A stretch of 64,000 bases of DNA from positions 1-64,000 of the forward strand of contig CANJMI010000013.1 in the NCBI GenBank assembly GCA_947475525.1. Direction: 5' to 3'. The notes under the pieces were generated by a model, which was not told the DNA's origin, did no database searches, and saw only the letters and a program-made list of their open reading frames with translations. Positions 1 through 64,000 of this stretch are shown in pieces. Positions within the stretch are counted from its first letter, which is position 1. Each line of letters begins with the position of its first letter. The position numbers and the translations under genes were made by a program. This stretch comes from Polyangiaceae bacterium. GTDB lineage: Bacteria > Myxococcota_A > Polyangia > Polyangiales > Polyangiaceae.

Positions 1-1820
1 CACGCGCGTCCTTCGAGAAAGAACGTGGTCATCGAGCCTTTGCCTTTCACCTCGATCACGCCGCGGGCCTCGAACCGGTATCGTTGTCGCAGCAGCACAT
101 GGCAGGCCTCGCTCGCGTGAATGCGCCCCGGCACGCCGTGCGACTCCATGCGCGAGGCCGTGTTCACGGCGTCGCCCCAGACATCGTAAGCGATCTTCTT
201 TTTGCCGATGACTCCGGCGATAACGCTGCCGGAGTGCATGCCGATGCGGATGTCGAGCCAGTTGCCGAGTTCGGCCCGCAGCTCGTGCATCGCCTCGCGC
301 ATGCCGAGGGCCATCTCCGCCATCGCCATCGCATGCACGGTGGACGGAACCGGGAGCCCCGCGACGACCATGTAGGCGTCGCCGATGGTCTTGACCTTTT
401 CGAGTCCGTGGCGTTCCGCCAACTGGTCAAAGGTTGAAAAAATTCGGTTCAGCGTCGTCACGAGTTCGATCGGCGTCACCCTCGACGCGAGTTCGGTGAA
501 TCCGACGATGTCGGCGAAGAGGATTGTTGTCTCGGAGTAGTCGTCCGCGAGGATCTGCTCGCCAGCCTTGAGCCGGCGCGCGATCGCCGCAGGCATGATG
601 TTGAGCAGCAACTGGTCGGACTCCCGCAGCGCCGATTGCGTCTGCCGCGTAAGCCGCTTGCTCTCGAGGTTCGACGCCCATACGAGCGCGACCTGCTCGA
701 TGAGCGAGATGTCCTTGGGCGAGTACGCGCCATGCTCGTCGCGTGCGACGTTCAGCGTCCCGATGACTTTGTCGCCGATGCGCAGCGGCGCGCACATTCC
801 AGGTCCGCCGCGGCCATCACGGTCGGCAATGGTGTCGCGCGGTTGCTCCTTTCCATCAAGCAGCGTCAGGTCTACGCGGTCGACGGAGATGATGCGCGGC
901 GTGAACGCGTGGCCGATCGCGTGCACGTCCTCCTCGGTCTCGGCGAGGCTCAGCTGACGAGACATCGTGTTCAGCTCGGCGAGGCGGTGCGCGTGCTGCT
1001 CGGTCTCGGCGAGAAGCTGCTGCAGCTGCCCGTTGATGCCGCGAAGACGTTCCCGCGCCGCGTAGTCATCGGAGAAGTCGCGCGCGATGAGGAGCCCGCG
1101 ATCGCCGTCGACGCCGCGTACGACACTGCGGTGGGCCTTCACAATGAACGCGTAGTCGTCCGGCGTCCGCCATCGCTGCTCGACCTCGGGCGGAGGCGCG
1201 AAAGGCCCATCGGGGCTGTCTTCAACGGCGCTCCCATCCTCGAGCGCTTCGCTGAACGTCGAGAGGAGGGCACCTACGAGCTGCGCGTGCTGACGCCCGA
1301 GCATGTCGCACGCGCTTTGGTTCGCGTCCGTGACGACGCCGTCGAGGGTGTGAAGCAGCACGGCCTCGCCGACGTCGTTGAGCAGCGACAGGTCGTCGAA
1401 GCACGAGTCGAGCTCCCGAAACGCGGCGAGCATACCTACGATGCGCTCGGTTCGATCGCGGAGCGGCACGTAGGCGATGACCCACGCCTTGCCGAGCGTA
1501 TGCGCAATTCCCTCGTAGGCGTTGCCGTGCCGGAGGACCTGCTGCGTGACCTTCGGGTTCGCCGTTGTGCCGATCGCTCGGGCCTCACTCCCGGCGGCGA
1601 CCGCCGTCGTCGAAATGCGGACGTTGCCGTGGAAGATCGTGCAGCCGAATCCGTGGCGCTCCTTGATGGCCTCGACGATCTCGGTCGAGCCCGTCAGCAC
1701 GTGTTCGCCGGCCTTCAACTGGCCATCGATTTCGGCAATGGCTCCAAGCGCAAGCAGGCGCGCACGCGCATCGTTGATGGCAACTTTCGCTTGCTCGATT
1801 GCACCCCGTCGCAGGCTCAT
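1..1820 (-). CDS. Class III adenylate cyclase, Cache-PAS-GAF-cyclase (3' end cut by window edge)
   Basis: Makes cAMP from ATP. Read from ATG at 1820, which has a GGAG Shine-Dalgarno 5 nt upstream; 606 codons lie in the window with no stop. Order seen: a Cache-like sensor (about residues 30-140, with GNVRISTTAVAAG), a PAS-like segment (about 155-200), a coiled coil (about 270-310), a GAF domain, then the catalytic domain. Metal-binding Asp residues sit in FADIVGFTE and KTIGDAYM. The Lys before TIGD and the Asp of YDVWGDAVN are the adenine-specifying pair; guanylate cyclases carry Glu and Cys there. VNTASR supplies the catalytic Asn and Arg. No membrane segment is visible, so the Cache module would be cytosolic, which is unusual. 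Family and ATP specificity are confident; the signal is unknown. Confidence 0.93.
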   Translation of the reverse strand, partial: MSLRRGAIEQAKVAINDARARLLALGAIAEIDGQLKAGEHVLTGSTEIVEAIKERHGFGCTIFHGNVRISTTAVAAGSEARAIGTTANPKVTQQVLRHGNAYEGIAHTLGKAWVIAYVPLRDRTERIVGMLAAFRELDSCFDDLSLLNDVGEAVLLHTLDGVVTDANQSACDMLGRQHAQLVGALLSTFSEALEDGSAVEDSPDGPFAPPPEVEQRWRTPDDYAFIVKAHRSVVRGVDGDRGLLIARDFSDDYAARERLRGINGQLQQLLAETEQHAHRLAELNTMSRQLSLAETEEDVHAIGHAFTPRIISVDRVDLTLLDGKEQPRDTIADRDGRGGPGMCAPLRIGDKVIGTLNVARDEHGAYSPKDISLIEQVALVWASNLESKRLTRQTQSALRESDQLLLNIMPAAIARRLKAGEQILADDYSETTILFADIVGFTELASRVTPIELVTTLNRIFSTFDQLAERHGLEKVKTIGDAYMVVAGLPVPSTVHAMAMAEMALGMREAMHELRAELGNWLDIRIGMHSGSVIAGVIGKKKIAYDVWGDAVNTASRMESHGVPGRIHASEACHVLLRQRYRFEARGVIEVKGKGSMTTFFLEGRA

Positions 1821-2033
1821 CACAACTCCAGCGCGCTCAGGGGTTCACCCGGGTTTTCGTTCGTCGAGGCAGATCCCAAGGCGGATAAAACGACCAGGGC
1901 ACCTTCGGAAGCGTACCGCCCGTGGCGGTCACCGTCGAGTGGATTTCGGCGTGGCACGGCGGGCGGATTTCGTGTGTTTAGCCGCTATTTTCGTGCGTTT
2001 CGCGCAGCGCCGGCGCGGGTCCGTTAGCGGCCG

Positions 2034-2375
2034 CTACTCCGGTGTGCCGCACTTTGCCCAGGCGGTGAAGAGCTCCTTCGCGGAGTCCGGCATCCCCCCA
2101 CCTTGAGGCATGCGTCCAGCGGCGATCTCCGCGGCGCCGCGCCCCGCATTGGCCGATGCGTCGGCGTAGCTGTCGAAGCGGACCGACTGGGGAGCGCCGT
2201 TGCCCTTGTGGCACGGGGTGCAATGCGCGAACACCTCGCCGAGCTGCGAATAGGGCCTGACGTCGGCGGTCGCGCAATCGAAGCCGACCGCGGTCTCCTC
2301 GGTCGCGCCGCACGCCGCGAGCGCAACGCAGGCGATGGCGGAAGCTACGAGTTGCGCGGGGGCGACGGAGACCAT
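2034..2375 (-). CDS. Small c-type cytochrome-like lipoprotein
   Basis: Predicted 113-residue exported lipoprotein. The start at 2375 gives a clean signal peptide ending in the lipobox LAAC; an in-frame ATG at 2450 would put 25 charged residues before it. One haem c site, CTPCHK (about C52, C55, H56), is followed by RMPQGGG, the usual place of the Met axial ligand in class I cytochromes. It is divergent from the haem lipoprotein and multicopper oxidase genes that follow, so an electron-transfer role with them is possible but only inferred. Cytochrome c type is likely; the partner is unknown. Confidence 0.75.
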   Translation of the reverse strand: MVSVAPAQLVASAIACVALAACGATEETAVGFDCATADVRPYSQLGEVFAHCTPCHKGNGAPQSVRFDSYADASANAGRGAAEIAAGRMPQGGGMPDSAKELFTAWAKCGTPE

Positions 2376-2511
2376 GACCCATGAGAGCCCTGGGCGTCGT
2401 TCAGCTGCAACGTCAAAAGTACCGTTACGTTTGACGCTCGTAGAAGGCATGAGTTATTGCGTCGAGTGGCCAGCGACCGACGACGATTGCCGTCGGCAAG
2501 GAATTTGCAAG

Positions 2512-3960
2512 TTGAAGAAGAATCGATTTCGTCCGTCTTGGTTGCTCGTCACGGGGGCCTCGCTCGCCTCGATGTTCGGCTTCGCCGGAGCCTGCAACAG
2601 CGAGAGCAAGCCTGCACCGCTCGAGCCGAGCGTCGTTGCGTTCCAAGACGCCGCCGTGCCGCCCCCGGCGGGTTATGAAGGCCGCGTCTTCAAGCTTAGC
2701 GCGGATTACCCGGCTGAAAAGCCCGGCGCTTGCGACACTTCGGTCTGCAAGTGGCTCGGCATCGACGTCGACTTCGGCGACGGCACGAAAGCGCCGGACT
2801 ACAAGGATGCGAAGTGGGGCGCGTACATGGACGCGATCCTCGAGTACGCGAAGGCGGGGCAAGACCCGAGCCTGGCGAATGACGCCGGCATTCGCGCCGA
2901 GGTGGACGGCAAGACGCGCTGGTTCCACGTGCCGTGGATGGCCATGGACATCAAGACCGGGCGCGATTTCATTCATGGAACGACCAACGAGCGGACCGCC
3001 TCGATCGGTGACTTCGTCGGCGATGACGGTGGCAACGGCGTCAACGACATTGCCGGCGAGACGGCAGCCTGCGAGCCGGAATGGGCGAAGGGCTTCGAGA
3101 CGTGGGCGGTGGGTGTCTACAACGAGTACGGCGGCTGGGTCTTCGGTCAGGCCTTCGGCACGGGCACCGACAACTCCGGCATCCCTCAGGTCGACGCGGA
3201 CGGGCAGCGACAGCTCTTGCGCGGCTTGCCTTTTCCTGAAGGTACGTTGGTCGCGAAGTTCCTCACGACCAACGCTCCGGTCGAGTGCGTCCCGTACTTG
3301 AAGGGCTCGCCCGAGTGGCAGATCCACCGCCACGTTCGTGAGAGCGATGGTCGCTACGGCTGCGCGCGGGAAGTCCAGACCTCACGCCTCTTGCAGATCG
3401 ATGTCGCGGTGGTCGATGCGCGTTCGCCGACCCGATGGGTGTACGGAACCTTCACCTACGACGGTAACCGCCCCGGCAACACGGTGTGGGAGCATCTCGT
3501 CGCGGTGGGTGTCGAGTGGGGCGCGGATCCGAAGGCGTTCCCGGCGGTGAAGGATAAGTCCGTGCCGTTGTCGCAGTCGGTCATCAATCCGGACCTCAAG
3601 ACGTTCCAACACCTTGGCTGCAACGGTCGCATGAACGGACCGATCGATGCCGAGACGAGCGCATGCACGGCCTGCCACGCCGGAGGCTTTTCGCCGCCGG
3701 TCGGTACGCCCGCCGAGCTCGGCACGAACATGCCGCCGCTCTTCGGCTTCGCGAATCGCTGCACTCCCGAGACCGACGCGGAGTGGAAAGAGAACGCGCT
3801 CCACTTCGCGAATGCTCCGTATCCCGCACCGCCCGCGGATCCGAAGTACGCGAACAACATCCCGCTCGACACCTCCTTGCAGCTCTTCGTAGCGCTCGAC
3901 CAACACGCCCGCTTCATGAAGAACGGCGCGTCGGACGCGTGCACCCTTGATGCGAACTGA
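2512..3960 (+). CDS. Lipoprotein with one haem c motif, upstream of multicopper oxidase
   Basis: 482-residue exported lipoprotein of unrecognised family. I chose the TTG start at 2512 because AAGGA lies 9 nt upstream (2498-2502) and the protein then begins with a basic segment, a hydrophobic stretch and the lipobox FAGAC; the frame is open further upstream to 2335. A single CTACHAGG haem-binding motif lies at about residues 385-389, near the C-terminus, and several further Cys residues could form disulfides. The multicopper oxidase starts 12 nt after the stop, so the two are almost certainly co-transcribed. It may pass electrons to the oxidase, which is an inference from order only. Confidence 0.7.
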   Translation: MKKNRFRPSWLLVTGASLASMFGFAGACNSESKPAPLEPSVVAFQDAAVPPPAGYEGRVFKLSADYPAEKPGACDTSVCKWLGIDVDFGDGTKAPDYKDAKWGAYMDAILEYAKAGQDPSLANDAGIRAEVDGKTRWFHVPWMAMDIKTGRDFIHGTTNERTASIGDFVGDDGGNGVNDIAGETAACEPEWAKGFETWAVGVYNEYGGWVFGQAFGTGTDNSGIPQVDADGQRQLLRGLPFPEGTLVAKFLTTNAPVECVPYLKGSPEWQIHRHVRESDGRYGCAREVQTSRLLQIDVAVVDARSPTRWVYGTFTYDGNRPGNTVWEHLVAVGVEWGADPKAFPAVKDKSVPLSQSVINPDLKTFQHLGCNGRMNGPIDAETSACTACHAGGFSPPVGTPAELGTNMPPLFGFANRCTPETDAEWKENALHFANAPYPAPPADPKYANNIPLDTSLQLFVALDQHARFMKNGASDACTLDAN

Positions 3961-3972
3961 AGCGGACACACC

Positions 3973-5703
3973 ATGCAGACCAATCGTCGTGATTTGCTCA
4001 AGTTCGCCGCTGGCTCGTTCGCGATTCCGTCGGTCCTTTCGGGGTGCTCGGGGGACTCCGACACGTCCGCGCCTGCTCGCACCGTGCGCAAGAACACCCT
4101 GACCGTGGGTTGGCTCGACAAGGAGTTTCCCGGCGAGACCGGCCCGATCAAGGTGCGTTTGCGCGCCTACAACGGCCAGGTGCCGGGACCGATGCTCGAG
4201 ACGGCGGCGGGCGAGATCCTCGAGGTCACGCTCGAGAACAACCTCACGCCGTACGACTCGTCAGAATGGCGGGGGAATTTCAACGTTCCCCACGACCTGA
4301 ACACGACGAACCTGCACACGCACGGCCTCGACACGATCCCGCACTTGTTCGAGCCGCTCGGAACCCGCGACCCGGCCGCGATGATGATCGCGGTCGCACC
4401 GGGCGAGTCCTACCATTACTCCTTCCCGATCCCCGAAGACCATCCGGCCGGCCTCCTCTGGTACCACCCACATGCGCACGGCTCCACGGCGGTGCAGGTG
4501 GTAAGTGGACTCGCAGGGCTGCTCGTCGTCCGCGGTGACGTCGACGAGGTTCCAGAAATTAAGGCGGCGCGCGAGGAGTTCCTCGTCGTCAGCGACCTCG
4601 GCCTGTTTCCCTCCGACGACGAGCCGGACCTCTGGATCTACGAGCCGAAGCAGAACGCCATTTGGGCGACGTTCGGCGCCAAGGTCGTCACGAAGGACCC
4701 GACGACCGGCATGGACACTGAACGCCCGGATCTCAAGGGTGGCTTCACGACCGGCGGTTACGCGCTCCGCTTCTACGCGGTCAACGGCACTCCGGTGTTC
4801 CGCGAGACGCCGAACGCCGACAATCCCACGGCTCCGACGGGTGAGGCGATCGCCGCGAACATCCCCACCATCGCGATGCGGCCGGGCGAGGTTGTGCGCG
4901 TCCGCATGTTGAACGGCTGCTCAGATCTCGCGATTCCGCTCGTGCTCGAGAGCATGCCGATCCACCTTTTCGCGCTCGACGGTACCTCCTTCGGCGAGCT
5001 TCGCTCCTTCGTCACGAAGGAGCCCACGGCGGACAAGGGCTGGGACGGCACGACGACCTACGACCCGAAGGACGCCACCGTGCTCGTGCTTGGACCTGCG
5101 AACCGCGCGGAGTTTCTCCTCAAGGCCGACAAGGAAGGGACTTTCGAGCTCGTGCAGGCCGCGCACGACGGTGTTCAGTTTCTCGTCGCCGAGCGCAAGG
5201 TGCTCGCGAAGGTCGTCGTCGCTGGCGAGCCGCTCGAGATGGCGCTGCCCGCCACCTTGCCGCTCCCTGACCGTTACCACCCCTACATCACCGATTCGGA
5301 ACTCGTGAAGACGCGCGAGTTCACGTTCGGTTCGTCGTTTCCGGCCGTGGCCAACAAGGAGGTTGGCGTCGACTTCACGATCAACGGAAAGGCGTACGAT
5401 CACCACGTCGTCAACACGACCGTGAAGCGAGGCACGGCCGAGACCTGGACCTTCATCGGTCACATGCACGGCGGTGCCGAGGGGCACCCCTTCCATCTGC
5501 ATGAGAACCCGCTCGAGGTGATAACGATCGGCGACCTCGTGCAACCGCCGGGTGTCATCCTCGACACGATCTGGATAAGTCCGAACACCACCGTCGAGAC
5601 GCGCGTGAAGTTCGTGGAGTTCGTCGGCAAGACGATTTACCACTGCCACATCCTCCCGCACGAGGACACCGGGATGATGCACAACCTGCTGATCGACGAA
5701 TGA
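3973..5703 (+). CDS. Three-domain multicopper oxidase (laccase-like), Tat lipoprotein
   Basis: 576 residues. Oxidises a phenol, metal ion or similar donor and reduces O2 to water, outside the cytoplasmic membrane. All four copper motifs are present: HTHGLD (about residue 115), WYHPHAHG (about 163), GHPFHLHENP (about 504) and HCHILPHEDTGMM (about 557), giving the type 1 Cys-His-Met site and the trinuclear centre. The N-terminus has a twin-arginine motif (RRDLLK) and then LSGC, so it is probably a Tat-exported, lipid-anchored enzyme. It follows the haem lipoprotein by 12 nt. Family is certain; substrate is not readable from sequence. Confidence 0.93.
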   Translation: MQTNRRDLLKFAAGSFAIPSVLSGCSGDSDTSAPARTVRKNTLTVGWLDKEFPGETGPIKVRLRAYNGQVPGPMLETAAGEILEVTLENNLTPYDSSEWRGNFNVPHDLNTTNLHTHGLDTIPHLFEPLGTRDPAAMMIAVAPGESYHYSFPIPEDHPAGLLWYHPHAHGSTAVQVVSGLAGLLVVRGDVDEVPEIKAAREEFLVVSDLGLFPSDDEPDLWIYEPKQNAIWATFGAKVVTKDPTTGMDTERPDLKGGFTTGGYALRFYAVNGTPVFRETPNADNPTAPTGEAIAANIPTIAMRPGEVVRVRMLNGCSDLAIPLVLESMPIHLFALDGTSFGELRSFVTKEPTADKGWDGTTTYDPKDATVLVLGPANRAEFLLKADKEGTFELVQAAHDGVQFLVAERKVLAKVVVAGEPLEMALPATLPLPDRYHPYITDSELVKTREFTFGSSFPAVANKEVGVDFTINGKAYDHHVVNTTVKRGTAETWTFIGHMHGGAEGHPFHLHENPLEVITIGDLVQPPGVILDTIWISPNTTVETRVKFVEFVGKTIYHCHILPHEDTGMMHNLLIDE

Positions 5704-5770
5704 CGATGAAAGCTCCCTCGCGCTCAAGCGTCACGCGATCGACATGAACTGACACCGGGGTTGCGGCTGT

Positions 5771-5787
5771 GGTGAACGCCGTTCACC
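5771..5787. promoter_or_regulatory. Perfect 17-bp palindrome, TetR-operator-like
   Basis: GGTGAACG-C-CGTTCACC, two perfect 8-base arms around one base. The form resembles operators of TetR-family repressors. It lies in the gap between two convergent genes, where no promoter is expected, and no regulator is encoded nearby. It is not followed by a T-run, so a terminator is unlikely. Confidence 0.45.
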
Positions 5788-5921
5788 CTGCGATTCGATT
5801 GATAGCGGACACACTTTTCGTTGACCCGGGCGGCGGATACGTGCCGGCAACTCCACGCGCGGAGGCGCTCCGGGTGCTCGGTGGTTCGGCCATTCCCGAG
5901 CCAACGCCGTCGCCGCTCGGT

Positions 5922-6551
5922 TCAGCCGCAGATCCCAACGCGTGAGCGGGAGTACTCGCGCAAGGTCCACTCGCGCACCATGAACTCTGCCAGGTCGCCG
6001 TTCGCGAGGGCCTTCGGCGCGTCGGGCATCACGTTCGCGAGCACACGGTACGCACCGGTGGCTTCCCTGTCGGGGATGTCGGGCGGACAGGCGTAGGTCC
6101 AGTCGAGCGTCGAGTCCCTCATCGTCTCCCACGCCCGGCGATGCTCGGCGGTCACGCGGCGAAATACCTCGGGGTAGGTCGGTTGTTCGCTGCGGAGGCC
6201 GGGCCGGTTCGTCGCGTTGAGCACGCCGCCACCCCCGAGCGCGACGAGCCGCGTGAGCCCGAGCCGGGCCATCGTTGCGACGATGTTGGCGATCCCTTGC
6301 GAGCGCACGTTGCCCGGGTCGCTCGTCGCGCCGCCGCCGAGCGCCGATACCGCCCCATCGGCTCCCTCGAGGACCCGGGACACGGCGTCGAGGTCGAGCA
6401 CGTCGCCGGGGACGACGGTCACGCCGGGCCTTGCTTCGAAGCTCGCGGGTGTCCGCACGAGCGCGCGGACGGTATGGCCGTGAGCAAGGGCGGCGTGTAC
6501 GAGCCTCCGTCCAGTTTTTCCGCTCGCGCCGAAGACGGTCAAGGTGAGCAT
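5922..6551 (-). CDS. NAD(P)-binding reductase/epimerase-like protein (NmrA/atypical SDR)
   Basis: 209 residues, single Rossmann domain. The nucleotide-binding motif FGASGKTG is at residues 7-14, followed by a basic residue pair typical of NADP binding, GDVLDLDAV after strand 3, and ALGGG after strand 4. There is no clear YxxxK active site, so it belongs to the atypical SDR group (NmrA, biliverdin-reductase-like), whose members are enzymes or redox sensors. It is a stand-alone gene, convergent with the oxidase at 3973 and about 110 nt downstream-facing of the nucleotidase. The substrate cannot be inferred. Confidence 0.85.
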   Translation of the reverse strand: MLTLTVFGASGKTGRRLVHAALAHGHTVRALVRTPASFEARPGVTVVPGDVLDLDAVSRVLEGADGAVSALGGGATSDPGNVRSQGIANIVATMARLGLTRLVALGGGGVLNATNRPGLRSEQPTYPEVFRRVTAEHRRAWETMRDSTLDWTYACPPDIPDREATGAYRVLANVMPDAPKALANGDLAEFMVREWTLREYSRSRVGICG

Positions 6552-6664
6552 GATGGCTTCGAGACGCTAGCATGAGGCCCCGATGTGAGCGTGCCGAACC
6601 GAACCGTCGACTTTGAGGCTCTCCCCGTTGGCGCGCCGAAGGTGACTCGTGCGTCAGGAGCGAC

Positions 6665-8539
6665 TCAGGGCGCGTAGTACGTCACGGTCGCGTACGGGAG
6701 TGCGACCAGCGTCTTCTGGTTCGTGGCGAAGGCGAGGAAGGACTCGGAGTCGGTGAGGCCGGAGTCGAAGAAGTTTCCTTCGTTCGGGAGCGCAGCCCGC
6801 GCGAGCACGCCTTCGAAGCCGTCTTTGCCGGCGGCGACATAAGCGTTCGTTCCGACGCGGTAGGACTTGGCGTCGACGAGCGGCGCCCAGTTGCCGTTCG
6901 CGTCGAGCAGCTCGAGCTTCGTGATGCGCGACCCCTTCGCGTTCTTCCCTTCGTAAGTGTAGGCGAGGTGGCCGACGTACGGAAACGCCCCGCTCGAGGC
7001 AGGCACGCCGGTTCCGTTCGCCGACGCGAAGTCGATCGCGCCTTCGAGCGTGTCGCGCACGCCTTTCCCAGTCAGGTCGAAGGCGACCACGCTGTTCGGG
7101 AAAGGCAGCAGCGTGCCGATGACGTAGCCCGCCGTGAGCTTCCCTGCGTTGACGCTCGCACGAACGCCGCCCGCGTTGATGAACGTGAAATCGACCTTGG
7201 AGCCGAGCTGATTGAGCTGCCAGTAGAGCGACTCGGCGACGAGCGGGTCGATGGCTCCGGCGCCGTCGGGCGTCGTCGGCACGCGCACGTGGAGAAGCTC
7301 TTTCGGAACGTCGGCGATCGTCTGGTTCTCGAGCTCAGCGACGGCGGGCTTGAACTCGTTGTCCACGATCGCCCGGAGGCCTGCGTCTTCGGTGACGATC
7401 TCGAAGAGCGGCGAGATCTCCACCGCGTTCACCACCGTCGCCTGCTCCATCGACGCGAGCGGCACCTTCACGAGCTTCGTCGCATCGGTCGGATCCGGCT
7501 CGAATTTCGTGAAGTCGTCGAGCGTCATCAGCGTGTTGCGGCCCTTGCAGCTCGTCATCACGCCGTTCGCGTCGAGTGCGAGATCGAGCAGCCCGTAGCC
7601 CTTCGCCCACTCGCCGGCTTGCACGATGCACGTGCTGCCTCCGTTCGGCGTCGTGACGAGCTGCGCGTAGCGGTTGTCGTCGGCGGGTTGTTGGTTGTGG
7701 GCGGAGTAGCCGAACGCCTTCATCTCCTCGATGTCGCCGAGGAGGGTTTGCGAGTGGCCACCGACGATGAGGTCGATGCCGTTGACGCCCTGAGCGAGCG
7801 CTTGGTCACCCTGGAGGCCAATGTGCGTGATGGCGATGATCTTGTTCACCCCAAGGGACTCGAGGGTGTTCACCGTGGCTTGGGCGATCTCGATTTGCGG
7901 CAGAAAGACCGTCTCCGCGTCGGGGGCCGAGATGTTGGGCATGTTCTCGAGGACGATGCCAAAGATGCCGACGCGTTCACCGCCGATGTCTTTGACGATG
8001 TACTCGACGAGATTCGCCGAGTTTTTCAGGGCGGCGCTACTCTTCTTGTCGAGGTTCGCCGCGACGATGGGGTAGTTAACCTTGTCGATGTAATCGCGAA
8101 GCGGCGCATTTCCGAGGTCGAACTCGTGGTTGCCGAGGGTCGCCGCATCGAGCGCCATCTCCGACAAGAGGCGCGACTCTTCGGCGCCGCGGAACTTGAT
8201 GAAGTAGAGCGAACCCTGGAACGCGTCACCGCCGTGAAGCGCGAGGAAGTTCCGCCCCTCGCTTGTGGCGGCGCGGCGTAGCGCATCGAGCTTGCCCTTC
8301 AGCGCAGGGTAGCCGCCGAGGCGCGCGTTGAACTTCAGCGCAACGGCTCCCTCTGGCGTGACGCTGAGCACATACTCCGTCGGATCGATGTGCGCGTGGG
8401 TGTCGTTGACGTGCGCGATCGTCAGGTCGAGCGGGGCGTGGGCTTTGGTGACGGGCACCGTCGAACCGCACGCGGCGGTCGCGAGGACGAGAGCCAACGT
8501 GGAGCGGAGGGCGCGAAAAGAAACGTGCGATGCGTTCAC
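6665..8539 (-). CDS. 5'-nucleotidase/2',3'-cyclic phosphodiesterase family lipoprotein
   Basis: Exported metallophosphoesterase that hydrolyses nucleotides outside the membrane. I chose GTG at 8539 because a signal peptide with lipobox TAAC follows at once; the frame stays open to an ATG at 8683. Metal ligands are visible in NDTHAH, HGGDAF, LGNHEFD, THIGLQGD and VGGHSQ. The C-terminal substrate domain has NAGGVRASV, LLPFPNSVV and GKDGFE, the region that stacks the base in UshA-type enzymes. About 624 residues from this start, slightly longer than UshA. It appears to be transcribed alone; specificity among nucleotides is unknown. Confidence 0.9.
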   Translation of the reverse strand: MNASHVSFRALRSTLALVLATAACGSTVPVTKAHAPLDLTIAHVNDTHAHIDPTEYVLSVTPEGAVALKFNARLGGYPALKGKLDALRRAATSEGRNFLALHGGDAFQGSLYFIKFRGAEESRLLSEMALDAATLGNHEFDLGNAPLRDYIDKVNYPIVAANLDKKSSAALKNSANLVEYIVKDIGGERVGIFGIVLENMPNISAPDAETVFLPQIEIAQATVNTLESLGVNKIIAITHIGLQGDQALAQGVNGIDLIVGGHSQTLLGDIEEMKAFGYSAHNQQPADDNRYAQLVTTPNGGSTCIVQAGEWAKGYGLLDLALDANGVMTSCKGRNTLMTLDDFTKFEPDPTDATKLVKVPLASMEQATVVNAVEISPLFEIVTEDAGLRAIVDNEFKPAVAELENQTIADVPKELLHVRVPTTPDGAGAIDPLVAESLYWQLNQLGSKVDFTFINAGGVRASVNAGKLTAGYVIGTLLPFPNSVVAFDLTGKGVRDTLEGAIDFASANGTGVPASSGAFPYVGHLAYTYEGKNAKGSRITKLELLDANGNWAPLVDAKSYRVGTNAYVAAGKDGFEGVLARAALPNEGNFFDSGLTDSESFLAFATNQKTLVALPYATVTYYAP

Positions 8540-8572
8540 GCTCCGGAGCGTTAGCCGAGCGCTGACGCGGCG

Positions 8573-8683
8573 AAAAGCGTCGAGGCGAGGGGCGATGATG
8601 TCGGCAAAGCCGTCGCCGTCCACATCGCCGACTCCGATGCGTGACGGGGCGCATGACTTCTGAAAGGGCGTGTCGTTGCTCAT
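8573..8683 (-). pseudogene. FG-GAP/VCBS-type fragment fused in frame ahead of the nucleotidase
   Basis: The nucleotidase frame is open upstream of its signal peptide to an ATG at 8683. These codons begin MSND, like the 1061-residue T6SS protein next door (first 12 nt identical), and then carry one complete calcium-loop repeat, GVGDVDGDGFADII. This repeat is typical of FG-GAP/VCBS propeller proteins and would be useless before a signal peptide. I read it as a gene scrap left by a deletion. It could instead be a real but odd N-terminal extension. Confidence 0.35.
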
Positions 8684-8741
8684 GGGACGCTGTGCAGCGT
8701 CTCAGAATTACTGCATCGTAAACCGAGTCTGGTTTCGCACG

Positions 8742-11700
8742 CTACAGCGCTCGGTCGACGTGCACGCCGAGTCCGGCAAGCTCGGCGCGAAGGCGACGCG
8801 CTTCGAGCTGCGCGAGGAATCGCTTGGAGTCGAGAATGATGTGGAGTGTGCCGAGTTTAGAAAGGGTCACCTCATTCTCGACGCCCTCACCCTGCGCCCG
8901 CTGCGCGGCGATCCGATCGGCGTTGGCACGGAAGCTCTCGTTCAGGATCGCAAGGTTCGCGACGGCGGCCTGATGCTTCGCCTGGAGTGGCGCGATGCGC
9001 GGATCGGCCCTCGCGACGAGCTTGGCCACGTCGAACTTCGCGCCGTTTGCGCCTTTGACCTTGAGAACGCCGCCGACGTCGACGTTTCCAGCGAGCGCCG
9101 TCGTGCCGGCGGTCAACGTCACGGCGTTCTGCCCGCCAATCGCGAGCACGAGCTGCGTCTGCGCCGACAACGCCGCGTTGCCGTCCGTCCCAACCCTGAG
9201 TCGGGTGTGCGAAGGTCCGAGCGTCGCCTCGCTGTTCGCGAGATCGACGACCAGCGAGGCATCGTCGAGGCCCCGCGCTGCCATGCTGCCCACGCGTGCG
9301 GAACGCGTCGCCGTGTCGAGCGCGACACTCGGCCCAGCGGCGGCGCCATCGGCCGCCTCCGCGAGCAGCGTCACGCGCTCGACGGCCGCGACGTTCGCAA
9401 ACTGGGTATGTCGCTGCGCATGTCCCTCGGCATCGCTCGCCGCGCCTTCGAGTGTACCGACTTGGACCGTGGCTCCCTCGAGGGACAGCATCGCCGTATG
9501 GGCGCGTACCGTGATGTCCGATACGGCATCGAGTTCGACCCTCCCGCCGACGGCGCGCACGTCGCCCGACACCGACATCATCTGCACGTCGTCGATGGCA
9601 ACCATACCGATCCGGCCGCTCGACACGAGGTTGATGTTGCCCTTCTCTGGAGGGCTCGGCCGTTTTGCCGCCTCGACCTCGAGTTTGTCCTCGATGTTAA
9701 ATTTGTTGAACGCGAAGAACTTGCTCGAGAGCCACTCGCCTTCGACCATCTTGGTGTCGAGAGGAGCACCCTTCTTGCCCGCGGCGATGAGCAACACCGA
9801 GTGGCCCGCTTGCGAGATAGGTCCGTGCGACGCGAGCGCGATGCCGCCGCGGCCGGCGAAGAGACCAATCGACGGGTTGCTGCTCGTCCCCGTGATGGCC
9901 TTTTGCAGCTGCTTCAGCGACTTGTCGATCTGGCCCCACACCTCGGCCACCTTGCGAAGCGAGGCGAACACCGGCTCGAGCGCGGTCTGGAGCGGCGCGA
10001 GCGGGCGCGACCATTTGGTGATCGCGCCGAGCCATCCCGTCGCGGTCGAGGCTGCATCGAGGGCATCCGTTCCTTCGGCCTCGCTAGGATTCGCGCCGAA
10101 AACCACCGTAGCGAGCTCGCCGGAAATCTTCACGTACGCCGACGCTCCCGAGGCGGTTGTCTCGACGACGAGGGACTGCGGAGCATCGGCGGCGGGAACC
10201 TTCGTCACCGTGGCCGCGCCGCCCAACGCGGCCTGGAGGCGCGCTCGCATCGTCTCGACGTCCACGGTCGCACCCGCGACGACCGCCCGTGCCGCGAGTC
10301 CGAGCGCCGCACACGCCGCCGACCCGACGACCACGACCGAGCCTCCGGTCACCCGTCGCTGGCCGGAGATGGTGACGCTCGCGCCGCTGGCGGACGCACG
10401 CGCACCCAGTTTTCCATCGACGAGCGCCGCGAACGCGCTCGCCCGCGCCGCCCCCGGCATACCGGATACGGTCGTAAGCTCGAGCGGCTCGGTTTGTCCA
10501 TCGACCAGCAGCGTGGCCGTCTCCCCATGGAACGACATGTCCCACACCAACACGCCATCGAACGCACCGAGCGAGAACGGGGCCCCGCCTTTGGAGACGC
10601 TCTGGCCATCGAAAGAGAACCCTGCGGGCAGCGTCCAGCCGTTCCGCATCGGGTCGTAGAGCGCGGCTTGGCCGTCGAGCACGATGCTCGCGCCAGCCCG
10701 TGGCTCCGTCACGCCGAGCCGCAGGTGCTGGTCCGAAAACGTCACCGTGGCCGTTGCCGGAGCGACCAAGTCGGAGAACTCGACCACGGTCCCGGCCTTC
10801 GCGCTCTTGTCGGTGAACACCTCGAGGCGCAGGTCCGCCGCGGCCGCGAGCTCGAACGGACCGGCCGCGCTGACGAGCTTCGCCTTGGTGGCGTCGGTCG
10901 TCGGGCCTTCGGTGAAGTTTGCGTAGCCCTTGGTCGTCTGTGTCGGGATGTCCTGGATCGCCTTGCCGAGCGCGCCCCACTCTTTGCTCGGGTTCAGGGC
11001 GTTCGCCTGCACGACCTTGGCGAGGCCGTTCACGGCGCCAACGGCGTCTCGTACGCGCGACAGAATCTCGTTGCTTTCGATGAGCGGCAACAGCCCCGCA
11101 AGGCCATCCGCCGTGCGGCTCAGGTACACGCCGAACTGGTCGAGGTACGCCTGCACCCGGTTGAGCGTCTCGCCCCAGCCTTTGCCGAACACCGCCGTGG
11201 CCGCGTAGGGATCGGCGCGCATCATCACCTGGTACTCGCTCGTCGCCCACGGCGTGAGACCGCGCAACCCATGGGCGCCAACGAAATTCGGCGACCATTT
11301 CATGCCTTCGAGGAGATGCCCGTGTTGCTCCGGCTTGGTGTCGGGTCCGACGACGGTCACGCCGAGCTCGTGCAAGCGCGTCGCCGCGACGCGGAGCATG
11401 CCGTCCGTCGGCTCGCCTGCGGGCGCGGCTCCCGCTTGGGAAAACCAGCTCTCTTGCGCCGCCTTCGGGGTGCTCTGCAACGTCGCCCACGCGTCACCGT
11501 AGAAGAGCTTCTTCAACCGCGACGTGAGCGAATCTACGTTGTAGTGCAGCAGCACTCGGTTGTAGCTCGACCAGTTGGGGCTCTGCGAATCGTAGTGCGA
11601 GACGCGCTCAAACCCCTTGCCGTTGCCGGCCGCGAGAATCATCTTCCCCTTGAGTCCGACGGTGACGTTCCCGGTCGCTCCCAAGGTCATGTTGCCGGAG

Positions 11701-11927
11701 GTGTGCTGCTCCCAGCCCGCGTCCGACTGAAGCCGAACCGCACCCTCCGAGTGAAGCTGCGTCTGCTTCTTCACACTGAGAAAAAGGTGCGCGTCGGTGA
11801 TCAGCGACGCGCCTGGAAAACCGACCTTGCGCACATCGTCGGCCTTGCCAAGGTTCCAACGCGTCGCGGGGTTCGGCACGAAAACTTGGAAGCGGGCGGC
11901 TTTCTCAATCGGGGCGTCGTTGCTCAT
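8742..11927 (-). CDS. Large beta-rich T6SS-associated protein with VgrG-tail-like N-terminus
   Basis: 1061 residues, no named family recognised. Residues about 45-110 have the HLFLSVKKQ and TSGNMTLGATGNVTV pattern of repeated short strands seen in the gp5-like beta-helix that follows the OB fold of full-length VgrGs. Residues about 500-620 show an Ala/Gly-rich module (FAALVDGKLGARASASG, later CAALGLAA) like those of phage tail and flagellar cap proteins. Residues about 730-950 return to short strand repeats, and the last 110 residues are coiled coil. No signal peptide or long membrane segment is seen. It is divergent from the VgrG operon at 12150-19191, whose VgrG lacks a beta-helix. Likely a spike extension or very large cargo; exact role unknown. 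Confidence 0.7.
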   Translation of the reverse strand: MSNDAPIEKAARFQVFVPNPATRWNLGKADDVRKVGFPGASLITDAHLFLSVKKQTQLHSEGAVRLQSDAGWEQHTSGNMTLGATGNVTVGLKGKMILAAGNGKGFERVSHYDSQSPNWSSYNRVLLHYNVDSLTSRLKKLFYGDAWATLQSTPKAAQESWFSQAGAAPAGEPTDGMLRVAATRLHELGVTVVGPDTKPEQHGHLLEGMKWSPNFVGAHGLRGLTPWATSEYQVMMRADPYAATAVFGKGWGETLNRVQAYLDQFGVYLSRTADGLAGLLPLIESNEILSRVRDAVGAVNGLAKVVQANALNPSKEWGALGKAIQDIPTQTTKGYANFTEGPTTDATKAKLVSAAGPFELAAAADLRLEVFTDKSAKAGTVVEFSDLVAPATATVTFSDQHLRLGVTEPRAGASIVLDGQAALYDPMRNGWTLPAGFSFDGQSVSKGGAPFSLGAFDGVLVWDMSFHGETATLLVDGQTEPLELTTVSGMPGAARASAFAALVDGKLGARASASGASVTISGQRRVTGGSVVVVGSAACAALGLAARAVVAGATVDVETMRARLQAALGGAATVTKVPAADAPQSLVVETTASGASAYVKISGELATVVFGANPSEAEGTDALDAASTATGWLGAITKWSRPLAPLQTALEPVFASLRKVAEVWGQIDKSLKQLQKAITGTSSNPSIGLFAGRGGIALASHGPISQAGHSVLLIAAGKKGAPLDTKMVEGEWLSSKFFAFNKFNIEDKLEVEAAKRPSPPEKGNINLVSSGRIGMVAIDDVQMMSVSGDVRAVGGRVELDAVSDITVRAHTAMLSLEGATVQVGTLEGAASDAEGHAQRHTQFANVAAVERVTLLAEAADGAAAGPSVALDTATRSARVGSMAARGLDDASLVVDLANSEATLGPSHTRLRVGTDGNAALSAQTQLVLAIGGQNAVTLTAGTTALAGNVDVGGVLKVKGANGAKFDVAKLVARADPRIAPLQAKHQAAVANLAILNESFRANADRIAAQRAQGEGVENEVTLSKLGTLHIILDSKRFLAQLEARRLRAELAGLGVHVDRAL

Positions 11928-11929
11928 TC

Positions 11930-12058
11930 TTAACCCTCAACCGTCGTGCACGTTCCGCAGCGCAGCGCGCCGAGCGAGCGCACGACGACACCCGGCGGCG
12001 GCGCCATCACGCCCTTATCGTCTCGAACGAAAAACTCGACCGCGAATGTTTTGGACAC
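11930..12058 (-). CDS. Possible 42-residue ORF ahead of the 1061-residue gene
   Basis: A GTG-started ORF (VSKTFAVEFFV...) with stop at 11930, 2 nt before the 1061-residue gene begins. It has two Cys in CGTC near the end and no recognisable domain. The tight spacing and plausible composition make it worth noting, but there is no clear Shine-Dalgarno, and it may be only leader sequence. Confidence 0.25.
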   Translation of the reverse strand: MSKTFAVEFFVRDDKGVMAPPPGVVVRSLGALRCGTCTTVEG

Positions 12059-12112
12059 CAAGGCTATGTTATACTGCGCAACAGACCTATTCCGGCAGTG
12101 AATTATTGTCGA

Positions 12113-12142
12113 TTTCAATCAGCGTAAACTCCCGGATATGAT
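12113..12142 (+). promoter_or_regulatory. Candidate sigma70-type promoter of the T6SS operon
   Basis: TTTCAA at 12113-12118, an 18-nt spacer, then TATGAT at 12137-12142, in the AT-rich gap between the two divergent T6SS transcription units. Transcription would begin at about 12149, right at the GTG of the pentapeptide gene, which has no Shine-Dalgarno. The message may therefore be leaderless. Confidence 0.3.
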
Positions 12143-12149
12143 AGTTTAA

Positions 12150-13223
12150 GTGAAGTTCGTTTCAACGCTGCCCGAGCTGATTGAGCTGTCGAAGACCCGG
12201 GGGCTCCTCGGGGCGAGCATCTCGATCGCGACGCTCGAAGGGGTAGACCTTCGCGGCGTGGACCTGCGACGTACGACCTGGCTGAACGCGAACCTCGTCG
12301 ACGCAAAGCTCGACGGCGCGAACCTTACTGGCGCGGAGCTCCGTGACGCCAAGCTCGACCGTGCGTCCCTCGTCGGCACCCACCTCGCCGACGCGATCCT
12401 CGAGGGCGCGTCGCTCCAAGGTGCAGACCTCCGCAACGCGAACCTGACGGAGGCGAGCCTGGTGAACGCGACCCTCGTCGGCGCCGCGGTGCAAGGCGCC
12501 ACGCTGATGCATGTCGATCTACGGGGCGCGAACCTCTCGGGACTCGATCTCACCGCATGCCGCGTCGTTTCGAACTCCCTCGCGCGGGCGAACCTCGAAG
12601 GCACGCGATTCGCTGTCGCAGACTTCGCGGGGGCAAACTTCGAAGGCGCCTCCTTCGATGCCGTCACCTCGTTCGAGCAGTGCTGCCTCGACGATACGCA
12701 GCTCGTCCGAGCGACGCTCTCGGGTGCGCAGCTCGCCCGTTCGACGTTCGACCGCGCCAACCTCGAGGGCGCTGACCTCTCGCTCGCGAACGCGACTCAA
12801 GCGAGCTTCAGGGCGGCACTGCTGCCCAACGCCAACCTCCTCGGCCTGCGCGGCTTGCGTGCCTCGTTCGCGGGTGCCGTCGCCCCGAAGGCGAACTTCG
12901 CGACCGCCCTGCTCGACGACACGGAATTTGGCGGTTTCGAAGGCGCGCAAGCCAATTTCGTGGGCGCAGTGCTCAACAAGGCTCGCTTCGAGGCCGCGAG
13001 CCTGATCGGGGCCGAGTTCGTTGGAGCAGCCTTGGCGCTCGCGGACTTTTCGCACGCCAACGCGACCGGCGCGAAATTCGACGCGGCAACACTCGACTAC
13101 GCCAACTTTCACCGTACTGACTTCACCCTCGCGACGTTCCAGGGCGCAAGCCGTGTCGGCATTCGGCTGACCGATCCAGACCGGGCCGCCGCAGAAGACT
13201 TCAAGAGCCAAGGACCATCATGA
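12150..13223 (+). CDS. Pentapeptide-repeat protein, first gene of T6SS island 1 operon
   Basis: 357 residues built almost wholly of A(D/N)LxX-type pentapeptides from about residue 20 to 345, for example VDLRGVDLRRT and ANLTGAELRDAKLDRASL. Such repeats fold into a square right-handed beta-helix. The start is GTG at 12150, without a Shine-Dalgarno. It overlaps the next gene (DUF3540) by 4 nt and is followed by PAAR-like, DUF2169-pentapeptide, methyltransferase and VgrG genes, so it belongs to a VgrG cassette. Pentapeptide modules are common in such cassettes, fused or free. Function as adaptor, effector or immunity cannot be told. Confidence 0.85.
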   Translation: MKFVSTLPELIELSKTRGLLGASISIATLEGVDLRGVDLRRTTWLNANLVDAKLDGANLTGAELRDAKLDRASLVGTHLADAILEGASLQGADLRNANLTEASLVNATLVGAAVQGATLMHVDLRGANLSGLDLTACRVVSNSLARANLEGTRFAVADFAGANFEGASFDAVTSFEQCCLDDTQLVRATLSGAQLARSTFDRANLEGADLSLANATQASFRAALLPNANLLGLRGLRASFAGAVAPKANFATALLDDTEFGGFEGAQANFVGAVLNKARFEAASLIGAEFVGAALALADFSHANATGAKFDAATLDYANFHRTDFTLATFQGASRVGIRLTDPDRAAAEDFKSQGPS

Positions 13224-13684
13224 ACAAGACACCTCTCGCCCGCGCGCTCGAGCTCGTACCCCAAAGAACCTCGCTCAGCACGCCGAGCGGCGCCCGCACC
13301 GAGGTCGATGGCAACGCGATCGTTATCCACGCACCCGACGGTACGCTGCTCGTTCGGTACGATGCCGACACGGGTGCACTCGTCTTGTCCGCGCGAACGT
13401 CGGTTGCGATCTCGGCGAAAAGCGGGAGCATCTCCCTCGATTCCGAGACGCTCGAAATCAACGCGAAGAACGCGCGCATCGCAGTCGGCGAATGGAACCT
13501 CGATGCTGAGCGCATCGTCGAGCGCACCTTCGACGCGTTCCGTACCGTCGAAGGCATCGCCGAGACGAACGCGCGGCGCATGCGAACGATCGTCGAGCGC
13601 ACCCTCGAGTTTTGCAGCCGACGGACCACCGTCACCTCGAAGGAAGACACCCGCATCGACGGCAAGCGCGTCTTGCTGGGCTGA
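13220..13684 (+). CDS. DUF3540 family T6SS-associated protein
   Basis: 154 residues. Matches the DUF3540 layout: an N-terminal beta-rich part (HAPDGTLLVRYDADTGALVL, then short strands like a small gp5 blade), an amphipathic helix with many Arg (residues about 95-130, FRTVEGIAETNARRMRTI), and a short end IDGKRVLLG. DUF3540 genes occur beside DUF2169, DUF4150 and vgrG in T6SS cassettes of proteobacteria; the biochemical role is not established. The ATG overlaps the previous stop by 4 nt and the next gene starts 3 nt after its stop, so translation is probably coupled. Confidence 0.85.
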   Translation: MNKTPLARALELVPQRTSLSTPSGARTEVDGNAIVIHAPDGTLLVRYDADTGALVLSARTSVAISAKSGSISLDSETLEINAKNARIAVGEWNLDAERIVERTFDAFRTVEGIAETNARRMRTIVERTLEFCSRRTTVTSKEDTRIDGKRVLLG

Positions 13685-13687
13685 ACG

Positions 13688-14098
13688 ATGGGACTCGCGG
13701 CAACCTCGAAAGCCGGCGGCATGTGTCAGGGCGTACCCGACGTGTGCAACGTCCCCGCGCCTCCTGCTCCGCCCATCCCGACCCCGTTTCCTAATGTTGC
13801 GCAGGTCGCCAGCGCCACAAAGACCTGCGACAAGGTGAAGATCGAGAACCAGGACGTCGTGGTCGAGACCTCCGAAATCCCGAACAGCAGCGGGGACGAA
13901 GCGGGGACGCTCGGCGGCGTCGTCTCGGGCACGTTCGCGCAGAAGGTTGTCTTCAAGCAAGCGAGTTCGAAGGTCAAGATCGAGGGCAAGGGTCTCGTCT
14001 ATCAATCGGTGGCGACGGCGCACAACGGCGCGAACGCGAATGCGCCCGCGGGCGTTCATTCGGCGCCGAGCCAAAGCAAAGTGAGCGTGACCCCGTGA
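13688..14098 (+). CDS. PAAR-like protein (DUF4150)
   Basis: 136 residues. DUF4150 proteins resemble PAAR tips and are thought to cap the VgrG spike. Seen here: an N-terminal Gly/Cys-Pro-rich part (VPDVCNVPAPPAPPIPTPFPN), a middle with EIPNSSGDEAGTLGGVVSG, and FKQASSKVKIEGKGLVY. This is the DUF4150 pattern of a proline-rich entry, SxGDEAG-type core and a lipid-free soluble end. The last codons overlap the DUF2169 fusion by GTGA. No C-terminal toxin extension is present, so this is a bare tip and cargo must sit on another protein. Confidence 0.85.
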   Translation: MGLAATSKAGGMCQGVPDVCNVPAPPAPPIPTPFPNVAQVASATKTCDKVKIENQDVVVETSEIPNSSGDEAGTLGGVVSGTFAQKVVFKQASSKVKIEGKGLVYQSVATAHNGANANAPAGVHSAPSQSKVSVTP

Positions 14099-16182
14099 CG
14101 CCGAAAGGAGAGTCCCTCTCGCTGCCGGTGCACCTGGCGCTTCCGGCTCGTACGAAGGACAACGTTCCGCTCGTACACGACGCCTCCCTCGAGGCGGCAT
14201 CGCTCACGTGGCAGTTTACCCCAGGGCAGATGAGCCTCGTGATCGTCGCGAACGCCACCTTCGACCTTGTCCACGGTGGCGCAGCCGAACCTTTGGACGA
14301 GAGCACCCCGCTTGCGGGTGATGAGCCCCACGCGGAAGGAGGAAGCCTACGCACGTCGAGCGATTTCGTCCCGTGGAAGCCGCGCGTCGACGTCACGATG
14401 TCGGGCTTCGCCTACGGCAGCCCGCAAGAGCCCGTTCAGCGGGTCACGCTTTCGCTTGGCGACGCACACCTTGCCCTCGCGGCCATCGGCGACCGCACGT
14501 GGCAGGGAACGCAGGCCAGCGCGCCGCGCCCCTTCGAGCGCATTCCGCTCACCTGGGAGTACGCCTTCGGTGGCGAGGGGTTCGCTGCGAACCCGGTCGG
14601 CCGAGGCTTCGGCAAGCACGCCCTGCCAAACCTCGAGGACCCGAATGCGCTGATCCGTTCACCGAACGACGAGCCGCGTCCCATGGGGTTCGGCCCAATC
14701 GCGAGCGATTGGACACCACGCCGCACCGCGCTCGGAGGAACGTACGACCGGGCGTGGCTCGAGCAAGCATGGCCCTACCTTCCAGCCGATTTCGACTGGA
14801 GCTACTTCAATGCGGCACCGGCCTCGCTGCAGGCAAGCGCGCTCGAGGGCGATGAGCCTTATGAACTCCTGGGCGTTCACCCGGAGAAGGCGCACTCGGC
14901 GATCCGAGGTCGGCTGCCCGGAGTCTCGGTGCGTGCACTCGCGCTCGGCAAGACCGAATCGGGCACACGGCTCACCGAGGTGCCGCTCCGCATCGACACG
15001 GTACGCTTCGACGCAGAGGCGCTGACCGTATCGCTCACGTGGCGCGGAGCCCTCGCCGTCTCCGGCCCAACGGCCCCCGAGCTCGATCGCGTGTTTTTCT
15101 TCACCGAACGCCTCGGCGCGGAACGCCCACTGACCGAGATGTTCGGCGAGGTCACACGGACGGTGCTCGAGCGCTACGGCGCAGACGCCATCCCCGTCAC
15201 CAAGCAGGAGCGCGAAGCCGCACGCGAGCCGAAGGCTCCATCGCAGGGCGAAAGCCCGACGACGGACGGCGCAAGCGCGGGCGCATTTCTCGCGGGGTGC
15301 ACCACGCTCGAAGGCGTGGACCTCAGCGGCTTCGACCTACGAGAACTCGATCTCAGCGGTAAAAACCTACGTGGTGCGCGCCTCATCGGCGCGTGGCTGC
15401 ACGGCGCGAAGCTCGATGGCGCCGACCTCCGCGGCGCGATGCTCGTGCGTGCGCGTGGGCTCGCCACGAGCCTGCGGGGTGCAAACCTCGAGGGCGCAAA
15501 CCTCTCCGAAGCGGTGCTGCCGACGTGCGACTTCACGGGGGCCAACCTCACGTACGCGAGCGGGCCGGACGCGCACTTCGAAGGCTGCTCGTTCGAGGGC
15601 GCAACGCTATCGCGCGCAAATCTCAGCGAAGCGACGTTACGAAACACCCGTTTTCAAGGCGCGCGCCTCGAAGGCACGGTACTGTCCGGCGCCTGGTTGG
15701 AGGGCGCGTCGTTTCAAAACGCCAACCTCGACGACGCGGAATTGCACGACGTGCATGCCGCAGGCGTCTCGTTTGCTGGGGCGAGCGCCAAACGGCTGAG
15801 GGCCGACGGTGCGCAGCTCGGTAGCGCCGACTTCACGGCCGTCGCCGCAACGGACGCGAGCTTCGACGGAACCCAACTTTCGCGCGCGAGTTTCCTCGAC
15901 GCGAAGCTCAATGGCGCCGTGTTCGCGCACGCCAACCTCGAGTGCGCGAACCTCGACCGAGTCCAAGCCATCGGCGCTCGGTTCCGCCACGCCGTGCTCA
16001 TCGATGCGGTCCTGCGTGAAGCCAACTTGAAGGAAGCGCGCTTCGACCACGCCGACCTCACGCGCGCAGACCTCTCCGGGGCGAACCTGTACGGAGCGGA
16101 CAGCGAAGGGGCTGTCGTTCACCACGTACAGCTTAAGAACGCTCTCGTCGCGGGCTCGCGCTTCGCCGCCGCCAACAGGTGA
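14095..16182 (+). CDS. DUF2169-pentapeptide repeat fusion, T6SS adaptor candidate
   Basis: 695 residues. Residues about 25-360 are a DUF2169 domain, recognised by SLVIVANATFDL, LTWEYAFGGEGFAANPVGRGF (split across the family signature), WxPR (WTPRRTALGGTYD) and DFDWSYFNAAP. A charged linker (about 365-395) leads to some 290 residues of pentapeptide repeats (for example DLSGFDLRELDLSGKNLRG). DUF2169 proteins are chaperone/adaptor-like partners that load effectors onto VgrG in characterised T6SS cassettes. It starts at GTG 14095, overlapping DUF4150. The pentapeptide tail may be a docking surface, or itself the cargo. Confidence 0.87.
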   Translation: MTPKGESLSLPVHLALPARTKDNVPLVHDASLEAASLTWQFTPGQMSLVIVANATFDLVHGGAAEPLDESTPLAGDEPHAEGGSLRTSSDFVPWKPRVDVTMSGFAYGSPQEPVQRVTLSLGDAHLALAAIGDRTWQGTQASAPRPFERIPLTWEYAFGGEGFAANPVGRGFGKHALPNLEDPNALIRSPNDEPRPMGFGPIASDWTPRRTALGGTYDRAWLEQAWPYLPADFDWSYFNAAPASLQASALEGDEPYELLGVHPEKAHSAIRGRLPGVSVRALALGKTESGTRLTEVPLRIDTVRFDAEALTVSLTWRGALAVSGPTAPELDRVFFFTERLGAERPLTEMFGEVTRTVLERYGADAIPVTKQEREAAREPKAPSQGESPTTDGASAGAFLAGCTTLEGVDLSGFDLRELDLSGKNLRGARLIGAWLHGAKLDGADLRGAMLVRARGLATSLRGANLEGANLSEAVLPTCDFTGANLTYASGPDAHFEGCSFEGATLSRANLSEATLRNTRFQGARLEGTVLSGAWLEGASFQNANLDDAELHDVHAAGVSFAGASAKRLRADGAQLGSADFTAVAATDASFDGTQLSRASFLDAKLNGAVFAHANLECANLDRVQAIGARFRHAVLIDAVLREANLKEARFDHADLTRADLSGANLYGADSEGAVVHHVQLKNALVAGSRFAAANR

Positions 16183-16189
16183 ATCCCCT

Positions 16190-17752
16190 TTGAGCCGAAA
16201 CCCCATGCCCAACGCCTTCGCACACCCCGCTCGGCTACGAGCACTTGCCGTGGCGTACGGCAACGCGGCGCCCTCGCTTGGTCCGTTTCGTTTCCTCGAC
16301 CTCGCGTGCGGCGCCGGCCACGATCTGCTGCCTCTCGCCGCGCAGTTTCCCGCATGCGAATTCGTCGGCTGCGACCTCCCCGACGCTATCGAGAGTGGAG
16401 CCGCCGCCGCACGCGAATGCGGGCTCTCGAACGTGCGTTTCGTCACCCGCGAGCTGCTCGAAGGCCGCTTCGACTTCGTCGTCGCGCACAACCTCTATGC
16501 GAGCCTCCCGAAGGAGGAGCAGCGACGGCTACTTGCACTCGTTGCACGCTCGCTCTCGCCAACGGGGGTCGCGCTCGTCAGCTATCCGACCCTCCCCGGC
16601 GCCAGCCTGCGGCAGCTCGTGCGCGCTACGCTCGCGCGGGCGGTGCGACCGGAAATGTCGCCGAACGAACAACTGTGGGGACTGCGCGCGCGCCTCGCGA
16701 AACTCGAGCGCCACCTGCCAGGCGGTGCAAGCCCGTCGCTCGAAGTGCTTCGCGGCGAGTTCGCGAGAATTCGGGCCGAGGCGGAGTCGCGCCCTGCCGC
16801 ATTGCTCGCGCCCGAGCCTACTCCGCTCCACGTCGCGGAGGTGATGGGCAGTGCCCGTGAGCATGGTCTCGAATTGCTAGGGGACGCACTTGCCGCAACC
16901 GAGGACGGCGCCCTCGAGCTCGACGTCGTACCCAACTTGGTCGCGGAAGGTCTCACGCGGGTCGAGGCGGAAGAGGCCCTCGACCTCCTTGCCAATCGGA
17001 GCTTTCGCGCGACCCTCCTCGTGAACTCCGGGCACGCAACGAATCCGGCACCACAGTACGAGGCGCTCCTTCCAGAGGCCCGCTTCGCCGCACAATTCGG
17101 GTTGAACCCGGCCGCACTCGACCTCTCGCCCGGCGTCCCCATGACCTTCGAATCCGCCCGTGGGGCGCTCATTCAATCGGAGGATGTGCATGTGAAGGCC
17201 GCGCTCGTCACGCTGACGGAAAAGTGGCCGCACGGCCTGACGGAAGCCGAGCTTCGCGACGCAATCGTGGAGCAACTCGAGCTTCGGGACCTGGCGAACG
17301 AGGAGACCCGCGCCGAGGTGCAGCTCGACGCCGGAATCGACGCCGTGCTCGAGCTCGTTCGACGCAGGCACGTGGAGCTGCTCCCGTGGAGCCCAAGCTA
17401 CAGCGACGAACTCGACTACGCACCGCGACTGCGGAAGGTGACGCGGCTCGAGCTCTCGCGGGGCGCTTTCATCACGAGCGTGCGCCACGAGCCTGTGCTG
17501 CTCGACGACCTCTTTCAAACGCTCGCGGCGCTGCTCGACGGAAGCCACCAACTCGCCGATTGCATCCGCGTCATCGGCAGCCGGCTCGATTCGGGCGCGC
17601 TTGCCCTTCCCGAATTTCCGAGCGAACCAGAACTCCGAGCTCGCGCGCTCCAGGCCATTGTGCTCGGCGGCATCGTGCGCCTTCGAAACCTTGGCGTCCT
17701 CGAGCCGCCGCTGCCGAACCAACCCTCCGACCTCGACGAAGAGTCCACCTGA
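16190..17752 (+). CDS. SAM-dependent methyltransferase with regulatory domain, inside the VgrG operon
   Basis: 520 residues. Class I Rossmann methyltransferase: motif I FLDLACGAGHDLL (residues about 35-47), acidic motif II EFVGCDLPD (about 67-75), motif III FVVAHNLYASLP (about 100-111). The rest matches the shape of the methyltransferase-regulatory domain and winged-helix tail found in bacterial protein lysine methyltransferases. The start is TTG at 16190, or ATG at 16205; neither has a strong Shine-Dalgarno. It lies 7 nt after the DUF2169 fusion and 2 nt before vgrG, so it is part of the cassette. It may modify a spike or cargo protein, or be cargo itself; no immunity-like gene is seen. Confidence 0.85.
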   Translation: MSRNPMPNAFAHPARLRALAVAYGNAAPSLGPFRFLDLACGAGHDLLPLAAQFPACEFVGCDLPDAIESGAAAARECGLSNVRFVTRELLEGRFDFVVAHNLYASLPKEEQRRLLALVARSLSPTGVALVSYPTLPGASLRQLVRATLARAVRPEMSPNEQLWGLRARLAKLERHLPGGASPSLEVLRGEFARIRAEAESRPAALLAPEPTPLHVAEVMGSAREHGLELLGDALAATEDGALELDVVPNLVAEGLTRVEAEEALDLLANRSFRATLLVNSGHATNPAPQYEALLPEARFAAQFGLNPAALDLSPGVPMTFESARGALIQSEDVHVKAALVTLTEKWPHGLTEAELRDAIVEQLELRDLANEETRAEVQLDAGIDAVLELVRRRHVELLPWSPSYSDELDYAPRLRKVTRLELSRGAFITSVRHEPVLLDDLFQTLAALLDGSHQLADCIRVIGSRLDSGALALPEFPSEPELRARALQAIVLGGIVRLRNLGVLEPPLPNQPSDLDEEST

Positions 17753-17754
17753 CC

Positions 17755-19191
17755 ATGCCACGCAACGTCACCGCTCAAATCGTATCCGCCGACTTCGATC
17801 CCAAGGGTCTGGAGGTCATCCGTCTCTCAGGTCGCGAGGCCATGAACACGCCGTACCTTTTTGATGTGGACGTGGCCGTCAAAGGGACGACCGGCCCAAC
17901 GATCGCCGACCTGCTCGGCCGCGCGATGGTGCTCGCCTTCACGGAAGGCGACTCGGCAGAACGCGTCATCGCAGGGATCGTAGCCGAGGCCGAAGAGTCG
18001 TATTCCTCCGAGACGGCGGTGCGGACGCTTCGACTCCACATCGTGCCTCGGCTCTTCCGCCTCACGCAGATCCGGCTCACGGAAAAGTACGCGGGGACTC
18101 TCTCAGAAATCATTGAGAAAAAGCTCAACGACTGCGATGTCCCGTTCGAAACCCTCTTCTCGACGACGTACGCGGACCCCGCCGGCACCTTCGTGGCGCA
18201 GCACTTCGAGACGGACCTCGACTTCTTGAACCGCCGCTGCGAGCACTACGGAATCGCCTACTATTTCCAAACCGGAAGCAATGGCGACTGCGTCTTCATC
18301 AGCGATGACAACCGGTTCCTCGATCGACGCGCGGACCTCGTCGTCCCCTTCCAGGCGCGTGGCGAACGCAAAGACGTCTACGCCCTTACGGCGCGGGGAC
18401 GCATGGCGCCCACGAAGTACCTCGTCAGCGACTACAACTACCAGGCGCCGAGCGTCGACCTCGTCGGCGAGACGGACCTCGCCACCGGAACCGGCGGCGG
18501 CGTGGTCGAGTACGGCGCGAACGTAAAGACGCAAGAGGACGCTTCGCTGCTGTCGCGCGTGCGCGCCGAAGAGCAGGCGGCCCAGCAGTTTGTCTTTCGC
18601 GGCGAGAGCGACCGGCCCGAACTTCAAGCCGGCCTTGTCTTCAAGCTCGAAGGCCACCCCACGCTCGGCGATCTCGAGCTCCTCGTCACCGAGGTGGAGC
18701 ACTCGGTGCAACAACCGGCTCTCCGAACCGGAGACGGCGGGCTCGCCTACTCGAATCACTTCAAGGCGATCCCCGCGAGCGTCGCGTTCCGCCCGGCGCG
18801 CGTGACGCCGGTTCCGCGCATCTCAGGCCTCATGAGCGGCATCGTGCTGTCACGGCCGGACGGCGCGGCCGACCGTCCGTGGCTCGACGAATTTGGGCGC
18901 TACCGCATCCAGTTGATGTGCGAACTCTTCGACTTGAGCGGACGTCAGCGCAACACGCGCTCCATGCGGATGCTGCAAGCGTCGGCGGGGGCGGGCTATG
19001 GCATTCACTTCCCGCTTCGGCCCGGCACCGAAGTCATGCTGGCCTACGTCAACGGCGATCCCGATCGCCCCCTTATCGTCGGCGCCGTGCCGAACCAGGT
19101 AACCCCCTCGCCCGTCACCGACACCGAGCCTCTCTACAACCGCATCTCCACGTCGTCCGGGATCTTCCTCGAAATGGAAGACTCAGACTGA
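17755..19191 (+). CDS. vgrG: Short VgrG spike protein (no beta-helix)
   Basis: 478 residues. ATG at 17755 follows the methyltransferase stop by 2 nt. Gp27-like part: TPYLFDVDVAV, LRLHIVPRLFRLTQ, and the signature DLDFLNRRCEHYGIAYYFQ (about residues 155-173). Gp5-like OB fold: DEFGRYRIQLM, GYGIHFPLRPGTEVMLAYV, NGDPDRPLIVGAVPN. The protein stops soon after STSSGIFLEMED, where most VgrGs continue into a long beta-helix. It would form the T6SS spike base, exporting the proteins encoded in the same operon; the missing shaft may be supplied by the divergent 1061-residue protein. It is convergent with the beta-helix lipoprotein gene. Confidence 0.95.
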   Translation: MPRNVTAQIVSADFDPKGLEVIRLSGREAMNTPYLFDVDVAVKGTTGPTIADLLGRAMVLAFTEGDSAERVIAGIVAEAEESYSSETAVRTLRLHIVPRLFRLTQIRLTEKYAGTLSEIIEKKLNDCDVPFETLFSTTYADPAGTFVAQHFETDLDFLNRRCEHYGIAYYFQTGSNGDCVFISDDNRFLDRRADLVVPFQARGERKDVYALTARGRMAPTKYLVSDYNYQAPSVDLVGETDLATGTGGGVVEYGANVKTQEDASLLSRVRAEEQAAQQFVFRGESDRPELQAGLVFKLEGHPTLGDLELLVTEVEHSVQQPALRTGDGGLAYSNHFKAIPASVAFRPARVTPVPRISGLMSGIVLSRPDGAADRPWLDEFGRYRIQLMCELFDLSGRQRNTRSMRMLQASAGAGYGIHFPLRPGTEVMLAYVNGDPDRPLIVGAVPNQVTPSPVTDTEPLYNRISTSSGIFLEMEDSD

Positions 19192-19215
19192 GACGGCCCT
19201 CACCGGTGCGAGCGC

Positions 19216-20814
19216 CTACGGCTCCAAGGCGCCTACGGACGGGGCGCTCGGGCGCGTCTTGCCGGCGTAGTCTTTCTTGGGGGCGAGCGGATCGGCGGCG
19301 CCTGCGCCAATGAGGGCGCTGCCGATCTTCGGAGTGAGGTTGGCCTTGGGGGTGGGGAACGAGCCTGCCGCGGTCAGCTTCGGATCGCTCGTGAGCGTAG
19401 GGCCGGCGCTCGCGTAACCCGTGATGCTGTTTTTTCCCGAGCCGCACTCGGGCAGCGGGTTTCCGCCGTTGTAAAAGGCGTTGTGGTTCATCTGCAGCTC
19501 GATGACGCCGTTGCCGTCGTCGCTCGCATCGAGTGCGCACGTCGCGTCCCCCGCCGCGGCGCCGAAGAAGTTGTTCACGACCTTGCAATTCTTGTTGGTG
19601 AGCGCTTCGCCAACGCGCTTCGCCTGGCCCCACTCTTCGTAGATGCCGTCTTCGAGCACGCTCGGGTACATCCGCATGAAATCGTGGGATTGCACGATGC
19701 TGTACCCGGGCGTAAACCAGATCGAGTTGTTGATCGCTGTACACCCCCAGCACCCGTAAAACGTCACGCCGCCATCGGCCGCGTTGATGATGACGTTGTT
19801 CCGAGCGACAACTCCGTAGGCCTCGCTCGGGAAGTCGGTCGGCCACATGAAGTTGTTGTTCGTCCCCTCCCCGCCCAAGATGATCGCGCGGTGGAAGACG
19901 CGGTCGAACGAGTTGCCCTCGATGAGGATGTCGTACGACCCGCCCTTGGCCTCGGTGCCTTGGCCCTCGCCGACCATGTCGTAGAACCGGTTCTTGCAAA
20001 TCGCGGCGTGGTGAACGCCTACGTTGTCGATGCCGTGGCGCGCCGTGCGGCTGATGGTGTTTCCGACGTACCAGACCCACTCGGTCTGGTTCGACTTCGC
20101 GCCGTCGCAGCAGCCGCTCTCGTAGTGGTCCGGGTTCTGGTCACCGTCAGGGCCGCGGTTCATGTTCCGGAGCACATTGTTGCGGACAATGAAGTGGTGA
20201 CTCGGGTTCCACACGCCATAATACTTCGGATCCTCCGGGTGCACAGTGCGGCCGCTAATGTGCACACCGGAGTCGCCGTAGAAGCCGGACTCGGGGCCGA
20301 TGGTGAGGCCTTCCACAGCGATGTAGCTCGAGTGAACGAAGCCAAGCGCCTGGCCGTTACCGTCCGTGCAGGCGATCTGGACGGCGCCTTCGCCCTTGAT
20401 CCAGAGCGGTGCGGCCTTGGTGCGGAGGTGGTCTTCGACGTAGAGGCATTGGCCGGCGTACGTGCCCGGCGCGAGCCTGATGCGCGTAGGCTTCATGACG
20501 TCGGAATTCGCGATGGCCGCACGTAGGCCGTCCATTCCACCGGCCTCGGTGAGGGGCACGTCGATCCATTGAAGGGCGGGTTCGTCGACAAAGAGGGCGT
20601 CGTCGCACGAAATCTTTCCGACCTCGGGTGGAAAGGCGACCTTACCGTCCGACGGGTCGCCCGTCTCGCTCTCTCCGCTCCCGCCTGCCGTCGTCGTGCT
20701 GCTCGAGGTACTCTCGGCACCCGGCTTTTTGGTGCCCACGTTCGAGGAACCGCGGCAGGCGGAGAGCAGACACGAGAGCGTCAAGAGACCGAGCGCCACG
20801 ACGGGTTTCAACAT
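19216..20814 (-). CDS. Right-handed parallel beta-helix lipoprotein
   Basis: 532 residues. Signal peptide with lipobox LSAC, then a Ser/Thr/Gly linker (about residues 23-55) and a long repeat region of polysaccharide-lyase/pectate-lyase type: RIRLAPGTYAG, then coils such as HFIVRNNVLRNMNRG, VWYVGNTISRTARHGIDN, YDILIEGNSFDRVFHRAI and GVVARNNVIINAADGGV. The Asn ladder is typical of carbohydrate-acting or surface beta-helices. No catalytic residues can be assigned confidently. Stands alone, convergent with vgrG. Probably a surface or periplasmic carbohydrate-binding or lyase-like protein. Confidence 0.85.
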   Translation of the reverse strand: MLKPVVALGLLTLSCLLSACRGSSNVGTKKPGAESTSSSTTTAGGSGESETGDPSDGKVAFPPEVGKISCDDALFVDEPALQWIDVPLTEAGGMDGLRAAIANSDVMKPTRIRLAPGTYAGQCLYVEDHLRTKAAPLWIKGEGAVQIACTDGNGQALGFVHSSYIAVEGLTIGPESGFYGDSGVHISGRTVHPEDPKYYGVWNPSHHFIVRNNVLRNMNRGPDGDQNPDHYESGCCDGAKSNQTEWVWYVGNTISRTARHGIDNVGVHHAAICKNRFYDMVGEGQGTEAKGGSYDILIEGNSFDRVFHRAIILGGEGTNNNFMWPTDFPSEAYGVVARNNVIINAADGGVTFYGCWGCTAINNSIWFTPGYSIVQSHDFMRMYPSVLEDGIYEEWGQAKRVGEALTNKNCKVVNNFFGAAAGDATCALDASDDGNGVIELQMNHNAFYNGGNPLPECGSGKNSITGYASAGPTLTSDPKLTAAGSFPTPKANLTPKIGSALIGAGAADPLAPKKDYAGKTRPSAPSVGALEP

Positions 20815-20845
20815 GCGGGGGTGTCTTTCTCGATCCAGTGCCTAA

Positions 20846-20868
20846 GTGGGTAAAGAACGAATACCCAC
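20846..20868. promoter_or_regulatory. Inverted repeat upstream of beta-helix gene
   Basis: GTGGGTA, 9 nt, TACCCAC: a perfect 7-base inverted repeat 32 nt ahead of the lipoprotein start at 20814. It could be an operator or a leader hairpin. No promoter boxes can be assigned with confidence. Confidence 0.3.
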
Positions 20869-21053
20869 GTGCAAAAACCGAATGGATTGGGCCATGACTT
20901 TACCCTCGCGTCTATCTTCCCGATGTCCTGCCGCGTCCCTTCGGCGGTCGGCTGCGAATCATCCCCGCTCCTCAAGTTAAACCGGGCAACGAGCCTCACG
21001 CCATCGAGACCATCATCCGCCGCTCGGCAGAGAGATATCGACGAAAAGCTGCC

Positions 21054-21245
21054 TCACGCGACGTTGGCACAGAGGGGAACGCCACGCGTGAGCTCGGATT
21101 CGAAGCGCTCACGCCACCGGTACAACAAACTAAAACTAACCCCTAATTCCTTGGATTTCTCGGCGATTGTCTTTGAGCCGCGAGCCATCAGACGGCGAAC
21201 AGCGTCCATCTTGAACGAATCAGAACGCGACTTTCGATGTTGCAT
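21054..21245 (-). mobile_element. IS3-type transposase orfA remnant
   Basis: 63-residue ORF matching the helix-turn-helix start of IS3/IS911-family OrfA: SDSFKMDAVRRLMARGSKT, IAEKSKELGVSFSLLYRW. The ATG at 21245 has GGAGAG 7 nt upstream, as in a working orfA. It ends early (SELTRGVPLCANVA) where the leucine zipper should begin, and no orfB follows. A TGGTGGACACCCC stretch upstream (around 21285-21300) could be the old left end. The element is dead but marks past insertion and deletion here. Confidence 0.7.
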
Positions 21246-21402
21246 TGGTGAACTCTCCGAAAACATAGTCCCTTGCGGGGTGTCCACCAAAGCGGGGCAA
21301 GCTCAGAGGCGACCCGCATCGCGATCTCGGATCGCCACGCGCTCGTGTGCCTCAGCCGTTGCAAGCCCCCGTTGTTCCCAGGGAAGGAGTACGGCGACGC
21401 AC

Positions 21403-21520
21403 ATGCAGGACAAGGTCATCATCATCACCGGTGCCTCCGCAGGCATCGGCCAGCAGCTCGCAGAGGTCCTCAACGCGCGCGCGGCGTGGTGCTGGCAGCG
21501 CGCCGCGCGACGCTCCGTCC
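21403..21520 (+). pseudogene. Short-chain dehydrogenase N-terminal fragment, frameshifted
   Basis: From ATG 21403 the frame gives MQDKVIIITGASAGIGQQLA, a perfect SDR nucleotide-binding start (TGxxxGIG). After about 27 residues the expected VVLAARR strand appears in another frame, so a frameshift has occurred. The similarity stops near 21520, where the small lipoprotein gene ends on the other strand. A GGAAGGAG lies upstream. It is a broken gene. Confidence 0.6.
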
Positions 21521-21521
21521 G

Positions 21522-22001
21522 TTACTCGCTGATGGCCCCGAGAACTTTGATGGCGGACCTCGCATCGTCGGCTTTTTTCAAGGTAAAAGCTGAGAGGTGC
21601 TTATCTTTCATGCCTCCAACACTCGCGTATTCGAGAGACAACTGCGCAGCCTGGGGCTTGATGCTGTCGCCCAGGGTGCTCCCGAGCCTCGGGACGTTCG
21701 AGACATTCGAGAACTCTGCGACGAGCAGGATGAGGCTGCTGTCCGTGAATTTGTATTCGGTGTAGCTGACGAGTTCCGCAGCGTCGGCCGCAAGAAGACT
21801 CTTCGCGAAAGGTGTTTTGTCTTTTGCGGTGAAAGCGATCCCCGCTTTGGTGAGTGCCGCATCGACCGATTTACCGGCAACTGCGCCGGTGGCTGTAGCC
21901 GTGCTCGCCGAGGAAGCACCTCCGGCGGCTGGAGTGCTCTTGCCGTCGCAGGCGGTCAGGGTCAAAAGAAGCGCGATTGCCGCGTGTTGAAAAGCTGCCA
22001 T
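21522..22001 (-). CDS. Small lipoprotein of unknown function
   Basis: 159 residues from ATG 22001, which has GAGG 6 nt upstream. Signal peptide with lipobox LTAC, then a Gly/Ala/Ser/Thr linker (about residues 25-45) and a roughly 110-residue domain with AELVSYTEYKFTDSSLILLV and LGDSIKPQAAQLSLEYASVGG. I recognise no family. It sits between an SDR scrap and a geneless stretch, has no operon partner, and may be a recent arrival or a survivor of the deletions around it. Confidence 0.6.
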   Translation of the reverse strand: MAAFQHAAIALLLTLTACDGKSTPAAGGASSASTATATGAVAGKSVDAALTKAGIAFTAKDKTPFAKSLLAADAAELVSYTEYKFTDSSLILLVAEFSNVSNVPRLGSTLGDSIKPQAAQLSLEYASVGGMKDKHLSAFTLKKADDARSAIKVLGAISE

Positions 22002-22013
22002 GGAAAACCTCAC

Positions 22014-22562
22014 ATCGGTCGATGACGGCTAAACGGCCGTCGCGCGTATCGTGAAGGCAACGCCCGTTTTTCGTGCGGTCCCCCGAACACATCCTGCGCG
22101 TACACCCTTTGAGAGCGTAGGTAAACCAAGCACCCATGAGCGGGCGGTACGCAGTCCGACGATGCGAGACCCAGGGGAGCAGCGGGTTGCTCGAAACGGT
22201 CGAAAACGTTCGGCGCACATCACAAACTTACAAACAAAAAACTAACAAACACACGTGGCCGCGATCACGGCGCACGTTGGCCATGGTCACCGTGACGCGC
22301 CACGGCCGTGCAACACATTTGCAATGGAAAACCGTTGTGATGTCGACGACGGCGGGACGCCGAAACGCGACCGAAAACGAGTTGATCGAACGACTCCGCG
22401 AGATCATTCCAGAGCAGGTGCGCACGACGATTCTCGCCGACCGCAGCCCCCAGTGTCAGCGTAGTTGTCGCATCGCCCGCATAGAGCTGACGGGTCACCG
22501 TTCACGACGCGAACGGGCGCGGTTTGGTTGACCACTGGCGGACGAGGACCCACTGACCCTAG
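22014..22562. other. Geneless stretch
   Basis: About 590 nt between the small lipoprotein and the BlaI-type gene. I see no ORF with domain likeness, no tRNA and no clear repeat. There is an A/C-rich low-complexity patch around 22225-22255. Like the region just before it, it looks like decayed sequence. Confidence 0.5.
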
Positions 22563-22597
22563 GACCGATTGACGGTCGGTTTTTGCTCCGATAGCTT
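22563..22597 (+). promoter_or_regulatory. Promoter and overlapping palindromic operator of the blaI-like gene
   Basis: TTGACG at 22569-22574, a 17-nt spacer, TAGCTT at 22592-22597: a good sigma70-type promoter. A perfect inverted repeat, GACCG-ATTGA-CGGTC (22563-22577), covers the -35 box, as expected for an autoregulatory repressor site. Transcription would begin at about 22604, next to the GTG at 22606, so the mRNA may be nearly leaderless. Confidence 0.55.
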
Positions 22598-22605
22598 GAT
22601 GCGCT

Positions 22606-23016
22606 GTGACTTCTGGCCCAATCCGCCCTCCGCTTCTCGGTGAGCTCGAGACCGCCGTGATGACTCATCTTTGGGTCGGCGGCGAAGGCGACGCCAAGGC
22701 CGTCCACGTGGCGCTCGGGAAGCGCAGGGGCATCACGCTAAACACGATTCAGTCCACGCTTAAGCGGCTCTTCGAGAAGGGCCTCCTCGAGCGGGACAAG
22801 ATCAGTCACGCCCACGTTTATTGCCCGCGCGTGACGCGTGAGGAGTTCCACCGGGGCCTGCTTGGCGAGTTGGTCAGCGGCCTGATGCACGGGCAGGCCG
22901 ATGCGGTCGTCTCCGCCTTCGTCGACCTCGCCGAGCGCGCAGGCCCCGAGCACCTCGCCCGGCTCGAAGCCCTCGTAGCGGAGCGTCGTCGCAAGCACGA
23001 ACGGACCCCACAATGA
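22606..23016 (+). CDS. BlaI/MecI/CopY-family transcriptional repressor
   Basis: 136 residues. Winged helix typical of the family: LGELETAVMTHLW (helix 1), DAKAVHVALGK, ITLNTIQSTLKRLFEKGLLER (recognition helix and wing, residues about 44-66), then the C-terminal dimerisation helices with FHRGLLGELVSGLMHG. In known systems the partner M56 protease cleaves the repressor on signal and frees the promoter. The stop overlaps the M56 gene by 4 nt, and a metal efflux operon follows, so it very likely represses this whole unit. Confidence 0.92.
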   Translation: MTSGPIRPPLLGELETAVMTHLWVGGEGDAKAVHVALGKRRGITLNTIQSTLKRLFEKGLLERDKISHAHVYCPRVTREEFHRGLLGELVSGLMHGQADAVVSAFVDLAERAGPEHLARLEALVAERRRKHERTPQ

Positions 23017-24020
23017 CGCCCGTCTTGCAAAGTGCGCAGCTCTTCTTGCTCGCGGGGCTCGCGTTCGTTGCGATAGGTTCGCTCGCCTCGGCCGTGCTCA
23101 TGCGCGCGCTAGGTGGCCATCTCGCTCGATGGGAACCGCGCGCCCGACACCGTGGCCTCGTCCTGTTCGCGGGACTCCCGGCGCTCATCGCGGGAGTGCT
23201 GATGCTTTCCGCGAGTCTTCCTGCAATCGTCTCGCTCGTCGTCCCGGGCTTCGACCACTGCACCGTCCACGACGATGCGCACGCGCACGCCCACGCCCAT
23301 CTCTGCTTCGTGCACCTGCCGAAGATGGGAGTGAACACGGCTGTCGCGCTCCTGCTCGTTTTTTTGATTAGCTATTCGATGCTGCGCATCGCCTTAGCGT
23401 CGTTGCGTATCGTGCGTACCCTACAAGTTCTCGATGTGCTCGCGGCTACCGGGGAGCGGCGGCGTGACCTCGGGGTCACAATCGTAGAGTCGGCTCGACC
23501 GCTCTGCCTGGCAGCAGGTCTTCTCCGTCCTCGCATTCTCCTGTCGCGTGGGTTCGCCGAGTCGCTGACGGCGGATGAACGCGTAGTCGTTCTTGCCCAT
23601 GAGCGAGCCCACGTGGAGCGGCGTGACGCACTCGTCGCGAGCATGGTGCGAGCGCTCGCATCGCTGCATCTTCCTTCGGCGGCGAGGTGGCTCGTGCGTG
23701 AACTCGAAGTGGCTGCCGAACAGGCCTGCGATGAAGCGGCGGGTCGGGTCGTTGGAGACCGTCTCGCCGTTGCTTCCGCCATTTTGGCCGTCGAACGCGC
23801 TGTGCAGGATGCCTCCGCGCAACAATTCGCCGAGGTCGCCGTTGCTTTCGGACAGCGAGCGATCGAGCGCCGTGTGGAGTCTCTGCTGAGCGAACCCGGG
23901 TCTGTCCGCTCGCTGCGGACGCCGCTCGCTTGGTTCGGCGCCGCAGCGATCGGGGTGCTGGCGACAACTACGGAACTGCACCACCTGACCGAATCTCTGC
24001 TGTCTTTCATCACGTATTGA
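23013..24020 (+). CDS. M56-family (BlaR1-like) membrane metalloprotease with His-rich sensor loop
   Basis: 335 residues. Membrane segments at about 7-28, 48-76, 105-130 and 307-323. The zinc-protease motif HERAH is at 196-200 and the third ligand is probably E236 in the following helix (EVAAEQACDEAA). It lacks the penicillin-binding sensor domain of BlaR1. Instead the loop between segments 2 and 3 (82-101) holds seven His and two Cys (HCTVHDDAHAHAHAHLC), facing the periplasm if the topology is standard. Such a loop could bind metal ions and trigger cleavage of the repressor encoded just upstream. Metal sensing is inference from this loop and the efflux genes. Confidence 0.88.
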   Translation: MTPVLQSAQLFLLAGLAFVAIGSLASAVLMRALGGHLARWEPRARHRGLVLFAGLPALIAGVLMLSASLPAIVSLVVPGFDHCTVHDDAHAHAHAHLCFVHLPKMGVNTAVALLLVFLISYSMLRIALASLRIVRTLQVLDVLAATGERRRDLGVTIVESARPLCLAAGLLRPRILLSRGFAESLTADERVVVLAHERAHVERRDALVASMVRALASLHLPSAARWLVRELEVAAEQACDEAAGRVVGDRLAVASAILAVERAVQDASAQQFAEVAVAFGQRAIERRVESLLSEPGSVRSLRTPLAWFGAAAIGVLATTTELHHLTESLLSFITY

Positions 24021-24026
24021 GGAGCC

Positions 24027-25316
24027 ATGGCAGCCAACCACTCACCGCGTTTTCGTTTGCTTAAAAGACCGACCGGCGCTCGGTTTTTGGCGTGCTTTGT
24101 TCTCGTGGTCGCCGCGGCGAACACGGCTGAAGCGCAGGAAGCCGAAAAACAAACCCCTGCGCTAACGGAGAACGAGGTCGTGGCGCGTGCCCTTCGGCGA
24201 GCTCCACTCACCGAACTGCTCGAGGGCGCGGCCGTTGCGGAAGAAGGTCGCGGTCGCGCCGCGAGCGCGTATCCGAATCCAGAGTTCAGCTACCTGCGCG
24301 AGCAGACGTTCGGCGCGTTCGGAACCAGGGAGGACTACGTCGCGGTCTCACAGACGATCGACCTCGGCAATCGTCGCGGTCTGCGCGAAGAGGCAGGGCA
24401 TGCGCGGGCGCGCTCAGCACGTCGAGAAGGTGACGCGGCGCGCATGGTGGTTGCGGTGGATGCACGCCAGCGCTTCTACGAAGTTCTCTATCGCCAGGCG
24501 CGGGTGCCGGCCCTCGAAGGCTGGACCGCGCGCATCGATCGGGCCCTTACGATTGTCACCCGCCGTGAGCAGCGAGGGGACGCCGCCACGTACGATCGGA
24601 GGCGCCTCGAACGCGAGCGAGCCGTGGCCACGGGGCGCCTCGCCACGGAGCGAGCGGCGCTGGAGGGCGCGCAGGCACGCCTTCGAGCGATCCTGGGTGA
24701 AGCCGCGCAAGTTCCCAGCCTAACGGGAACCCTCCTGCCCGAAGCCGAGCCCGCGGCCCTGCCGACCTTACGTGCATCGAGCGCCTCGCGCCCGGATCTC
24801 CTCGCGCTTGAGCTACGCATCGAGGCGGGCTCGCTCGATCGCACGGCGGCTTCGCGCTGGTGGCTGCCCGACCTTCGCCTTGAAGGAGGCTGGAAAGGAG
24901 TCGACCTTGGTCGCCAGGGGCGCACGGATGGTTTTCTACTCGGCGCCGCGCTGTCGATTCCGTTGTGGGACAGATCCTCCGGACTCGCACGTGTGGCTGA
25001 AGGAGAAGAACGGGTGGCGCAAGGCCGTCGCGCGCTGCTCGAGTCCGAACTCGCGGGCGAGCTCGGCGGAGCGCGGGCCGAAGCGGTCCGGCTTCGTCGT
25101 GCAGCGGCGGAGTTCCGCGAGCAGACAACCTCGGCATCCGGTGACCTCGTGCGCATCGCTTCCGCCGGCTACGAGGGCGGTGAGCTGGGGCTCGTGGAGT
25201 TGCTCGACGCGTACCGCGGCGCCGCCGACGACGCGGTGACGACGCTCGACATGGAGCACTCCGCACGCCGTGCGCGCATCGAGCTCGATCGACTGATAGG
25301 AGCGGGCCCCCGATGA
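24027..25316 (+). CDS. TolC-family outer-membrane efflux protein (CzcC-like)
   Basis: 429 residues with a signal peptide ending near AEAQ. Outer-membrane channel of a tripartite metal pump. Two OEP repeats are visible: NPEFSYLREQTFGAFG with QTIDLGNRRGLREEAG in the first, WWLPDLRLEGGWKGVD and LGAALSIPLWDRSSGL in the second, followed by GYEGGELGLVELLDAYR, the typical end of the second helical hairpin. It starts 6 nt after the M56 gene and overlaps the adaptor gene by 4 nt. Order and likeness make this the C component of a CzcCBA-type system. Confidence 0.9.
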   Translation: MAANHSPRFRLLKRPTGARFLACFVLVVAAANTAEAQEAEKQTPALTENEVVARALRRAPLTELLEGAAVAEEGRGRAASAYPNPEFSYLREQTFGAFGTREDYVAVSQTIDLGNRRGLREEAGHARARSARREGDAARMVVAVDARQRFYEVLYRQARVPALEGWTARIDRALTIVTRREQRGDAATYDRRRLERERAVATGRLATERAALEGAQARLRAILGEAAQVPSLTGTLLPEAEPAALPTLRASSASRPDLLALELRIEAGSLDRTAASRWWLPDLRLEGGWKGVDLGRQGRTDGFLLGAALSIPLWDRSSGLARVAEGEERVAQGRRALLESELAGELGGARAEAVRLRRAAAEFREQTTSASGDLVRIASAGYEGGELGLVELLDAYRGAADDAVTTLDMEHSARRARIELDRLIGAGPR

Positions 25317-26854
25317 AACACCTGGTCGCGTTATTGACATTAATCATGGCAGTTTCATGTCGCCCACATCGCCACGACGGCGGCAACGGGCACGGGGCCG
25401 CGGACGAGCGACCCGCGCTCTCCTTCACTCACTGGACCGAGGCGACGGAGCTGTTCATCGACCTGCCTGCGCTGGTGCGCGGCCAAGAGTCGGCGTGCGC
25501 CGTACACCTCACGAAGCTCGACGGGTTCTCAGCCATCACCGAGGGCCGTGTCACCGTGGTGCTGCGCAGCGATTCCGGCGAGGAACGCTTCGACTCGCAG
25601 GCACCTCACGTTCCCGGCATCTTCCGCCCTATCGCAAGGCCGACTTCAACCGGGAACCGAAGGCTCATCGTCGAGGTTCGAGCGCAAGGCCTCTCGGAGG
25701 ATCATGACCTTGGCGAAGTGACGATCTTCGAGAACGTGGCCGCAGCGCGCACCGCCCTCCCCGCGCAGCCGACAGCCGCGGGCCGTATTACCTTTCTGAA
25801 AGAGCAGCAGTGGCCCATCGCGTTCGGAACAGCCACCGTCGCGGAGCGGCTGATCCGGCCGATGCTGCGAGCGACAGGAAGTGTGCGCGCGCGCTCGGAT
25901 GGCGAAGTCGTGATGACGGCTCCTGTGGCGGGTCGGGTCGCGACGAGCGGGCGAACCTTCCCGCGCATCGGCGAGCGCGTGGAGGTGAGCGACCTCCTCG
26001 GCGTCCTCTCGCCTCGTCTCGAAGCCGCGGACCTTGCATCGCTTGAGCTTGCGGTCACGAGTGCGAACTTAGAGTCGCGTTTCGCTGAGCGCGAGAGACA
26101 GCGCATCGAGGCACTTCGCACCGAAGGCGCGGTTCCCGATCGACGCGTCCAGGATGCCGTTCACGCGGCCGAGGAAGCGCAGGCATCGCTCGCGGCAGCC
26201 CAACGCCGCCTCGCCCAGTTCCGCGGTGTCCAGCGCACGGCGGGGCTCGGCGAAGGCACGGTCCAGCTTCGCGCGCCTCTCTCGGGAACGGTCACCGAGG
26301 TTCACGTCGCACCAGGCGCCTTCGTGGAGGCCGGAGTGCCGCTCTTTCGGGTCACCGACATCACACAACTCTGGATCGAAGCACGCGTGCCCGAGTCGGA
26401 CGTCGGACGTCTCGGTACGCCCCGCGGCGCATCCTTCCTCATCGAGGGTTTCGATGAGGCGATCGAGCTTCCTATCGAGGCGCTCGTTGCACGCGGGCAC
26501 GTCATCGATCCGGTAACACGAACGCTGCCACTCGTGTTCGCGGTCGACAACGCAAGTGGTCGCCTCCCGATAGGTGCGTTCGCACGCGTCTTCATCGTCA
26601 ACGGTGACGAGCGGCGTGCCGTCGCGGTGCCCGAGTCTTCGTTGGTCGACGACAGCGGTGCGCCGGTCGTGTTCGTGCAGGTCGCGGGAGAAGCCTTCGA
26701 CCGTCGTCCCGTGCGCCTCGGGGCGCGTGATCGTGGTCAAGTCGAGGTAGTGAGTGGTGTTCGCGTCGGGGAGCGCGTCGTCACGCGCGGCGCCTGGTCC
26801 GTCAAGCTCGCAGCATCCAGCGGTTCCATTCCCGCCCATGGGAATTCGCATTGA
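25313..26854 (+). CDS. RND efflux periplasmic adaptor (CzcB/CusB-like)
   Basis: 513 residues. Signal peptide with lipobox AVSC, then a His-rich tip (RPHRHDGGNGHG) that could bind metal. An N-terminal beta domain (about 35-150) of the type found in heavy-metal adaptors precedes the usual lipoyl halves (VVMTAPVAGRVA and VQLRAPLSGTVTEVHVAPG), a coiled-coil hairpin between them (about 240-305), the beta-barrel (ITQLWIEARVPESDVGRL) and a membrane-proximal domain. Overlaps the TolC gene by 4 nt and ends 10 nt before the pump start. The metal is not identifiable. Confidence 0.92.
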   Translation: MKHLVALLTLIMAVSCRPHRHDGGNGHGAADERPALSFTHWTEATELFIDLPALVRGQESACAVHLTKLDGFSAITEGRVTVVLRSDSGEERFDSQAPHVPGIFRPIARPTSTGNRRLIVEVRAQGLSEDHDLGEVTIFENVAAARTALPAQPTAAGRITFLKEQQWPIAFGTATVAERLIRPMLRATGSVRARSDGEVVMTAPVAGRVATSGRTFPRIGERVEVSDLLGVLSPRLEAADLASLELAVTSANLESRFAERERQRIEALRTEGAVPDRRVQDAVHAAEEAQASLAAAQRRLAQFRGVQRTAGLGEGTVQLRAPLSGTVTEVHVAPGAFVEAGVPLFRVTDITQLWIEARVPESDVGRLGTPRGASFLIEGFDEAIELPIEALVARGHVIDPVTRTLPLVFAVDNASGRLPIGAFARVFIVNGDERRAVAVPESSLVDDSGAPVVFVQVAGEAFDRRPVRLGARDRGQVEVVSGVRVGERVVTRGAWSVKLAASSGSIPAHGNSH

Positions 26855-26864
26855 AGGAGCCATC

Positions 26865-29800
26865 GTGATCGACGCGATTCTTCGCTGGTCGCTCTCTCAT
26901 CGTCTCGCGGTGCTCGTCATCGCGGGTGGGATGCTCGTCTGGGGTGCCTACACCACGTCGCGCATGCCCGTAGACGTCTTCCCGGACCTCACGGCACCGA
27001 CGGTCACAGTGATCACCGAGGGCCATGGCATGGCGCCGGAGGAGCTCGAAACGCGCGTGACCTTCCCGATCGAGTCGTCGTTGAACGGCGCGCCCGGTGT
27101 AAGGCGCGTCCGCTCAGCTACCGGCGTAGGCATCTCGGTCATCTACGCCGAATTCGATTGGGGCACAGACATCTACCGCGCGCGCCAGCTCGTGAGCGAG
27201 AAGCTCCAGCTCGTCCGCGACGTTTTGCCAGCCGACATCGAGGCCCCGGTCCTCGCGCCAATCTCCTCCATCATGGGGGAGATCCTCTTCCTCGCCGTGA
27301 CGACGGACCGCGGCACGCAGATGGACGTTCGCACGTTCGCCGACTTCACCTTTCGACGTCGCCTCCTCGCGGTACCGGGCGTCTCGCAGGTCATCATCAC
27401 GGGCGGCGAGCGCCGACAGTTCGAGGTGGCCCTGCGCCCCGAGCGGCTCGCTGCCTACGGGCTCACGGTGGACGAGGTCGTGCGTGCGCTAAAGGAGACG
27501 AACACGAATGTATCGGCAGGTTTCATCAATGAAGGTGGACAGGAATACCTGGTGCATGGCGTTGGGCGGGTGCGAACTCCCGAAGACATTGGCGAGACGC
27601 TCGTCGTCCAACGCGGCGAAGAGCCCGTGCTCATTCGCAACCTCGGCGAGGTTCGGCTGGGGGCTGCACTTCGACGAGGCGAAGGCTCTTACGGCGGCAA
27701 TCCCGCCGTCGTCATCGGCGTCCAGAAGCAGCCGGGCATCAACACGCTGGACCTTACCAAACGCATCGACCGCGAGCTCGACGAGCTCTCGCGCTCACTG
27801 CCCGAAGGGATGACGATTCAGCGCAACATCTTCCGGCAAGCGGACTTCATCGAGGTCGCCGTCTCCAACGTTCTCGCAGCACTTCGAGACGGCGTGGGCC
27901 TCGTGCTTCTGATCGTTCTTGTGTTCCTCGCAAGCGGACGCGCGAGCGCGATCACCATCGTGGCCATCCCGCTCTCGCTCGTGACAGCCGTCTTCGCATT
28001 GTGGGCTTTTGGGACAACGCTCAATACGATGACCCTGGGAGGGATGGCGATCGCTGTCGGCGAGTTGGTCGACGACGCCGTCATCGACGTCGAGAACGTG
28101 GTGCGACGCCTTCGGCAGAACGCGCTTCTCCCGCCGGATGCGAAAAGGCCCGCGCTCGAGGTCGTCCTCGCGGCGAGTCGCGAGATCCGAAGCTCGATCG
28201 TCTTCGCCACGCTGGTCGTCGTGCTCGTGTTTTCCCCCTTGTTCTTTTTGTCCGGTGTCGAAGGACGGCTGCTACAGCCCCTTGGAGTCGCGTACGTCGT
28301 CTCGCTCGCAGCGTCGCTCTTTGTGGCGGTGACGGTGACGCCCGTCCTGTGCTCTTTCCTGCTCCCGCGCTCGAAGGCCATCTCCAACGCCCATGAGCCG
28401 CGCTTCGCCGTATGGCTCAAGCAGCGATACGAGCCGCTGCTCGAACGAGCGATTCGTGGTTGGCGCGTCGTCGTAGCGTTGTCGTTCGCGCTCTTGGCCA
28501 CGGCCACCGTCGCGCTCGCCCTGTCTGGTCGTTCCTTTCTCCCCGAGTTCCGCGAAGGCACGCTCACCATCGCGGCGGTCACCCTTCCCGGAACTTCGCT
28601 GGCTGAGTCCGATGCCATGGGGCGACGCGTCGAGCAGCTCCTTCTCCAACATCCGGAGGTAGTCTCGGTCGCGCGCCGAACGGGTCGCGCGGAAATGGAC
28701 GAGCACGCGCAGGGCGTGAACGCGGCTGAGCTCGACGTGAGCCTCCGCGAGAGGGGCCGCTCACGCGAGGAATTCCTCGAGGCGTTGCGCAGCGACTTTG
28801 CGATGCTGCCCGGGATGAACATCACCATCGGTCAGCCGATCTCTCATCGCATCGACCACATGCTCTCCGGCACGCGCGCCAGCATCGCCGTGAAGGTTTT
28901 CGGCGACGACCTCGCGGAGCTGCGCCGCGTCGGTGCCGAGGTCGAGACCGTGATGCGCGCTGTGCCCGGTGTGGTGGATCTAGCGCGAGAACAGCAGGCC
29001 GACATTCCGTTCGTACGCGTCCGCTTCGACCGCGAAGCGATCGCGCGGCATGGCATGCGCGTCGCCGAAGTAGCACGTGCGCTCGAGGTTGGGTCCGGCG
29101 TCCACGTCGTCTCGCAGATCATGGAGGGCCAGGCCGTCTTCGATCTGGTCGTTCGCGTTGAGCCGAGTCGAGTCCAGAACCTCGAGGACCTCCAAGAGCT
29201 GCTCATCACCACACCACGCGGCGCACGGGTGCCGTTACGCGCGCTCGCCCAAATTCAGCGCGACCGGGGGCCGAACGAGATCGGCCGCGAAAATGTTCAG
29301 AGAAAACTCGTCGTGAGCTGCAACGTGGCTGGACGCGACGTCGTAGGGGTGGTGCGCGACATCGAAGCGGCGGTCGGCCGTTCGGTGCGTCTGCCGGCCG
29401 GGTATCGCGTGGTGTACGGCGGCCAGTTCGAAAGCGCGGAAAAAGCCACGCGAACGCTTGGTATCCTTGGGCTCGCGTGCGTGCTTGGCATGCTCGGTAT
29501 CCTGTACGCGGCCTTCGGATCGCTGCGCGATGCCGTGCTCGTCATGGTGAATTTGCCGCTCGCGCTGATTGGAGGCGCGGCGGGCGTCTTCATCCAAGGC
29601 GGCGTGCTTTCAGTGGCATCGCTGGTCGGATTCATCACGCTCTTCGGCATCGCCACGCGCAACGGCATCATGCTGGTCTCGCACATCCGGCACCTCGCCC
29701 ACGAGGAGGGCGTACAGAACCTCGACGAGGCGGTTCGTCGAGGCGCCCGCGAACGGCTCGTACCCATCCTGATGACCGCGCTCGCGGCGGGGCTCGGACT

Positions 29801-29993
29801 TGTCCCGCTGGCTCTTTCGGGCGGCCAGCCGGGCAGTGAGATTCAGGCCCCCATGGCCATCGTTATTCTGTTCGGGCTGCTCAGCTCGACGGCGCTCAAC
29901 ATGTTCGTCGTGCCTGCTCTCTATCGACAGTTCGGTGCACTTGCGCGTGAGGCGCGTCTCCCCACGAGCGAGGTGATGGCGGAGACTGCGTGA
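26865..29993 (+). CDS. Heavy-metal RND transporter (CzcA/CusA family)
   Basis: 1042 residues, inner-membrane proton-driven pump. I chose GTG at 26865 because AAGGAG lies 5 nt upstream and the protein then starts IDAILRWSLSHRLAVLV, the normal first membrane helix; ATG 26838 is also in frame. Family signatures: RMPVDVFPDLTAPTVTVITE, IYAEFDWGTDIYRARQLV, and TM4 GELVDDAVIDVENVVRRLR with the acidic proton-relay residues of metal RND pumps. A second HAE-type half follows from about residue 520. The stop shares a base with the next ATG (TGATG), the broken EamA gene. Confidence 0.95.
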   Translation: MIDAILRWSLSHRLAVLVIAGGMLVWGAYTTSRMPVDVFPDLTAPTVTVITEGHGMAPEELETRVTFPIESSLNGAPGVRRVRSATGVGISVIYAEFDWGTDIYRARQLVSEKLQLVRDVLPADIEAPVLAPISSIMGEILFLAVTTDRGTQMDVRTFADFTFRRRLLAVPGVSQVIITGGERRQFEVALRPERLAAYGLTVDEVVRALKETNTNVSAGFINEGGQEYLVHGVGRVRTPEDIGETLVVQRGEEPVLIRNLGEVRLGAALRRGEGSYGGNPAVVIGVQKQPGINTLDLTKRIDRELDELSRSLPEGMTIQRNIFRQADFIEVAVSNVLAALRDGVGLVLLIVLVFLASGRASAITIVAIPLSLVTAVFALWAFGTTLNTMTLGGMAIAVGELVDDAVIDVENVVRRLRQNALLPPDAKRPALEVVLAASREIRSSIVFATLVVVLVFSPLFFLSGVEGRLLQPLGVAYVVSLAASLFVAVTVTPVLCSFLLPRSKAISNAHEPRFAVWLKQRYEPLLERAIRGWRVVVALSFALLATATVALALSGRSFLPEFREGTLTIAAVTLPGTSLAESDAMGRRVEQLLLQHPEVVSVARRTGRAEMDEHAQGVNAAELDVSLRERGRSREEFLEALRSDFAMLPGMNITIGQPISHRIDHMLSGTRASIAVKVFGDDLAELRRVGAEVETVMRAVPGVVDLAREQQADIPFVRVRFDREAIARHGMRVAEVARALEVGSGVHVVSQIMEGQAVFDLVVRVEPSRVQNLEDLQELLITTPRGARVPLRALAQIQRDRGPNEIGRENVQRKLVVSCNVAGRDVVGVVRDIEAAVGRSVRLPAGYRVVYGGQFESAEKATRTLGILGLACVLGMLGILYAAFGSLRDAVLVMVNLPLALIGGAAGVFIQGGVLSVASLVGFITLFGIATRNGIMLVSHIRHLAHEEGVQNLDEAVRRGARERLVPILMTALAAGLGLVPLALSGGQPGSEIQAPMAIVILFGLLSSTALNMFVVPALYRQFGALAREARLPTSEVMAETA

Positions 29994-30181
29994 TGGATAA
30001 ACCGCCAACATCCAAAAGCCCGCAAGCACCAGGTGCAATCCTGCACCTCGCGGCGGCGACCTCGTTTGGTCTGTCGGCGACGTTGGCACAGCGGCTCCTC
30101 ACGTCGAGCTCCCCGCTGGTCCTCGCCGGGCGCCTCTACCACGGCAACACAATTTCGGCGACCGAGTCCGCGACCCCCTAG
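29993..30181 (+). pseudogene. Truncated EamA/DMT-family transporter, last gene of the efflux operon
   Basis: 62 residues from the ATG in TGATG. HLAAATSFGLSATLAQRLL and SSPLVLAGRLY match the first helix and start of the second in EamA drug/metabolite transporters, which have ten helices and about 300 residues. The similarity ends near residue 50 and the ORF stops at 30181. The tail is short and AT-richer, so the rest of the gene was lost at the junction with T6SS island 2. It is probably non-functional. Confidence 0.6.
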
Positions 30182-30329
30182 CCCAGGACCATCACATCAA
30201 AAAAGCGTTTCATTTCGAGCATATAGCAGCCGCGCCACGTACTAACTTGGCAAGAACATATTCAATCACAAAAATTCAAATTGCACATGGGACGACCATG
30301 CACTTGAACCGTTTGGCGCGACCATCGGG
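30182..30329. other. AT-rich junction between efflux operon and T6SS island 2
   Basis: About 150 nt visibly poorer in G+C than its flanks (30230-30290 especially). It separates the cut EamA gene from the end of the LysM gene. No direct repeat or integrase signature is seen. Confidence 0.4.
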
Positions 30330-31004
30330 TCACACTCCGTGACCACGTCGGAGTTCGGCCACAATGCGGTCGGCGCCTTCGGCTGGATTCAGATTGCGCG
30401 CTTCAGCAAAGGCGCCAAGACCCTGCTGAACCCTCTCCTCTTCGCTCTCGACGCGCGTCCACTCGGGCGCGGGGTGATGACCGAACAGTTCGGTCAAGCG
30501 GGGCGGTAGGTAGCCCATGTTGCTGAGGCGTCCACTCACGCCGGAAGTCGCGTCGTGCGGATCGAGATGCCCGATGCGCACCGGATGGACCGTGTCGCTG
30601 TCGAGCAAATGCAATTCGACCTCCGAGACGGTGGTAGGCACCTCGAAGCGGATAACGCCGTCGCCGCCGGTCGTGCCGCTGACCGGAGACGCGCCCGGAA
30701 TGCGAACTTCGTATCGCGCGCCAGACACGCTTTGCAAACAGGCTTCCAGGACGATCCGAATGGCCACCCGTGGAATACGCGCGCGATAGCTGTGCGTGCC
30801 ACCTTTGGAAATTCGATTCTCAGTCTCCGGTCGCTCGGGAATGCGGAGGATGTCTCCAGGTGCGAGCACGTTTGGATCAGGACGGCACTGCCGCAACTCC
30901 GCGTTTTCTACCCGGTTCCAGACGTCGTCGGCATCGAAGCCGAAACGCGTGGCGAGCTGCGTCACATATTCGCCTTGTCGAATCACGTGGGGTTTCATGT
31001 TCAT
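30330..31004 (-). CDS. LysM plus peptidoglycan-binding-like protein of T6SS island 2
   Basis: 224 residues, no signal peptide. Residues about 3-57 are a LysM module (HVIRQGEYVTQLATRFGF, APGDILRIPE). Residues about 70-150 form a beta domain (RYEVRIPGASPVSGTTGGDGVIRFEVP), like the Ig-like middle domain of similar T6SS cassette proteins. The C-terminus (SNMGYLPPRL, LGAFAEARNLNP, ELRRGHG) follows the PG-binding-1 pattern of a GY-type start and AFQ-like helix. Its ATG overlaps the stop of the 625-residue gene by 4 nt. Absence of a secretion signal fits export by T6SS. It may guide the upstream candidate effector to the cell wall. Confidence 0.8.
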   Translation of the reverse strand: MNMKPHVIRQGEYVTQLATRFGFDADDVWNRVENAELRQCRPDPNVLAPGDILRIPERPETENRISKGGTHSYRARIPRVAIRIVLEACLQSVSGARYEVRIPGASPVSGTTGGDGVIRFEVPTTVSEVELHLLDSDTVHPVRIGHLDPHDATSGVSGRLSNMGYLPPRLTELFGHHPAPEWTRVESEEERVQQGLGAFAEARNLNPAEGADRIVAELRRGHGV

Positions 31005-32878
31005 CTTGTCCGCGGCGGCTGCACGAGCGAGGTCGTGATCATGCGACGCGCGTCGATATCGCGGAAGCCGAACTGCTTCAGCCGCTCCACCGTGTTCATG
31101 AACTGCGCGTCGGAAAGCCCCGTGTTGATGTTCTGGATGCGGGCGGCTCCGGCAGCGGTCTCGAGCTGGTTCGCGGCGCTCGCGACCCCGAGCACGTCGA
31201 TGAAGGGACGATGGTCCCAGCTCGACGAACTCGTCTTGATGGCGGTCACGAGCTTACTGTAAGCGTCGCTCATGTCTTGTACCGAGGGCGTGGTCTGCGG
31301 GTCCGAGTCGCGCGTCCCCGCAGCGATGGCGATGCCGGTTGCTACCAACCCGAGCGCCACACCCCATGGGCCCAGCGCCGAACACCAGCCCACCTCGGCC
31401 CACGCCGTCGCGATGTAGATCGCCATCCCCGACGCGATTTGGAGCCCTCCGACGCCGACCATGACCACGTCAGCCGGTGTGTCGGCGTCGCCGAGGGCTC
31501 CCACGAGCGTGATGCCGCCGGAGACAATGCCGGAGACCGCAAAGAAGCAGTTCATCTCGCACGCAGCGGCCTCGAGCGCCGCGTTCGCCTCATCCATGTA
31601 GGTTCGGAAACCAATCGCGCCGATTTGTAATCGGTGGAGCAGCACGAAACCGCCCGCGACCGTGGCGACGCCCCCAGATGCGATGTCGTTGCCTCGCTGC
31701 AACGCGCTCCGCTCGTCCGGCCCGTCAGCGACGAAGGCGTTGAACAGCTGCAGGATGCTGAACACCTCCAACGCCAAAGTGTACCCGGGGCCGCCGTGAA
31801 ATTTGCGGCCGAGCTGGTCGCGCGCCGCGTCCCGTGCGAGCAATTTCTGAGCCGGAGTCGTTTCGGGGTGCCACGGCGTGCTCTCTGCCATGTGCGTTCG
31901 AAACGTGTTTGATTCTTCGGCGGTGAACCCGGCAGCGTGAACGAGAAGGTCGCGCAACCGCCGCAGCTGCCGCTCGTAAGTCTGGATCCTCGAGTTCATC
32001 GACACGTAAAGCCGGCGTGTACCGACGATCTTGATCACCATGGTGGCGAACGAGTCGGGGCCGGGCATTTGACCGATGGTCCCGAGCGCCACCTGGCCGA
32101 TTGCGGCACCGATGGTGCGCCAACGCGGATCGCCAGGCAAGTCGAGCACCTGTTCGAGCATCGTCACCTGAGCATCGTGGAGCGGTGACTTGGCGAGCAC
32201 CTCGCTCACCTCACTTAGGGAGCTCTGGTAAAACTGTCGGAAGGCTCGCTTGTGAAGGTCTGGGACGGTGGTGTCGTTGAAGTACGTGTCGAGCGCGCGC
32301 GAGTTGGCCGCGTCATGAAGCAGGTCATAGACGCGGCGCGCGTCGGTTTTCCAGGAGTGGAAGAAGCGCTCGTGCGTCTTGGAAAGCGGTGCCGCCAGGT
32401 TCGTCTCACTCTCGACCCGCTCGACGAAGTTGAACGCCTTGGTGCGCAAGTCGCGGTACTGGCCGCTGGTGTTCTGGTACGCGTTGGTGGTCGAATTGTC
32501 GAGATAGGCCGCGAGCTCGGCCGCCGCCCGCGTGAGCCCCACGAACTGAATCGCCTCACGCTGGTAGCCATCGGCGAGCTGGTTTACATGCCGTAGGCCG
32601 CCCCGGCGCTGGGCGCCGACCTCGCGTCCGAGCGCGGCATCGAGGAGCCGGTTGAAGTAGCGCGCAACGGGGATAAAAGACGGTGGCGTCGGCGCTGCAG
32701 TGGCGCTGAGACTCGTGCCGGAACCCGCTGGTTGCGGCGCCGCAAAGATCGGGCCACCGCGCGATGGTTGCGGTGGGCTAAGTTGCTGGGCAACAGGGCT
32801 CTGGCGCTGCCCCCCCAATGGGCTCGACGCTCCTGGGTCGCCGAGAGGATTGCCGAATGAATTAGCCCAGTCGGTCAT
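31001..32878 (-). CDS. Candidate membrane-active T6SS effector
   Basis: 625 residues, no named family recognised. Residues 1-60 are Pro/Gly/Ser-rich with no signal peptide. Residues about 70-400 are helical and charged. From about 400 to 545 lie four hydrophobic Gly/Ala-rich segments: IASGGVATVAGGFVLLHRL, FFAVSGIVSGGITLVGALG, MVGVGGLQIASGMAIYIATA and WGVALGLVATGIAIAAG. A soluble end follows. A secretable front with late amphiphilic helices resembles pore-forming effectors such as VasX and colicins in layout only. It is coupled by ATGA to the LysM gene. No adjacent immunity gene is obvious. Confidence 0.65.
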   Translation of the reverse strand: MTDWANSFGNPLGDPGASSPLGGQRQSPVAQQLSPPQPSRGGPIFAAPQPAGSGTSLSATAAPTPPSFIPVARYFNRLLDAALGREVGAQRRGGLRHVNQLADGYQREAIQFVGLTRAAAELAAYLDNSTTNAYQNTSGQYRDLRTKAFNFVERVESETNLAAPLSKTHERFFHSWKTDARRVYDLLHDAANSRALDTYFNDTTVPDLHKRAFRQFYQSSLSEVSEVLAKSPLHDAQVTMLEQVLDLPGDPRWRTIGAAIGQVALGTIGQMPGPDSFATMVIKIVGTRRLYVSMNSRIQTYERQLRRLRDLLVHAAGFTAEESNTFRTHMAESTPWHPETTPAQKLLARDAARDQLGRKFHGGPGYTLALEVFSILQLFNAFVADGPDERSALQRGNDIASGGVATVAGGFVLLHRLQIGAIGFRTYMDEANAALEAAACEMNCFFAVSGIVSGGITLVGALGDADTPADVVMVGVGGLQIASGMAIYIATAWAEVGWCSALGPWGVALGLVATGIAIAAGTRDSDPQTTPSVQDMSDAYSKLVTAIKTSSSSWDHRPFIDVLGVASAANQLETAAGAARIQNINTGLSDAQFMNTVERLKQFGFRDIDARRMITTSLVQPPRTR

Positions 32879-33057
32879 TCTAAACCACTCGCTAGGAGTC
32901 CCTTATCGTTCGTGTCCGGGGACTCGAAGGGCGAAAGAATCTCATCCTCCGTCGATGGCGTCCACACGTTTAGGACGTGTGTCGGGAAACGGATCCCGGT
33001 AACCGTTCACGGCCTCATACAACTGCGGCCGGCTGATGGCGCGGACGGGTGCCTGGT

Positions 33058-33972
33058 TCAAGGTGCGACGTCGTATCGAGTCATCATCCCGCCCGCCATG
33101 TGGTTGGGGAAGTGGCAGTGGACGAGCCATTCGCCGGCCCTGTCTTCCTGAAACTCGAACGTCTTGTAGGTGCCTGGTGAGAGCTGGATGTTGTCGGTCA
33201 GCAAACCATCGGAGTCGACCCAGCTGTGCCCGTGGATGTGAAACGTGTGGGCTTCGATACCGATGCTGATCACACGCCATCGGCTCAAGTCTCCAACTCT
33301 GCCCGTAAAGTGTGGGATCGAGTCTTCGTAGGCGTGACCGTTCATCGTGTGCATGTACTGGTGTGGACCGCGGTACGTCCCCCCATCGGGGATCTTACCC
33401 GTCACGGGATCGGCGACACCGGGGAGCTGCGCGAAGAACTTCGTCTCGAAGTCACTCAAGACGACGACGTGTTCGTTGGCTGGTTTCTCCTCGGGTGCGT
33501 GGACAATGAGCGCGCCGAAGAGCCCACGGGCCACCCCTTCGCCTTCGTCGGCGTGGTCGTGGTAGGGAACCGCAACGGCGTACGGCGCGAACCACTCGTA
33601 CGTGACCGTCTGCCCCGGTTGCGCAATGGACGGTCCGTCGGCCCCGTCCTGGGCCTGCTCGAATTCGACAAGATGGGTGTGCACCGAGGCCGCGTGCTTC
33701 GAATCGTTGGTCAAGCGTACGACGATTCGGTCACCTGCCGTCGCCTCGATGGTCGGTCCCGGAATGGAACCGTTGAACGTCCACGCGTTGTAGAGCGCGC
33801 TTGGTCCAACCTCCCATATCTTGTCCTCGACGCGGAGCTCCACGGTCTTCGTCACACCGGTCGCTGGGTATCGAGTCGGCTCTGCAGCCGCAACCTCGCC
33901 CTCGTCATTGCCACAAGCGTTTAGTGTGGCAATAATAAAAATGAGGGAACCAAGACTTACTGAGTGACGCAT
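33058..33972 (-). CDS. Two-domain (SLAC-like) laccase lipoprotein
   Basis: 304 residues from ATG 33972, which gives a lipoprotein signal (LNAC); the frame is open to 34167 but that part lies inside the upstream gene. Copper motifs match small two-domain laccases: SVHTHLVEFE, VPYHDHADEG, HTFHIHGHSW and VHCHFPNHMAGGMM. Two cupredoxin domains (about 50-170, 180-300) would trimerise to build the trinuclear centres. NirK-type nitrite reductase is less likely because the first domain lacks its type 1 Cys. The start overlaps the preceding lipoprotein gene by 16 nt. Extracytoplasmic oxidase of unknown donor. Confidence 0.85.
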   Translation of the reverse strand: MRHSVSLGSLIFIIATLNACGNDEGEVAAAEPTRYPATGVTKTVELRVEDKIWEVGPSALYNAWTFNGSIPGPTIEATAGDRIVVRLTNDSKHAASVHTHLVEFEQAQDGADGPSIAQPGQTVTYEWFAPYAVAVPYHDHADEGEGVARGLFGALIVHAPEEKPANEHVVVLSDFETKFFAQLPGVADPVTGKIPDGGTYRGPHQYMHTMNGHAYEDSIPHFTGRVGDLSRWRVISIGIEAHTFHIHGHSWVDSDGLLTDNIQLSPGTYKTFEFQEDRAGEWLVHCHFPNHMAGGMMTRYDVAP

Positions 33973-34475
33973 TTTTCGTTCGACGGAGGCGACGCGAGGC
34001 CGTTCAGGTTGCAGGTGATCGTGTAGCAGTACGTGCCGTCGGTGTGACCCGGCATGTCCTGCGCGGACGTAGCCTGCCCCGTCAGCGTCTGGGCCTTCGA
34101 ATAGGCGCCCGCATCCTTGTTTCGGTTGATCTCCACGGTCAAACAGGTCGATGGGGGATTCTGCCAAGCGAGTGACATGGTCCCGTGCGTGACCAGCTTG
34201 GCGGATAGAAGGACGGGCGTTCCAGGCATCGTGAGGCCTGCATCTCCACCCGCACCTCCGGCGCCACCGCCACCCGCTCCAGAGTTGCCTCCGCCACTGC
34301 CTGAATCAGCACTGCCTGAGCCAGCACTGCCTGAGCCAGCACTGCCAGACGTAGCATTGCCAGACGCCGCACTGCCCGTACCCCCATCGGATTCCAAATC
34401 AGCGTTGCCGCAGCCCAGAACTGTCGCAAAACTGAGGACCAAAAAACTCGAGCTAGCTTTCAAAGAAGTTTCCAT
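33957..34475 (-). CDS. Lipoprotein with Ser/Gly repeat linker and fibronectin-like domain
   Basis: 172 residues from ATG 34475; an earlier ATG (34535) would add 20 residues with no signal character. Lipobox LGC, then a Gly/Ser/Ala linker of about 60 residues made by a 15-bp tandem repeat, then an 85-residue domain (LVTHGTMSLAWQNPPSTC, DGTYCYTITCNLNG) like a fibronectin type III or other beta sandwich, with four Cys. It lies directly upstream of the laccase with a 16-nt overlap, so the two are probably made and anchored together. Confidence 0.75.
   Translation of the reverse strand: METSLKASSSFLVLSFATVLGCGNADLESDGGTGSAASGNATSGSAGSGSAGSGSADSGSGGGNSGAGGGGAGGAGGDAGLTMPGTPVLLSAKLVTHGTMSLAWQNPPSTCLTVEINRNKDAGAYSKAQTLTGQATSAQDMPGHTDGTYCYTITCNLNGLASPPSNEKCVTQ
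34294..34383. repeat. 15-bp tandem repeat, about six imperfect copies
   Basis: Units like GCACTGCCTGAGCCA run from 34294 to 34383; the copies at 34309-34323 and 34324-34338 are identical and the outer ones diverge. It encodes the Gly/Ser/Ala linker of the lipoprotein on the minus strand. The unit is a multiple of three, so copy changes would only lengthen or shorten the linker. Confidence 0.8.
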
Positions 34476-34588
34476 CCCTTCACACCCCACCGGAGCCGGC
34501 GCGTTTTTCGGCCGATTACGCCGTAAGCATGACACGCGTGGGTTGTGGCGTCGAGGCGCGGCAAAGCGTCAGCGGATGCCGTGCGACC

Positions 34589-35494
34589 TCAGGGAGCGTC
34601 GGAAAGGACGCCCTTGGCGCCGGCGAGTAGCTGTTGAAGCGCGCCGCGATGATCCATGAGCACAACCATGTGCGCCGCGCGTAAATCGGGATCGCCCGCG
34701 AATTGCTGGTACCAAGCGCTAACCACCGGCGTGAACGTACGCTCGCTGACACCGCACAAGGCCAGCGCTTCGCGAAACAACGCCTCGCCGCGGGGCCCAT
34801 CGCCCCCGGACGCGGGCGCCTGCGAGAGCGCCATCACTGCCGAGAAAAGATCGAGTTCGTCCTCGATCGGCAAGCGCCCACCGCGGCGTCGCGAAAATTG
34901 TGCGCGCGCATCACCCGTGTTCGTCTGCCGCGCTGAAGCTTCCGTCGAGAGCGACGGCGACGGCGACGGCGGCGTCCACGGAAACGAGTTTAGCGTGATG
35001 GCCGCGGCTCGCACCAACGTCGGCGCGAGCGTTTTTCCGGCGAGCTTGGTCAGTTGGTCCACCACTCTTGGGTCCGCCGCGGCTTTCGATCGCCATGCTC
35101 GTCCGAGTCGCGCGATGTCGGTCATCTTCAAGCCGAGCCCCGCTACCACACTCGCAGGATCGGCGGCCGTTGCGAGCGCCCCGAGCAACCCAGCCCAGGC
35201 AGCGGCATCCTCCCCGAGCGGCTCGATACGCCGCGCGAGGCAATCCTCTGCCTGACAGCGCCGTTGCAGATACCTGAGCTGAAGATCCGGCGCCTCGACC
35301 AACGCACTCTTCCAGGCGCGGTCCGCTTCGGCCCAGGTTTTTTCATCAATCTGCTCCTGCGCGAGCACCGCCGACAGCGGCAAGCCCTCGGCCACGGCAG
35401 CGGTCACGCCAGCGTGTTGTGCGAGGCTGACGCTCGCGAACCTGGGGTCATCGTTCCAATCATTGAGCACCGCGATAAAGAGCCTACCGCCCAA
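34589..35494 (-). CDS. Helical-repeat protein beside T6SS DUF2169 gene, unknown function
   Basis: About 301 residues from TTG 35494, or 318 from ATG 35545; the longer form would overlap the divergent DUF2169 gene. No named family. Three related helical units are visible: LPLSAVLAQEQIDEKTWAEA...W, GLGLKMTDIARLGRAW, and ALALCGVSERTFTPVVSAW, each ending in a Trp-containing helix and a residue run DP(D/R). A Pro/Ser/Thr linker (WTPPSPSPSLSTEAS) divides units two and three. Its place, back to back with DUF2169, PAAR-like and vgrG genes, suggests a T6SS cassette role such as adaptor or immunity, which is inference. Confidence 0.65.
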   Translation of the reverse strand: MGGRLFIAVLNDWNDDPRFASVSLAQHAGVTAAVAEGLPLSAVLAQEQIDEKTWAEADRAWKSALVEAPDLQLRYLQRRCQAEDCLARRIEPLGEDAAAWAGLLGALATAADPASVVAGLGLKMTDIARLGRAWRSKAAADPRVVDQLTKLAGKTLAPTLVRAAAITLNSFPWTPPSPSPSLSTEASARQTNTGDARAQFSRRRGGRLPIEDELDLFSAVMALSQAPASGGDGPRGEALFREALALCGVSERTFTPVVSAWYQQFAGDPDLRAAHMVVLMDHRGALQQLLAGAKGVLSDAP

Positions 35495-35535
35495 GTCCGA
35501 TGATGGGTAACAGTATTGCGGAGCGCCGTTCGAGC

Positions 35536-36960
35536 ATGACCGCATCCGTCACGCGTTTTCTTTCCGTGGGCCCCATCGTCTGCGCCGCGCGCGAATGGCG
35601 CTGGCGTGGCATGCCGCACATCACCGTGGTTGCGAAGGCTACGCTGCAGTTCGACGAGGCTGGTGTGCTGGCCCTGGTGACACAACCCGATCCAATCGTC
35701 GTTCGCGAGCATCATCGGCACCTCAGCCCGACCAACAGTTTGCGCGACGCGTCGGATCTCGTGCCGACCCTGCCGGGGGCCGAGCTGTTGTTCGAGGGCT
35801 CGGGCTATCCACCGGAGCGCGGTCATGGCCTGGCGCGGTTGTCGCTATTGCGCGACGGCGCTATTCTCATCGATAAATCGCTGAGCATCGGCAGCGACGG
35901 CGGTGGGGCGCAGATTGCGAGCATCCCCATCACCTACGAGCAAGCCTTCGGCGGCAAGGATGTCGCCGACAATCCCGTCGGCAGCCTACGGCCGTCGATT
36001 CTCGATCCGAGCGACGCGCGACGACCGATCGGCCTGGGACCGATCTCGTCCTTATGGCGCGCCCGCCGCGACCTCCTCGACGCGGATCACAAGGCGCTGC
36101 TCGGACGCTCGCCGCTCGATCTAAGCGATGGTTTTCCGTGGCCGTACTTTCACGCTGCGCCGGCCGATCAGCGAATCAACAGCTATTTGCGCGGGGACGA
36201 GACGATCGTGCTCGAACGATTGGTCGCCAACGTCGAGCGGATATCGCTGACGCTTCCGCGAATTGCGGCGCAGGCGCGCGTGCTTCATCGCAACGCTCTC
36301 ACGCTGCCATTGCCGCTCGTAGCCGACCTGCTGCGCATTGATGGCGAGCGCTGCCGGATATCGGTCACCTGGCGCGGATGCATTGCAGTGCAAAGCGAAC
36401 AGCACACCGTGATCGCCGTCGGCGTCTCGCTCGGCGGCGAACCCGTCGCCTGGCCGGAAGTGGCTCCCGAAGTCCCGCTGGTCAGCGTTGCAGGAACTCA
36501 ACTGGACCAAACGGCGTTGCCTGGGCTCGCCGAGCTGCAGTCAGCGACGCTACCTTTCGCGCGCCGCGCAATCGCCGGATCCATCGAGGCGGGGGCCGCG
36601 CCAGCGACTGGGCAACGGGTGGTGGCCGCCTGGCGCGAGCGAGTGACCACTCCGTTGATACGCCCACTCCCCGGACAAGAAGTCACTCTCAGCCCAGGCG
36701 ACGCTCCGGCGCTGAGATCCAACACACCGCAAACGATGGTGCTGCCGGAATATGTACCGCAATCCTTTCCGCCGGAGTTGCCACCGCACGCGCAGCCGGC
36801 GTCCGCTCAACCGCCGTTCATCCACGGACCTGAGCCACTCGCCGCGCAGTCGCAAACCAGCATCGCGATGTCACGAGAAGGTCCGCGTGTGGGCGCCGTG
36901 GTGCTTCACCCGGGTCTAGGTTCGGAGCTGCTGATGGCGCTGTTCGAAAAAGAAACCTAG
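35536..36960 (+). CDS. DUF2169 family T6SS adaptor-like protein
   Basis: 474 residues from ATG 35536 (an ATG at 35500 is also in frame, but family alignment favours the later one). DUF2169 landmarks: HITVVAKATLQFDE, ITYEQAFGGKDVADNPVG, IGLGPISSLWRARR and FPWPYFHAAPADQRI. The last 110 residues are Pro/Gln-rich and probably disordered. In studied cassettes such proteins load cargo onto VgrG. Followed after 73 nt by the PAAR-like gene. Unlike the island 1 paralogue, it has no pentapeptide tail. Confidence 0.85.
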   Translation: MTASVTRFLSVGPIVCAAREWRWRGMPHITVVAKATLQFDEAGVLALVTQPDPIVVREHHRHLSPTNSLRDASDLVPTLPGAELLFEGSGYPPERGHGLARLSLLRDGAILIDKSLSIGSDGGGAQIASIPITYEQAFGGKDVADNPVGSLRPSILDPSDARRPIGLGPISSLWRARRDLLDADHKALLGRSPLDLSDGFPWPYFHAAPADQRINSYLRGDETIVLERLVANVERISLTLPRIAAQARVLHRNALTLPLPLVADLLRIDGERCRISVTWRGCIAVQSEQHTVIAVGVSLGGEPVAWPEVAPEVPLVSVAGTQLDQTALPGLAELQSATLPFARRAIAGSIEAGAAPATGQRVVAAWRERVTTPLIRPLPGQEVTLSPGDAPALRSNTPQTMVLPEYVPQSFPPELPPHAQPASAQPPFIHGPEPLAAQSQTSIAMSREGPRVGAVVLHPGLGSELLMALFEKET

Positions 36961-37033
36961 CGAGCGCACCGCCGAGCGCGCGGCAGCAAATTGACAGTGA
37001 CCGCGTGGACGCGGAAAGGCAGACTGCGCGGGC

Positions 37034-37429
37034 ATGACCTGTCCCGTGGCAAAACGAGGTGACCGCGTCGTGGGCCTCGACACCCACATCGTGCTGATCC
37101 CATCGCCGGCCGGACCGGTGCCGACGCCGATGGCGATTCCGTTTAGCGGGCCTATCGCCGACCATCTGTCGAGCACGGTGTTCGTCGACAACATGCCGGC
37201 GGCCATCGTCGGTAGCCAGGCGCACAACATGCCCGTGCACATCCCGATGGGTGGGCCGTTTCAGCGCTCGCCATTGAATATTGCCACCGTGAAACAGGGC
37301 AGCCCGACGGTGATCACGGGTGACGGCGCGATCGCGCGCGCCGGCGATCCAGCCGAATGTTGCAACGACCCTGTCGACACGGTGACTGGCCACATCGTCG
37401 TGGCGCAATCCACGGTCATTGCGGGCTGA
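37034..37429 (+). CDS. PAAR-domain tip protein
   Basis: 131 residues. PAAR-like fold: GDRVVGLDTHIVLIPSPAG, TPMAIPFSGPI, STVFVDNMPAAIVGSQAHNM, and GSPTVITGDGAIARAGDPA, with His and Cys residues placed as in the zinc-binding tip. Forms the sharp end of the VgrG trimer. No toxin domain is fused. It lies between DUF2169 and vgrG, 112 nt before the vgrG start, giving a typical DUF2169-PAAR-VgrG order. Confidence 0.88.
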   Translation: MTCPVAKRGDRVVGLDTHIVLIPSPAGPVPTPMAIPFSGPIADHLSSTVFVDNMPAAIVGSQAHNMPVHIPMGGPFQRSPLNIATVKQGSPTVITGDGAIARAGDPAECCNDPVDTVTGHIVVAQSTVIAG

Positions 37430-37540
37430 AGTCGATTTTCGGCTGAGGGGTCCGCCCGCGAGCTCGCCGAAAGTTTGCCGTCACCACCCGCGGCACAGCG
37501 CACAATTGCCGCCGCACGGGACGTCTGGCATCGAGCGGGT

Positions 37541-40384
37541 GTGAACATCGACGTTCGGTTCGCGCTCTCACTCGGATCGCTCAGCCCGAAACATCTGCGC
37601 GTCCACCGCTTCCGCGGGCGTGAAGCGATATCCGAGCTCTATCGCTACGAGCTCGACGTTACCGCGGGCCTCCCGCCGATCCCGTTCGAGCGCGCCGTGC
37701 TCGCGCGCCGTGGGCGCTTCGCCATGCGCGCCTATGGCAAATTTCGCTGCGTGCACGGGATGGTAGCGTCGGTGAAGGTCCTCGGCATCGTGCCCGGCTC
37801 GACCGAGCTCTACCGCTACCGGGTGCGCCTCGTGCCGGGCGCGTGGCAACTAAAGCATCGCTCGGGCTCGCGCATTTTTCAGCGCGAACGCGTGGACAAG
37901 GTCATCGACGCCGTCGCGCACGACCTCAGCCTCAGCACCAGCTGGCAGCTCGAGGACCAGCTGCCCGAGCGCGCCTATTGCACGCAATACGAGGAAACTG
38001 ACTGGGCATTCGTGCGCCGGCTGTGTGCTGAGAACGGCGTGCTGTTTTACTTCGAGCAGCCACCGACCGTGCTCGACGAAGCGATGATGGCCGGCATCGA
38101 GGCGGCCGAGTCGCTGCCATTGCCGCTGCCGCTGAGTGAGCTCGCGATGCTGCTCACCAACGAGTTGGCTCCGCTGCAAGGCGAGCGCCTGGTGTTCACC
38201 GACGCGAATCGTTACCTGCCGATGCGCAACGGCGAGCTCGCCGATGGTGCCGCAACCTTTCTCGACACGGCCACCGCCATCGCGAGCGAGCTCGGCGCGC
38301 CGACGGAGTTCGGCACCGACATCGGCCCACTTCACTTCGGCGTGCAAGTGCCCGGGCCGACGCTTCACTACCGCGACTCGGGCGCGCTGGTCGGCAGCGA
38401 CGATGACTGGGTGCGCGAGCTCGCGTTTGCTCGTACCGTGCGCCCGACCAAGGCCGAGTATCGCGAGTACGATTACCGCCGCCCGGCCGCGGTGATCGAC
38501 GAGGACGAGAGCCTCTCGCTCATCGGCAGCGCGCAATCGGCGCTGCGCGGCATCGGTCTCGGTGGTGCGGCTGATGCGCTCGCCAGCGGCGCTGGGCAAG
38601 GACTGGCATCGCTCGGTGCCGCGGCCGCCGCGGATGCGATAGGCGGCCTCGGGTCGCGAGCGCTCTCGGCGCTGCCGAGGCAGATGCTCTCGGTGCTGCA
38701 GTTCGACGACGGCCTCGGCGGCGTGATGGACGGCCTGATCGAGCCGACCACTCTTTTGCAGTACGAGCATCACGCGTTCGACCTTTTTCCGGATCACGAG
38801 CGAAAACACAGTGAACCGAAGCGCATCATGCGCGCGCATCGCCGCAGCGCCCGCATGGCCCAGGGCGACAGCGCCTGCATTCGGCTCGAGCCAGGTCATC
38901 GCTTCACGCTCGATGGTCACCCAGTCGACGAGATGAACTGCGAGTGGGCGGTCGTCGAAGTGCGCCCTCAAGGAGTGCAGAATTTCACCGCGACCGGCGA
39001 CGAAGCGCCGTACAGCAACACGTTCACCGCGGTGCCGTGCGGCGTGGCGTTCGTACCGCTGCGCACCAAGCGCAAGAGCGTGCAGGTGTGCCTCACCGCC
39101 ACGGTGGTCGGGCCCGCGAACGAGGAAATCCATGTCAACGATTGCGGCGAGATCAAGGTGAAGTTTCACTGGGATCGCCGCTCTGATCGCCACGACTCGA
39201 GCTGCTGGATCCGCACGATGCAGCCATGGGCCGGCGCCGGCTGGGGCTTCCAGTTCATCCCGCGCATCGGCATGGAAGTGGTCGTCATGTTCGAGGGTGG
39301 CGATCCCGACAAGCCGCTCGTCACCGGCTCGGTCTACAACGGTGCCGCGCCGCCGCCGTTTTCGCTCCCGGCGCAGAAGACCATCAGCGGCATTCGCACC
39401 AAGAGCACGCCGCACGCCGAGGGCCACAACGAGCTGTCGTTCGAGGACCAAGCCGGCCGCGAGCGCGTGTACCTCCACGCCCAGCGCGATCAGGACGACG
39501 TGGTCGAGCGCAACCGCACCGCGCTCATCCACCACGACGATCACACCACCGTCGACGGCGATCAGACGCTGCATGTGAAGGGCACGCAAGGCAACGAGAT
39601 CGTCGGCGATCGGACCAGCACGATGCGCCACGACGATCATCTGCGGGTCGAGGGCTCACGCCACGTTTCGGTGCGACAAAACCTCGATGAAACGATTTAC
39701 GGCAATCGCAACGTGCACATTCACGAGCGCGCGCGCCGCGAGGTCGGTGGCCTCGCCGAGGATCACGTCCACGGCGACCTGGTCGCGCGCGTCGATGGCA
39801 ACGCGACCATGATCGTCGGCAAGCACGACGCGCTACGCTCCGCGACGCTGGTGGTCGAAGGTCCCGCACAGATTTCGACTGAGAAAATCCTCGATCTCGT
39901 GTCACAGAAGGAAGTGATCCTGCGCTGCGGTAAGAGCTTCATTCGCATCAAGCCGAACGAGATCGAGATCGCCTCGCCCAAGGTCACCGTTCGCGGCAAG
40001 GACGCGCGCCTGTTGCTCGCCAAGGGCAAAGCCAAGCTCAAGACCAAGACCAGCGCGCAGGTGGTAAGCGAAGGCAGCATCGTGCTCAAGGCCTCGGGCG
40101 CGGGCATCGCCATCGAGTCACAAGTGAAGGTCGACGGCTCCCAGATCCTGCTGAACGCGCCTCTACAGGCCACCGACAACATCGAGATCCACGACCCCGA
40201 GCCCACCAAGATCGAGCTCACCGATCAGGATGGTCGGCCCATCCCGAACCAGCGCTTCCTCATCGTCTGCGACGACGGCAGCGAGTACATGGGCTTCGTC
40301 GACGAGCACGGCAAGGCCGAGGCCGACATCGAAGGGTCGGGGCAAATATCCTTCCCGGATCTCAGCGACGTGGAGAGCGGCTGA
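37541..40384 (+). CDS. vgrG: Long VgrG with insertion, beta-helix and C-terminal extension
   Basis: 947 residues from GTG 37541, which directly precedes the family start (IDVRFALSLGSLSPKHLRVH); TTG 37475 is in frame but adds unrelated residues. Gp27 part with YCTQYEETDWAFVRRLCAEN. A Gly/Ala-rich hydrophobic insertion lies at about 325-385 (SGAGQGLASLGAAAAADAIG). The OB fold has NDCGEIKVKFHWDRR and GGDPDKPLVTGSVYNG. A long beta-helix (about 640-890) follows, and a final 55-residue transthyretin-like module (IELTDQDGRPIPNQRFLIV). The tail is too short for a known enzyme and may be a cargo dock. Confidence 0.95.
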   Translation: MNIDVRFALSLGSLSPKHLRVHRFRGREAISELYRYELDVTAGLPPIPFERAVLARRGRFAMRAYGKFRCVHGMVASVKVLGIVPGSTELYRYRVRLVPGAWQLKHRSGSRIFQRERVDKVIDAVAHDLSLSTSWQLEDQLPERAYCTQYEETDWAFVRRLCAENGVLFYFEQPPTVLDEAMMAGIEAAESLPLPLPLSELAMLLTNELAPLQGERLVFTDANRYLPMRNGELADGAATFLDTATAIASELGAPTEFGTDIGPLHFGVQVPGPTLHYRDSGALVGSDDDWVRELAFARTVRPTKAEYREYDYRRPAAVIDEDESLSLIGSAQSALRGIGLGGAADALASGAGQGLASLGAAAAADAIGGLGSRALSALPRQMLSVLQFDDGLGGVMDGLIEPTTLLQYEHHAFDLFPDHERKHSEPKRIMRAHRRSARMAQGDSACIRLEPGHRFTLDGHPVDEMNCEWAVVEVRPQGVQNFTATGDEAPYSNTFTAVPCGVAFVPLRTKRKSVQVCLTATVVGPANEEIHVNDCGEIKVKFHWDRRSDRHDSSCWIRTMQPWAGAGWGFQFIPRIGMEVVVMFEGGDPDKPLVTGSVYNGAAPPPFSLPAQKTISGIRTKSTPHAEGHNELSFEDQAGRERVYLHAQRDQDDVVERNRTALIHHDDHTTVDGDQTLHVKGTQGNEIVGDRTSTMRHDDHLRVEGSRHVSVRQNLDETIYGNRNVHIHERARREVGGLAEDHVHGDLVARVDGNATMIVGKHDALRSATLVVEGPAQISTEKILDLVSQKEVILRCGKSFIRIKPNEIEIASPKVTVRGKDARLLLAKGKAKLKTKTSAQVVSEGSIVLKASGAGIAIESQVKVDGSQILLNAPLQATDNIEIHDPEPTKIELTDQDGRPIPNQRFLIVCDDGSEYMGFVDEHGKAEADIEGSGQISFPDLSDVESG

Positions 40385-40455
40385 TCACGGATGACGAAGG
40401 CATCTTCGGACGGGCATCCGCTCGCGACGCAGCTTGGCCATGCCGCACATGACCG

Positions 40456-42312
40456 TTATTGCCCGCACGTGCCTTCGGTGCTGCGCGGATCCCGGCCGCT
40501 GACGACTGGTGCGCAGTGTCCCGCTGCTGAGCCGCCATGTGTCAAAGCTGGCGTGCACGCGTAACACCTCGAATTGCACGCCGAATCGCAACACACGCCG
40601 TCAATGCAGTTTCCGCTGCCGCACTGGCTGTTCCCTGTACACACGTTGCCGAGGCCCTTACCGTTGGCCGCGGCATCGGAGCACTTCCCGGCGCCATCAC
40701 ACTTCTTGCCCGCGCCGCACTCACCCGCTGGATCCTCGCCACCGATGACGGGCTGGCAATAGCCGTCGAGCGCGCCACCGCCACGCGCGCCACGCGAGCA
40801 TCCGCGGCATGCGGCTCCGCACCGCTCGGCGCAGCACACGCCGTCGGTGCAGAATCCCTTCACGCAATCGAGATCCGTCGCGCAGTGCGAGCCCTGCTCC
40901 ATGCCATTCGCGTTCTCGACCGGGTCGTGCAACGCGTCGCCACTTTCGGCAGCTCTTGGCGTTGAAGCAGAAGCTCCCCGTCCGTCCCGCACCGTCGAGC
41001 CCGCCGATACCACACGCCGGCCCGCGTCTACCGCCAGCGCGCTCGCGGAGTCGGCGACTACCACCGCCGATGAGGCGCCGCTCGATTCCGGAAGCGCTGC
41101 CACCTCGGCACTCAATTGCGCGGAGCCTCGCGCCGCACTCGCAGGCTCGCCGTCGGTCGGCGGCTGCTTGAAGGTTCGCCACAGCGCAGCGCCGGCGAGC
41201 AGCACGCCCACCGCTGCGACAAGCGGGGTCAACCGCGACGGCGCTGGTCCCACCGCACTCGTCATCATCGCCGACTGCGTGCCCTCGGGGGTCGGTTGCA
41301 GCCCGAGCTGCGTAGCCGCAACGGATAACTCAGGCGGCGCGGCACCTTCCGTGAACACCGGCGCCTGAGTCTCGGCAATCCCACCAATACTCAAAGAATC
41401 GTAGCGTCCACTTTCACTTACGCGAGGCGTGGACGGCGCCGAAAACGGCAAGGCGACAGTCGAGACCTGCGCGGCAATCCGCAACCCTTCTGCAAGCTCT
41501 TTGCAGGTCTGCGGACGTGTGGCGATATCGCCCGCAAACGCCATGACGAACCAATCATCGAGCGTCGGCGGCACACCCGACGCTCGCGCGCTCGGCGGCG
41601 CGAACTTCCCCGCGCGGATGGCGTTGGCCAACCCAACGACCGAGTCGGCAATAAATGGGTATTCACCCGTAAGACAATAATAAGCAGTGACAGAAAGCGC
41701 CCACAGATCCGCCCGCGCATCGACCTTGCGCGGACTGAGCAACTGCTCCGGGCTCATGTAGTGTGGAGTTCCAACGAGCGCGCCGGTGGCGGTCATGTCG
41801 AGCCCCGTCGCGGCGAACTTCGCGACGCCGAAATCGAGCACCTTGAGAAAGATTGCGCCGTCGTCACTGTCGGCCAAAAACAGATTGGCCGGCTTGATGT
41901 CGCGATGGACGATGGTCGCGGCGTGCGCCTTCGCCAGCGCGCTCGCCGCCTGAGTGATGACCGCCACGCAATCGCCCGTCGAAAGCGGCCCCCGGGCCTT
42001 CACCCGCTCCGACAGATCCTGGCCCGCGAGCAGCTCCATCACGATGAACGCCGTCCCCTCCGCCGTGACGCCAAAGTCGAAGATCTGCACCACATGTGGG
42101 CTCTTGATCTGCGCCACCGCACGCGCCTCGAGCACGAAGCGCGCGGACATCTCGTCGCTCTCGGCGAGCCGCTCCTGAAGCAGCTTCACCGCGACTTCGC
42201 TCTGGAGCGTGAGGTTCTCGGCGATCCACACCTCACCCATGGCGCCCTGACCGAGCTTGCGAACGAGCCGCAGATTCTCAGTGAGCTTCGTGCCGGGCTC
42301 GACCTTCGCCAT
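40456..42312 (-). CDS. Ser/Thr protein kinase with Cys-rich extracytoplasmic region
   Basis: 618 residues. Complete Hanks-type kinase: Gly loop LGQGAMGEV (20-28), K43, HRDIKPANL (136-144), DFG (160-162) and YMSPEQ. A linker leads to one membrane helix (LVAAVGVLLAGAALW, about 360-375). Outside, a Ser/Ala-rich part precedes at least 24 Cys in repeats such as CVKGFCTDGVCC and CGSGNCIDGVCC, a pattern common in myxobacterial surface proteins. It is convergent with vgrG (71 nt gap). PpkA-type kinases control T6SS in other bacteria, but a link here is only positional. The ligand is unknown. Confidence 0.92.
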   Translation of the reverse strand: MAKVEPGTKLTENLRLVRKLGQGAMGEVWIAENLTLQSEVAVKLLQERLAESDEMSARFVLEARAVAQIKSPHVVQIFDFGVTAEGTAFIVMELLAGQDLSERVKARGPLSTGDCVAVITQAASALAKAHAATIVHRDIKPANLFLADSDDGAIFLKVLDFGVAKFAATGLDMTATGALVGTPHYMSPEQLLSPRKVDARADLWALSVTAYYCLTGEYPFIADSVVGLANAIRAGKFAPPSARASGVPPTLDDWFVMAFAGDIATRPQTCKELAEGLRIAAQVSTVALPFSAPSTPRVSESGRYDSLSIGGIAETQAPVFTEGAAPPELSVAATQLGLQPTPEGTQSAMMTSAVGPAPSRLTPLVAAVGVLLAGAALWRTFKQPPTDGEPASAARGSAQLSAEVAALPESSGASSAVVVADSASALAVDAGRRVVSAGSTVRDGRGASASTPRAAESGDALHDPVENANGMEQGSHCATDLDCVKGFCTDGVCCAERCGAACRGCSRGARGGGALDGYCQPVIGGEDPAGECGAGKKCDGAGKCSDAAANGKGLGNVCTGNSQCGSGNCIDGVCCDSACNSRCYACTPALTHGGSAAGHCAPVVSGRDPRSTEGTCGQ

Positions 42313-42392
42313 GCCGAGATACTAGCGCAAAGCGACAGCCTGGTGGCGAGCCGCGCTTGCCCCCGCCGGCCAATGTCTGTTAAAGCGCCGAG

Positions 42393-43637
42393 ATGACTAC
42401 CCGCCTAGCCCACATTCTGTCCGTTGCCGGCCTCGCCCTCGCCCCGCTGGCACCCGCCGGCTGCGCCACCCCCACGAGCTGCTCCATCGCCGCCGGCGCC
42501 GACGGCACCGCAACCTTGAGCTGCACCGACGGCTCGAGCTACGTCATCCGCCAGGGAGCGGACGGCGCGAAGGGCGTGGACGGCATTGATGGCAGCGGTA
42601 AAGACGGCGCCGATGGCACCTCATGCGCCGTCGAGCAGAAGGCCGGCACGACCACCATCACGTGCAGCGACGGCTCGACCGCGTCGATAAGCGGCGGGGG
42701 CGGCGGCGCCGGCGTTTTGCCGACTTTCCCAACGCTCGCAGGCAACTTTAACGTTGAAAGCAGCGCGGACATCGCCCTCCTGCAAGCCATGGCGGTGACC
42801 GAGATCACCGGAAGCCTTTCTATCAACAGTACGGCTCTGACGGACCTGTCGTTGCTCGCCAACATTACCACCATTGGCGATACCCTCACAATAGGCGCCT
42901 TCGGCGGGACGAGCCTCAAGGGTCTCGAGAACGTCACCAGCGTCGGAGGTTTGAATTTATGCGGTTATGGGGGTTGCGCCAACCTTACGTCTGCAAGTGA
43001 AGTGACCGGCTTCACGACCCTCGCCACGGGCAGTCTCCAAGTCGGGGGGGACCTTTTAACTTCCTTGACGTTCCCGAACCTAACGACCATCGCGGGCGAT
43101 CTGGGGATTGGTGGCAAGGCTCTCACAACCGTCGCTCTACCCAAGCTCACGTCGGTCGGTGGCAACCTCGGTATTTCTGGCGTGGCGAAGTTAACTGCAT
43201 TCGCGCTCCCCGAACTCACCACGTTGGGGGGAGCGCTCGAGGTCGTAAACTCACAAGAACTTACTGCTCTCACCTCGGTTTCCCTTCCCAAGTTGACGTC
43301 GGCAAAACGCCTCTACTTTCTCGAGCTTAATGAATTGTCGAGCATCAATTTTGCAAAGCTAGCGACCGTCCCGAACGACGGCGGCGCGGGACTTCTCATT
43401 CGCAACTGCCCGAAGCTCGCATCGGTTGCGTTTCCCGCGCTCACTTCCGCTGAAAAGATCATCATGGAAGGTGACGCCATCCTGAAGTCGGTCTCGTTTC
43501 CGCTGCTCACCTCTTGCCCCTATCTGGCAATGACTTCCTGCCCCAAACTGCCGAACTGTGTTTGCACCAACCTGGCGAACAAGCTGATGGTCGAAGGCAA
43601 CTGTTACAATAACGACGAACTGGGCGTCTGCAACTGA
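42393..43637 (+). CDS. Lipoprotein with collagen-like stretch and receptor-L/ECM33-like repeats
   Basis: 414 residues. Lipobox PAGC. Residues about 53-75 run as Gly-X-Y-like triplets (GADGAKGVDGIDGSGKDG). From about 110 to the end, 23-24-residue solenoid repeats of the form LPKLTSVGGNLGISGV, FPALTSAEKIIMEGD and FPNLTTIAGDLGIGG appear, as in receptor L domains and fungal ECM33 proteins. The cysteines at the end (CPYLAMTSCPKLPNCVC) would cap the solenoid. Divergent from the kinase gene. A surface binding or adhesion role is plausible from fold alone; no enzyme motif is seen. Confidence 0.8.
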   Translation: MTTRLAHILSVAGLALAPLAPAGCATPTSCSIAAGADGTATLSCTDGSSYVIRQGADGAKGVDGIDGSGKDGADGTSCAVEQKAGTTTITCSDGSTASISGGGGGAGVLPTFPTLAGNFNVESSADIALLQAMAVTEITGSLSINSTALTDLSLLANITTIGDTLTIGAFGGTSLKGLENVTSVGGLNLCGYGGCANLTSASEVTGFTTLATGSLQVGGDLLTSLTFPNLTTIAGDLGIGGKALTTVALPKLTSVGGNLGISGVAKLTAFALPELTTLGGALEVVNSQELTALTSVSLPKLTSAKRLYFLELNELSSINFAKLATVPNDGGAGLLIRNCPKLASVAFPALTSAEKIIMEGDAILKSVSFPLLTSCPYLAMTSCPKLPNCVCTNLANKLMVEGNCYNNDELGVCN

Positions 43638-43747
43638 CGCGACCCGGTCTCTGGGGGGGGGCCGGATTTCTTCGGCGGGGGTGGCTCAGCCGCTCAGCCG
43701 CAAAGTCAGCCTCGGTTTGCGCGGAACTCACGGCGATTGGGGTCGCT

Positions 43748-43954
43748 TCAGCGGGGGCGCTCGACGAGGACCTGCCGACGAAATCGACGGAAATACAGGC
43801 CCGCCGCGAGCGCAAGGCCAGCCGAGGCTACTGCGAGAGCGAGCGTGAATGCGCCACCCCCTCGCGTGTAGAGCACAAGCGAACGCAACGCGAAAATTGA
43901 CGCGACCGAGCCCGCGGCGACGATCACAAGTTGATGAACTGTTCGAAGATTCAC
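43748..43954 (-). CDS. Small two-helix membrane protein
   Basis: 68 residues from GTG 43954, which overlaps the esterase stop as GTGA; that coupling is the main reason to believe it. Two hydrophobic segments: VIVAAGSVASIFALRSLVLY (about 9-28) and AFTLALAVASAGLALAAGLYF (split by G), then a basic tail (RRFRRQVLVERPR). The positive tail would stay in the cytoplasm, placing both ends inside. No family recognised. Confidence 0.6.
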   Translation of the reverse strand: MNLRTVHQLVIVAAGSVASIFALRSLVLYTRGGGAFTLALAVASAGLALAAGLYFRRFRRQVLVERPR

Positions 43955-44832
43955 TTGGTGTGTGCGTCGAAGTAGTCGAAGAGGTTCTTCGCGAAATTGG
44001 GCGAGAAACCGGGGACGTGTCCGGCGCCCACCATCGTCCACAAATCCGCTGAGGCCGCGGTGCAGCCGTTGTGCTCGAGCACCGTCGTCTCCGCGCCCGC
44101 GAGGTTCGCTACGAGGTCGAGCGGGGGTCGCTCCTCGGTGCCGGTGCAGCCGTCGTGCTTCGCCCAATACGCGACGCAGCCTCTGGCGCCGAGTGAGCTC
44201 TCAGACGCTTCATACGGCACGGCCGGGTCCATGTCGCCGTGGAGCTGCAGCACGTGGAGCGGCGAGGTCGGCTTGCAGATACTCGCGACATCGACGGGCA
44301 TGTATCCGGCGAAAACCGCAACCGCCGCAAGCTCCCCCGAGAGCTCGCACGCGAGACGGTGCGTCATCGCGCCACCGTTCGAGTGGCCGATGATGCCGAT
44401 GCGCTTCGGGTCCACGTTGTACGCCGCGCGCACGTCGGCGATGAGCTTCGCTAGGTAGCCTACGTCATCGACCGTGCTGCCGCCGTGACCGCCTGGCCAA
44501 TCGTTCCAGTACCGTGCGCCGTCCTCGTTGAAGGTTCCGTCGGGGGTGAGGTAGAGATAGCCCCGCTCGCTCGCCGTCGCGGAGAGCTTCAAGTAGGTTT
44601 CCTCGACGAGACCGCTCGACTGAAAACCGTGCACCATCACGAGCAGCGGGTGCGAGACGCTCGGGTCGAACGCGTCGGGGAGACGCAGCGTGACGGGTCG
44701 TTCACCGCCAAATTCCGTCGGAGCAACCGCGGCAAGCTCACCAGGTTTTGTCTCGTCCTTCGCCCCACATGCGCCCGAAACCACGAGCACGAGAGCGGTC
44801 GCGAGGACGGGTGAGCGCTTCATGACCTTCAT
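43951..44832 (-). CDS. Alpha/beta-hydrolase esterase lipoprotein (LpqC/CE1-like)
   Basis: 293 residues from ATG 44832 (or ATG 44823). The frame is open to 44919, but that would cross the tRNA gene, so a later start is required. Lipobox SGAC. Catalytic triad visible: Ser in GHSNGG, Asp in HGDMDPAVPY, His in GAGHVPGF; the oxyanion region is MVHGFQSSG. The layout fits polyhydroxybutyrate depolymerase/feruloyl-esterase-like enzymes of CE1. Overlaps a small membrane protein gene downstream (GTGA). Acts outside the cytoplasm on an ester of unknown nature. Confidence 0.88.
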   Translation of the reverse strand: MKVMKRSPVLATALVLVVSGACGAKDETKPGELAAVAPTEFGGERPVTLRLPDAFDPSVSHPLLVMVHGFQSSGLVEETYLKLSATASERGYLYLTPDGTFNEDGARYWNDWPGGHGGSTVDDVGYLAKLIADVRAAYNVDPKRIGIIGHSNGGAMTHRLACELSGELAAVAVFAGYMPVDVASICKPTSPLHVLQLHGDMDPAVPYEASESSLGARGCVAYWAKHDGCTGTEERPPLDLVANLAGAETTVLEHNGCTAASADLWTMVGAGHVPGFSPNFAKNLFDYFDAHTK

Positions 44833-44911
44833 GGTTTCGACGTGTGCCGAGACGCAGGCGTTGGCCGGCCAAAAGTCGGCGCACGCGGTGCAGAAGAACG
44901 AAAGAATCGGG

Positions 44912-44984
<73 letters not shown>

Positions 44985-45119
44985 GGAACGAGCCGGGACG
45001 TTACTTCGCGCGCGCTGACAGTCAAGGTTTATTGGCCCTGACACGCAACTTCGATGCACTCCGCCTCTCCTTGATCCTTCCGCGAATCAGGCGAGTCTCG
45101 TGGCATCATCGCGCTCACC

Positions 45120-46019
45120 ATGGCGACCGATGCTGAACGCTCATCCCTCGACGGGCTTACGAAATACCGTGTTCAGTCGGTGCTCGGGCGAGGCGGCATG
45201 GGCGAAGTTTTCCTCGGCGAGCACGCGATGCTCGGGCACCAAGTCGTCTTGAAAGTCTTGCACGCGAACCTCGCGAAGCGGCCGCACCTCGTCGACCGGA
45301 TGCGCCTCGAAGCCCAGGTCCTCGCGCAGCTGCGGCATCCCAATCTCGTGCGCGTGACCGACTACGGCATGACCCCCGCAAACCGCCCTTACTTCGTCAT
45401 GGAGTACTTGCCGGGCCGGACACTCACCGATGAAGCCAAACTGCGGGGAGGTACGTTTTCGCTTAGCGAAACGCTGGACCTCGGTCTCCAAACCCTGAGC
45501 GGCCTCGGCCACGCCCACGAGCGGAGCCTCGTGCATCGTGACATCAAACTCGACAATCTTTTCCTGTGTGACGCCCCTTCGCCGGGCGCGCCACGCGTCC
45601 TCAAGGTGCTCGACTTCGGCGTCGCGAAGCTCCTCGATAGCTCGGGCAATGGCCTCGAGCCGCTGGCGGTCGCGACGTCGCTCGGGATGGTCGTCGGAAC
45701 CCCACGGTTCTTCGCGCCCGAGCAGGCGCGCGGACAGCCCCTCGACCACCGCGCGGACCTCTATGCCTTTGGGCTCTGCCTCTACGTAATGCTCGCAGGA
45801 CGCGGCCCGTTCGACGACTGCACCTCGTTTGTCGAAGTGGCGCGCGCCCATGTGCTGCGAGCCCCCGTGGCGCCGTCCCAGCTGGCACCCCAACGCATCC
45901 CGCCCGAGGTGGACGCCATCATCCTCGCGTGCCTCGCGAAAGCTCCTGACGATAGACCTCCCTCGGCCGCGCAACTCGCCGCCTCCCTCGCCTCCCTTCG
46001 GCCACAGGCGGCGCGGTAA
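45120..46019 (+). CDS. Soluble Ser/Thr protein kinase
   Basis: 299 residues, kinase domain only. Gly loop LGRGGMGEVF (22-31), K45, HRDIKLDNL (139-147), DFG (165-167), FFAPEQARG in the activation segment, and a closing helix ADLYAFGLCLYVMLAG. No membrane segment or extra domain, so it is a cytoplasmic kinase that must get its signal from a partner. It precedes panB by 83 nt on the same strand; an operon is possible but not evident. Confidence 0.92.
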   Translation: MATDAERSSLDGLTKYRVQSVLGRGGMGEVFLGEHAMLGHQVVLKVLHANLAKRPHLVDRMRLEAQVLAQLRHPNLVRVTDYGMTPANRPYFVMEYLPGRTLTDEAKLRGGTFSLSETLDLGLQTLSGLGHAHERSLVHRDIKLDNLFLCDAPSPGAPRVLKVLDFGVAKLLDSSGNGLEPLAVATSLGMVVGTPRFFAPEQARGQPLDHRADLYAFGLCLYVMLAGRGPFDDCTSFVEVARAHVLRAPVAPSQLAPQRIPPEVDAIILACLAKAPDDRPPSAAQLAASLASLRPQAAR

Positions 46020-46102
46020 CCGTGTTGCAAAAGGGGCACGCGTGCTAACCTTGACGAAGGCGTGGACCGCTCTCCCATGGCGGCCGCGACCGGGAGGTGA
46101 AC

Positions 46103-47020
46103 ATGTACGGAAACAGCCCCCAAGGTGGCGGGACCGATCGGCCCGCACATCCAAGGAAACGAGTGACCGCTCCGCTTTTGCGTGAGCGCAAAGGCGGAGA
46201 AGCCATCACGATGGTGACGGCTTACGATTTTACGATGGCCCGTCTCCTCGATGAAAGCGGCGTTGACATGCTGCTCGTCGGTGACTCGCTCGGCATGGTC
46301 GTGCAAGGCCACGAAACCACAATCCCAGTGACTCTGGACGAGGTGAGCTACCACACGCGAGCCGTCGCTCGGGCGGCTCACTCGGCGCACGTCGTCGCAG
46401 ACATGCCGTTCATGAGCTTCCAGGTATCGGCGAACCAAGCGCTCGAGAACGCCGGCAAGCTCGTCAAGGAGGGCATGGCCCACAGCGTCAAGCTCGAAGG
46501 CGGCGTCGAAGTTGCCGAACACATCCAGCGCATCACGCGCGCGGGGATCCCGGTCGTCGGCCACGTCGGCCTGACGCCTCAATCCTTCCACGCGCTCGGC
46601 GGCTTCAAGGTGCAAGGCAAGAACGATGAGTCCGCCCGACGAATTGTCGAAGACGCGCGCGCACTCGAGCAAGCCGGTGCCTTCGCGATCGTTCTCGAAG
46701 CGATCCCGCCGGACGTAGCGGCCCAGGTCACTCGCGCCGTGAGCGTGCCGACCATCGGTATCGGCGCCGGCACCGAATGCGATGGCCAGGTGCTCGTCTG
46801 CTACGACATGTTCGGCATGAGCCTCGGGCATCGCCCGAAGTTCGCGAAGGTGTTTGCGGAGCTCGGGAGTGCGATGCAGTCGGCAACCCGCGACTACATC
46901 GCCTCGGTGCGTGCCGGCACGTTCCCAGCCGCGGAAAATTGTTATGCGCCGAGTGGAGCCTCCGCGCATCCGAGCGCGCCGCGGGCAAAACGCAGCGGCC
47001 GCAAGCTCGCCGCCGTCTGA
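46103..47020 (+). CDS. panB: 3-methyl-2-oxobutanoate hydroxymethyltransferase
   Basis: 305 residues. Transfers a hydroxymethyl group from methylene-THF to 2-oxoisovalerate, giving ketopantoate, the first committed step to pantothenate and CoA. ATG 46103 has GGGAGG 5 nt upstream; the GTG at 46097 lies inside that Shine-Dalgarno. Signatures: MVTAYDFTMARLLDE, LLVGDSLGMVVQGHE (metal Asp), VVADMPFMSFQVS, KLEGG, GHVGLTPQS and GIGAGTECDGQVLV. The basic tail after residue 275 (RAKRSGRK) is longer than usual. No panC or panD is nearby. Confidence 0.97.
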   Translation: MYGNSPQGGGTDRPAHPRKRVTAPLLRERKGGEAITMVTAYDFTMARLLDESGVDMLLVGDSLGMVVQGHETTIPVTLDEVSYHTRAVARAAHSAHVVADMPFMSFQVSANQALENAGKLVKEGMAHSVKLEGGVEVAEHIQRITRAGIPVVGHVGLTPQSFHALGGFKVQGKNDESARRIVEDARALEQAGAFAIVLEAIPPDVAAQVTRAVSVPTIGIGAGTECDGQVLVCYDMFGMSLGHRPKFAKVFAELGSAMQSATRDYIASVRAGTFPAAENCYAPSGASAHPSAPRAKRSGRKLAAV

Positions 47021-47030
47021 AGCGCGCGGC

Positions 47031-49046
47031 CTACGCCTCGTCCCTGACGACGGGTGGGCCACGCCAGCGTCCAGCGGCACGGACGAGGAGTTCGGCCGCC
47101 AGGATCGCCAGCAAAAACAGGGCAACATGGGGCGACACATCGACTTGCGCCGTCGTGCCGCCGAGCGCCGATTCGCCCGCTTCTGTAGGTAGCTCGACCG
47201 GCACGGCGCGGAACTCGCGCTCGTCGATCGCCGCAACCCGAGTCGTCGTCACGCCGTCGACGACGAGTTCATGCAAACCCGCCAGCGACGGCACAAGCTC
47301 GCGACCCTCCGCGACGACGTCGATTGAAACGGACTCGATGTCCTTGTCTCGGCCGAGCCGCCGCGCCGTCGCGCTTCCCAATGGCGCAAGAGGCCAAGTC
47401 GCACCGACGAGCGTGCGCCCCGTGCCTGCTCGCGCTTGCGCCTCGTGGACCACGCGCTCCAATAGCGAAAAGAGCGCAGGCCGCAGACCAAAGTCGCTCT
47501 CTTGCGAGCTCAACGGAATCGTCATCGACAGCGCAACGCCCCGGCCGATGCGGCGCAGCACGACGAATGGTGCATCGTCCGCCCAACGCACCAGCGTCTC
47601 GAGATCGGTCACGCCCGAATCGACTTCAAGCAAGGCGCGCCCTGACGGAGCGAGGTCATCGAGGCCATCGTTCGCGTCGCCGAAGAGCGCGTCATCGCGG
47701 CGCGAGAGGCCTTTGACAGGAGAGACGCGCCACCGAACGATCGCGGGCAGGAGCGGCGAGAATCCCGACCCTAGCGGCGCTGCTGCCGCGTGACGACCGA
47801 GCGCGAGAAAAAGCACGCCGCCTCGCTCCACCCAGGCACCAAGGTCGCGACGCTCGGCAGGTGTGAAGCCCTCAACATCGTCGACAATCAAAAGTGCGAG
47901 CGGTGTGAGCTCCTCGCTTTGGCTTGGAACGCTCGCCATCGGGACGAGCTGCACGTCGAGGTCGAGCGAGCGAAAGGCCTGCTCGATGAGCGGTGCGCCG
48001 CCCGTTGGAACGCGATCGTTCGCGGGGTCGACGACAACGGCCGCCCGCAACCGCGAGCTCTGCGAAACGACGGGCGCCGAATCATCACTCGGGATCGCAT
48101 CGACACCGCCGAGCACCGCGTAGAGTTGGGTGGTCGCGTGCTTCTCGAGCGCCGACTCGGGCAACGTGAATGCAAGCTCCGCCGCGGTATCGTCGAGCTG
48201 CAATGGCCCGCCCGCGAGCCGCTCGGAGCCTGCGAAGATCCCGAGGTTACGCGCGGCACTTGGATTCGTTGCAGCCGCAGCTGCAGCCCCACGCGTGCAC
48301 GCGACGCGCACGGTGACACGCGAGCCACTTCGATCGGCATGCACGACCGCACAGTCGTCGATGCTCCCGGTAAGCTCACGCAGCGGGGCCCAGAGCTTGA
48401 CGTCGGGCGACAGCGTGACGCGCGGACCGGGCTCGTCTTCGAGGTCACCGAGCACGACGACCCGCTTGTCGACATGCTCGAGCCCGCTGACAAGCTCACT
48501 TGCCACCCGTACCGCGCCGTTGAGATCCGTTCCGCGATCGCTTGGCTGAGCCTTCTCGAGTGTCGCGCGGGCCGCGTCGAGATTGGTCGTCGCAGCGATT
48601 GCGATGCGAACGGGCTTGCCCGCAAGCACGACCGCGACCGCGTCACCTTGCTGCATGCTACCGAGCAATTCCATTGCTCCGTCGACGGCGTGGGCAAATC
48701 GAGTGCCCTTCTTGCCGGGGAGCTGCGCACGCATGCTCAGGGAGTCGTCGAGGACAATTGCGAGCGCCACGGAAGCACCGGATTTTCGCGCGAGACTGAG
48801 CCGCTGACAGCGAAAAAGTGGTGTCGCCCCGAGGACCGCCAGGGCCAGAACCGCAAGCGCACGTAAGGCGAAAAGCGCGCGATCGTTTATCGCTGTTCGT
48901 CGGTTCGCGATCGCCGGTGATTCCGGAACGAGGCGAGTCGCCGCGAACGCTTGCTCCTCGGGAGGACGACGCCGCATCAGATGCGCGATGAGTGGCGCGA
49001 TCACGAACGCCGCAACCGCGAGGGCTCCCCAAACTCGAAAATTCAT
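47031..49046 (-). CDS. BatA-like membrane protein with von Willebrand A domain
   Basis: 671 residues from ATG 49046, which overlaps the DUF58 stop as ATGA; an upstream ATG at 49157 lies inside that gene. N-terminal BatA layout: one helix, IAHLMRRRPPEEQAF, second helix with LRALAVLALAVLGATPLF. Then a vWA domain with the metal site DDSLS, a beta-rich middle, and a glutamine-amidotransferase-like part (ALLIVDDVEGFTPAERRDLG). A last helix (VALFLLAILAAELLV) anchors the end. Such proteins pair with DUF58 and MoxR ATPases in chaperone-like systems; no moxR is present here. Confidence 0.88.
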   Translation of the reverse strand: MNFRVWGALAVAAFVIAPLIAHLMRRRPPEEQAFAATRLVPESPAIANRRTAINDRALFALRALAVLALAVLGATPLFRCQRLSLARKSGASVALAIVLDDSLSMRAQLPGKKGTRFAHAVDGAMELLGSMQQGDAVAVVLAGKPVRIAIAATTNLDAARATLEKAQPSDRGTDLNGAVRVASELVSGLEHVDKRVVVLGDLEDEPGPRVTLSPDVKLWAPLRELTGSIDDCAVVHADRSGSRVTVRVACTRGAAAAAATNPSAARNLGIFAGSERLAGGPLQLDDTAAELAFTLPESALEKHATTQLYAVLGGVDAIPSDDSAPVVSQSSRLRAAVVVDPANDRVPTGGAPLIEQAFRSLDLDVQLVPMASVPSQSEELTPLALLIVDDVEGFTPAERRDLGAWVERGGVLFLALGRHAAAAPLGSGFSPLLPAIVRWRVSPVKGLSRRDDALFGDANDGLDDLAPSGRALLEVDSGVTDLETLVRWADDAPFVVLRRIGRGVALSMTIPLSSQESDFGLRPALFSLLERVVHEAQARAGTGRTLVGATWPLAPLGSATARRLGRDKDIESVSIDVVAEGRELVPSLAGLHELVVDGVTTTRVAAIDEREFRAVPVELPTEAGESALGGTTAQVDVSPHVALFLLAILAAELLVRAAGRWRGPPVVRDEA

Positions 49047-50020
49047 CGCCGTGCCTCCCGCACCGCCTGCACGATCCGCCGCAAAGGTTCGACCGGAGCT
49101 TCGTCGGTCCGAGCCCGCACGAAGCGCCCACCGATCTCCTCGACTGCCCCGCGCCACTCGTTCGTATGCGCATCGAGCCTCGCGAGGTACTCGGCCCGCA
49201 CGCGGTCGGCATCCGTCGTCACAACCGCATCGCCTTCCATGGAACGGAGGCGCACCTGACCGGCAAATCCGAAGTCGGCTTCGACGGGATCGAGCACCTG
49301 CACCGCCACCAACACCCGCTCACTGCCGAGCAACGCCATGCGCCGCAGCACAGCGGCTGGAACGTCCAGAAAGTCGCTAAAAAGGACGACCACGCTGCCG
49401 CGTCGCGCGCGCCTTGCGAGCACCGTCAGCTGCCGATCCAATGCATCGAGGTCGTCTTCGAGCGCGCCATGCGCCGTCACCCGCTCGAGGGCAAAGACAA
49501 CACGATCGAACGTCGCCCCGCCGAAGCCCGCGGGACCGAGCGCCGCATGCAGGCTCTCTCGGCCCAACGAACTCTCAGCCGACGAGCCCGCGCTGCGACC
49601 GCGTCCGAGCCATGCAAGGCCGACCGGGTCCTGCCCCGAGATCGCGACTTTGCAAAGAGCAGCCCCGAGCACGGCCGCGTACGCGAGCTTCGCCCCCGGC
49701 GCGTTCCCACCGCGAAACCCCATCGACGCGCTCGTGTCGACCGCGAGCCACAGCGCTCGCTCCGTGTCCGTCTCGAACTCACGAATCATCAACCGGTCGT
49801 GCCGCATCAAACTGCGCCGATCGAGAAAACGCAGATCGTCTCCGGGGACGTACGGCCGCTGTCCTCCGAACTCGATCCCGGCTCCGCGCCGTGAGCTCCG
49901 ATGCGCGCCTGCGTAGACGCCTTCGGCCGCCGCCGCCGCACGGATGCGCAGCGGTGCCAACGCGCCCCAATCAAGGGGGAGGAGCTTCTGCCCCGGACGC
50001 CCGTCCGTCGTCGCCATCAC
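49043..50020 (-). CDS. DUF58 domain protein
   Basis: 325 residues (ATG 50020 or the next codon). DUF58 signature GGQRPYVPGDDLRFLDRRS with RHDRLMIREFETDTER (residues about 50-90), then a vWA-like half with the metal site VDTSASM and VVVLFSDFLD. Partner of MoxR-type AAA ATPases and BatA-like membrane proteins. The ATGA overlap with the BatA-like gene indicates coupled synthesis. The usual upstream moxR gene is replaced by a divergent SRPBCC gene, so the ATPase must be elsewhere. Confidence 0.9.
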   Translation of the reverse strand: MMATTDGRPGQKLLPLDWGALAPLRIRAAAAAEGVYAGAHRSSRRGAGIEFGGQRPYVPGDDLRFLDRRSLMRHDRLMIREFETDTERALWLAVDTSASMGFRGGNAPGAKLAYAAVLGAALCKVAISGQDPVGLAWLGRGRSAGSSAESSLGRESLHAALGPAGFGGATFDRVVFALERVTAHGALEDDLDALDRQLTVLARRARRGSVVVLFSDFLDVPAAVLRRMALLGSERVLVAVQVLDPVEADFGFAGQVRLRSMEGDAVVTTDADRVRAEYLARLDAHTNEWRGAVEEIGGRFVRARTDEAPVEPLRRIVQAVREARR

Positions 50021-50061
50021 GCCGTGCTATAGCGTACCTCTCTCCGCGCAGGCACCTGACC

Positions 50062-50496
50062 ATGCCATCGGTTTACACGACCATCGATATCGCAGCGTCG
50101 ACCGAGCGCGTCTGGGCGGTGCTCACTTGTCTCGATGAGTACGGCCGATGGAATCCCTTCCTCCGCAGTGCGCGCGGCTGGCTGGAACCCGGCGCGCCGC
50201 TCGATGTTTGCATCGCCGTCGGCTCACGCAGCGCAACGGTGGGAGTCCGCGTCCTGCGTGTCGACCCATCCGTCGAGCTTCGTTGGCGCGGTCCGCGTTC
50301 GTCACTCCTCCGACGCGTGCTCGCCGGTGAACACTACTTTTTGCTGGAAAAATCGGCAATCGGTTGTCGCCTCGTACACGGCGAGACGTTCACCGGAGCC
50401 GCAGCGGGCGTGCTCATTCCGCCCCTGCTTCCACAGTTGCGCCGCGCATATATCGCGATGAACGACGCGCTAAAGCGGACCGCCGAGACCAGCTGA
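50062..50496 (+). CDS. SRPBCC (START-like) domain protein
   Basis: 144 residues. Typical polyketide-cyclase/START-like small-ligand fold: first strand YTTIDIAASTERVWAVLT, DEYGRWNPFLRSARG, a middle sheet with LRVDPSVELRWRG and HYFLLEK, and a long C-terminal helix. Members bind hydrophobic ligands and are often annotated as stress or cyclase-related without proof. It is divergent from the DUF58 gene by 41 nt and convergent with the kinase gene. Function cannot be refined. Confidence 0.85.
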   Translation: MPSVYTTIDIAASTERVWAVLTCLDEYGRWNPFLRSARGWLEPGAPLDVCIAVGSRSATVGVRVLRVDPSVELRWRGPRSSLLRRVLAGEHYFLLEKSAIGCRLVHGETFTGAAAGVLIPPLLPQLRRAYIAMNDALKRTAETS

Positions 50497-50522
50497 CGGG
50501 CGCATGTCGCTCACCGCGTAGC

Positions 50523-51827
50523 TCAGCGGAGGCCAAGCCAAACACCGACGGCGACCGCCGCGAACCCCACGACAAGCGCGCTCAGGATCCACCCACGCCC
50601 ATCGGCGCCGGCAGTACCGGCAACGCGCGTCGGCGGTCCATGGTGCTCGAAGCGCGACGACTCAGCCCGACCTACCGCACCGACTCCCCTCGTCGAACCA
50701 CGTGCCACAGCAACCTCGCGGACCGGTTGCGGCGCATCCCCGAGCTCAGGCACGATCACCCGCACGCGCCCCCCGCGCCCAGTGGCCTCGACCTGTTCAC
50801 GGAGCGAGCGCATGGTGGTGCCGATGACGCTTGACGCGCGTTCGGTGTCGCTCGCAATCGACGTGCCGAGCTCCTCATCGGTGAGCTCGACCGCAGCCTC
50901 GCGCAACGCCTCGACAAACGACCGGGCGCTTGGATATCGCTCGTCCGGATTCTTCGCAAGCGCCCGCATCACCACGCGATCGAGCGCGACCGAAACCCCA
51001 CCGTCGCGAGCGACGTCGCGGAGGCTACGAGGCGGCTCCGATAGGTGAGCAGTCATCATCGCGACCGCCCCCGTATGCTCGAAGGGCAGCTGCCCGGCTG
51101 CGAGGCTGTAGAGCAACACACCCAAGGCGTACACATCGGAACGAGCGTCGAGGCTCTCGCCGGCAACCTGCTCGGGAGCCATAAAATCGGGCGTTCCGAA
51201 AATCATTCCGTGAGAGGTGAGCATCGTCCCATCGCCCTCGCCTGCGACGATTTTCGCGAGACCGAAGTCCACGACGCGCACCACGAGCTCGCGCGTGAAC
51301 GAACCGTCTTGCACGCGGTAGCCGCCGTCGACGAGAACATTCGAAGGCTTGAGATCGCGGTGGATCACGCCGTTCTCATGCGCCGAGTGCAACGCTTCAG
51401 CCACTTGGATCCCGAGGGCGATCACTTCGACCTCCGGCAGACATCCTCGCCCCTCGAGAAACACGTCGAGTGGTGGACCGTCGACGTATTCCATCGCGAA
51501 GAGCAAAAGCTCATCGTCGTCCACCGTATCCAAAAGGCGGCACAGGTGCGCGCCGGTGAGGCGCTTCAAGATCAAGGCTTCTCGCCGAAAACGCCCCGCG
51601 AGCTGGCGGTCGCCGATGAGCTCGCGGTGGAGGATCTTGAGCGCCACGATCTCGGGGTCCGCCCCGACGTAGAGATCACGGGCGCGGTAGACCTTGCCCG
51701 ACAATCCTTCGCCAAGCTCCGAGAGCAGCTCGTACCTGTCCGCGATAACCTCGCCAACGACGCGCGGTCGCGAACGTTCCGCCAACGTGTCGACTTCCGT
51801 CACGCAGGTGTCGTGCAGGTCGCTCAT
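50523..51827 (-). CDS. Tail-anchored Ser/Thr protein kinase
   Basis: 434 residues from ATG 51827, overlapping the LysM gene stop as ATGA; the upstream ATG at 51938 lies inside that gene. Kinase motifs: LGEGLSGKVY (38-47), K64, HRDLKPSNV (156-164), DFG (187-189) and FMAPEQVAG. After a 100-residue linker the protein ends in one helix, ILSALVVGFAAVAVGVWLGL, with nothing outside. So it is held at the membrane but has no sensor domain of its own. The coupled LysM protein is the natural candidate for the extracytoplasmic partner, by position only. Confidence 0.92.
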   Translation of the reverse strand: MSDLHDTCVTEVDTLAERSRPRVVGEVIADRYELLSELGEGLSGKVYRARDLYVGADPEIVALKILHRELIGDRQLAGRFRREALILKRLTGAHLCRLLDTVDDDELLLFAMEYVDGPPLDVFLEGRGCLPEVEVIALGIQVAEALHSAHENGVIHRDLKPSNVLVDGGYRVQDGSFTRELVVRVVDFGLAKIVAGEGDGTMLTSHGMIFGTPDFMAPEQVAGESLDARSDVYALGVLLYSLAAGQLPFEHTGAVAMMTAHLSEPPRSLRDVARDGGVSVALDRVVMRALAKNPDERYPSARSFVEALREAAVELTDEELGTSIASDTERASSVIGTTMRSLREQVEATGRGGRVRVIVPELGDAPQPVREVAVARGSTRGVGAVGRAESSRFEHHGPPTRVAGTAGADGRGWILSALVVGFAAVAVGVWLGLR

Positions 51828-52762
51828 GGTGGCGTCTCCGCCGCGCCCTCGCTCGCGCTCTGCCCAAGGCATGCATCGAGGATCTTCGGACTGTGATGGT
51901 TCGCGTCGAGCTCGAGCTGCGGAAAAACCTTTCGCCACCCCGCGCAGGCGTTGACCGCAAAGCTCTTTGCGCCGAGGGCCACGTAGGCTTCCGTTAGCGC
52001 GGCGTACACGCGGGCGAGCTGCGGCTCCGTCAAATCGCCGGGAGCAAGCAGGCCTGCACCGACAACCACGGCGTCGACATACGCACCCTGCCGAACCTTG
52101 AGCGCGAGCACGGCGATCTCACGTTCGGCCGCGTCTTGATGGTCGCGGGCAGCGCCGCCCGCTTCGGTCCGCGTAGTGGCGACGGAGCTGCGAGCCGCGG
52201 CCTTTCCGGCGTCCGTGAGCGGCAGGTCCACGAGCGGAATCAGGACCACCTGGCCCTGCGCGAGTCGCGGTTTGTCGACCCCGTTGTACCGCAGGATCAT
52301 CCAAGCGTCGTCGCGCTTGCCGAGAAACCGGTAGGCGAGGCTATCGGCAGAGTCACCTTGCGACGCGACGTAGCGGAGTGGAAACGGCACGACCACTTCG
52401 CGACCGATCTCCGGTGGCTCCCATGGATTTGCGGCATTCAATCGCGCGAGGACCTCACCCCGGCTCGCCGCGCCGAGCTGCTCCTCGGCGATGCGCGCCC
52501 ACGTTTCACCCGAGCTCACGGTGTGATGACCGACAGCCGGGATCTCGAGCCGCATGCCCGCGACGACCATGCCGCCCGAGCCTGAATCAAGGTGGTTTAC
52601 CGCGACGAGCACGCGCTCAAGCTCGATCCTTCCGTAGTAACGCTCAGCGAGCATCGCCGGGCCTTCACCCGGTCGCGCGACATGCGGAAACGCGGCCGCG
52701 TCCGTGCCGAGTGCGAGGAGGGCGACGAGCGTCCCAAGCTTCGTCTGTGAAGTTGCGCGCAT
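51824..52762 (-). CDS. Exported protein with LysM modules
   Basis: 312 residues. Signal peptide MRATSQTKLGTLVALLALG with likely cleavage after DAAA; no lipobox, so it is probably soluble in the periplasm or secreted. Three LysM-like modules: about 25-75 (AERYYGRIELERVLVAVN), 78-125 (HHTVSSGETWARIAEE) and 130-178 (VASQGDSADSLAYRFLG). The last 110 residues are helical, TPR-like (LARVYAALTEAYVALGAKSF). It would bind peptidoglycan. The kinase gene follows with an ATGA overlap, suggesting a cell-wall-linked signalling pair. Confidence 0.85.
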   Translation of the reverse strand: MRATSQTKLGTLVALLALGTDAAAFPHVARPGEGPAMLAERYYGRIELERVLVAVNHLDSGSGGMVVAGMRLEIPAVGHHTVSSGETWARIAEEQLGAASRGEVLARLNAANPWEPPEIGREVVVPFPLRYVASQGDSADSLAYRFLGKRDDAWMILRYNGVDKPRLAQGQVVLIPLVDLPLTDAGKAAARSSVATTRTEAGGAARDHQDAAEREIAVLALKVRQGAYVDAVVVGAGLLAPGDLTEPQLARVYAALTEAYVALGAKSFAVNACAGWRKVFPQLELDANHHSPKILDACLGQSASEGAAETPP

Positions 52763-52792
52763 ACCGTAAGGCGTAGGAACATATCAGGGCCT

Positions 52793-53242
52793 ATGCGAGC
52801 CGTCGTCCAACGAGTGCATGCTGCCCGCGTCGAAGTCGATGGGGAGGTCATCGGCGCGATTGGCCGCGGTCTCTGTGCGTTCATCGGCGCTGGCAAAGAC
52901 GACGATTTACGTGACTACGCGGCCACTGCGGAAAAGCTCATCAACCTCCGCATTTTTCAAGACGACGAAGGCAAGATGAGTCGCTCGGTGTTGGACGTCG
53001 GCGGAGCGGTGCTCGCCATCAGCCAGTTCACGGTGTTCGGGGACGTGCGACGCGGACGGCGACCGAGCTTCGAAGGCGCGATGCATCCGACGCCCGCGCG
53101 CGAGGCCTATGCTCAATTCCTCGAGGTCCTGCGAAGGACCGGCGTGCCCGTCGAGACCGGTCGATTTGCCGCCGACATGCGCGTCATGGTCGACAACGAC
53201 GGACCGATAACCATCCTGCTCGACTCGAAAAAGTCCTTCTAG
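52793..53242 (+). CDS. dtd: D-aminoacyl-tRNA deacylase
   Basis: 149 residues. Removes D-amino acids (and glycine from tRNA-Ala) mischarged onto tRNA. Start MRAVVQRVHAARVEVDG, the first signature SQFTVFGD, and the second NDGPITILLDS, which replaces the usual NxGP with the same catalytic residues, are all present. Full family length. Thirty nt from the divergent LysM gene and 9 nt from the convergent glucokinase. Confidence 0.97.
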   Translation: MRAVVQRVHAARVEVDGEVIGAIGRGLCAFIGAGKDDDLRDYAATAEKLINLRIFQDDEGKMSRSVLDVGGAVLAISQFTVFGDVRRGRRPSFEGAMHPTPAREAYAQFLEVLRRTGVPVETGRFAADMRVMVDNDGPITILLDSKKSF

Positions 53243-53251
53243 ACGCGCGCC

Positions 53252-53947
53252 TCAGCGAGCCGCCCAAAGGCGCACGCCACCGAGCACACCGGCGCGGTTG
53301 TCGCACAAGACGACGTCCTCCGGCAGCTCATCGGCCTTGAAGAAGCGGGCGTTACCGCCGCCCAGGTAGAGTGTGCGAAAATTCCAAACGGGCCGTATTT
53401 GACTGATGTTTTCGAGCACGCGCTGCTTCCACGCTTCAACCCCGACGCGCGCGAGTTCGCGGTCCGAGATGCGCTCCTCGTACGTGCGCCCATCCCCAAA
53501 CGGGTGATGCCCAAGCTCGAGATTCGGCACGAGGATCCCGTCGACGTACAGGCCGGCTCCCATGCCGGTCCCAAGGGTGAGCACCATCTCGACGTCCTTG
53601 CCTTCAACGAGCGCGAGGCCCGCGAGGTCGGCGTCATTGCACGCGCGCACGGGCCGCTTTAGGCGCGCTTCGAGCTCGCCCGAGAGCGGAAAATTTTCCC
53701 AGCCCGCAGCGAGGTTCGGTGCCGTCTCCGTTTTCCCGCGCCGCACGACGCCGGGAAAGCCAATCGACACACGGTCGAATTCCTGGCCAACCGCGAGAGC
53801 TGCGAGGGCATCGAGCAGCGCGGCAGGCTCGGCCGGCTTCGGTGTCGGAACGCACATCGGACCTGAGACACGCTCGCCCGTGGCATCGAGGACCTCCGCC
53901 TTGATGTTCGTCCCGCCAATGTCAATGCACAAGGTTCGCGGGTCCAT
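53252..53947 (-). CDS. ROK-family kinase, polyphosphate glucokinase-like
   Basis: 231 residues from ATG 53947. Phosphorylates glucose in the cytoplasm with polyphosphate or ATP. Phosphate loop CIDIGGTNIKAEVLD, GFPGVVRRGKTETAPNL, the catalytic base region CNDADLAGL, second phosphate motif LTLGTGMGAGLYVDG, and ELGHHPFGDG where actinobacterial polyphosphate glucokinases have ELGH. The Cys-cluster zinc motif of classic ROK proteins is missing, as in that subgroup. The convergent and divergent neighbours give no operon. ATP preference cannot be excluded. Confidence 0.85.
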   Translation of the reverse strand: MDPRTLCIDIGGTNIKAEVLDATGERVSGPMCVPTPKPAEPAALLDALAALAVGQEFDRVSIGFPGVVRRGKTETAPNLAAGWENFPLSGELEARLKRPVRACNDADLAGLALVEGKDVEMVLTLGTGMGAGLYVDGILVPNLELGHHPFGDGRTYEERISDRELARVGVEAWKQRVLENISQIRPVWNFRTLYLGGGNARFFKADELPEDVVLCDNRAGVLGGVRLWAAR

Positions 53948-54041
53948 TCGAGAATCCGTACCGCAAAAACGCGCTCGGCGTCCATCTTCGCCCCCCAACG
54001 CCGGCTTGACCGGGAGGCCAGAACCGACGATAGCTTCCGTC

Positions 54042-55580
54042 GTGAGCGCCCACGTGTTCGCGACCTTGAGCCCCTTCGATGGGACGGATCTCTCCCCCGT
54101 CACCGCCACCCCCGCAGGTGACCTCCCGTCCCTCGTCGAAGGCGCCCGCATCGCCGCCGCTTCGTGGGCCGACCTCGACGTCGCACTCCGCGTCGATGCG
54201 CTCGCCAAACTCGAGCAGAGGCTCCTCTCGCGTGCCGAGGAAATTGCCTCGCTCGTGCGACTCGAAGTCGGCAAGCCACTCGAAGAAGCGGCGCTCGCCG
54301 AAGTGCTCCCGAACGCCGACCTCGTGCGCTACTGGTGCGACGCCATCGAGGAGCTCCTCCTTCCTACGCTCGTCGATCCTGACCCACTCTCCTACCCCGG
54401 AAAACGCGGTCATGTCGTGCGCGCCCCCCGTGGCGTCGTCGCCCTGATCACCCCATGGAACTATCCCATCGCGATCCCGCTGCGCACGATCGTCCCCGCA
54501 TTGCTCGCCGGAAACGCCGTCGTCTTCAAGCCGAGCGAAGTGACGCCACGCGCCGGTGCTCTGATAGCCTCGTTGTTCGAAGGGCTCGTGCCCGCGGGCG
54601 TGCTGACGGTGATTCAAGGCGGAGCCGACCTCGGCCGTGCACTTGTCCTATCGAACGTAGACGCCGTCGTCTTCACGGGCAGCGTCCCGACGGGCCGCGC
54701 GATTGCGGTCGCATGCGCCGAGAGGTTCATCCCGTGTTCGCTCGAGCTCGGCGGCAAAGACGCGGCCATCGTACTAGCGGACTGTGACGTGGAGCGGACG
54801 GCAAACGGGCTCGTGTGGGGAGCGTTCACCAACGCGGGTCAGAACTGCGCCGCGATCGAACGGGTCTACGTCGTCGAAGCCATCGCCGAAAAGCTCATCG
54901 CGCGTGTCGTCGCGCTGACGAATGCGCTCTCATCCTCGGACACCGGTCGCATGACGACCACCGCACAGCACGCGAAGGCGAAAGCCCACCTCGACAGCGC
55001 CCTCGAAGCCGGGGCGAAGGTACTCACCGAGGGCTCCCCGGACGCCGACGGACGAACGTTCCCACCGACGGTGCTGCGCATTGAAGGCACGAGCGCAGAC
55101 TCCCTGGTGATGACCGAGGAGACGTTCGGCCCACTCTTGCCCATTCAAGTCGTGGCCGACGAAAACGAAGCGATTCGCTTGACAAACGCATCGCGCTACG
55201 CGCTGACCACAAGCATTTGGACCAAGAAAACGCGCCACGCGCAGGCGCTCGCGACACGCCTCCGAAGCGGCGTCGTGACCATCAACAACCACGCGTTCAC
55301 CGCGGCCCTCGCGGCCACCCCGTGGACGGGAGTCGGCGACACCGGAACCGGCGTTACGAACGGCCCTCATTGTTTGACGAGCCTCACTCGACCTCGGTTG
55401 ATCCTCGTCGACACCAACTCTGCGTCGCGTGAACTTTGGTGGTACCCGTACACGCCCGCGCTGCGCACGGTTGCATTCGCGATGGCCGTCGTCCGCGGAG
55501 GCGGCGGCTTTTTCGCTCGCGTCGCGGCCCTCGCAAAGCTCGTCCCCGCGCTCGTGAAGCGTCTCTTTTTTCGAGGGTAA
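54042..55580 (+). CDS. NAD(P)-dependent aldehyde dehydrogenase
   Basis: 512 residues from GTG 54042; an open frame upstream overlaps the glucokinase and is not coding. Oxidises an aldehyde to the acid. Active-site Asn in PWNYP, Glu in LELGGKDAA, and nucleophile Cys in NAGQNCAAIERVYV are present, with FTGSVPTGR in the cofactor fold and EETFGPLLP near the end. A C-terminal tail of about 55 residues (hydrophobic and basic, ending LVKRLFFRG) is beyond the usual fold and may touch the membrane. Ends 1 nt before surE. Substrate unknown. Confidence 0.93.
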   Translation: MSAHVFATLSPFDGTDLSPVTATPAGDLPSLVEGARIAAASWADLDVALRVDALAKLEQRLLSRAEEIASLVRLEVGKPLEEAALAEVLPNADLVRYWCDAIEELLLPTLVDPDPLSYPGKRGHVVRAPRGVVALITPWNYPIAIPLRTIVPALLAGNAVVFKPSEVTPRAGALIASLFEGLVPAGVLTVIQGGADLGRALVLSNVDAVVFTGSVPTGRAIAVACAERFIPCSLELGGKDAAIVLADCDVERTANGLVWGAFTNAGQNCAAIERVYVVEAIAEKLIARVVALTNALSSSDTGRMTTTAQHAKAKAHLDSALEAGAKVLTEGSPDADGRTFPPTVLRIEGTSADSLVMTEETFGPLLPIQVVADENEAIRLTNASRYALTTSIWTKKTRHAQALATRLRSGVVTINNHAFTAALAATPWTGVGDTGTGVTNGPHCLTSLTRPRLILVDTNSASRELWWYPYTPALRTVAFAMAVVRGGGGFFARVAALAKLVPALVKRLFFRG

Positions 55581-55581
55581 C

Positions 55582-56355
55582 GTGACTGTTCGACCGCTCA
55601 TTTTGCTCTGCAACGACGACGGCTATGACGCCGCAGGGATTCTGGCGCTGCGGACCGCGCTCGAGACCTTTGCCGACGTCGTCCTGTGCGCGCCGAAAAC
55701 GAACCAGAGCGCCGCAAGCCATGCACTGACGCTGCATGCTGTCTTGCGCCTATCGCACGTGGCCCCGCATACCTTCGCCGTAAACGGCACGCCTGCTGAC
55801 TGCGTCTACGTTGCGCTCCACTCGGGCGATCGCATCCTTCCGCGGCGCCCGGATCTGGTCGTAAGCGGGATGAATCACGGCCCCAATCTCGGCGCCGACG
55901 TCGTCTATTCGGGCACCGTCGCGGCAGCGCGCGAGGCGGCTCTACGTGGCATTCCCGCGGTAGCCGTTTCGGCCGACATCAAGGCGGACCGCCCCGAGGC
56001 CGCCCGGATTGGAGCGAGCATTGCGAAGGCCACGTGGCATCGATTCTCAGGAACCGATCGTCCCGAAACCGCGCAACTCTTGAACGTCAACGTCCCCGCC
56101 GGACCCTCCGCCGGGGTGCTCGCGACGCGTCTCGGCGAGAGACTCTACGACGACGTCGTCACTTTCCGAAGCGACCCGCGCGGCCACGAATACCTGTGGA
56201 TCGGCGGCTCGGAGGTGCAACACGAGCTGACCGAAGGCACCGACACCGCAGCGTGGGAGGCGGGCTTCACGAGCGTCACTCCCCTCGCCTACAACCTGTA
56301 CGCCGGAGCCGAAGCGTTCGAAGTCGCGCGCTCGGTCGTGAAGCTCGTCGGCTGA
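55582..56355 (+). CDS. surE: 5'/3'-nucleotidase SurE
   Basis: 257 residues from GTG 55582. Metal-dependent phosphatase acting on nucleoside monophosphates, linked to stationary-phase survival. Metal and catalytic motifs: LCNDDGYDAAGI (two Asp), PKTNQSAASHALT (Asn, Ser), and SGMNHGPNLGADVVYSGTV with the conserved Asn and Ser. Typical length. One nt after the aldehyde dehydrogenase, so translation is likely coupled. Confidence 0.95.
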   Translation: MTVRPLILLCNDDGYDAAGILALRTALETFADVVLCAPKTNQSAASHALTLHAVLRLSHVAPHTFAVNGTPADCVYVALHSGDRILPRRPDLVVSGMNHGPNLGADVVYSGTVAAAREAALRGIPAVAVSADIKADRPEAARIGASIAKATWHRFSGTDRPETAQLLNVNVPAGPSAGVLATRLGERLYDDVVTFRSDPRGHEYLWIGGSEVQHELTEGTDTAAWEAGFTSVTPLAYNLYAGAEAFEVARSVVKLVG

Positions 56356-56396
56356 CCCGTCGGGACTTCGGTCCTTCTCGCCTCACGCACGCGCGC

Positions 56397-56711
56397 TCAC
56401 AAGCCGCGTGGAACGGTGTCGAGATTCACGAGATCGAGCGCATGGCGCAAGAGGGCGCTTCGGTTCGCCTTCGTGTAGCCGCGCTTCTTCAAGTCCTTCA
56501 CCATACCGTCGAGTTTTTCGAGCGTGTCGGTGTACATCGAGATGCAGATCACCTTGTAGTGAGTCGGCTTCTCTGCCGGCTCCTTCACTTTGCGCGAGCT
56601 CCGCGCCGATTCGGTCGGAGCTGCGTAAAACCGCCCGCTGAGGACGCCTTCGACCTCATCGCGGTCGAACAATCGAAGGCTCGCGCTTGCCATATCTTCA
56701 GGTGTGCTCAT
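56397..56711 (-). CDS. Small ribbon-helix-helix-type protein, partner of ParA
   Basis: 104 residues. A disordered N-terminal part (1-48, with a basic Lys/Arg patch SSRKVKEPAEKP) precedes a likely ribbon-helix-helix: strand HYKVICISMYTD, helix LEKLDGMVKDLKKRGY, helix KANRSALLRHALDLVNL. Small RHH proteins with a flexible basic arm are ParA partners in ParA-ParG type partition systems, stimulating the ATPase and binding a centromere-like site. It starts 31 nt after the parA stop, same strand, so it is in the same transcript. No centromere repeat is visible nearby. Confidence 0.75.
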   Translation of the reverse strand: MSTPEDMASASLRLFDRDEVEGVLSGRFYAAPTESARSSRKVKEPAEKPTHYKVICISMYTDTLEKLDGMVKDLKKRGYTKANRSALLRHALDLVNLDTVPRGL

Positions 56712-56742
56712 CGTTTTTTCCCTCTGCTCGTTTCAAAGTCGC

Positions 56743-58095
56743 TCACGCGCGGGTCCCAGTCGAAGCCTCAGCTCCACCTTGGCTCTCGAGGTCACCGAAA
56801 AGCACCGCATCGACGAGGCTCGCGTAGTCTTCAGCCCCATTCGTGCCGGGCGCGTGGTCGAAGATCGAGCGCGCCTGGGCGGGGGCTTCTTTCAGCTTCG
56901 TGGTCGCGCGGATAGGCTTGAGGCAGCGCTCACCGAAGTGACTCCGGAGGGTCTCGAGAGCCTCGGTGCATATGCGTGCGCGTGAGTCGTAGAACGTAGG
57001 CAATACTCCCCAGATTTGCAGGGGATGACGCAACAAGGTGTTGACGTTCTTGACCGTCTTTATCACCTGCCGCACGCCGACGAGCGAGAGGTAGTCGCAG
57101 GCGACCGGAACAAGGACGCTGTCCGCGAGGACGAGCGCGTTCTGGTTCATGAGCGAGAGACTCGGCGAGCAATCGACGATCACGTAATCGTAAGAATCGG
57201 CGACCGCGGACAAGCGCTGCTGGAGCACCCGATCGCGATTTTGACGGCCCGCCAAGTAGAGCTCGGCGGCCGCGAGCGTCTCGTTCGACGGCAAGAGGTC
57301 GAGGCCTGGCCGCAGAGTTTGAATCGCGTCGTCCACGCGCAGTCCCATGACGAGGACATGGTAGAGCGAGCGGTCGCACTTCGCGCCGAGGGAGACGCCG
57401 ACGTTCCCTTGCGAGTCGGTATCGACGAGGAGCACGCGATGGCCACGATCGGCGAGCCCTGCAGCAAGATTGACGCTCGTTGTCGTCTTGCCGGTGCCGC
57501 CCTTGTGGTTGAACACGGCGATGCGCTTCGGGCTTCGGCGAAGGCCTACGGTCGCAGGGGCTGAGGCCGTCCGGGCCGCGATGCTGGGGGGGCGCTCGGC
57601 GAAGAAGGAAGTCTGCGCGACATCGCTCGTCGGCTGGGTCTCATGGGGCGCGGCCTTGGTCGCAAGCGGCTGCACTCCGCTCACGCGATCGCCAAGCGTT
57701 GGCTCGACTTCCGTGTCGTCTTTGCGGCGCATCGGGTGCGCGTCTGGAGCGGGGGCACGCGTCTCTTCGGGAGCGAGCGATTGACTGGCAATCTCGCCGA
57801 GCCGCATGCCTTGTCCCTCACGGATGAGCTGCGAGCGGCAAGGCATCGAGCACGCGTAACGTCGCTTGCCTGATGCATAGAAAACCTGCGACGCCAGCGC
57901 GACTCGAAAACGCTTGGCGCAGGCGTCACAGCCCACCGCCTCGTCCGCGACGTCGTTGCCGTGGACGTGGCTCTTCTCGAGACAGACCTGGGAACAGAAG
58001 AAGACGAATCCGCCATTCCGCTCTTCCATTTGGTAGCGAAAAATAACGGCAAAAGACGTGTTACAGACGGTGCAGCTCTCGCGAATATCAGCCAC
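56743..58095 (-). CDS. ParA-family ATPase with two N-terminal treble-clef zinc fingers
   Basis: 450 residues from GTG 58095, with GGGAG about 7 nt upstream. Residues 200-440 are a ParA/MinD ATPase: deviant Walker A KGGTGKTTTS, LLVDTDSQGNVG, VIVDCSPSLS, VPVACDYLSLVGV. Residues 8-38 and 56-86 hold two fingers with exactly the same spacing, Cx2C-x22-Cx3C (C8, C11, C34, C38; C56, C59, C82, C86), of TRASH/MYM-like shape (FFCSQVCLE). A disordered link (95-195) joins them to the ATPase. It is followed by a ribbon-helix-helix gene. It probably positions DNA or a protein cluster; the fingers may tether the partner. Confidence 0.9.
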   Translation of the reverse strand: MADIRESCTVCNTSFAVIFRYQMEERNGGFVFFCSQVCLEKSHVHGNDVADEAVGCDACAKRFRVALASQVFYASGKRRYACSMPCRSQLIREGQGMRLGEIASQSLAPEETRAPAPDAHPMRRKDDTEVEPTLGDRVSGVQPLATKAAPHETQPTSDVAQTSFFAERPPSIAARTASAPATVGLRRSPKRIAVFNHKGGTGKTTTSVNLAAGLADRGHRVLLVDTDSQGNVGVSLGAKCDRSLYHVLVMGLRVDDAIQTLRPGLDLLPSNETLAAAELYLAGRQNRDRVLQQRLSAVADSYDYVIVDCSPSLSLMNQNALVLADSVLVPVACDYLSLVGVRQVIKTVKNVNTLLRHPLQIWGVLPTFYDSRARICTEALETLRSHFGERCLKPIRATTKLKEAPAQARSIFDHAPGTNGAEDYASLVDAVLFGDLESQGGAEASTGTRA

Positions 58096-58247
58096 GCAAA
58101 TCTCCCTTGAGCGCCGATGGGTGGTTAAGCCCCTCGATAAGTGCTCGCGGAAGTACTGACCACGGGCCGCCAACTCGGGCCAACAATTCGCGTCGATTTT
58201 TTTGAGAGCGTGACGCTCGATGCACCGGCCGCTGCGGCGTCGCTCGC

Positions 58248-59819
58248 TCAGTGGCGGAAGTGACGAGCGCCCGTGAACACCATCGCCACGCCGAGCGCGT
58301 CGGCCGCCGCGATCACGTCGTCATCCTTCACACTGCCGCCAGGCTGAGCGATGGCCGTCACCCCGCGCGCCGCAGCCATCTCGACGCCGTCGGGGAATGG
58401 GAAGAACGCATCCGAGCCGAGGGCGCTGCCTTTGACCCTGTCGCCGGCTTTGTCGCACGCGATGGCGACGCTGACGACGCGCGACATTTGCCCGGCCCCG
58501 ACTCCGACGACCTGGTGGCCACCCGCTACGGGCTGCGCGAGCACGATGGCGTTGCTCTTCACGTGTTTGCACGTCTTCCAGGCAACCTCGAGGGCCGCGA
58601 GCTCCTCCGCAGTTGGGGCTCGTTTGGTGACCACGCGCCCCGACGCAACCTCACGGTCGCCCGTCGTGTCGGCATTCTGAACGACGAATCCACCGCCGAT
58701 GCGTTTGAGCTCGAGCCCTCGCGCACAGCTGCCTTCACCGACCCGCACGAGCCGCAGGTTTTTCTTTTTGTGAAGGATCGCGAGCGCACTCGGCGAGAAG
58801 CCCGGTGCAACGACCGCCTCGATAAACGTCTCGGAAATCACGTGGGCCGTCGCCTCATCACACGGGCGGTTGAGCGCGACGATGCCGCCAAACGCGCTCA
58901 GAGGATCGGCCTCGCGTGCGAGCCGGTAGGCCTCGTGAAGGTCACCATGAGTCGCAAGTCCGCACGGATTCGTATGCTTGATCACCGCCGCGGCGGGCTC
59001 GGAAAACTCGCGCACGACCTCGAGCGCCGCATCGAGATCGACGAGGTTGTTGAAGGAGAGTTCTTTGCCGCCAGCTCCGATGCTCTCGGCGAAGGCCAGG
59101 CTCTCGCTCGCCGCATGGCGCTCCCGGTACCACGCCGCGCCTTGATGCGGATTTTCGCCGTATCGGAGGGACGCGACGCGCTCGAGCGCCAAGGTGAGGT
59201 AAGGCGGGAACGTTGCGTTCGCGGCTCCGGCTTGATCGGCGTGATGCGTCTCGGCGGCGGCAGACAAAGTCGCGGCGATGGCGCCGTCGTACGCGGCTGT
59301 GTGGGCGAACGCCTTTGCCGCGAGGCGCTTTCGGGTAGCGAGGGTGGGCCCGTCGGCAAGCTCCGCCTGAACGGCGGCATAGTCCGCGGGATCGCAAACC
59401 ACGGTGACCCTCTCATGATTCTTCGCCGCGCTTCGCAGCATCGAAGGGCCGCCGATGTCGATGTTCTCGACGGTATCTTCGTACGACGCTCCGCGGGCCA
59501 CCGTCGCCTCGAATGGGTAGAGGTTCACGACGACGAGACAGATGAGCTCGGCGCCGAGCCGTGCGAGGTCCGCCGCATCCTTCGATTCCCGCGCGAGGAT
59601 CCCGCCATGCACCCGAGGATGAAGCGTCTTGACTCGTCCATCCATCACCTCCGGTGAGCCGGTGTACTCCTCGACCGAGGTGACCTCGATGCCCGCCGCA
59701 CGGAGCGTGGCCAAGGTCCCGCCCGTCGACAAAAGCTCGGTTCCGCCTTGTCGCAAGGCCCGCGCAAATTCAACGATTCCGGTTTTATCCGAGACACTGA
59801 TGAGGGCACGTCGCAGCAT
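58248..59819 (-). CDS. purH: Bifunctional AICAR formyltransferase/IMP cyclohydrolase
   Basis: 523 residues. Catalyses the last two steps of IMP synthesis. N-terminal cyclohydrolase (1 to about 195): ALISVSDKTG, STGGTLATLRAAG, GRVKTLHPRVHGG, NIDIGGPSMLRSAAKNHE. C-terminal formyltransferase: LRYGENPHQGA, the catalytic KHTNPCGLA, and the end SDAFFPFPDGVEMAA with AQPGGSVKD. Full length with all key residues. Its neighbours are not purine genes. Confidence 0.98.
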   Translation of the reverse strand: MLRRALISVSDKTGIVEFARALRQGGTELLSTGGTLATLRAAGIEVTSVEEYTGSPEVMDGRVKTLHPRVHGGILARESKDAADLARLGAELICLVVVNLYPFEATVARGASYEDTVENIDIGGPSMLRSAAKNHERVTVVCDPADYAAVQAELADGPTLATRKRLAAKAFAHTAAYDGAIAATLSAAAETHHADQAGAANATFPPYLTLALERVASLRYGENPHQGAAWYRERHAASESLAFAESIGAGGKELSFNNLVDLDAALEVVREFSEPAAAVIKHTNPCGLATHGDLHEAYRLAREADPLSAFGGIVALNRPCDEATAHVISETFIEAVVAPGFSPSALAILHKKKNLRLVRVGEGSCARGLELKRIGGGFVVQNADTTGDREVASGRVVTKRAPTAEELAALEVAWKTCKHVKSNAIVLAQPVAGGHQVVGVGAGQMSRVVSVAIACDKAGDRVKGSALGSDAFFPFPDGVEMAAARGVTAIAQPGGSVKDDDVIAAADALGVAMVFTGARHFRH

Positions 59820-59935
59820 GGCGACCGTCTAACGCAGCCGCTCGCCGCCGTACACGGCAGAAGGCGACGCGCGCTCGGTCACATGGCGTTCCCGATCCCG
59901 CACGCTCCTCAAGGTGGACTACACTTGAACGACGC

Positions 59936-61267
59936 ATGCGCACGACCGCCTTGACTCTGGCTCTACTCGCGGCTTGCGGCGCGCGGACCGAGCTTACCCG
60001 CGGCCATCGCGGGAACGCAGCCGGCTCGTCAACAAACGGCGCGGACGGCGCGGGCGGCGCCACGACGGACAGCACGACGACCTCGGTCGGTGGCAGCGGA
60101 GGAGCCGCCCCATCCACCACCGGAACGATGAGCACGACGGGCACGGGCGGAAACCTCGACCTCGTGTGCGACACTCTCACGGCGAGCGGACAGCTCACCA
60201 CGATCCCAACGCTCGGGCCGGGCACCTCGGACAACGCGCGCTTTCACCTTCTCGACGCAACGCGACTCGCCGTATTTCATCGGCCCTTCGACTCGACGCT
60301 CGGACTGCGACTCGCCAGCACGACCGTTGAATGGACCCAAGCTTGGCCGCCCAAGAGTGACGCGCCCGTGCAAATCATCGCGAACCTCAAAGAGAGCTTC
60401 GCCATCGACAAAAGTGCACATCCGCTCGTCGCGGTTCTCACGCCGCACGCAGAGGCACCCGGCGTCGCCTTCGGAACGGTTGATCCCGCCGTCGGCGCGT
60501 GGGTCCCGAAGCTCACCGCGGATTTCTCCGCCGATCGCTCGGTGTTCGTTCGCTACGGCCTCGGCGAGTATTTCATAGGTATGAGCGCCCCGGGCACCTC
60601 GCCCGGCGGTTCGACTCAACTTCGTGCAGCCTTCTACGACGGCAGCAAGCTACGCGGCCCTTACAACGTCGGCTGCAGCGCGACTCCGATTCTTGGCGAC
60701 GCTCTTGCCATCCCCAAGGGCTGGCTGCTCGCACGCACGGCCCCGCAGCAGGCGACCTGCAACCCCGCGCTCCCGGCCCCGAATAGCCAAGCCATCAGCA
60801 TCGATCTCATCGTGGGCGGCATGCCGCTCATCGGCGGAGAAGTCCCCTTCGGCGGAAAAAGCCATCAGCTCGCCTTCGTCCCTCGCGGCGACGGCGCGTG
60901 GCTTCTCTATTGGTCCGATGCGATCACGCTCTCGGGCCTGGCCATCGACTCATTCGGAAAAATTGAGGGCGTCGTTCCGATCGCCAAGTTGACGGAAAAG
61001 TCGTTCGCGTTCGCCGCCGACGCCCTCGATGACGGAATGGTCGTCGTCCTCTTCGACGAGCTCTCGTCGGGTGAAACGACCTTGCGCACGATCGTAACCA
61101 ACGCCAACGGCACCACGATCGCCACCGCCTCCCTCGCGAACCCGCCGAAGCTGACCACCCTGCCCCAAGTCGCGTTCGACCCCGCCACGCGCCAAGTGCT
61201 CGTCGGCTTCGCGGGGATCACCAACGCCGTGCAGTCGGTGTACCTCGCCCGCTACCAGTGCGAGTGA
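59936..61267 (+). CDS. Lipoprotein of unknown function with Gly/Thr/Ser linker
   Basis: 443 residues. Short signal peptide with lipobox LAAC immediately followed by GARTEL, a start seen in many Polyangiales lipoproteins. A linker rich in Gly, Thr and Ser (about 20-72, for example TTTSVGGSGGAAPS) leads to a beta-rich domain of about 370 residues with repeated blade-like strands (LDATRLAVFHRPF, VFVRYGLGEYFIGMS, GAWLLYWSDAITLSG, MVVVLFDELSSG), suggesting a beta-propeller. No enzyme motif. Convergent with lon, 4 nt between stops. Confidence 0.75.
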   Translation: MRTTALTLALLAACGARTELTRGHRGNAAGSSTNGADGAGGATTDSTTTSVGGSGGAAPSTTGTMSTTGTGGNLDLVCDTLTASGQLTTIPTLGPGTSDNARFHLLDATRLAVFHRPFDSTLGLRLASTTVEWTQAWPPKSDAPVQIIANLKESFAIDKSAHPLVAVLTPHAEAPGVAFGTVDPAVGAWVPKLTADFSADRSVFVRYGLGEYFIGMSAPGTSPGGSTQLRAAFYDGSKLRGPYNVGCSATPILGDALAIPKGWLLARTAPQQATCNPALPAPNSQAISIDLIVGGMPLIGGEVPFGGKSHQLAFVPRGDGAWLLYWSDAITLSGLAIDSFGKIEGVVPIAKLTEKSFAFAADALDDGMVVVLFDELSSGETTLRTIVTNANGTTIATASLANPPKLTTLPQVAFDPATRQVLVGFAGITNAVQSVYLARYQCE

Positions 61268-61271
61268 AGGC

Positions 61272-63788
61272 TCACGCGCCGGGCTGCTCGCCTAGGCTCG
61301 GTGGAGCGGGCGGCACGCGCGCAGCCACGTCATCCTCGGAGCGGCTCCGCATGTCGGCACCTTCACGCACGAAGGCTTCGCCATCCCTGAACTCGATCGA
61401 CGTACGCGGCGGCCCGAAATAGCTGTCCGGGTCATCGAGCTTGAGAGCTTCGCGCAGCACCTCATCGACATGGTCCACAAGGACGATGCGCAAGAGCTTC
61501 AGGACGCGGCGTGGCACGTCCCGCAAATCCTTACGGTTCTCCTTGGGAATGATCACGGTGCTGAGCCCCGCGCGATGGGCCGCAAGCAGCTTCTCCTTCA
61601 ATCCGCCAATCGGCATCACGCGCCCACGCAGCGTGATCTCACCGGTCATCGCGACGTCGCGACTCACCGGCACACGCATGAGCGCGCTCACAATAGCCGT
61701 CGCCATCGTCACGCCCGCGCTCGGCCCGTCCTTCTTTACGAAATCGGGGAAATGCACGTGAATGTCGACCGCTTGGCAATGGTCCTCGCTCAAGCGAAGC
61801 TGCTTCAAACGGCTGCGCACGTAGCTCATCGCGGCCTGCCCGCTCTCCTCCATGCCCTTCTCGAGCCGGCCCGTGATGATGAGCTTGCCCTTCCCCGGCA
61901 CGACGATCGCCTCGGCCTCCAGAATCTCTCCGCCAATGGAGGTCACGGCGAGCCCCTTGACGAGACCGATCTCGTCGGTCTCCTCCTTCTTGCTCAGGCG
62001 GTACTTCGGCACGCCCAGCAATTTCGGAATCTGCTTGGCCCCAATCTCGACCGCTTTCTCTTTGCCGTCCTTCACGACCTGCCGCGCAACCTTGCGGCAC
62101 ACGCTGGCAATCTCACGGTCGAGCGAACGTACGCCGCTCTCATGCGTGTAGTGATGAACGATTGTGCGGATCGCGCTCTCGGAGATCGAAAGCGGCACGT
62201 CCTCGAGACCGCACTCCTTACGGTTCCGCGGGATCAAATAATCGACTGCAATGTTCAGCTTCTCAAACTCGGTGTAGCCACCAAGCTCGATGACCTCCAT
62301 GCGGTCTTGAAGCGGAACGGGGATCTGGCTGAGCGAATTCGCGGTGGTGATGAACATCACGTCGGAGAGGTCGTAATCGAGGTCGAGGTAGTGATCGCTG
62401 AACGCGTGGTTCTGCTCGCGATCGAGAACCTCGAGCAACGCGGACGCCGGATCACCACGGAAATCACTCGACATCTTGTCAACCTCGTCGAGCAAAAACA
62501 CCGGATTGTTCGTCCCGGCCTTTTTCAGCGACTGGATGAGCTTGCCCGGCAGCGCACCGATGTACGTGCGTCGATGACCTCGAATTTCCGCTTCATCGCG
62601 GACGCCGCCGAGCGCGAGTCGCACGAATTTGCGGCCCGTGGCGCGGGCGATGCTCTTCGCTAGCGAAGTCTTTCCGACGCCCGGTGGCCCGACGAAACAC
62701 AGGACCGGGCCCCGCAACTGCTTGGTCAGCGCTTGCACCGCAAGGTGCTCGAGGATACGCTCCTTGATTTTGCGCAAACCATAGTGATCCTCGTCGAGGA
62801 TTTTCGAAGCCTCTTCGAGATCGTAGCGTTCCTCACTCTTGTCGAACCACGGCAGCTCGAGAATCCAATCGATGTAGTTGCGAACGACGGTCGCCTCGGC
62901 GCTCGTCGGATGCATCATCTTGAGCTTTTTCAGCTCTTTTTTGATCTTCTCTTGAGCCTCTTTGCTCAACCGCTTGTTCTTTATCTGCTCGGTAAGCTCT
63001 TGGATCTCACTCTTGAACTCATCGCGCTCGCCACCACCCAGTTCCTTCTGGATGGCCTGCATCTGCTCGTTTAGGTAGTACTCCTTCTGAGTACGGTCCA
63101 TCTGACGCTTCACGCGCGAGCGGATCTTCTTCTCGACCTGCAGGATCTCGATCTCACCCTGGAGGAGCTCGAGCAAACGCTCGAGGCGCGAACGCGGCTC
63201 CGGGTTCTCGAGCAACTCTTGCCGGTCGCTAAGCTTCACCGTAGGAAGGTTCGCCACGATCGTATCGGCAAGGCGCGAGGCCTCCGCGATCGCTTGCACC
63301 GAGACGAGAACTTCAGGCGGGAGCTTCTTGTTCAGCTTGAGGTAGGTCTCAAACGTCGACTGCGCCGAGCGCACCAGCGCCTCCGCCGTAACGTCGTTCG
63401 CCTCGGGCTCCTCGATAGCCTCGCAGTCGACCAGGTAGCACGGGTTCGTCTGCACATACCGCGTGATCCGCGTGCGGCGCTTGCCCTCCACCAACACCTT
63501 CACGGTTCCGTCTGGAAGCCGCAAAAGCTGCCGGATGTCGCCTACGGTACCCACCGCGAAGATGTCATCCGGTGTCGGGTCATTCGTCTTCGCATTGCGC
63601 TGAGCCGCAAGAACGACTTCCTTGCTCCCGGCCATCGCCTCCTCGAGCGCGGCGATCGAGCGCTCTCTTCCAACGAAGAGCTGGGAGATCATCCCCGGGA
63701 AAAGGATGATGTCCCGTAGCGGTAGCAGTGGCAACACCACCGATGCGGATGACTTGGGTTCGGCGTCGTCGGCGTTCTTGAACAACAT
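61272..63788 (-). CDS. lon: ATP-dependent Lon protease
   Basis: 838 residues. Degrades damaged and regulatory proteins in the cytoplasm. N-terminal substrate domain ([15 protein letters not shown]), long coiled coil (about 190-290), AAA+ module with Walker [10 protein letters not shown] and Walker [10 protein letters not shown], then the protease domain with Ser690 in KDGPSAG and Lys733 in GGLKEK forming the dyad. The acidic tail after residue 795 is a little longer than in E. coli. Lies just downstream of clpX on the same strand, the usual order. Confidence 0.98.
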
Positions 63789-63880
63789 GGCGCTTCGTTT
63801 GCGCGACCGATCCGTTTACCGACCGCCGCGCACGTTTGGCCCGGAGCTCGACGGAGCGCGCGAACCCAGGTCCATCCGAA

Positions 63881-64000
63881 TCAGGCCGGCTCGGCCTCTT
63901 CGGCGTACACCATCACAGGTGCTTCCTTTTTCTCGATGACATCCTCCGAGACGACGACTTCCTTGACGCCCGTCTTACCGGGGATCTCGAACATGAGGTC
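63881..64000 (-). CDS. clpX: ATP-dependent Clp protease ATP-binding subunit ClpX, C-terminal end only
   Basis: Only the last 39 codons lie in the window. The translation DLMFEIPGKTGVKEVVVSED followed by VIEKKEAPVMVY matches the end of the ClpX AAA+ small domain, which typically reads DLMYELP then VKEVVVTEDVV. A short acidic tail (EEAEPA) ends it. ClpX unfolds substrates for ClpP. The lon gene begins 92 nt further along the same strand. Confidence 0.88.
   Translation of the reverse strand, partial: DLMFEIPGKTGVKEVVVSEDVIEKKEAPVMVYAEEAEPA

Follow-up and report, generated by a model that had tools for sequence, protein, structure and literature searches.

A zinc-finger-bearing ParA ATPase and its ribbon-helix-helix partner form a putative accessory chromosomal module in Myxococcota

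The locus described here lies in a window (the whole stretch of DNA analysed) of 64,000 nucleotides from a Polyangiaceae bacterium. It encodes a ParA/Soj-type ATPase with two zinc fingers at its N terminus and, from a gene in the same orientation that begins 31 nt beyond the ParA stop codon, a small ribbon-helix-helix (RHH) protein. The upstream neighbour of the ATPase gene is purH (58248–59819, likewise on the minus strand), and surE lies past the RHH gene on the opposite strand. The features of the locus are as follows, with the basis for each in brackets.

56743–58095, minus strand: ParA/Soj-type ATPase, 450 aa from a GTG start, with two zinc fingers in tandem at the N terminus (translation, Pfam, Foldseek)
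57982–58074, minus strand: zinc finger 1, residues 8–38, Cx2C-x22-Cx3C (translation, orthologue spacing, alignment, zf-FCS, L24e superposition)
57838–57930, minus strand: zinc finger 2, residues 56–86, Cx2C-x22-Cx3C (translation, orthologue spacing, alignment); the finger retained in one-finger orthologues
57541–57765, minus strand: linker, approximately residues 111–185, probably disordered (pLDDT under 50 and alignment)
56797–57528, minus strand: ParA ATPase domain, residues ~190–433 (KGGTGKTT, DTDSQGN and DCSPS motifs intact)
56397–56711, minus strand: RHH partner, 104 aa (RHH_1 in homologues; downstream of ParA in most loci)
56625–56672, minus strand: RHH N-terminal motif LFDRDEVEGVLSGRFY, a candidate ATPase-contact peptide (conserved in the alignment; role inferred)
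58127–58146, minus strand: candidate operator of the RHH protein, GAGCACTTATCGAGGGGCTT, an imperfect match to the family palindrome gaaGCgCTTCnnGAAGcGCttc (cross-validated motif search)

Further along, a gene-sized slot adjoining lon holds a 443-aa open reading frame (59936–61267, plus strand) with no Pfam match and a secreted or lipoprotein-type look.

The ATPase domain matches Pfam AAA_31 (E 2.7e-53) and CbiA (E 3.8e-22), both above the cut-off, its best Foldseek matches are Soj/ParA structures, and it shares 39% identity with the host's own Soj. In an alignment of 37 orthologues, the deviant Walker A motif (KGGxGKT), the Walker A′ motif (DxDxQGN) and the Walker B motif with its following proline are invariant, as are N196, K198–T205, D225, D227 and D308. 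Two arginines are candidate DNA contacts, R396 being invariant and R372 conserved in over 90% of the same alignment. Such conservation of nucleotide-binding and candidate DNA-contact residues suggests that the ParA cycle is functional. Alignment also indicates that the linker between the fingers and the ATPase is long in the host's family and short in other families. Assignment to a defence system was considered and rejected, the PADLOC match being weak and confined to the P-loop.

The original prediction described a ParA carrying an added module of two fingers with identical spacing, and the translated 450-aa protein agrees exactly: Soj-like motifs stand intact behind finger 1, CTVC-x22-CSQVC (C8, C11, C34 and C38), and finger 2, CDAC-x22-CSMPC (C56, C59, C82 and C86). 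Across the phylum, finger 2 keeps the Cx2C-x22-Cx3C spacing in 40 of 40 orthologues and finger 1 keeps x22 in 36 of 40, the other four having insertions of 1–9 residues. All eight finger cysteines, together with F15, Q22 and F63, are invariant among the 37 aligned orthologues, and Q70 is nearly so. Profiles of the two fingers align to each other across all 35 columns (hhalign probability 99%) and have in common the pattern C-x2-C-x3-F-x6-Q-x11-C-S-x2-C. The two profiles are homologous, which therefore supports duplication of one finger type, as had been proposed.

Pfam zf-FCS matches 27 of 28 family members (best E 3e-9), with the YHS and TRASH models ranking behind; the window protein's own match (residues 7–41, 17.5 bits) is below the Pfam cut-off. 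For the pooled finger profile, the best full-length solved match is archaeal ribosomal protein L24e, which reads CSYC-x22-CSSKC. Modelling of the finger fold, which the original prediction had called for, gave an AlphaFold2 model with pLDDT mostly 84–95 in which finger 1 superposes on L24e with an rmsd of 1.9 over 43 residues and a modest Z score of 6.2. Foldseek searches with the fingers returned weak E-values and an L24e probability of 0.93. The fingers share with L24e and zf-FCS (MYM-type) the Cx2C-x22-Cx3C spacing, the FCS motif and the treble-clef element order, and differ from them in standing in tandem, fused to a ParA ATPase. Because zinc in L24e occupies a structural site, the invariant Cys4 site of the fingers, which has the L24e spacing, looks structural too; that the fingers bind zinc at all is inferred from the cysteine pattern and the model. 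With the Cx2C…Cx3C pattern, FCS-type motif and treble-clef fold that mark the TRASH clan, the fingers are by profile and model members of it (zf-FCS/L24e-like). This Pfam clan unites zf-FCS, YHS, archaeal TRASH and L24e, and zf-FCS fingers bind nucleic acid in some proteins and protein in others (PMC4047054).

The finger-bearing ATPase is present in 52 of 59 relatives. A finger profile matches 126 of 377 Myxococcota genomes, several of the matches covering a single finger; several genomes in the comparison are fragmentary. When a profile of the ATPase half was run on public genomes, 80 loci were kept, including loci from Polyangium, Sandaracinus-like genomes, Lujinxingia (Bradymonadales) and many other Myxococcota, and those with informative titles were Myxococcota or deltaproteobacterial. 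The original prediction had staked itself on a search for ParA proteins with paired N-terminal fingers and on persistence of the fingers at the same genomic place; orthologues across Myxococcota do carry fingers, and those beside purH keep both. Far from being peculiar to this locus, the fingers are, on this comparison, conserved in a family that spans Myxococcota.

Several lineages of the host's class, and one more distant family, have just one finger, adjoining the ATPase, and the one-finger orthologues L141–L152 and L156 still have the RHH gene downstream. In a tree of the ATPase domain, from which the finger columns were excluded, most one-finger proteins form one clade. Parsimony on this quick tree, which has some long branches, gives four changes in finger number and does not settle their direction; in L227, one of the four, a second finger is still present in degenerate form. 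No zero-finger orthologue was seen wherever the N terminus was readable: apparent cases were truncated, masked or missed by the search pattern, and L193 and L187 have two fingers. Among PLSDB plasmids none encodes these fingers, and matches elsewhere are to the ParA part only. In the open-licence literature, with subscription papers mostly outside the search, we found no description of a zinc-finger ParA with an RHH protein, and titles and abstracts yielded nothing relevant on a TRASH domain or treble clef together with ParA.

Alone, the window RHH protein has no Pfam match. RHH_1 matches 28 of its 45 aligned homologues (best E 1.8e-4), which places them among the RHH_1/CopG proteins, built of a strand and two helices; the homologue alignment contains the SRSxLIR-type helix motif of such proteins and a conserved N-terminal motif with the consensus LDxDEVxxVLxxxFY. 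In a profile search, the RHH gene lies directly downstream of the ATPase gene in 104 of 138 loci, commonly at a spacing of −4 to +20 nt with many 4-nt overlaps. RHH is present in 52 of the 59 relatives; 51 of them have it together with the ATPase, six have neither, the two genes being lost together, and two are discordant (Fisher P 1e-6, kinship among relatives being ignored). The coupling of the two genes that had been predicted is thus borne out by adjacency and by concordance in 57 of 59 relatives, and the pair is, on comparative grounds, ancient and conserved. One discordant genome (G028) reflects a contig end. In the other (G006), the ATPase gene is gone and the RHH gene directly follows purH (L241, G006:C178, 4509–4967), its N-terminal motif, LETDGALSTSYY, having an eroded look. 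On this one case, erosion where the ATPase is missing hints that the motif serves ATPase contact.

In Bradymonadales-type genomes and some other clades with a two-finger ATPase, RHH is not detectable anywhere. Both fingers are therefore kept without RHH in several clades and cannot serve RHH binding alone. From the sequences compared, the fingers do not require RHH as their ligand and most likely serve another partner of the ATPase. As to the genes found at such loci, the position of RHH after the ATPase is taken by a 460–520-aa membrane protein at the Bradymonadales-type loci L088, L089, L091 and L161–L170; at the RHH-less loci L096, L097, L098 and L192, inspection by eye placed an SpoU/TrmL-type RNA methyltransferase-like gene directly after the ATPase.

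Expectation-maximisation on 72 non-redundant upstream regions of RHH-bearing loci recovered the 20-bp palindrome gaaGCgCTTCnnGAAGcGCttc with a likelihood of 200, compared with 47–53 in shuffled sets. Two-fold cross-validation gave scores of 7.3 and 10.8 bits for the test regions and of 1.9 and 5.0 for shuffles; about half of the RHH-bearing test regions exceeded 95% of their own shuffles, the palindrome being strong in only about half of RHH-bearing loci. Upstream regions of RHH-less loci scored like shuffles. RHH-bearing loci did not stand out from others in a palindrome scan that assumed no particular sequence, but did so under the motif model. The window copy, GAGCACTTATCGAGGGGCTT at 58127–58146, is imperfect, lies 32–51 nt before the ATPase start codon and is the sole site with two or fewer mismatches in the host genome. 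No repeated centromere-like array was found there, the 59 relatives had no genome-wide excess of extra sites over control, and a sigma-70 scan did not find a promoter. The palindrome, lying upstream of the operon and absent where RHH is absent, suggests autoregulation, which fits a single close site and no excess in relatives better than a multi-repeat centromere does. Elsewhere, a perfect copy (L245:2130–2149, in G013:C49) lies ~30 nt upstream of a small, unrelated gene, possibly for a helix-turn-helix (HTH) protein.

The host also has an ordinary Soj–ParB–parS system. Its soj and parB genes are on the same contig, ~10 kb from the finger-ATPase locus and outside the window (L071:17654–18508, plus strand, and 18539–19435, minus strand), where they are convergent and not one operon. 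Three parS-like TGTTTCCCGTGAAACA sites, with one mismatch, are clustered on another contig (C1:168752–168916). The presence of soj, parB and parS-like sites makes the finger ATPase an additional system. It shares the ATPase domain and motifs of chromosomal Soj/ParA (ParABS), and differs in forming a separate clade, in carrying fingers and in lacking a dedicated HTH-type ParB and parS. With TP228 ParF–ParG and pSM19035 delta–omega, the module shares a ParA-type ATPase and a small RHH protein with an N-terminal tail; in about half of RHH-bearing loci a candidate site lies upstream, where the plasmid modules have a binding site that overlaps the promoter region. By contrast with these systems, it is chromosomal and coexists with soj–parB, its ATPase has zinc fingers, its RHH protein is dispensable in some clades and its palindrome is single, not part of a repeat array. 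It has the RHH gene directly downstream of parA, as in type Ib-like ParA–RHH systems (31 nt in the window), and a single candidate site where those have a centromere of several repeats; delta–omega needs four or more (PMC9499535).

How these parts might work together can be read in several ways. One reading, which we hold to be unlikely, is a transcriptional regulator pair in which the ATPase is an RHH co-repressor, the fingers bind DNA or RNA and no cargo is moved. The operator-like palindrome tracks RHH presence, nucleic-acid binding is possible for L24e-like fingers and RHH persists by itself in the one genome that has lost the ATPase; however, clades with neither RHH nor the palindrome still have the ATPase and its fingers, and the invariant residues of the ATPase suggest a ParA cycle at work. 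A dedicated DNA-partition system seems a little more doubtful still. Here the RHH-bound palindrome would be a centromere, the ATPase would segregate a chromosomal region or former plasmid, and the fingers would stand in for the DNA-binding domain that larger ParAs have at their N terminus. The gene order, ParA then RHH with a site upstream, is that of plasmid ParF–ParG and delta–omega (PMC9499535), and in the host's family the locus is ~10 kb from soj/parB. There is, however, one site and no array; the host has canonical soj–parB with parS-like sites, the ATPase is retained in clades without RHH and PLSDB plasmids lack the fingers.

The original prediction also offered a metal-responsive module. 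In that scheme, metal on the fingers would alter ATPase or repressor activity, in the manner proposed for the TRASH/YHS domains of copper-sensing proteins. Membership of the TRASH clan at the family level is in its favour, and one article proposes archaeal TRASH and YHS domains as metal sensors (PMC4626032). Metal responsiveness finds no support here, because the complete, invariant Cys4 site has the spacing of the structural zinc site of L24e; moreover, among the downstream genes inspected, no metal transport or resistance gene recurs as a direct neighbour. We regard a metal switch as improbable.

The account we favour, with about even confidence in it as a whole, is an accessory chromosomal ParA–RHH module that works alongside the ordinary Soj–ParB–parS system, not in its place, and whose structural zinc fingers probably dock a cargo. 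The ATPase would dimerise with ATP and bind the nucleoid like other ParAs. An RHH dimer would bind the palindrome and repress the operon, and its N-terminal tail would contact or stimulate the ATPase, a scheme taken from RHH-type ParB proteins, in which the N terminus meets ParA and the sites bound overlap the proteins' own promoters (PMC9499535). The fingers would hold structural zinc and offer a surface on which a cargo or adaptor other than RHH could dock; this docking role is probable by analogy. A related possibility, held more tentatively, is that these proteins are orphan positioning ATPases, Myxococcota-wide, with L24e-like fingers that recruit a non-DNA cargo (a protein complex or ribonucleoprotein, for example); RHH would then be an autoregulator confined to certain lineages.

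Chromosomes, plasmids and carboxysomes are among the cargos that ParA-type ATPases position, and membership of this family suggests a positioning function for the module. Natural losses of one finger, of RHH or of the ATPase provide ready comparisons for separating the roles of the parts. In Myxococcota, a phylum known for complex cells, a deeply conserved finger-bearing ParA beside an ordinary ParABS suggests a cargo that has so far escaped notice.
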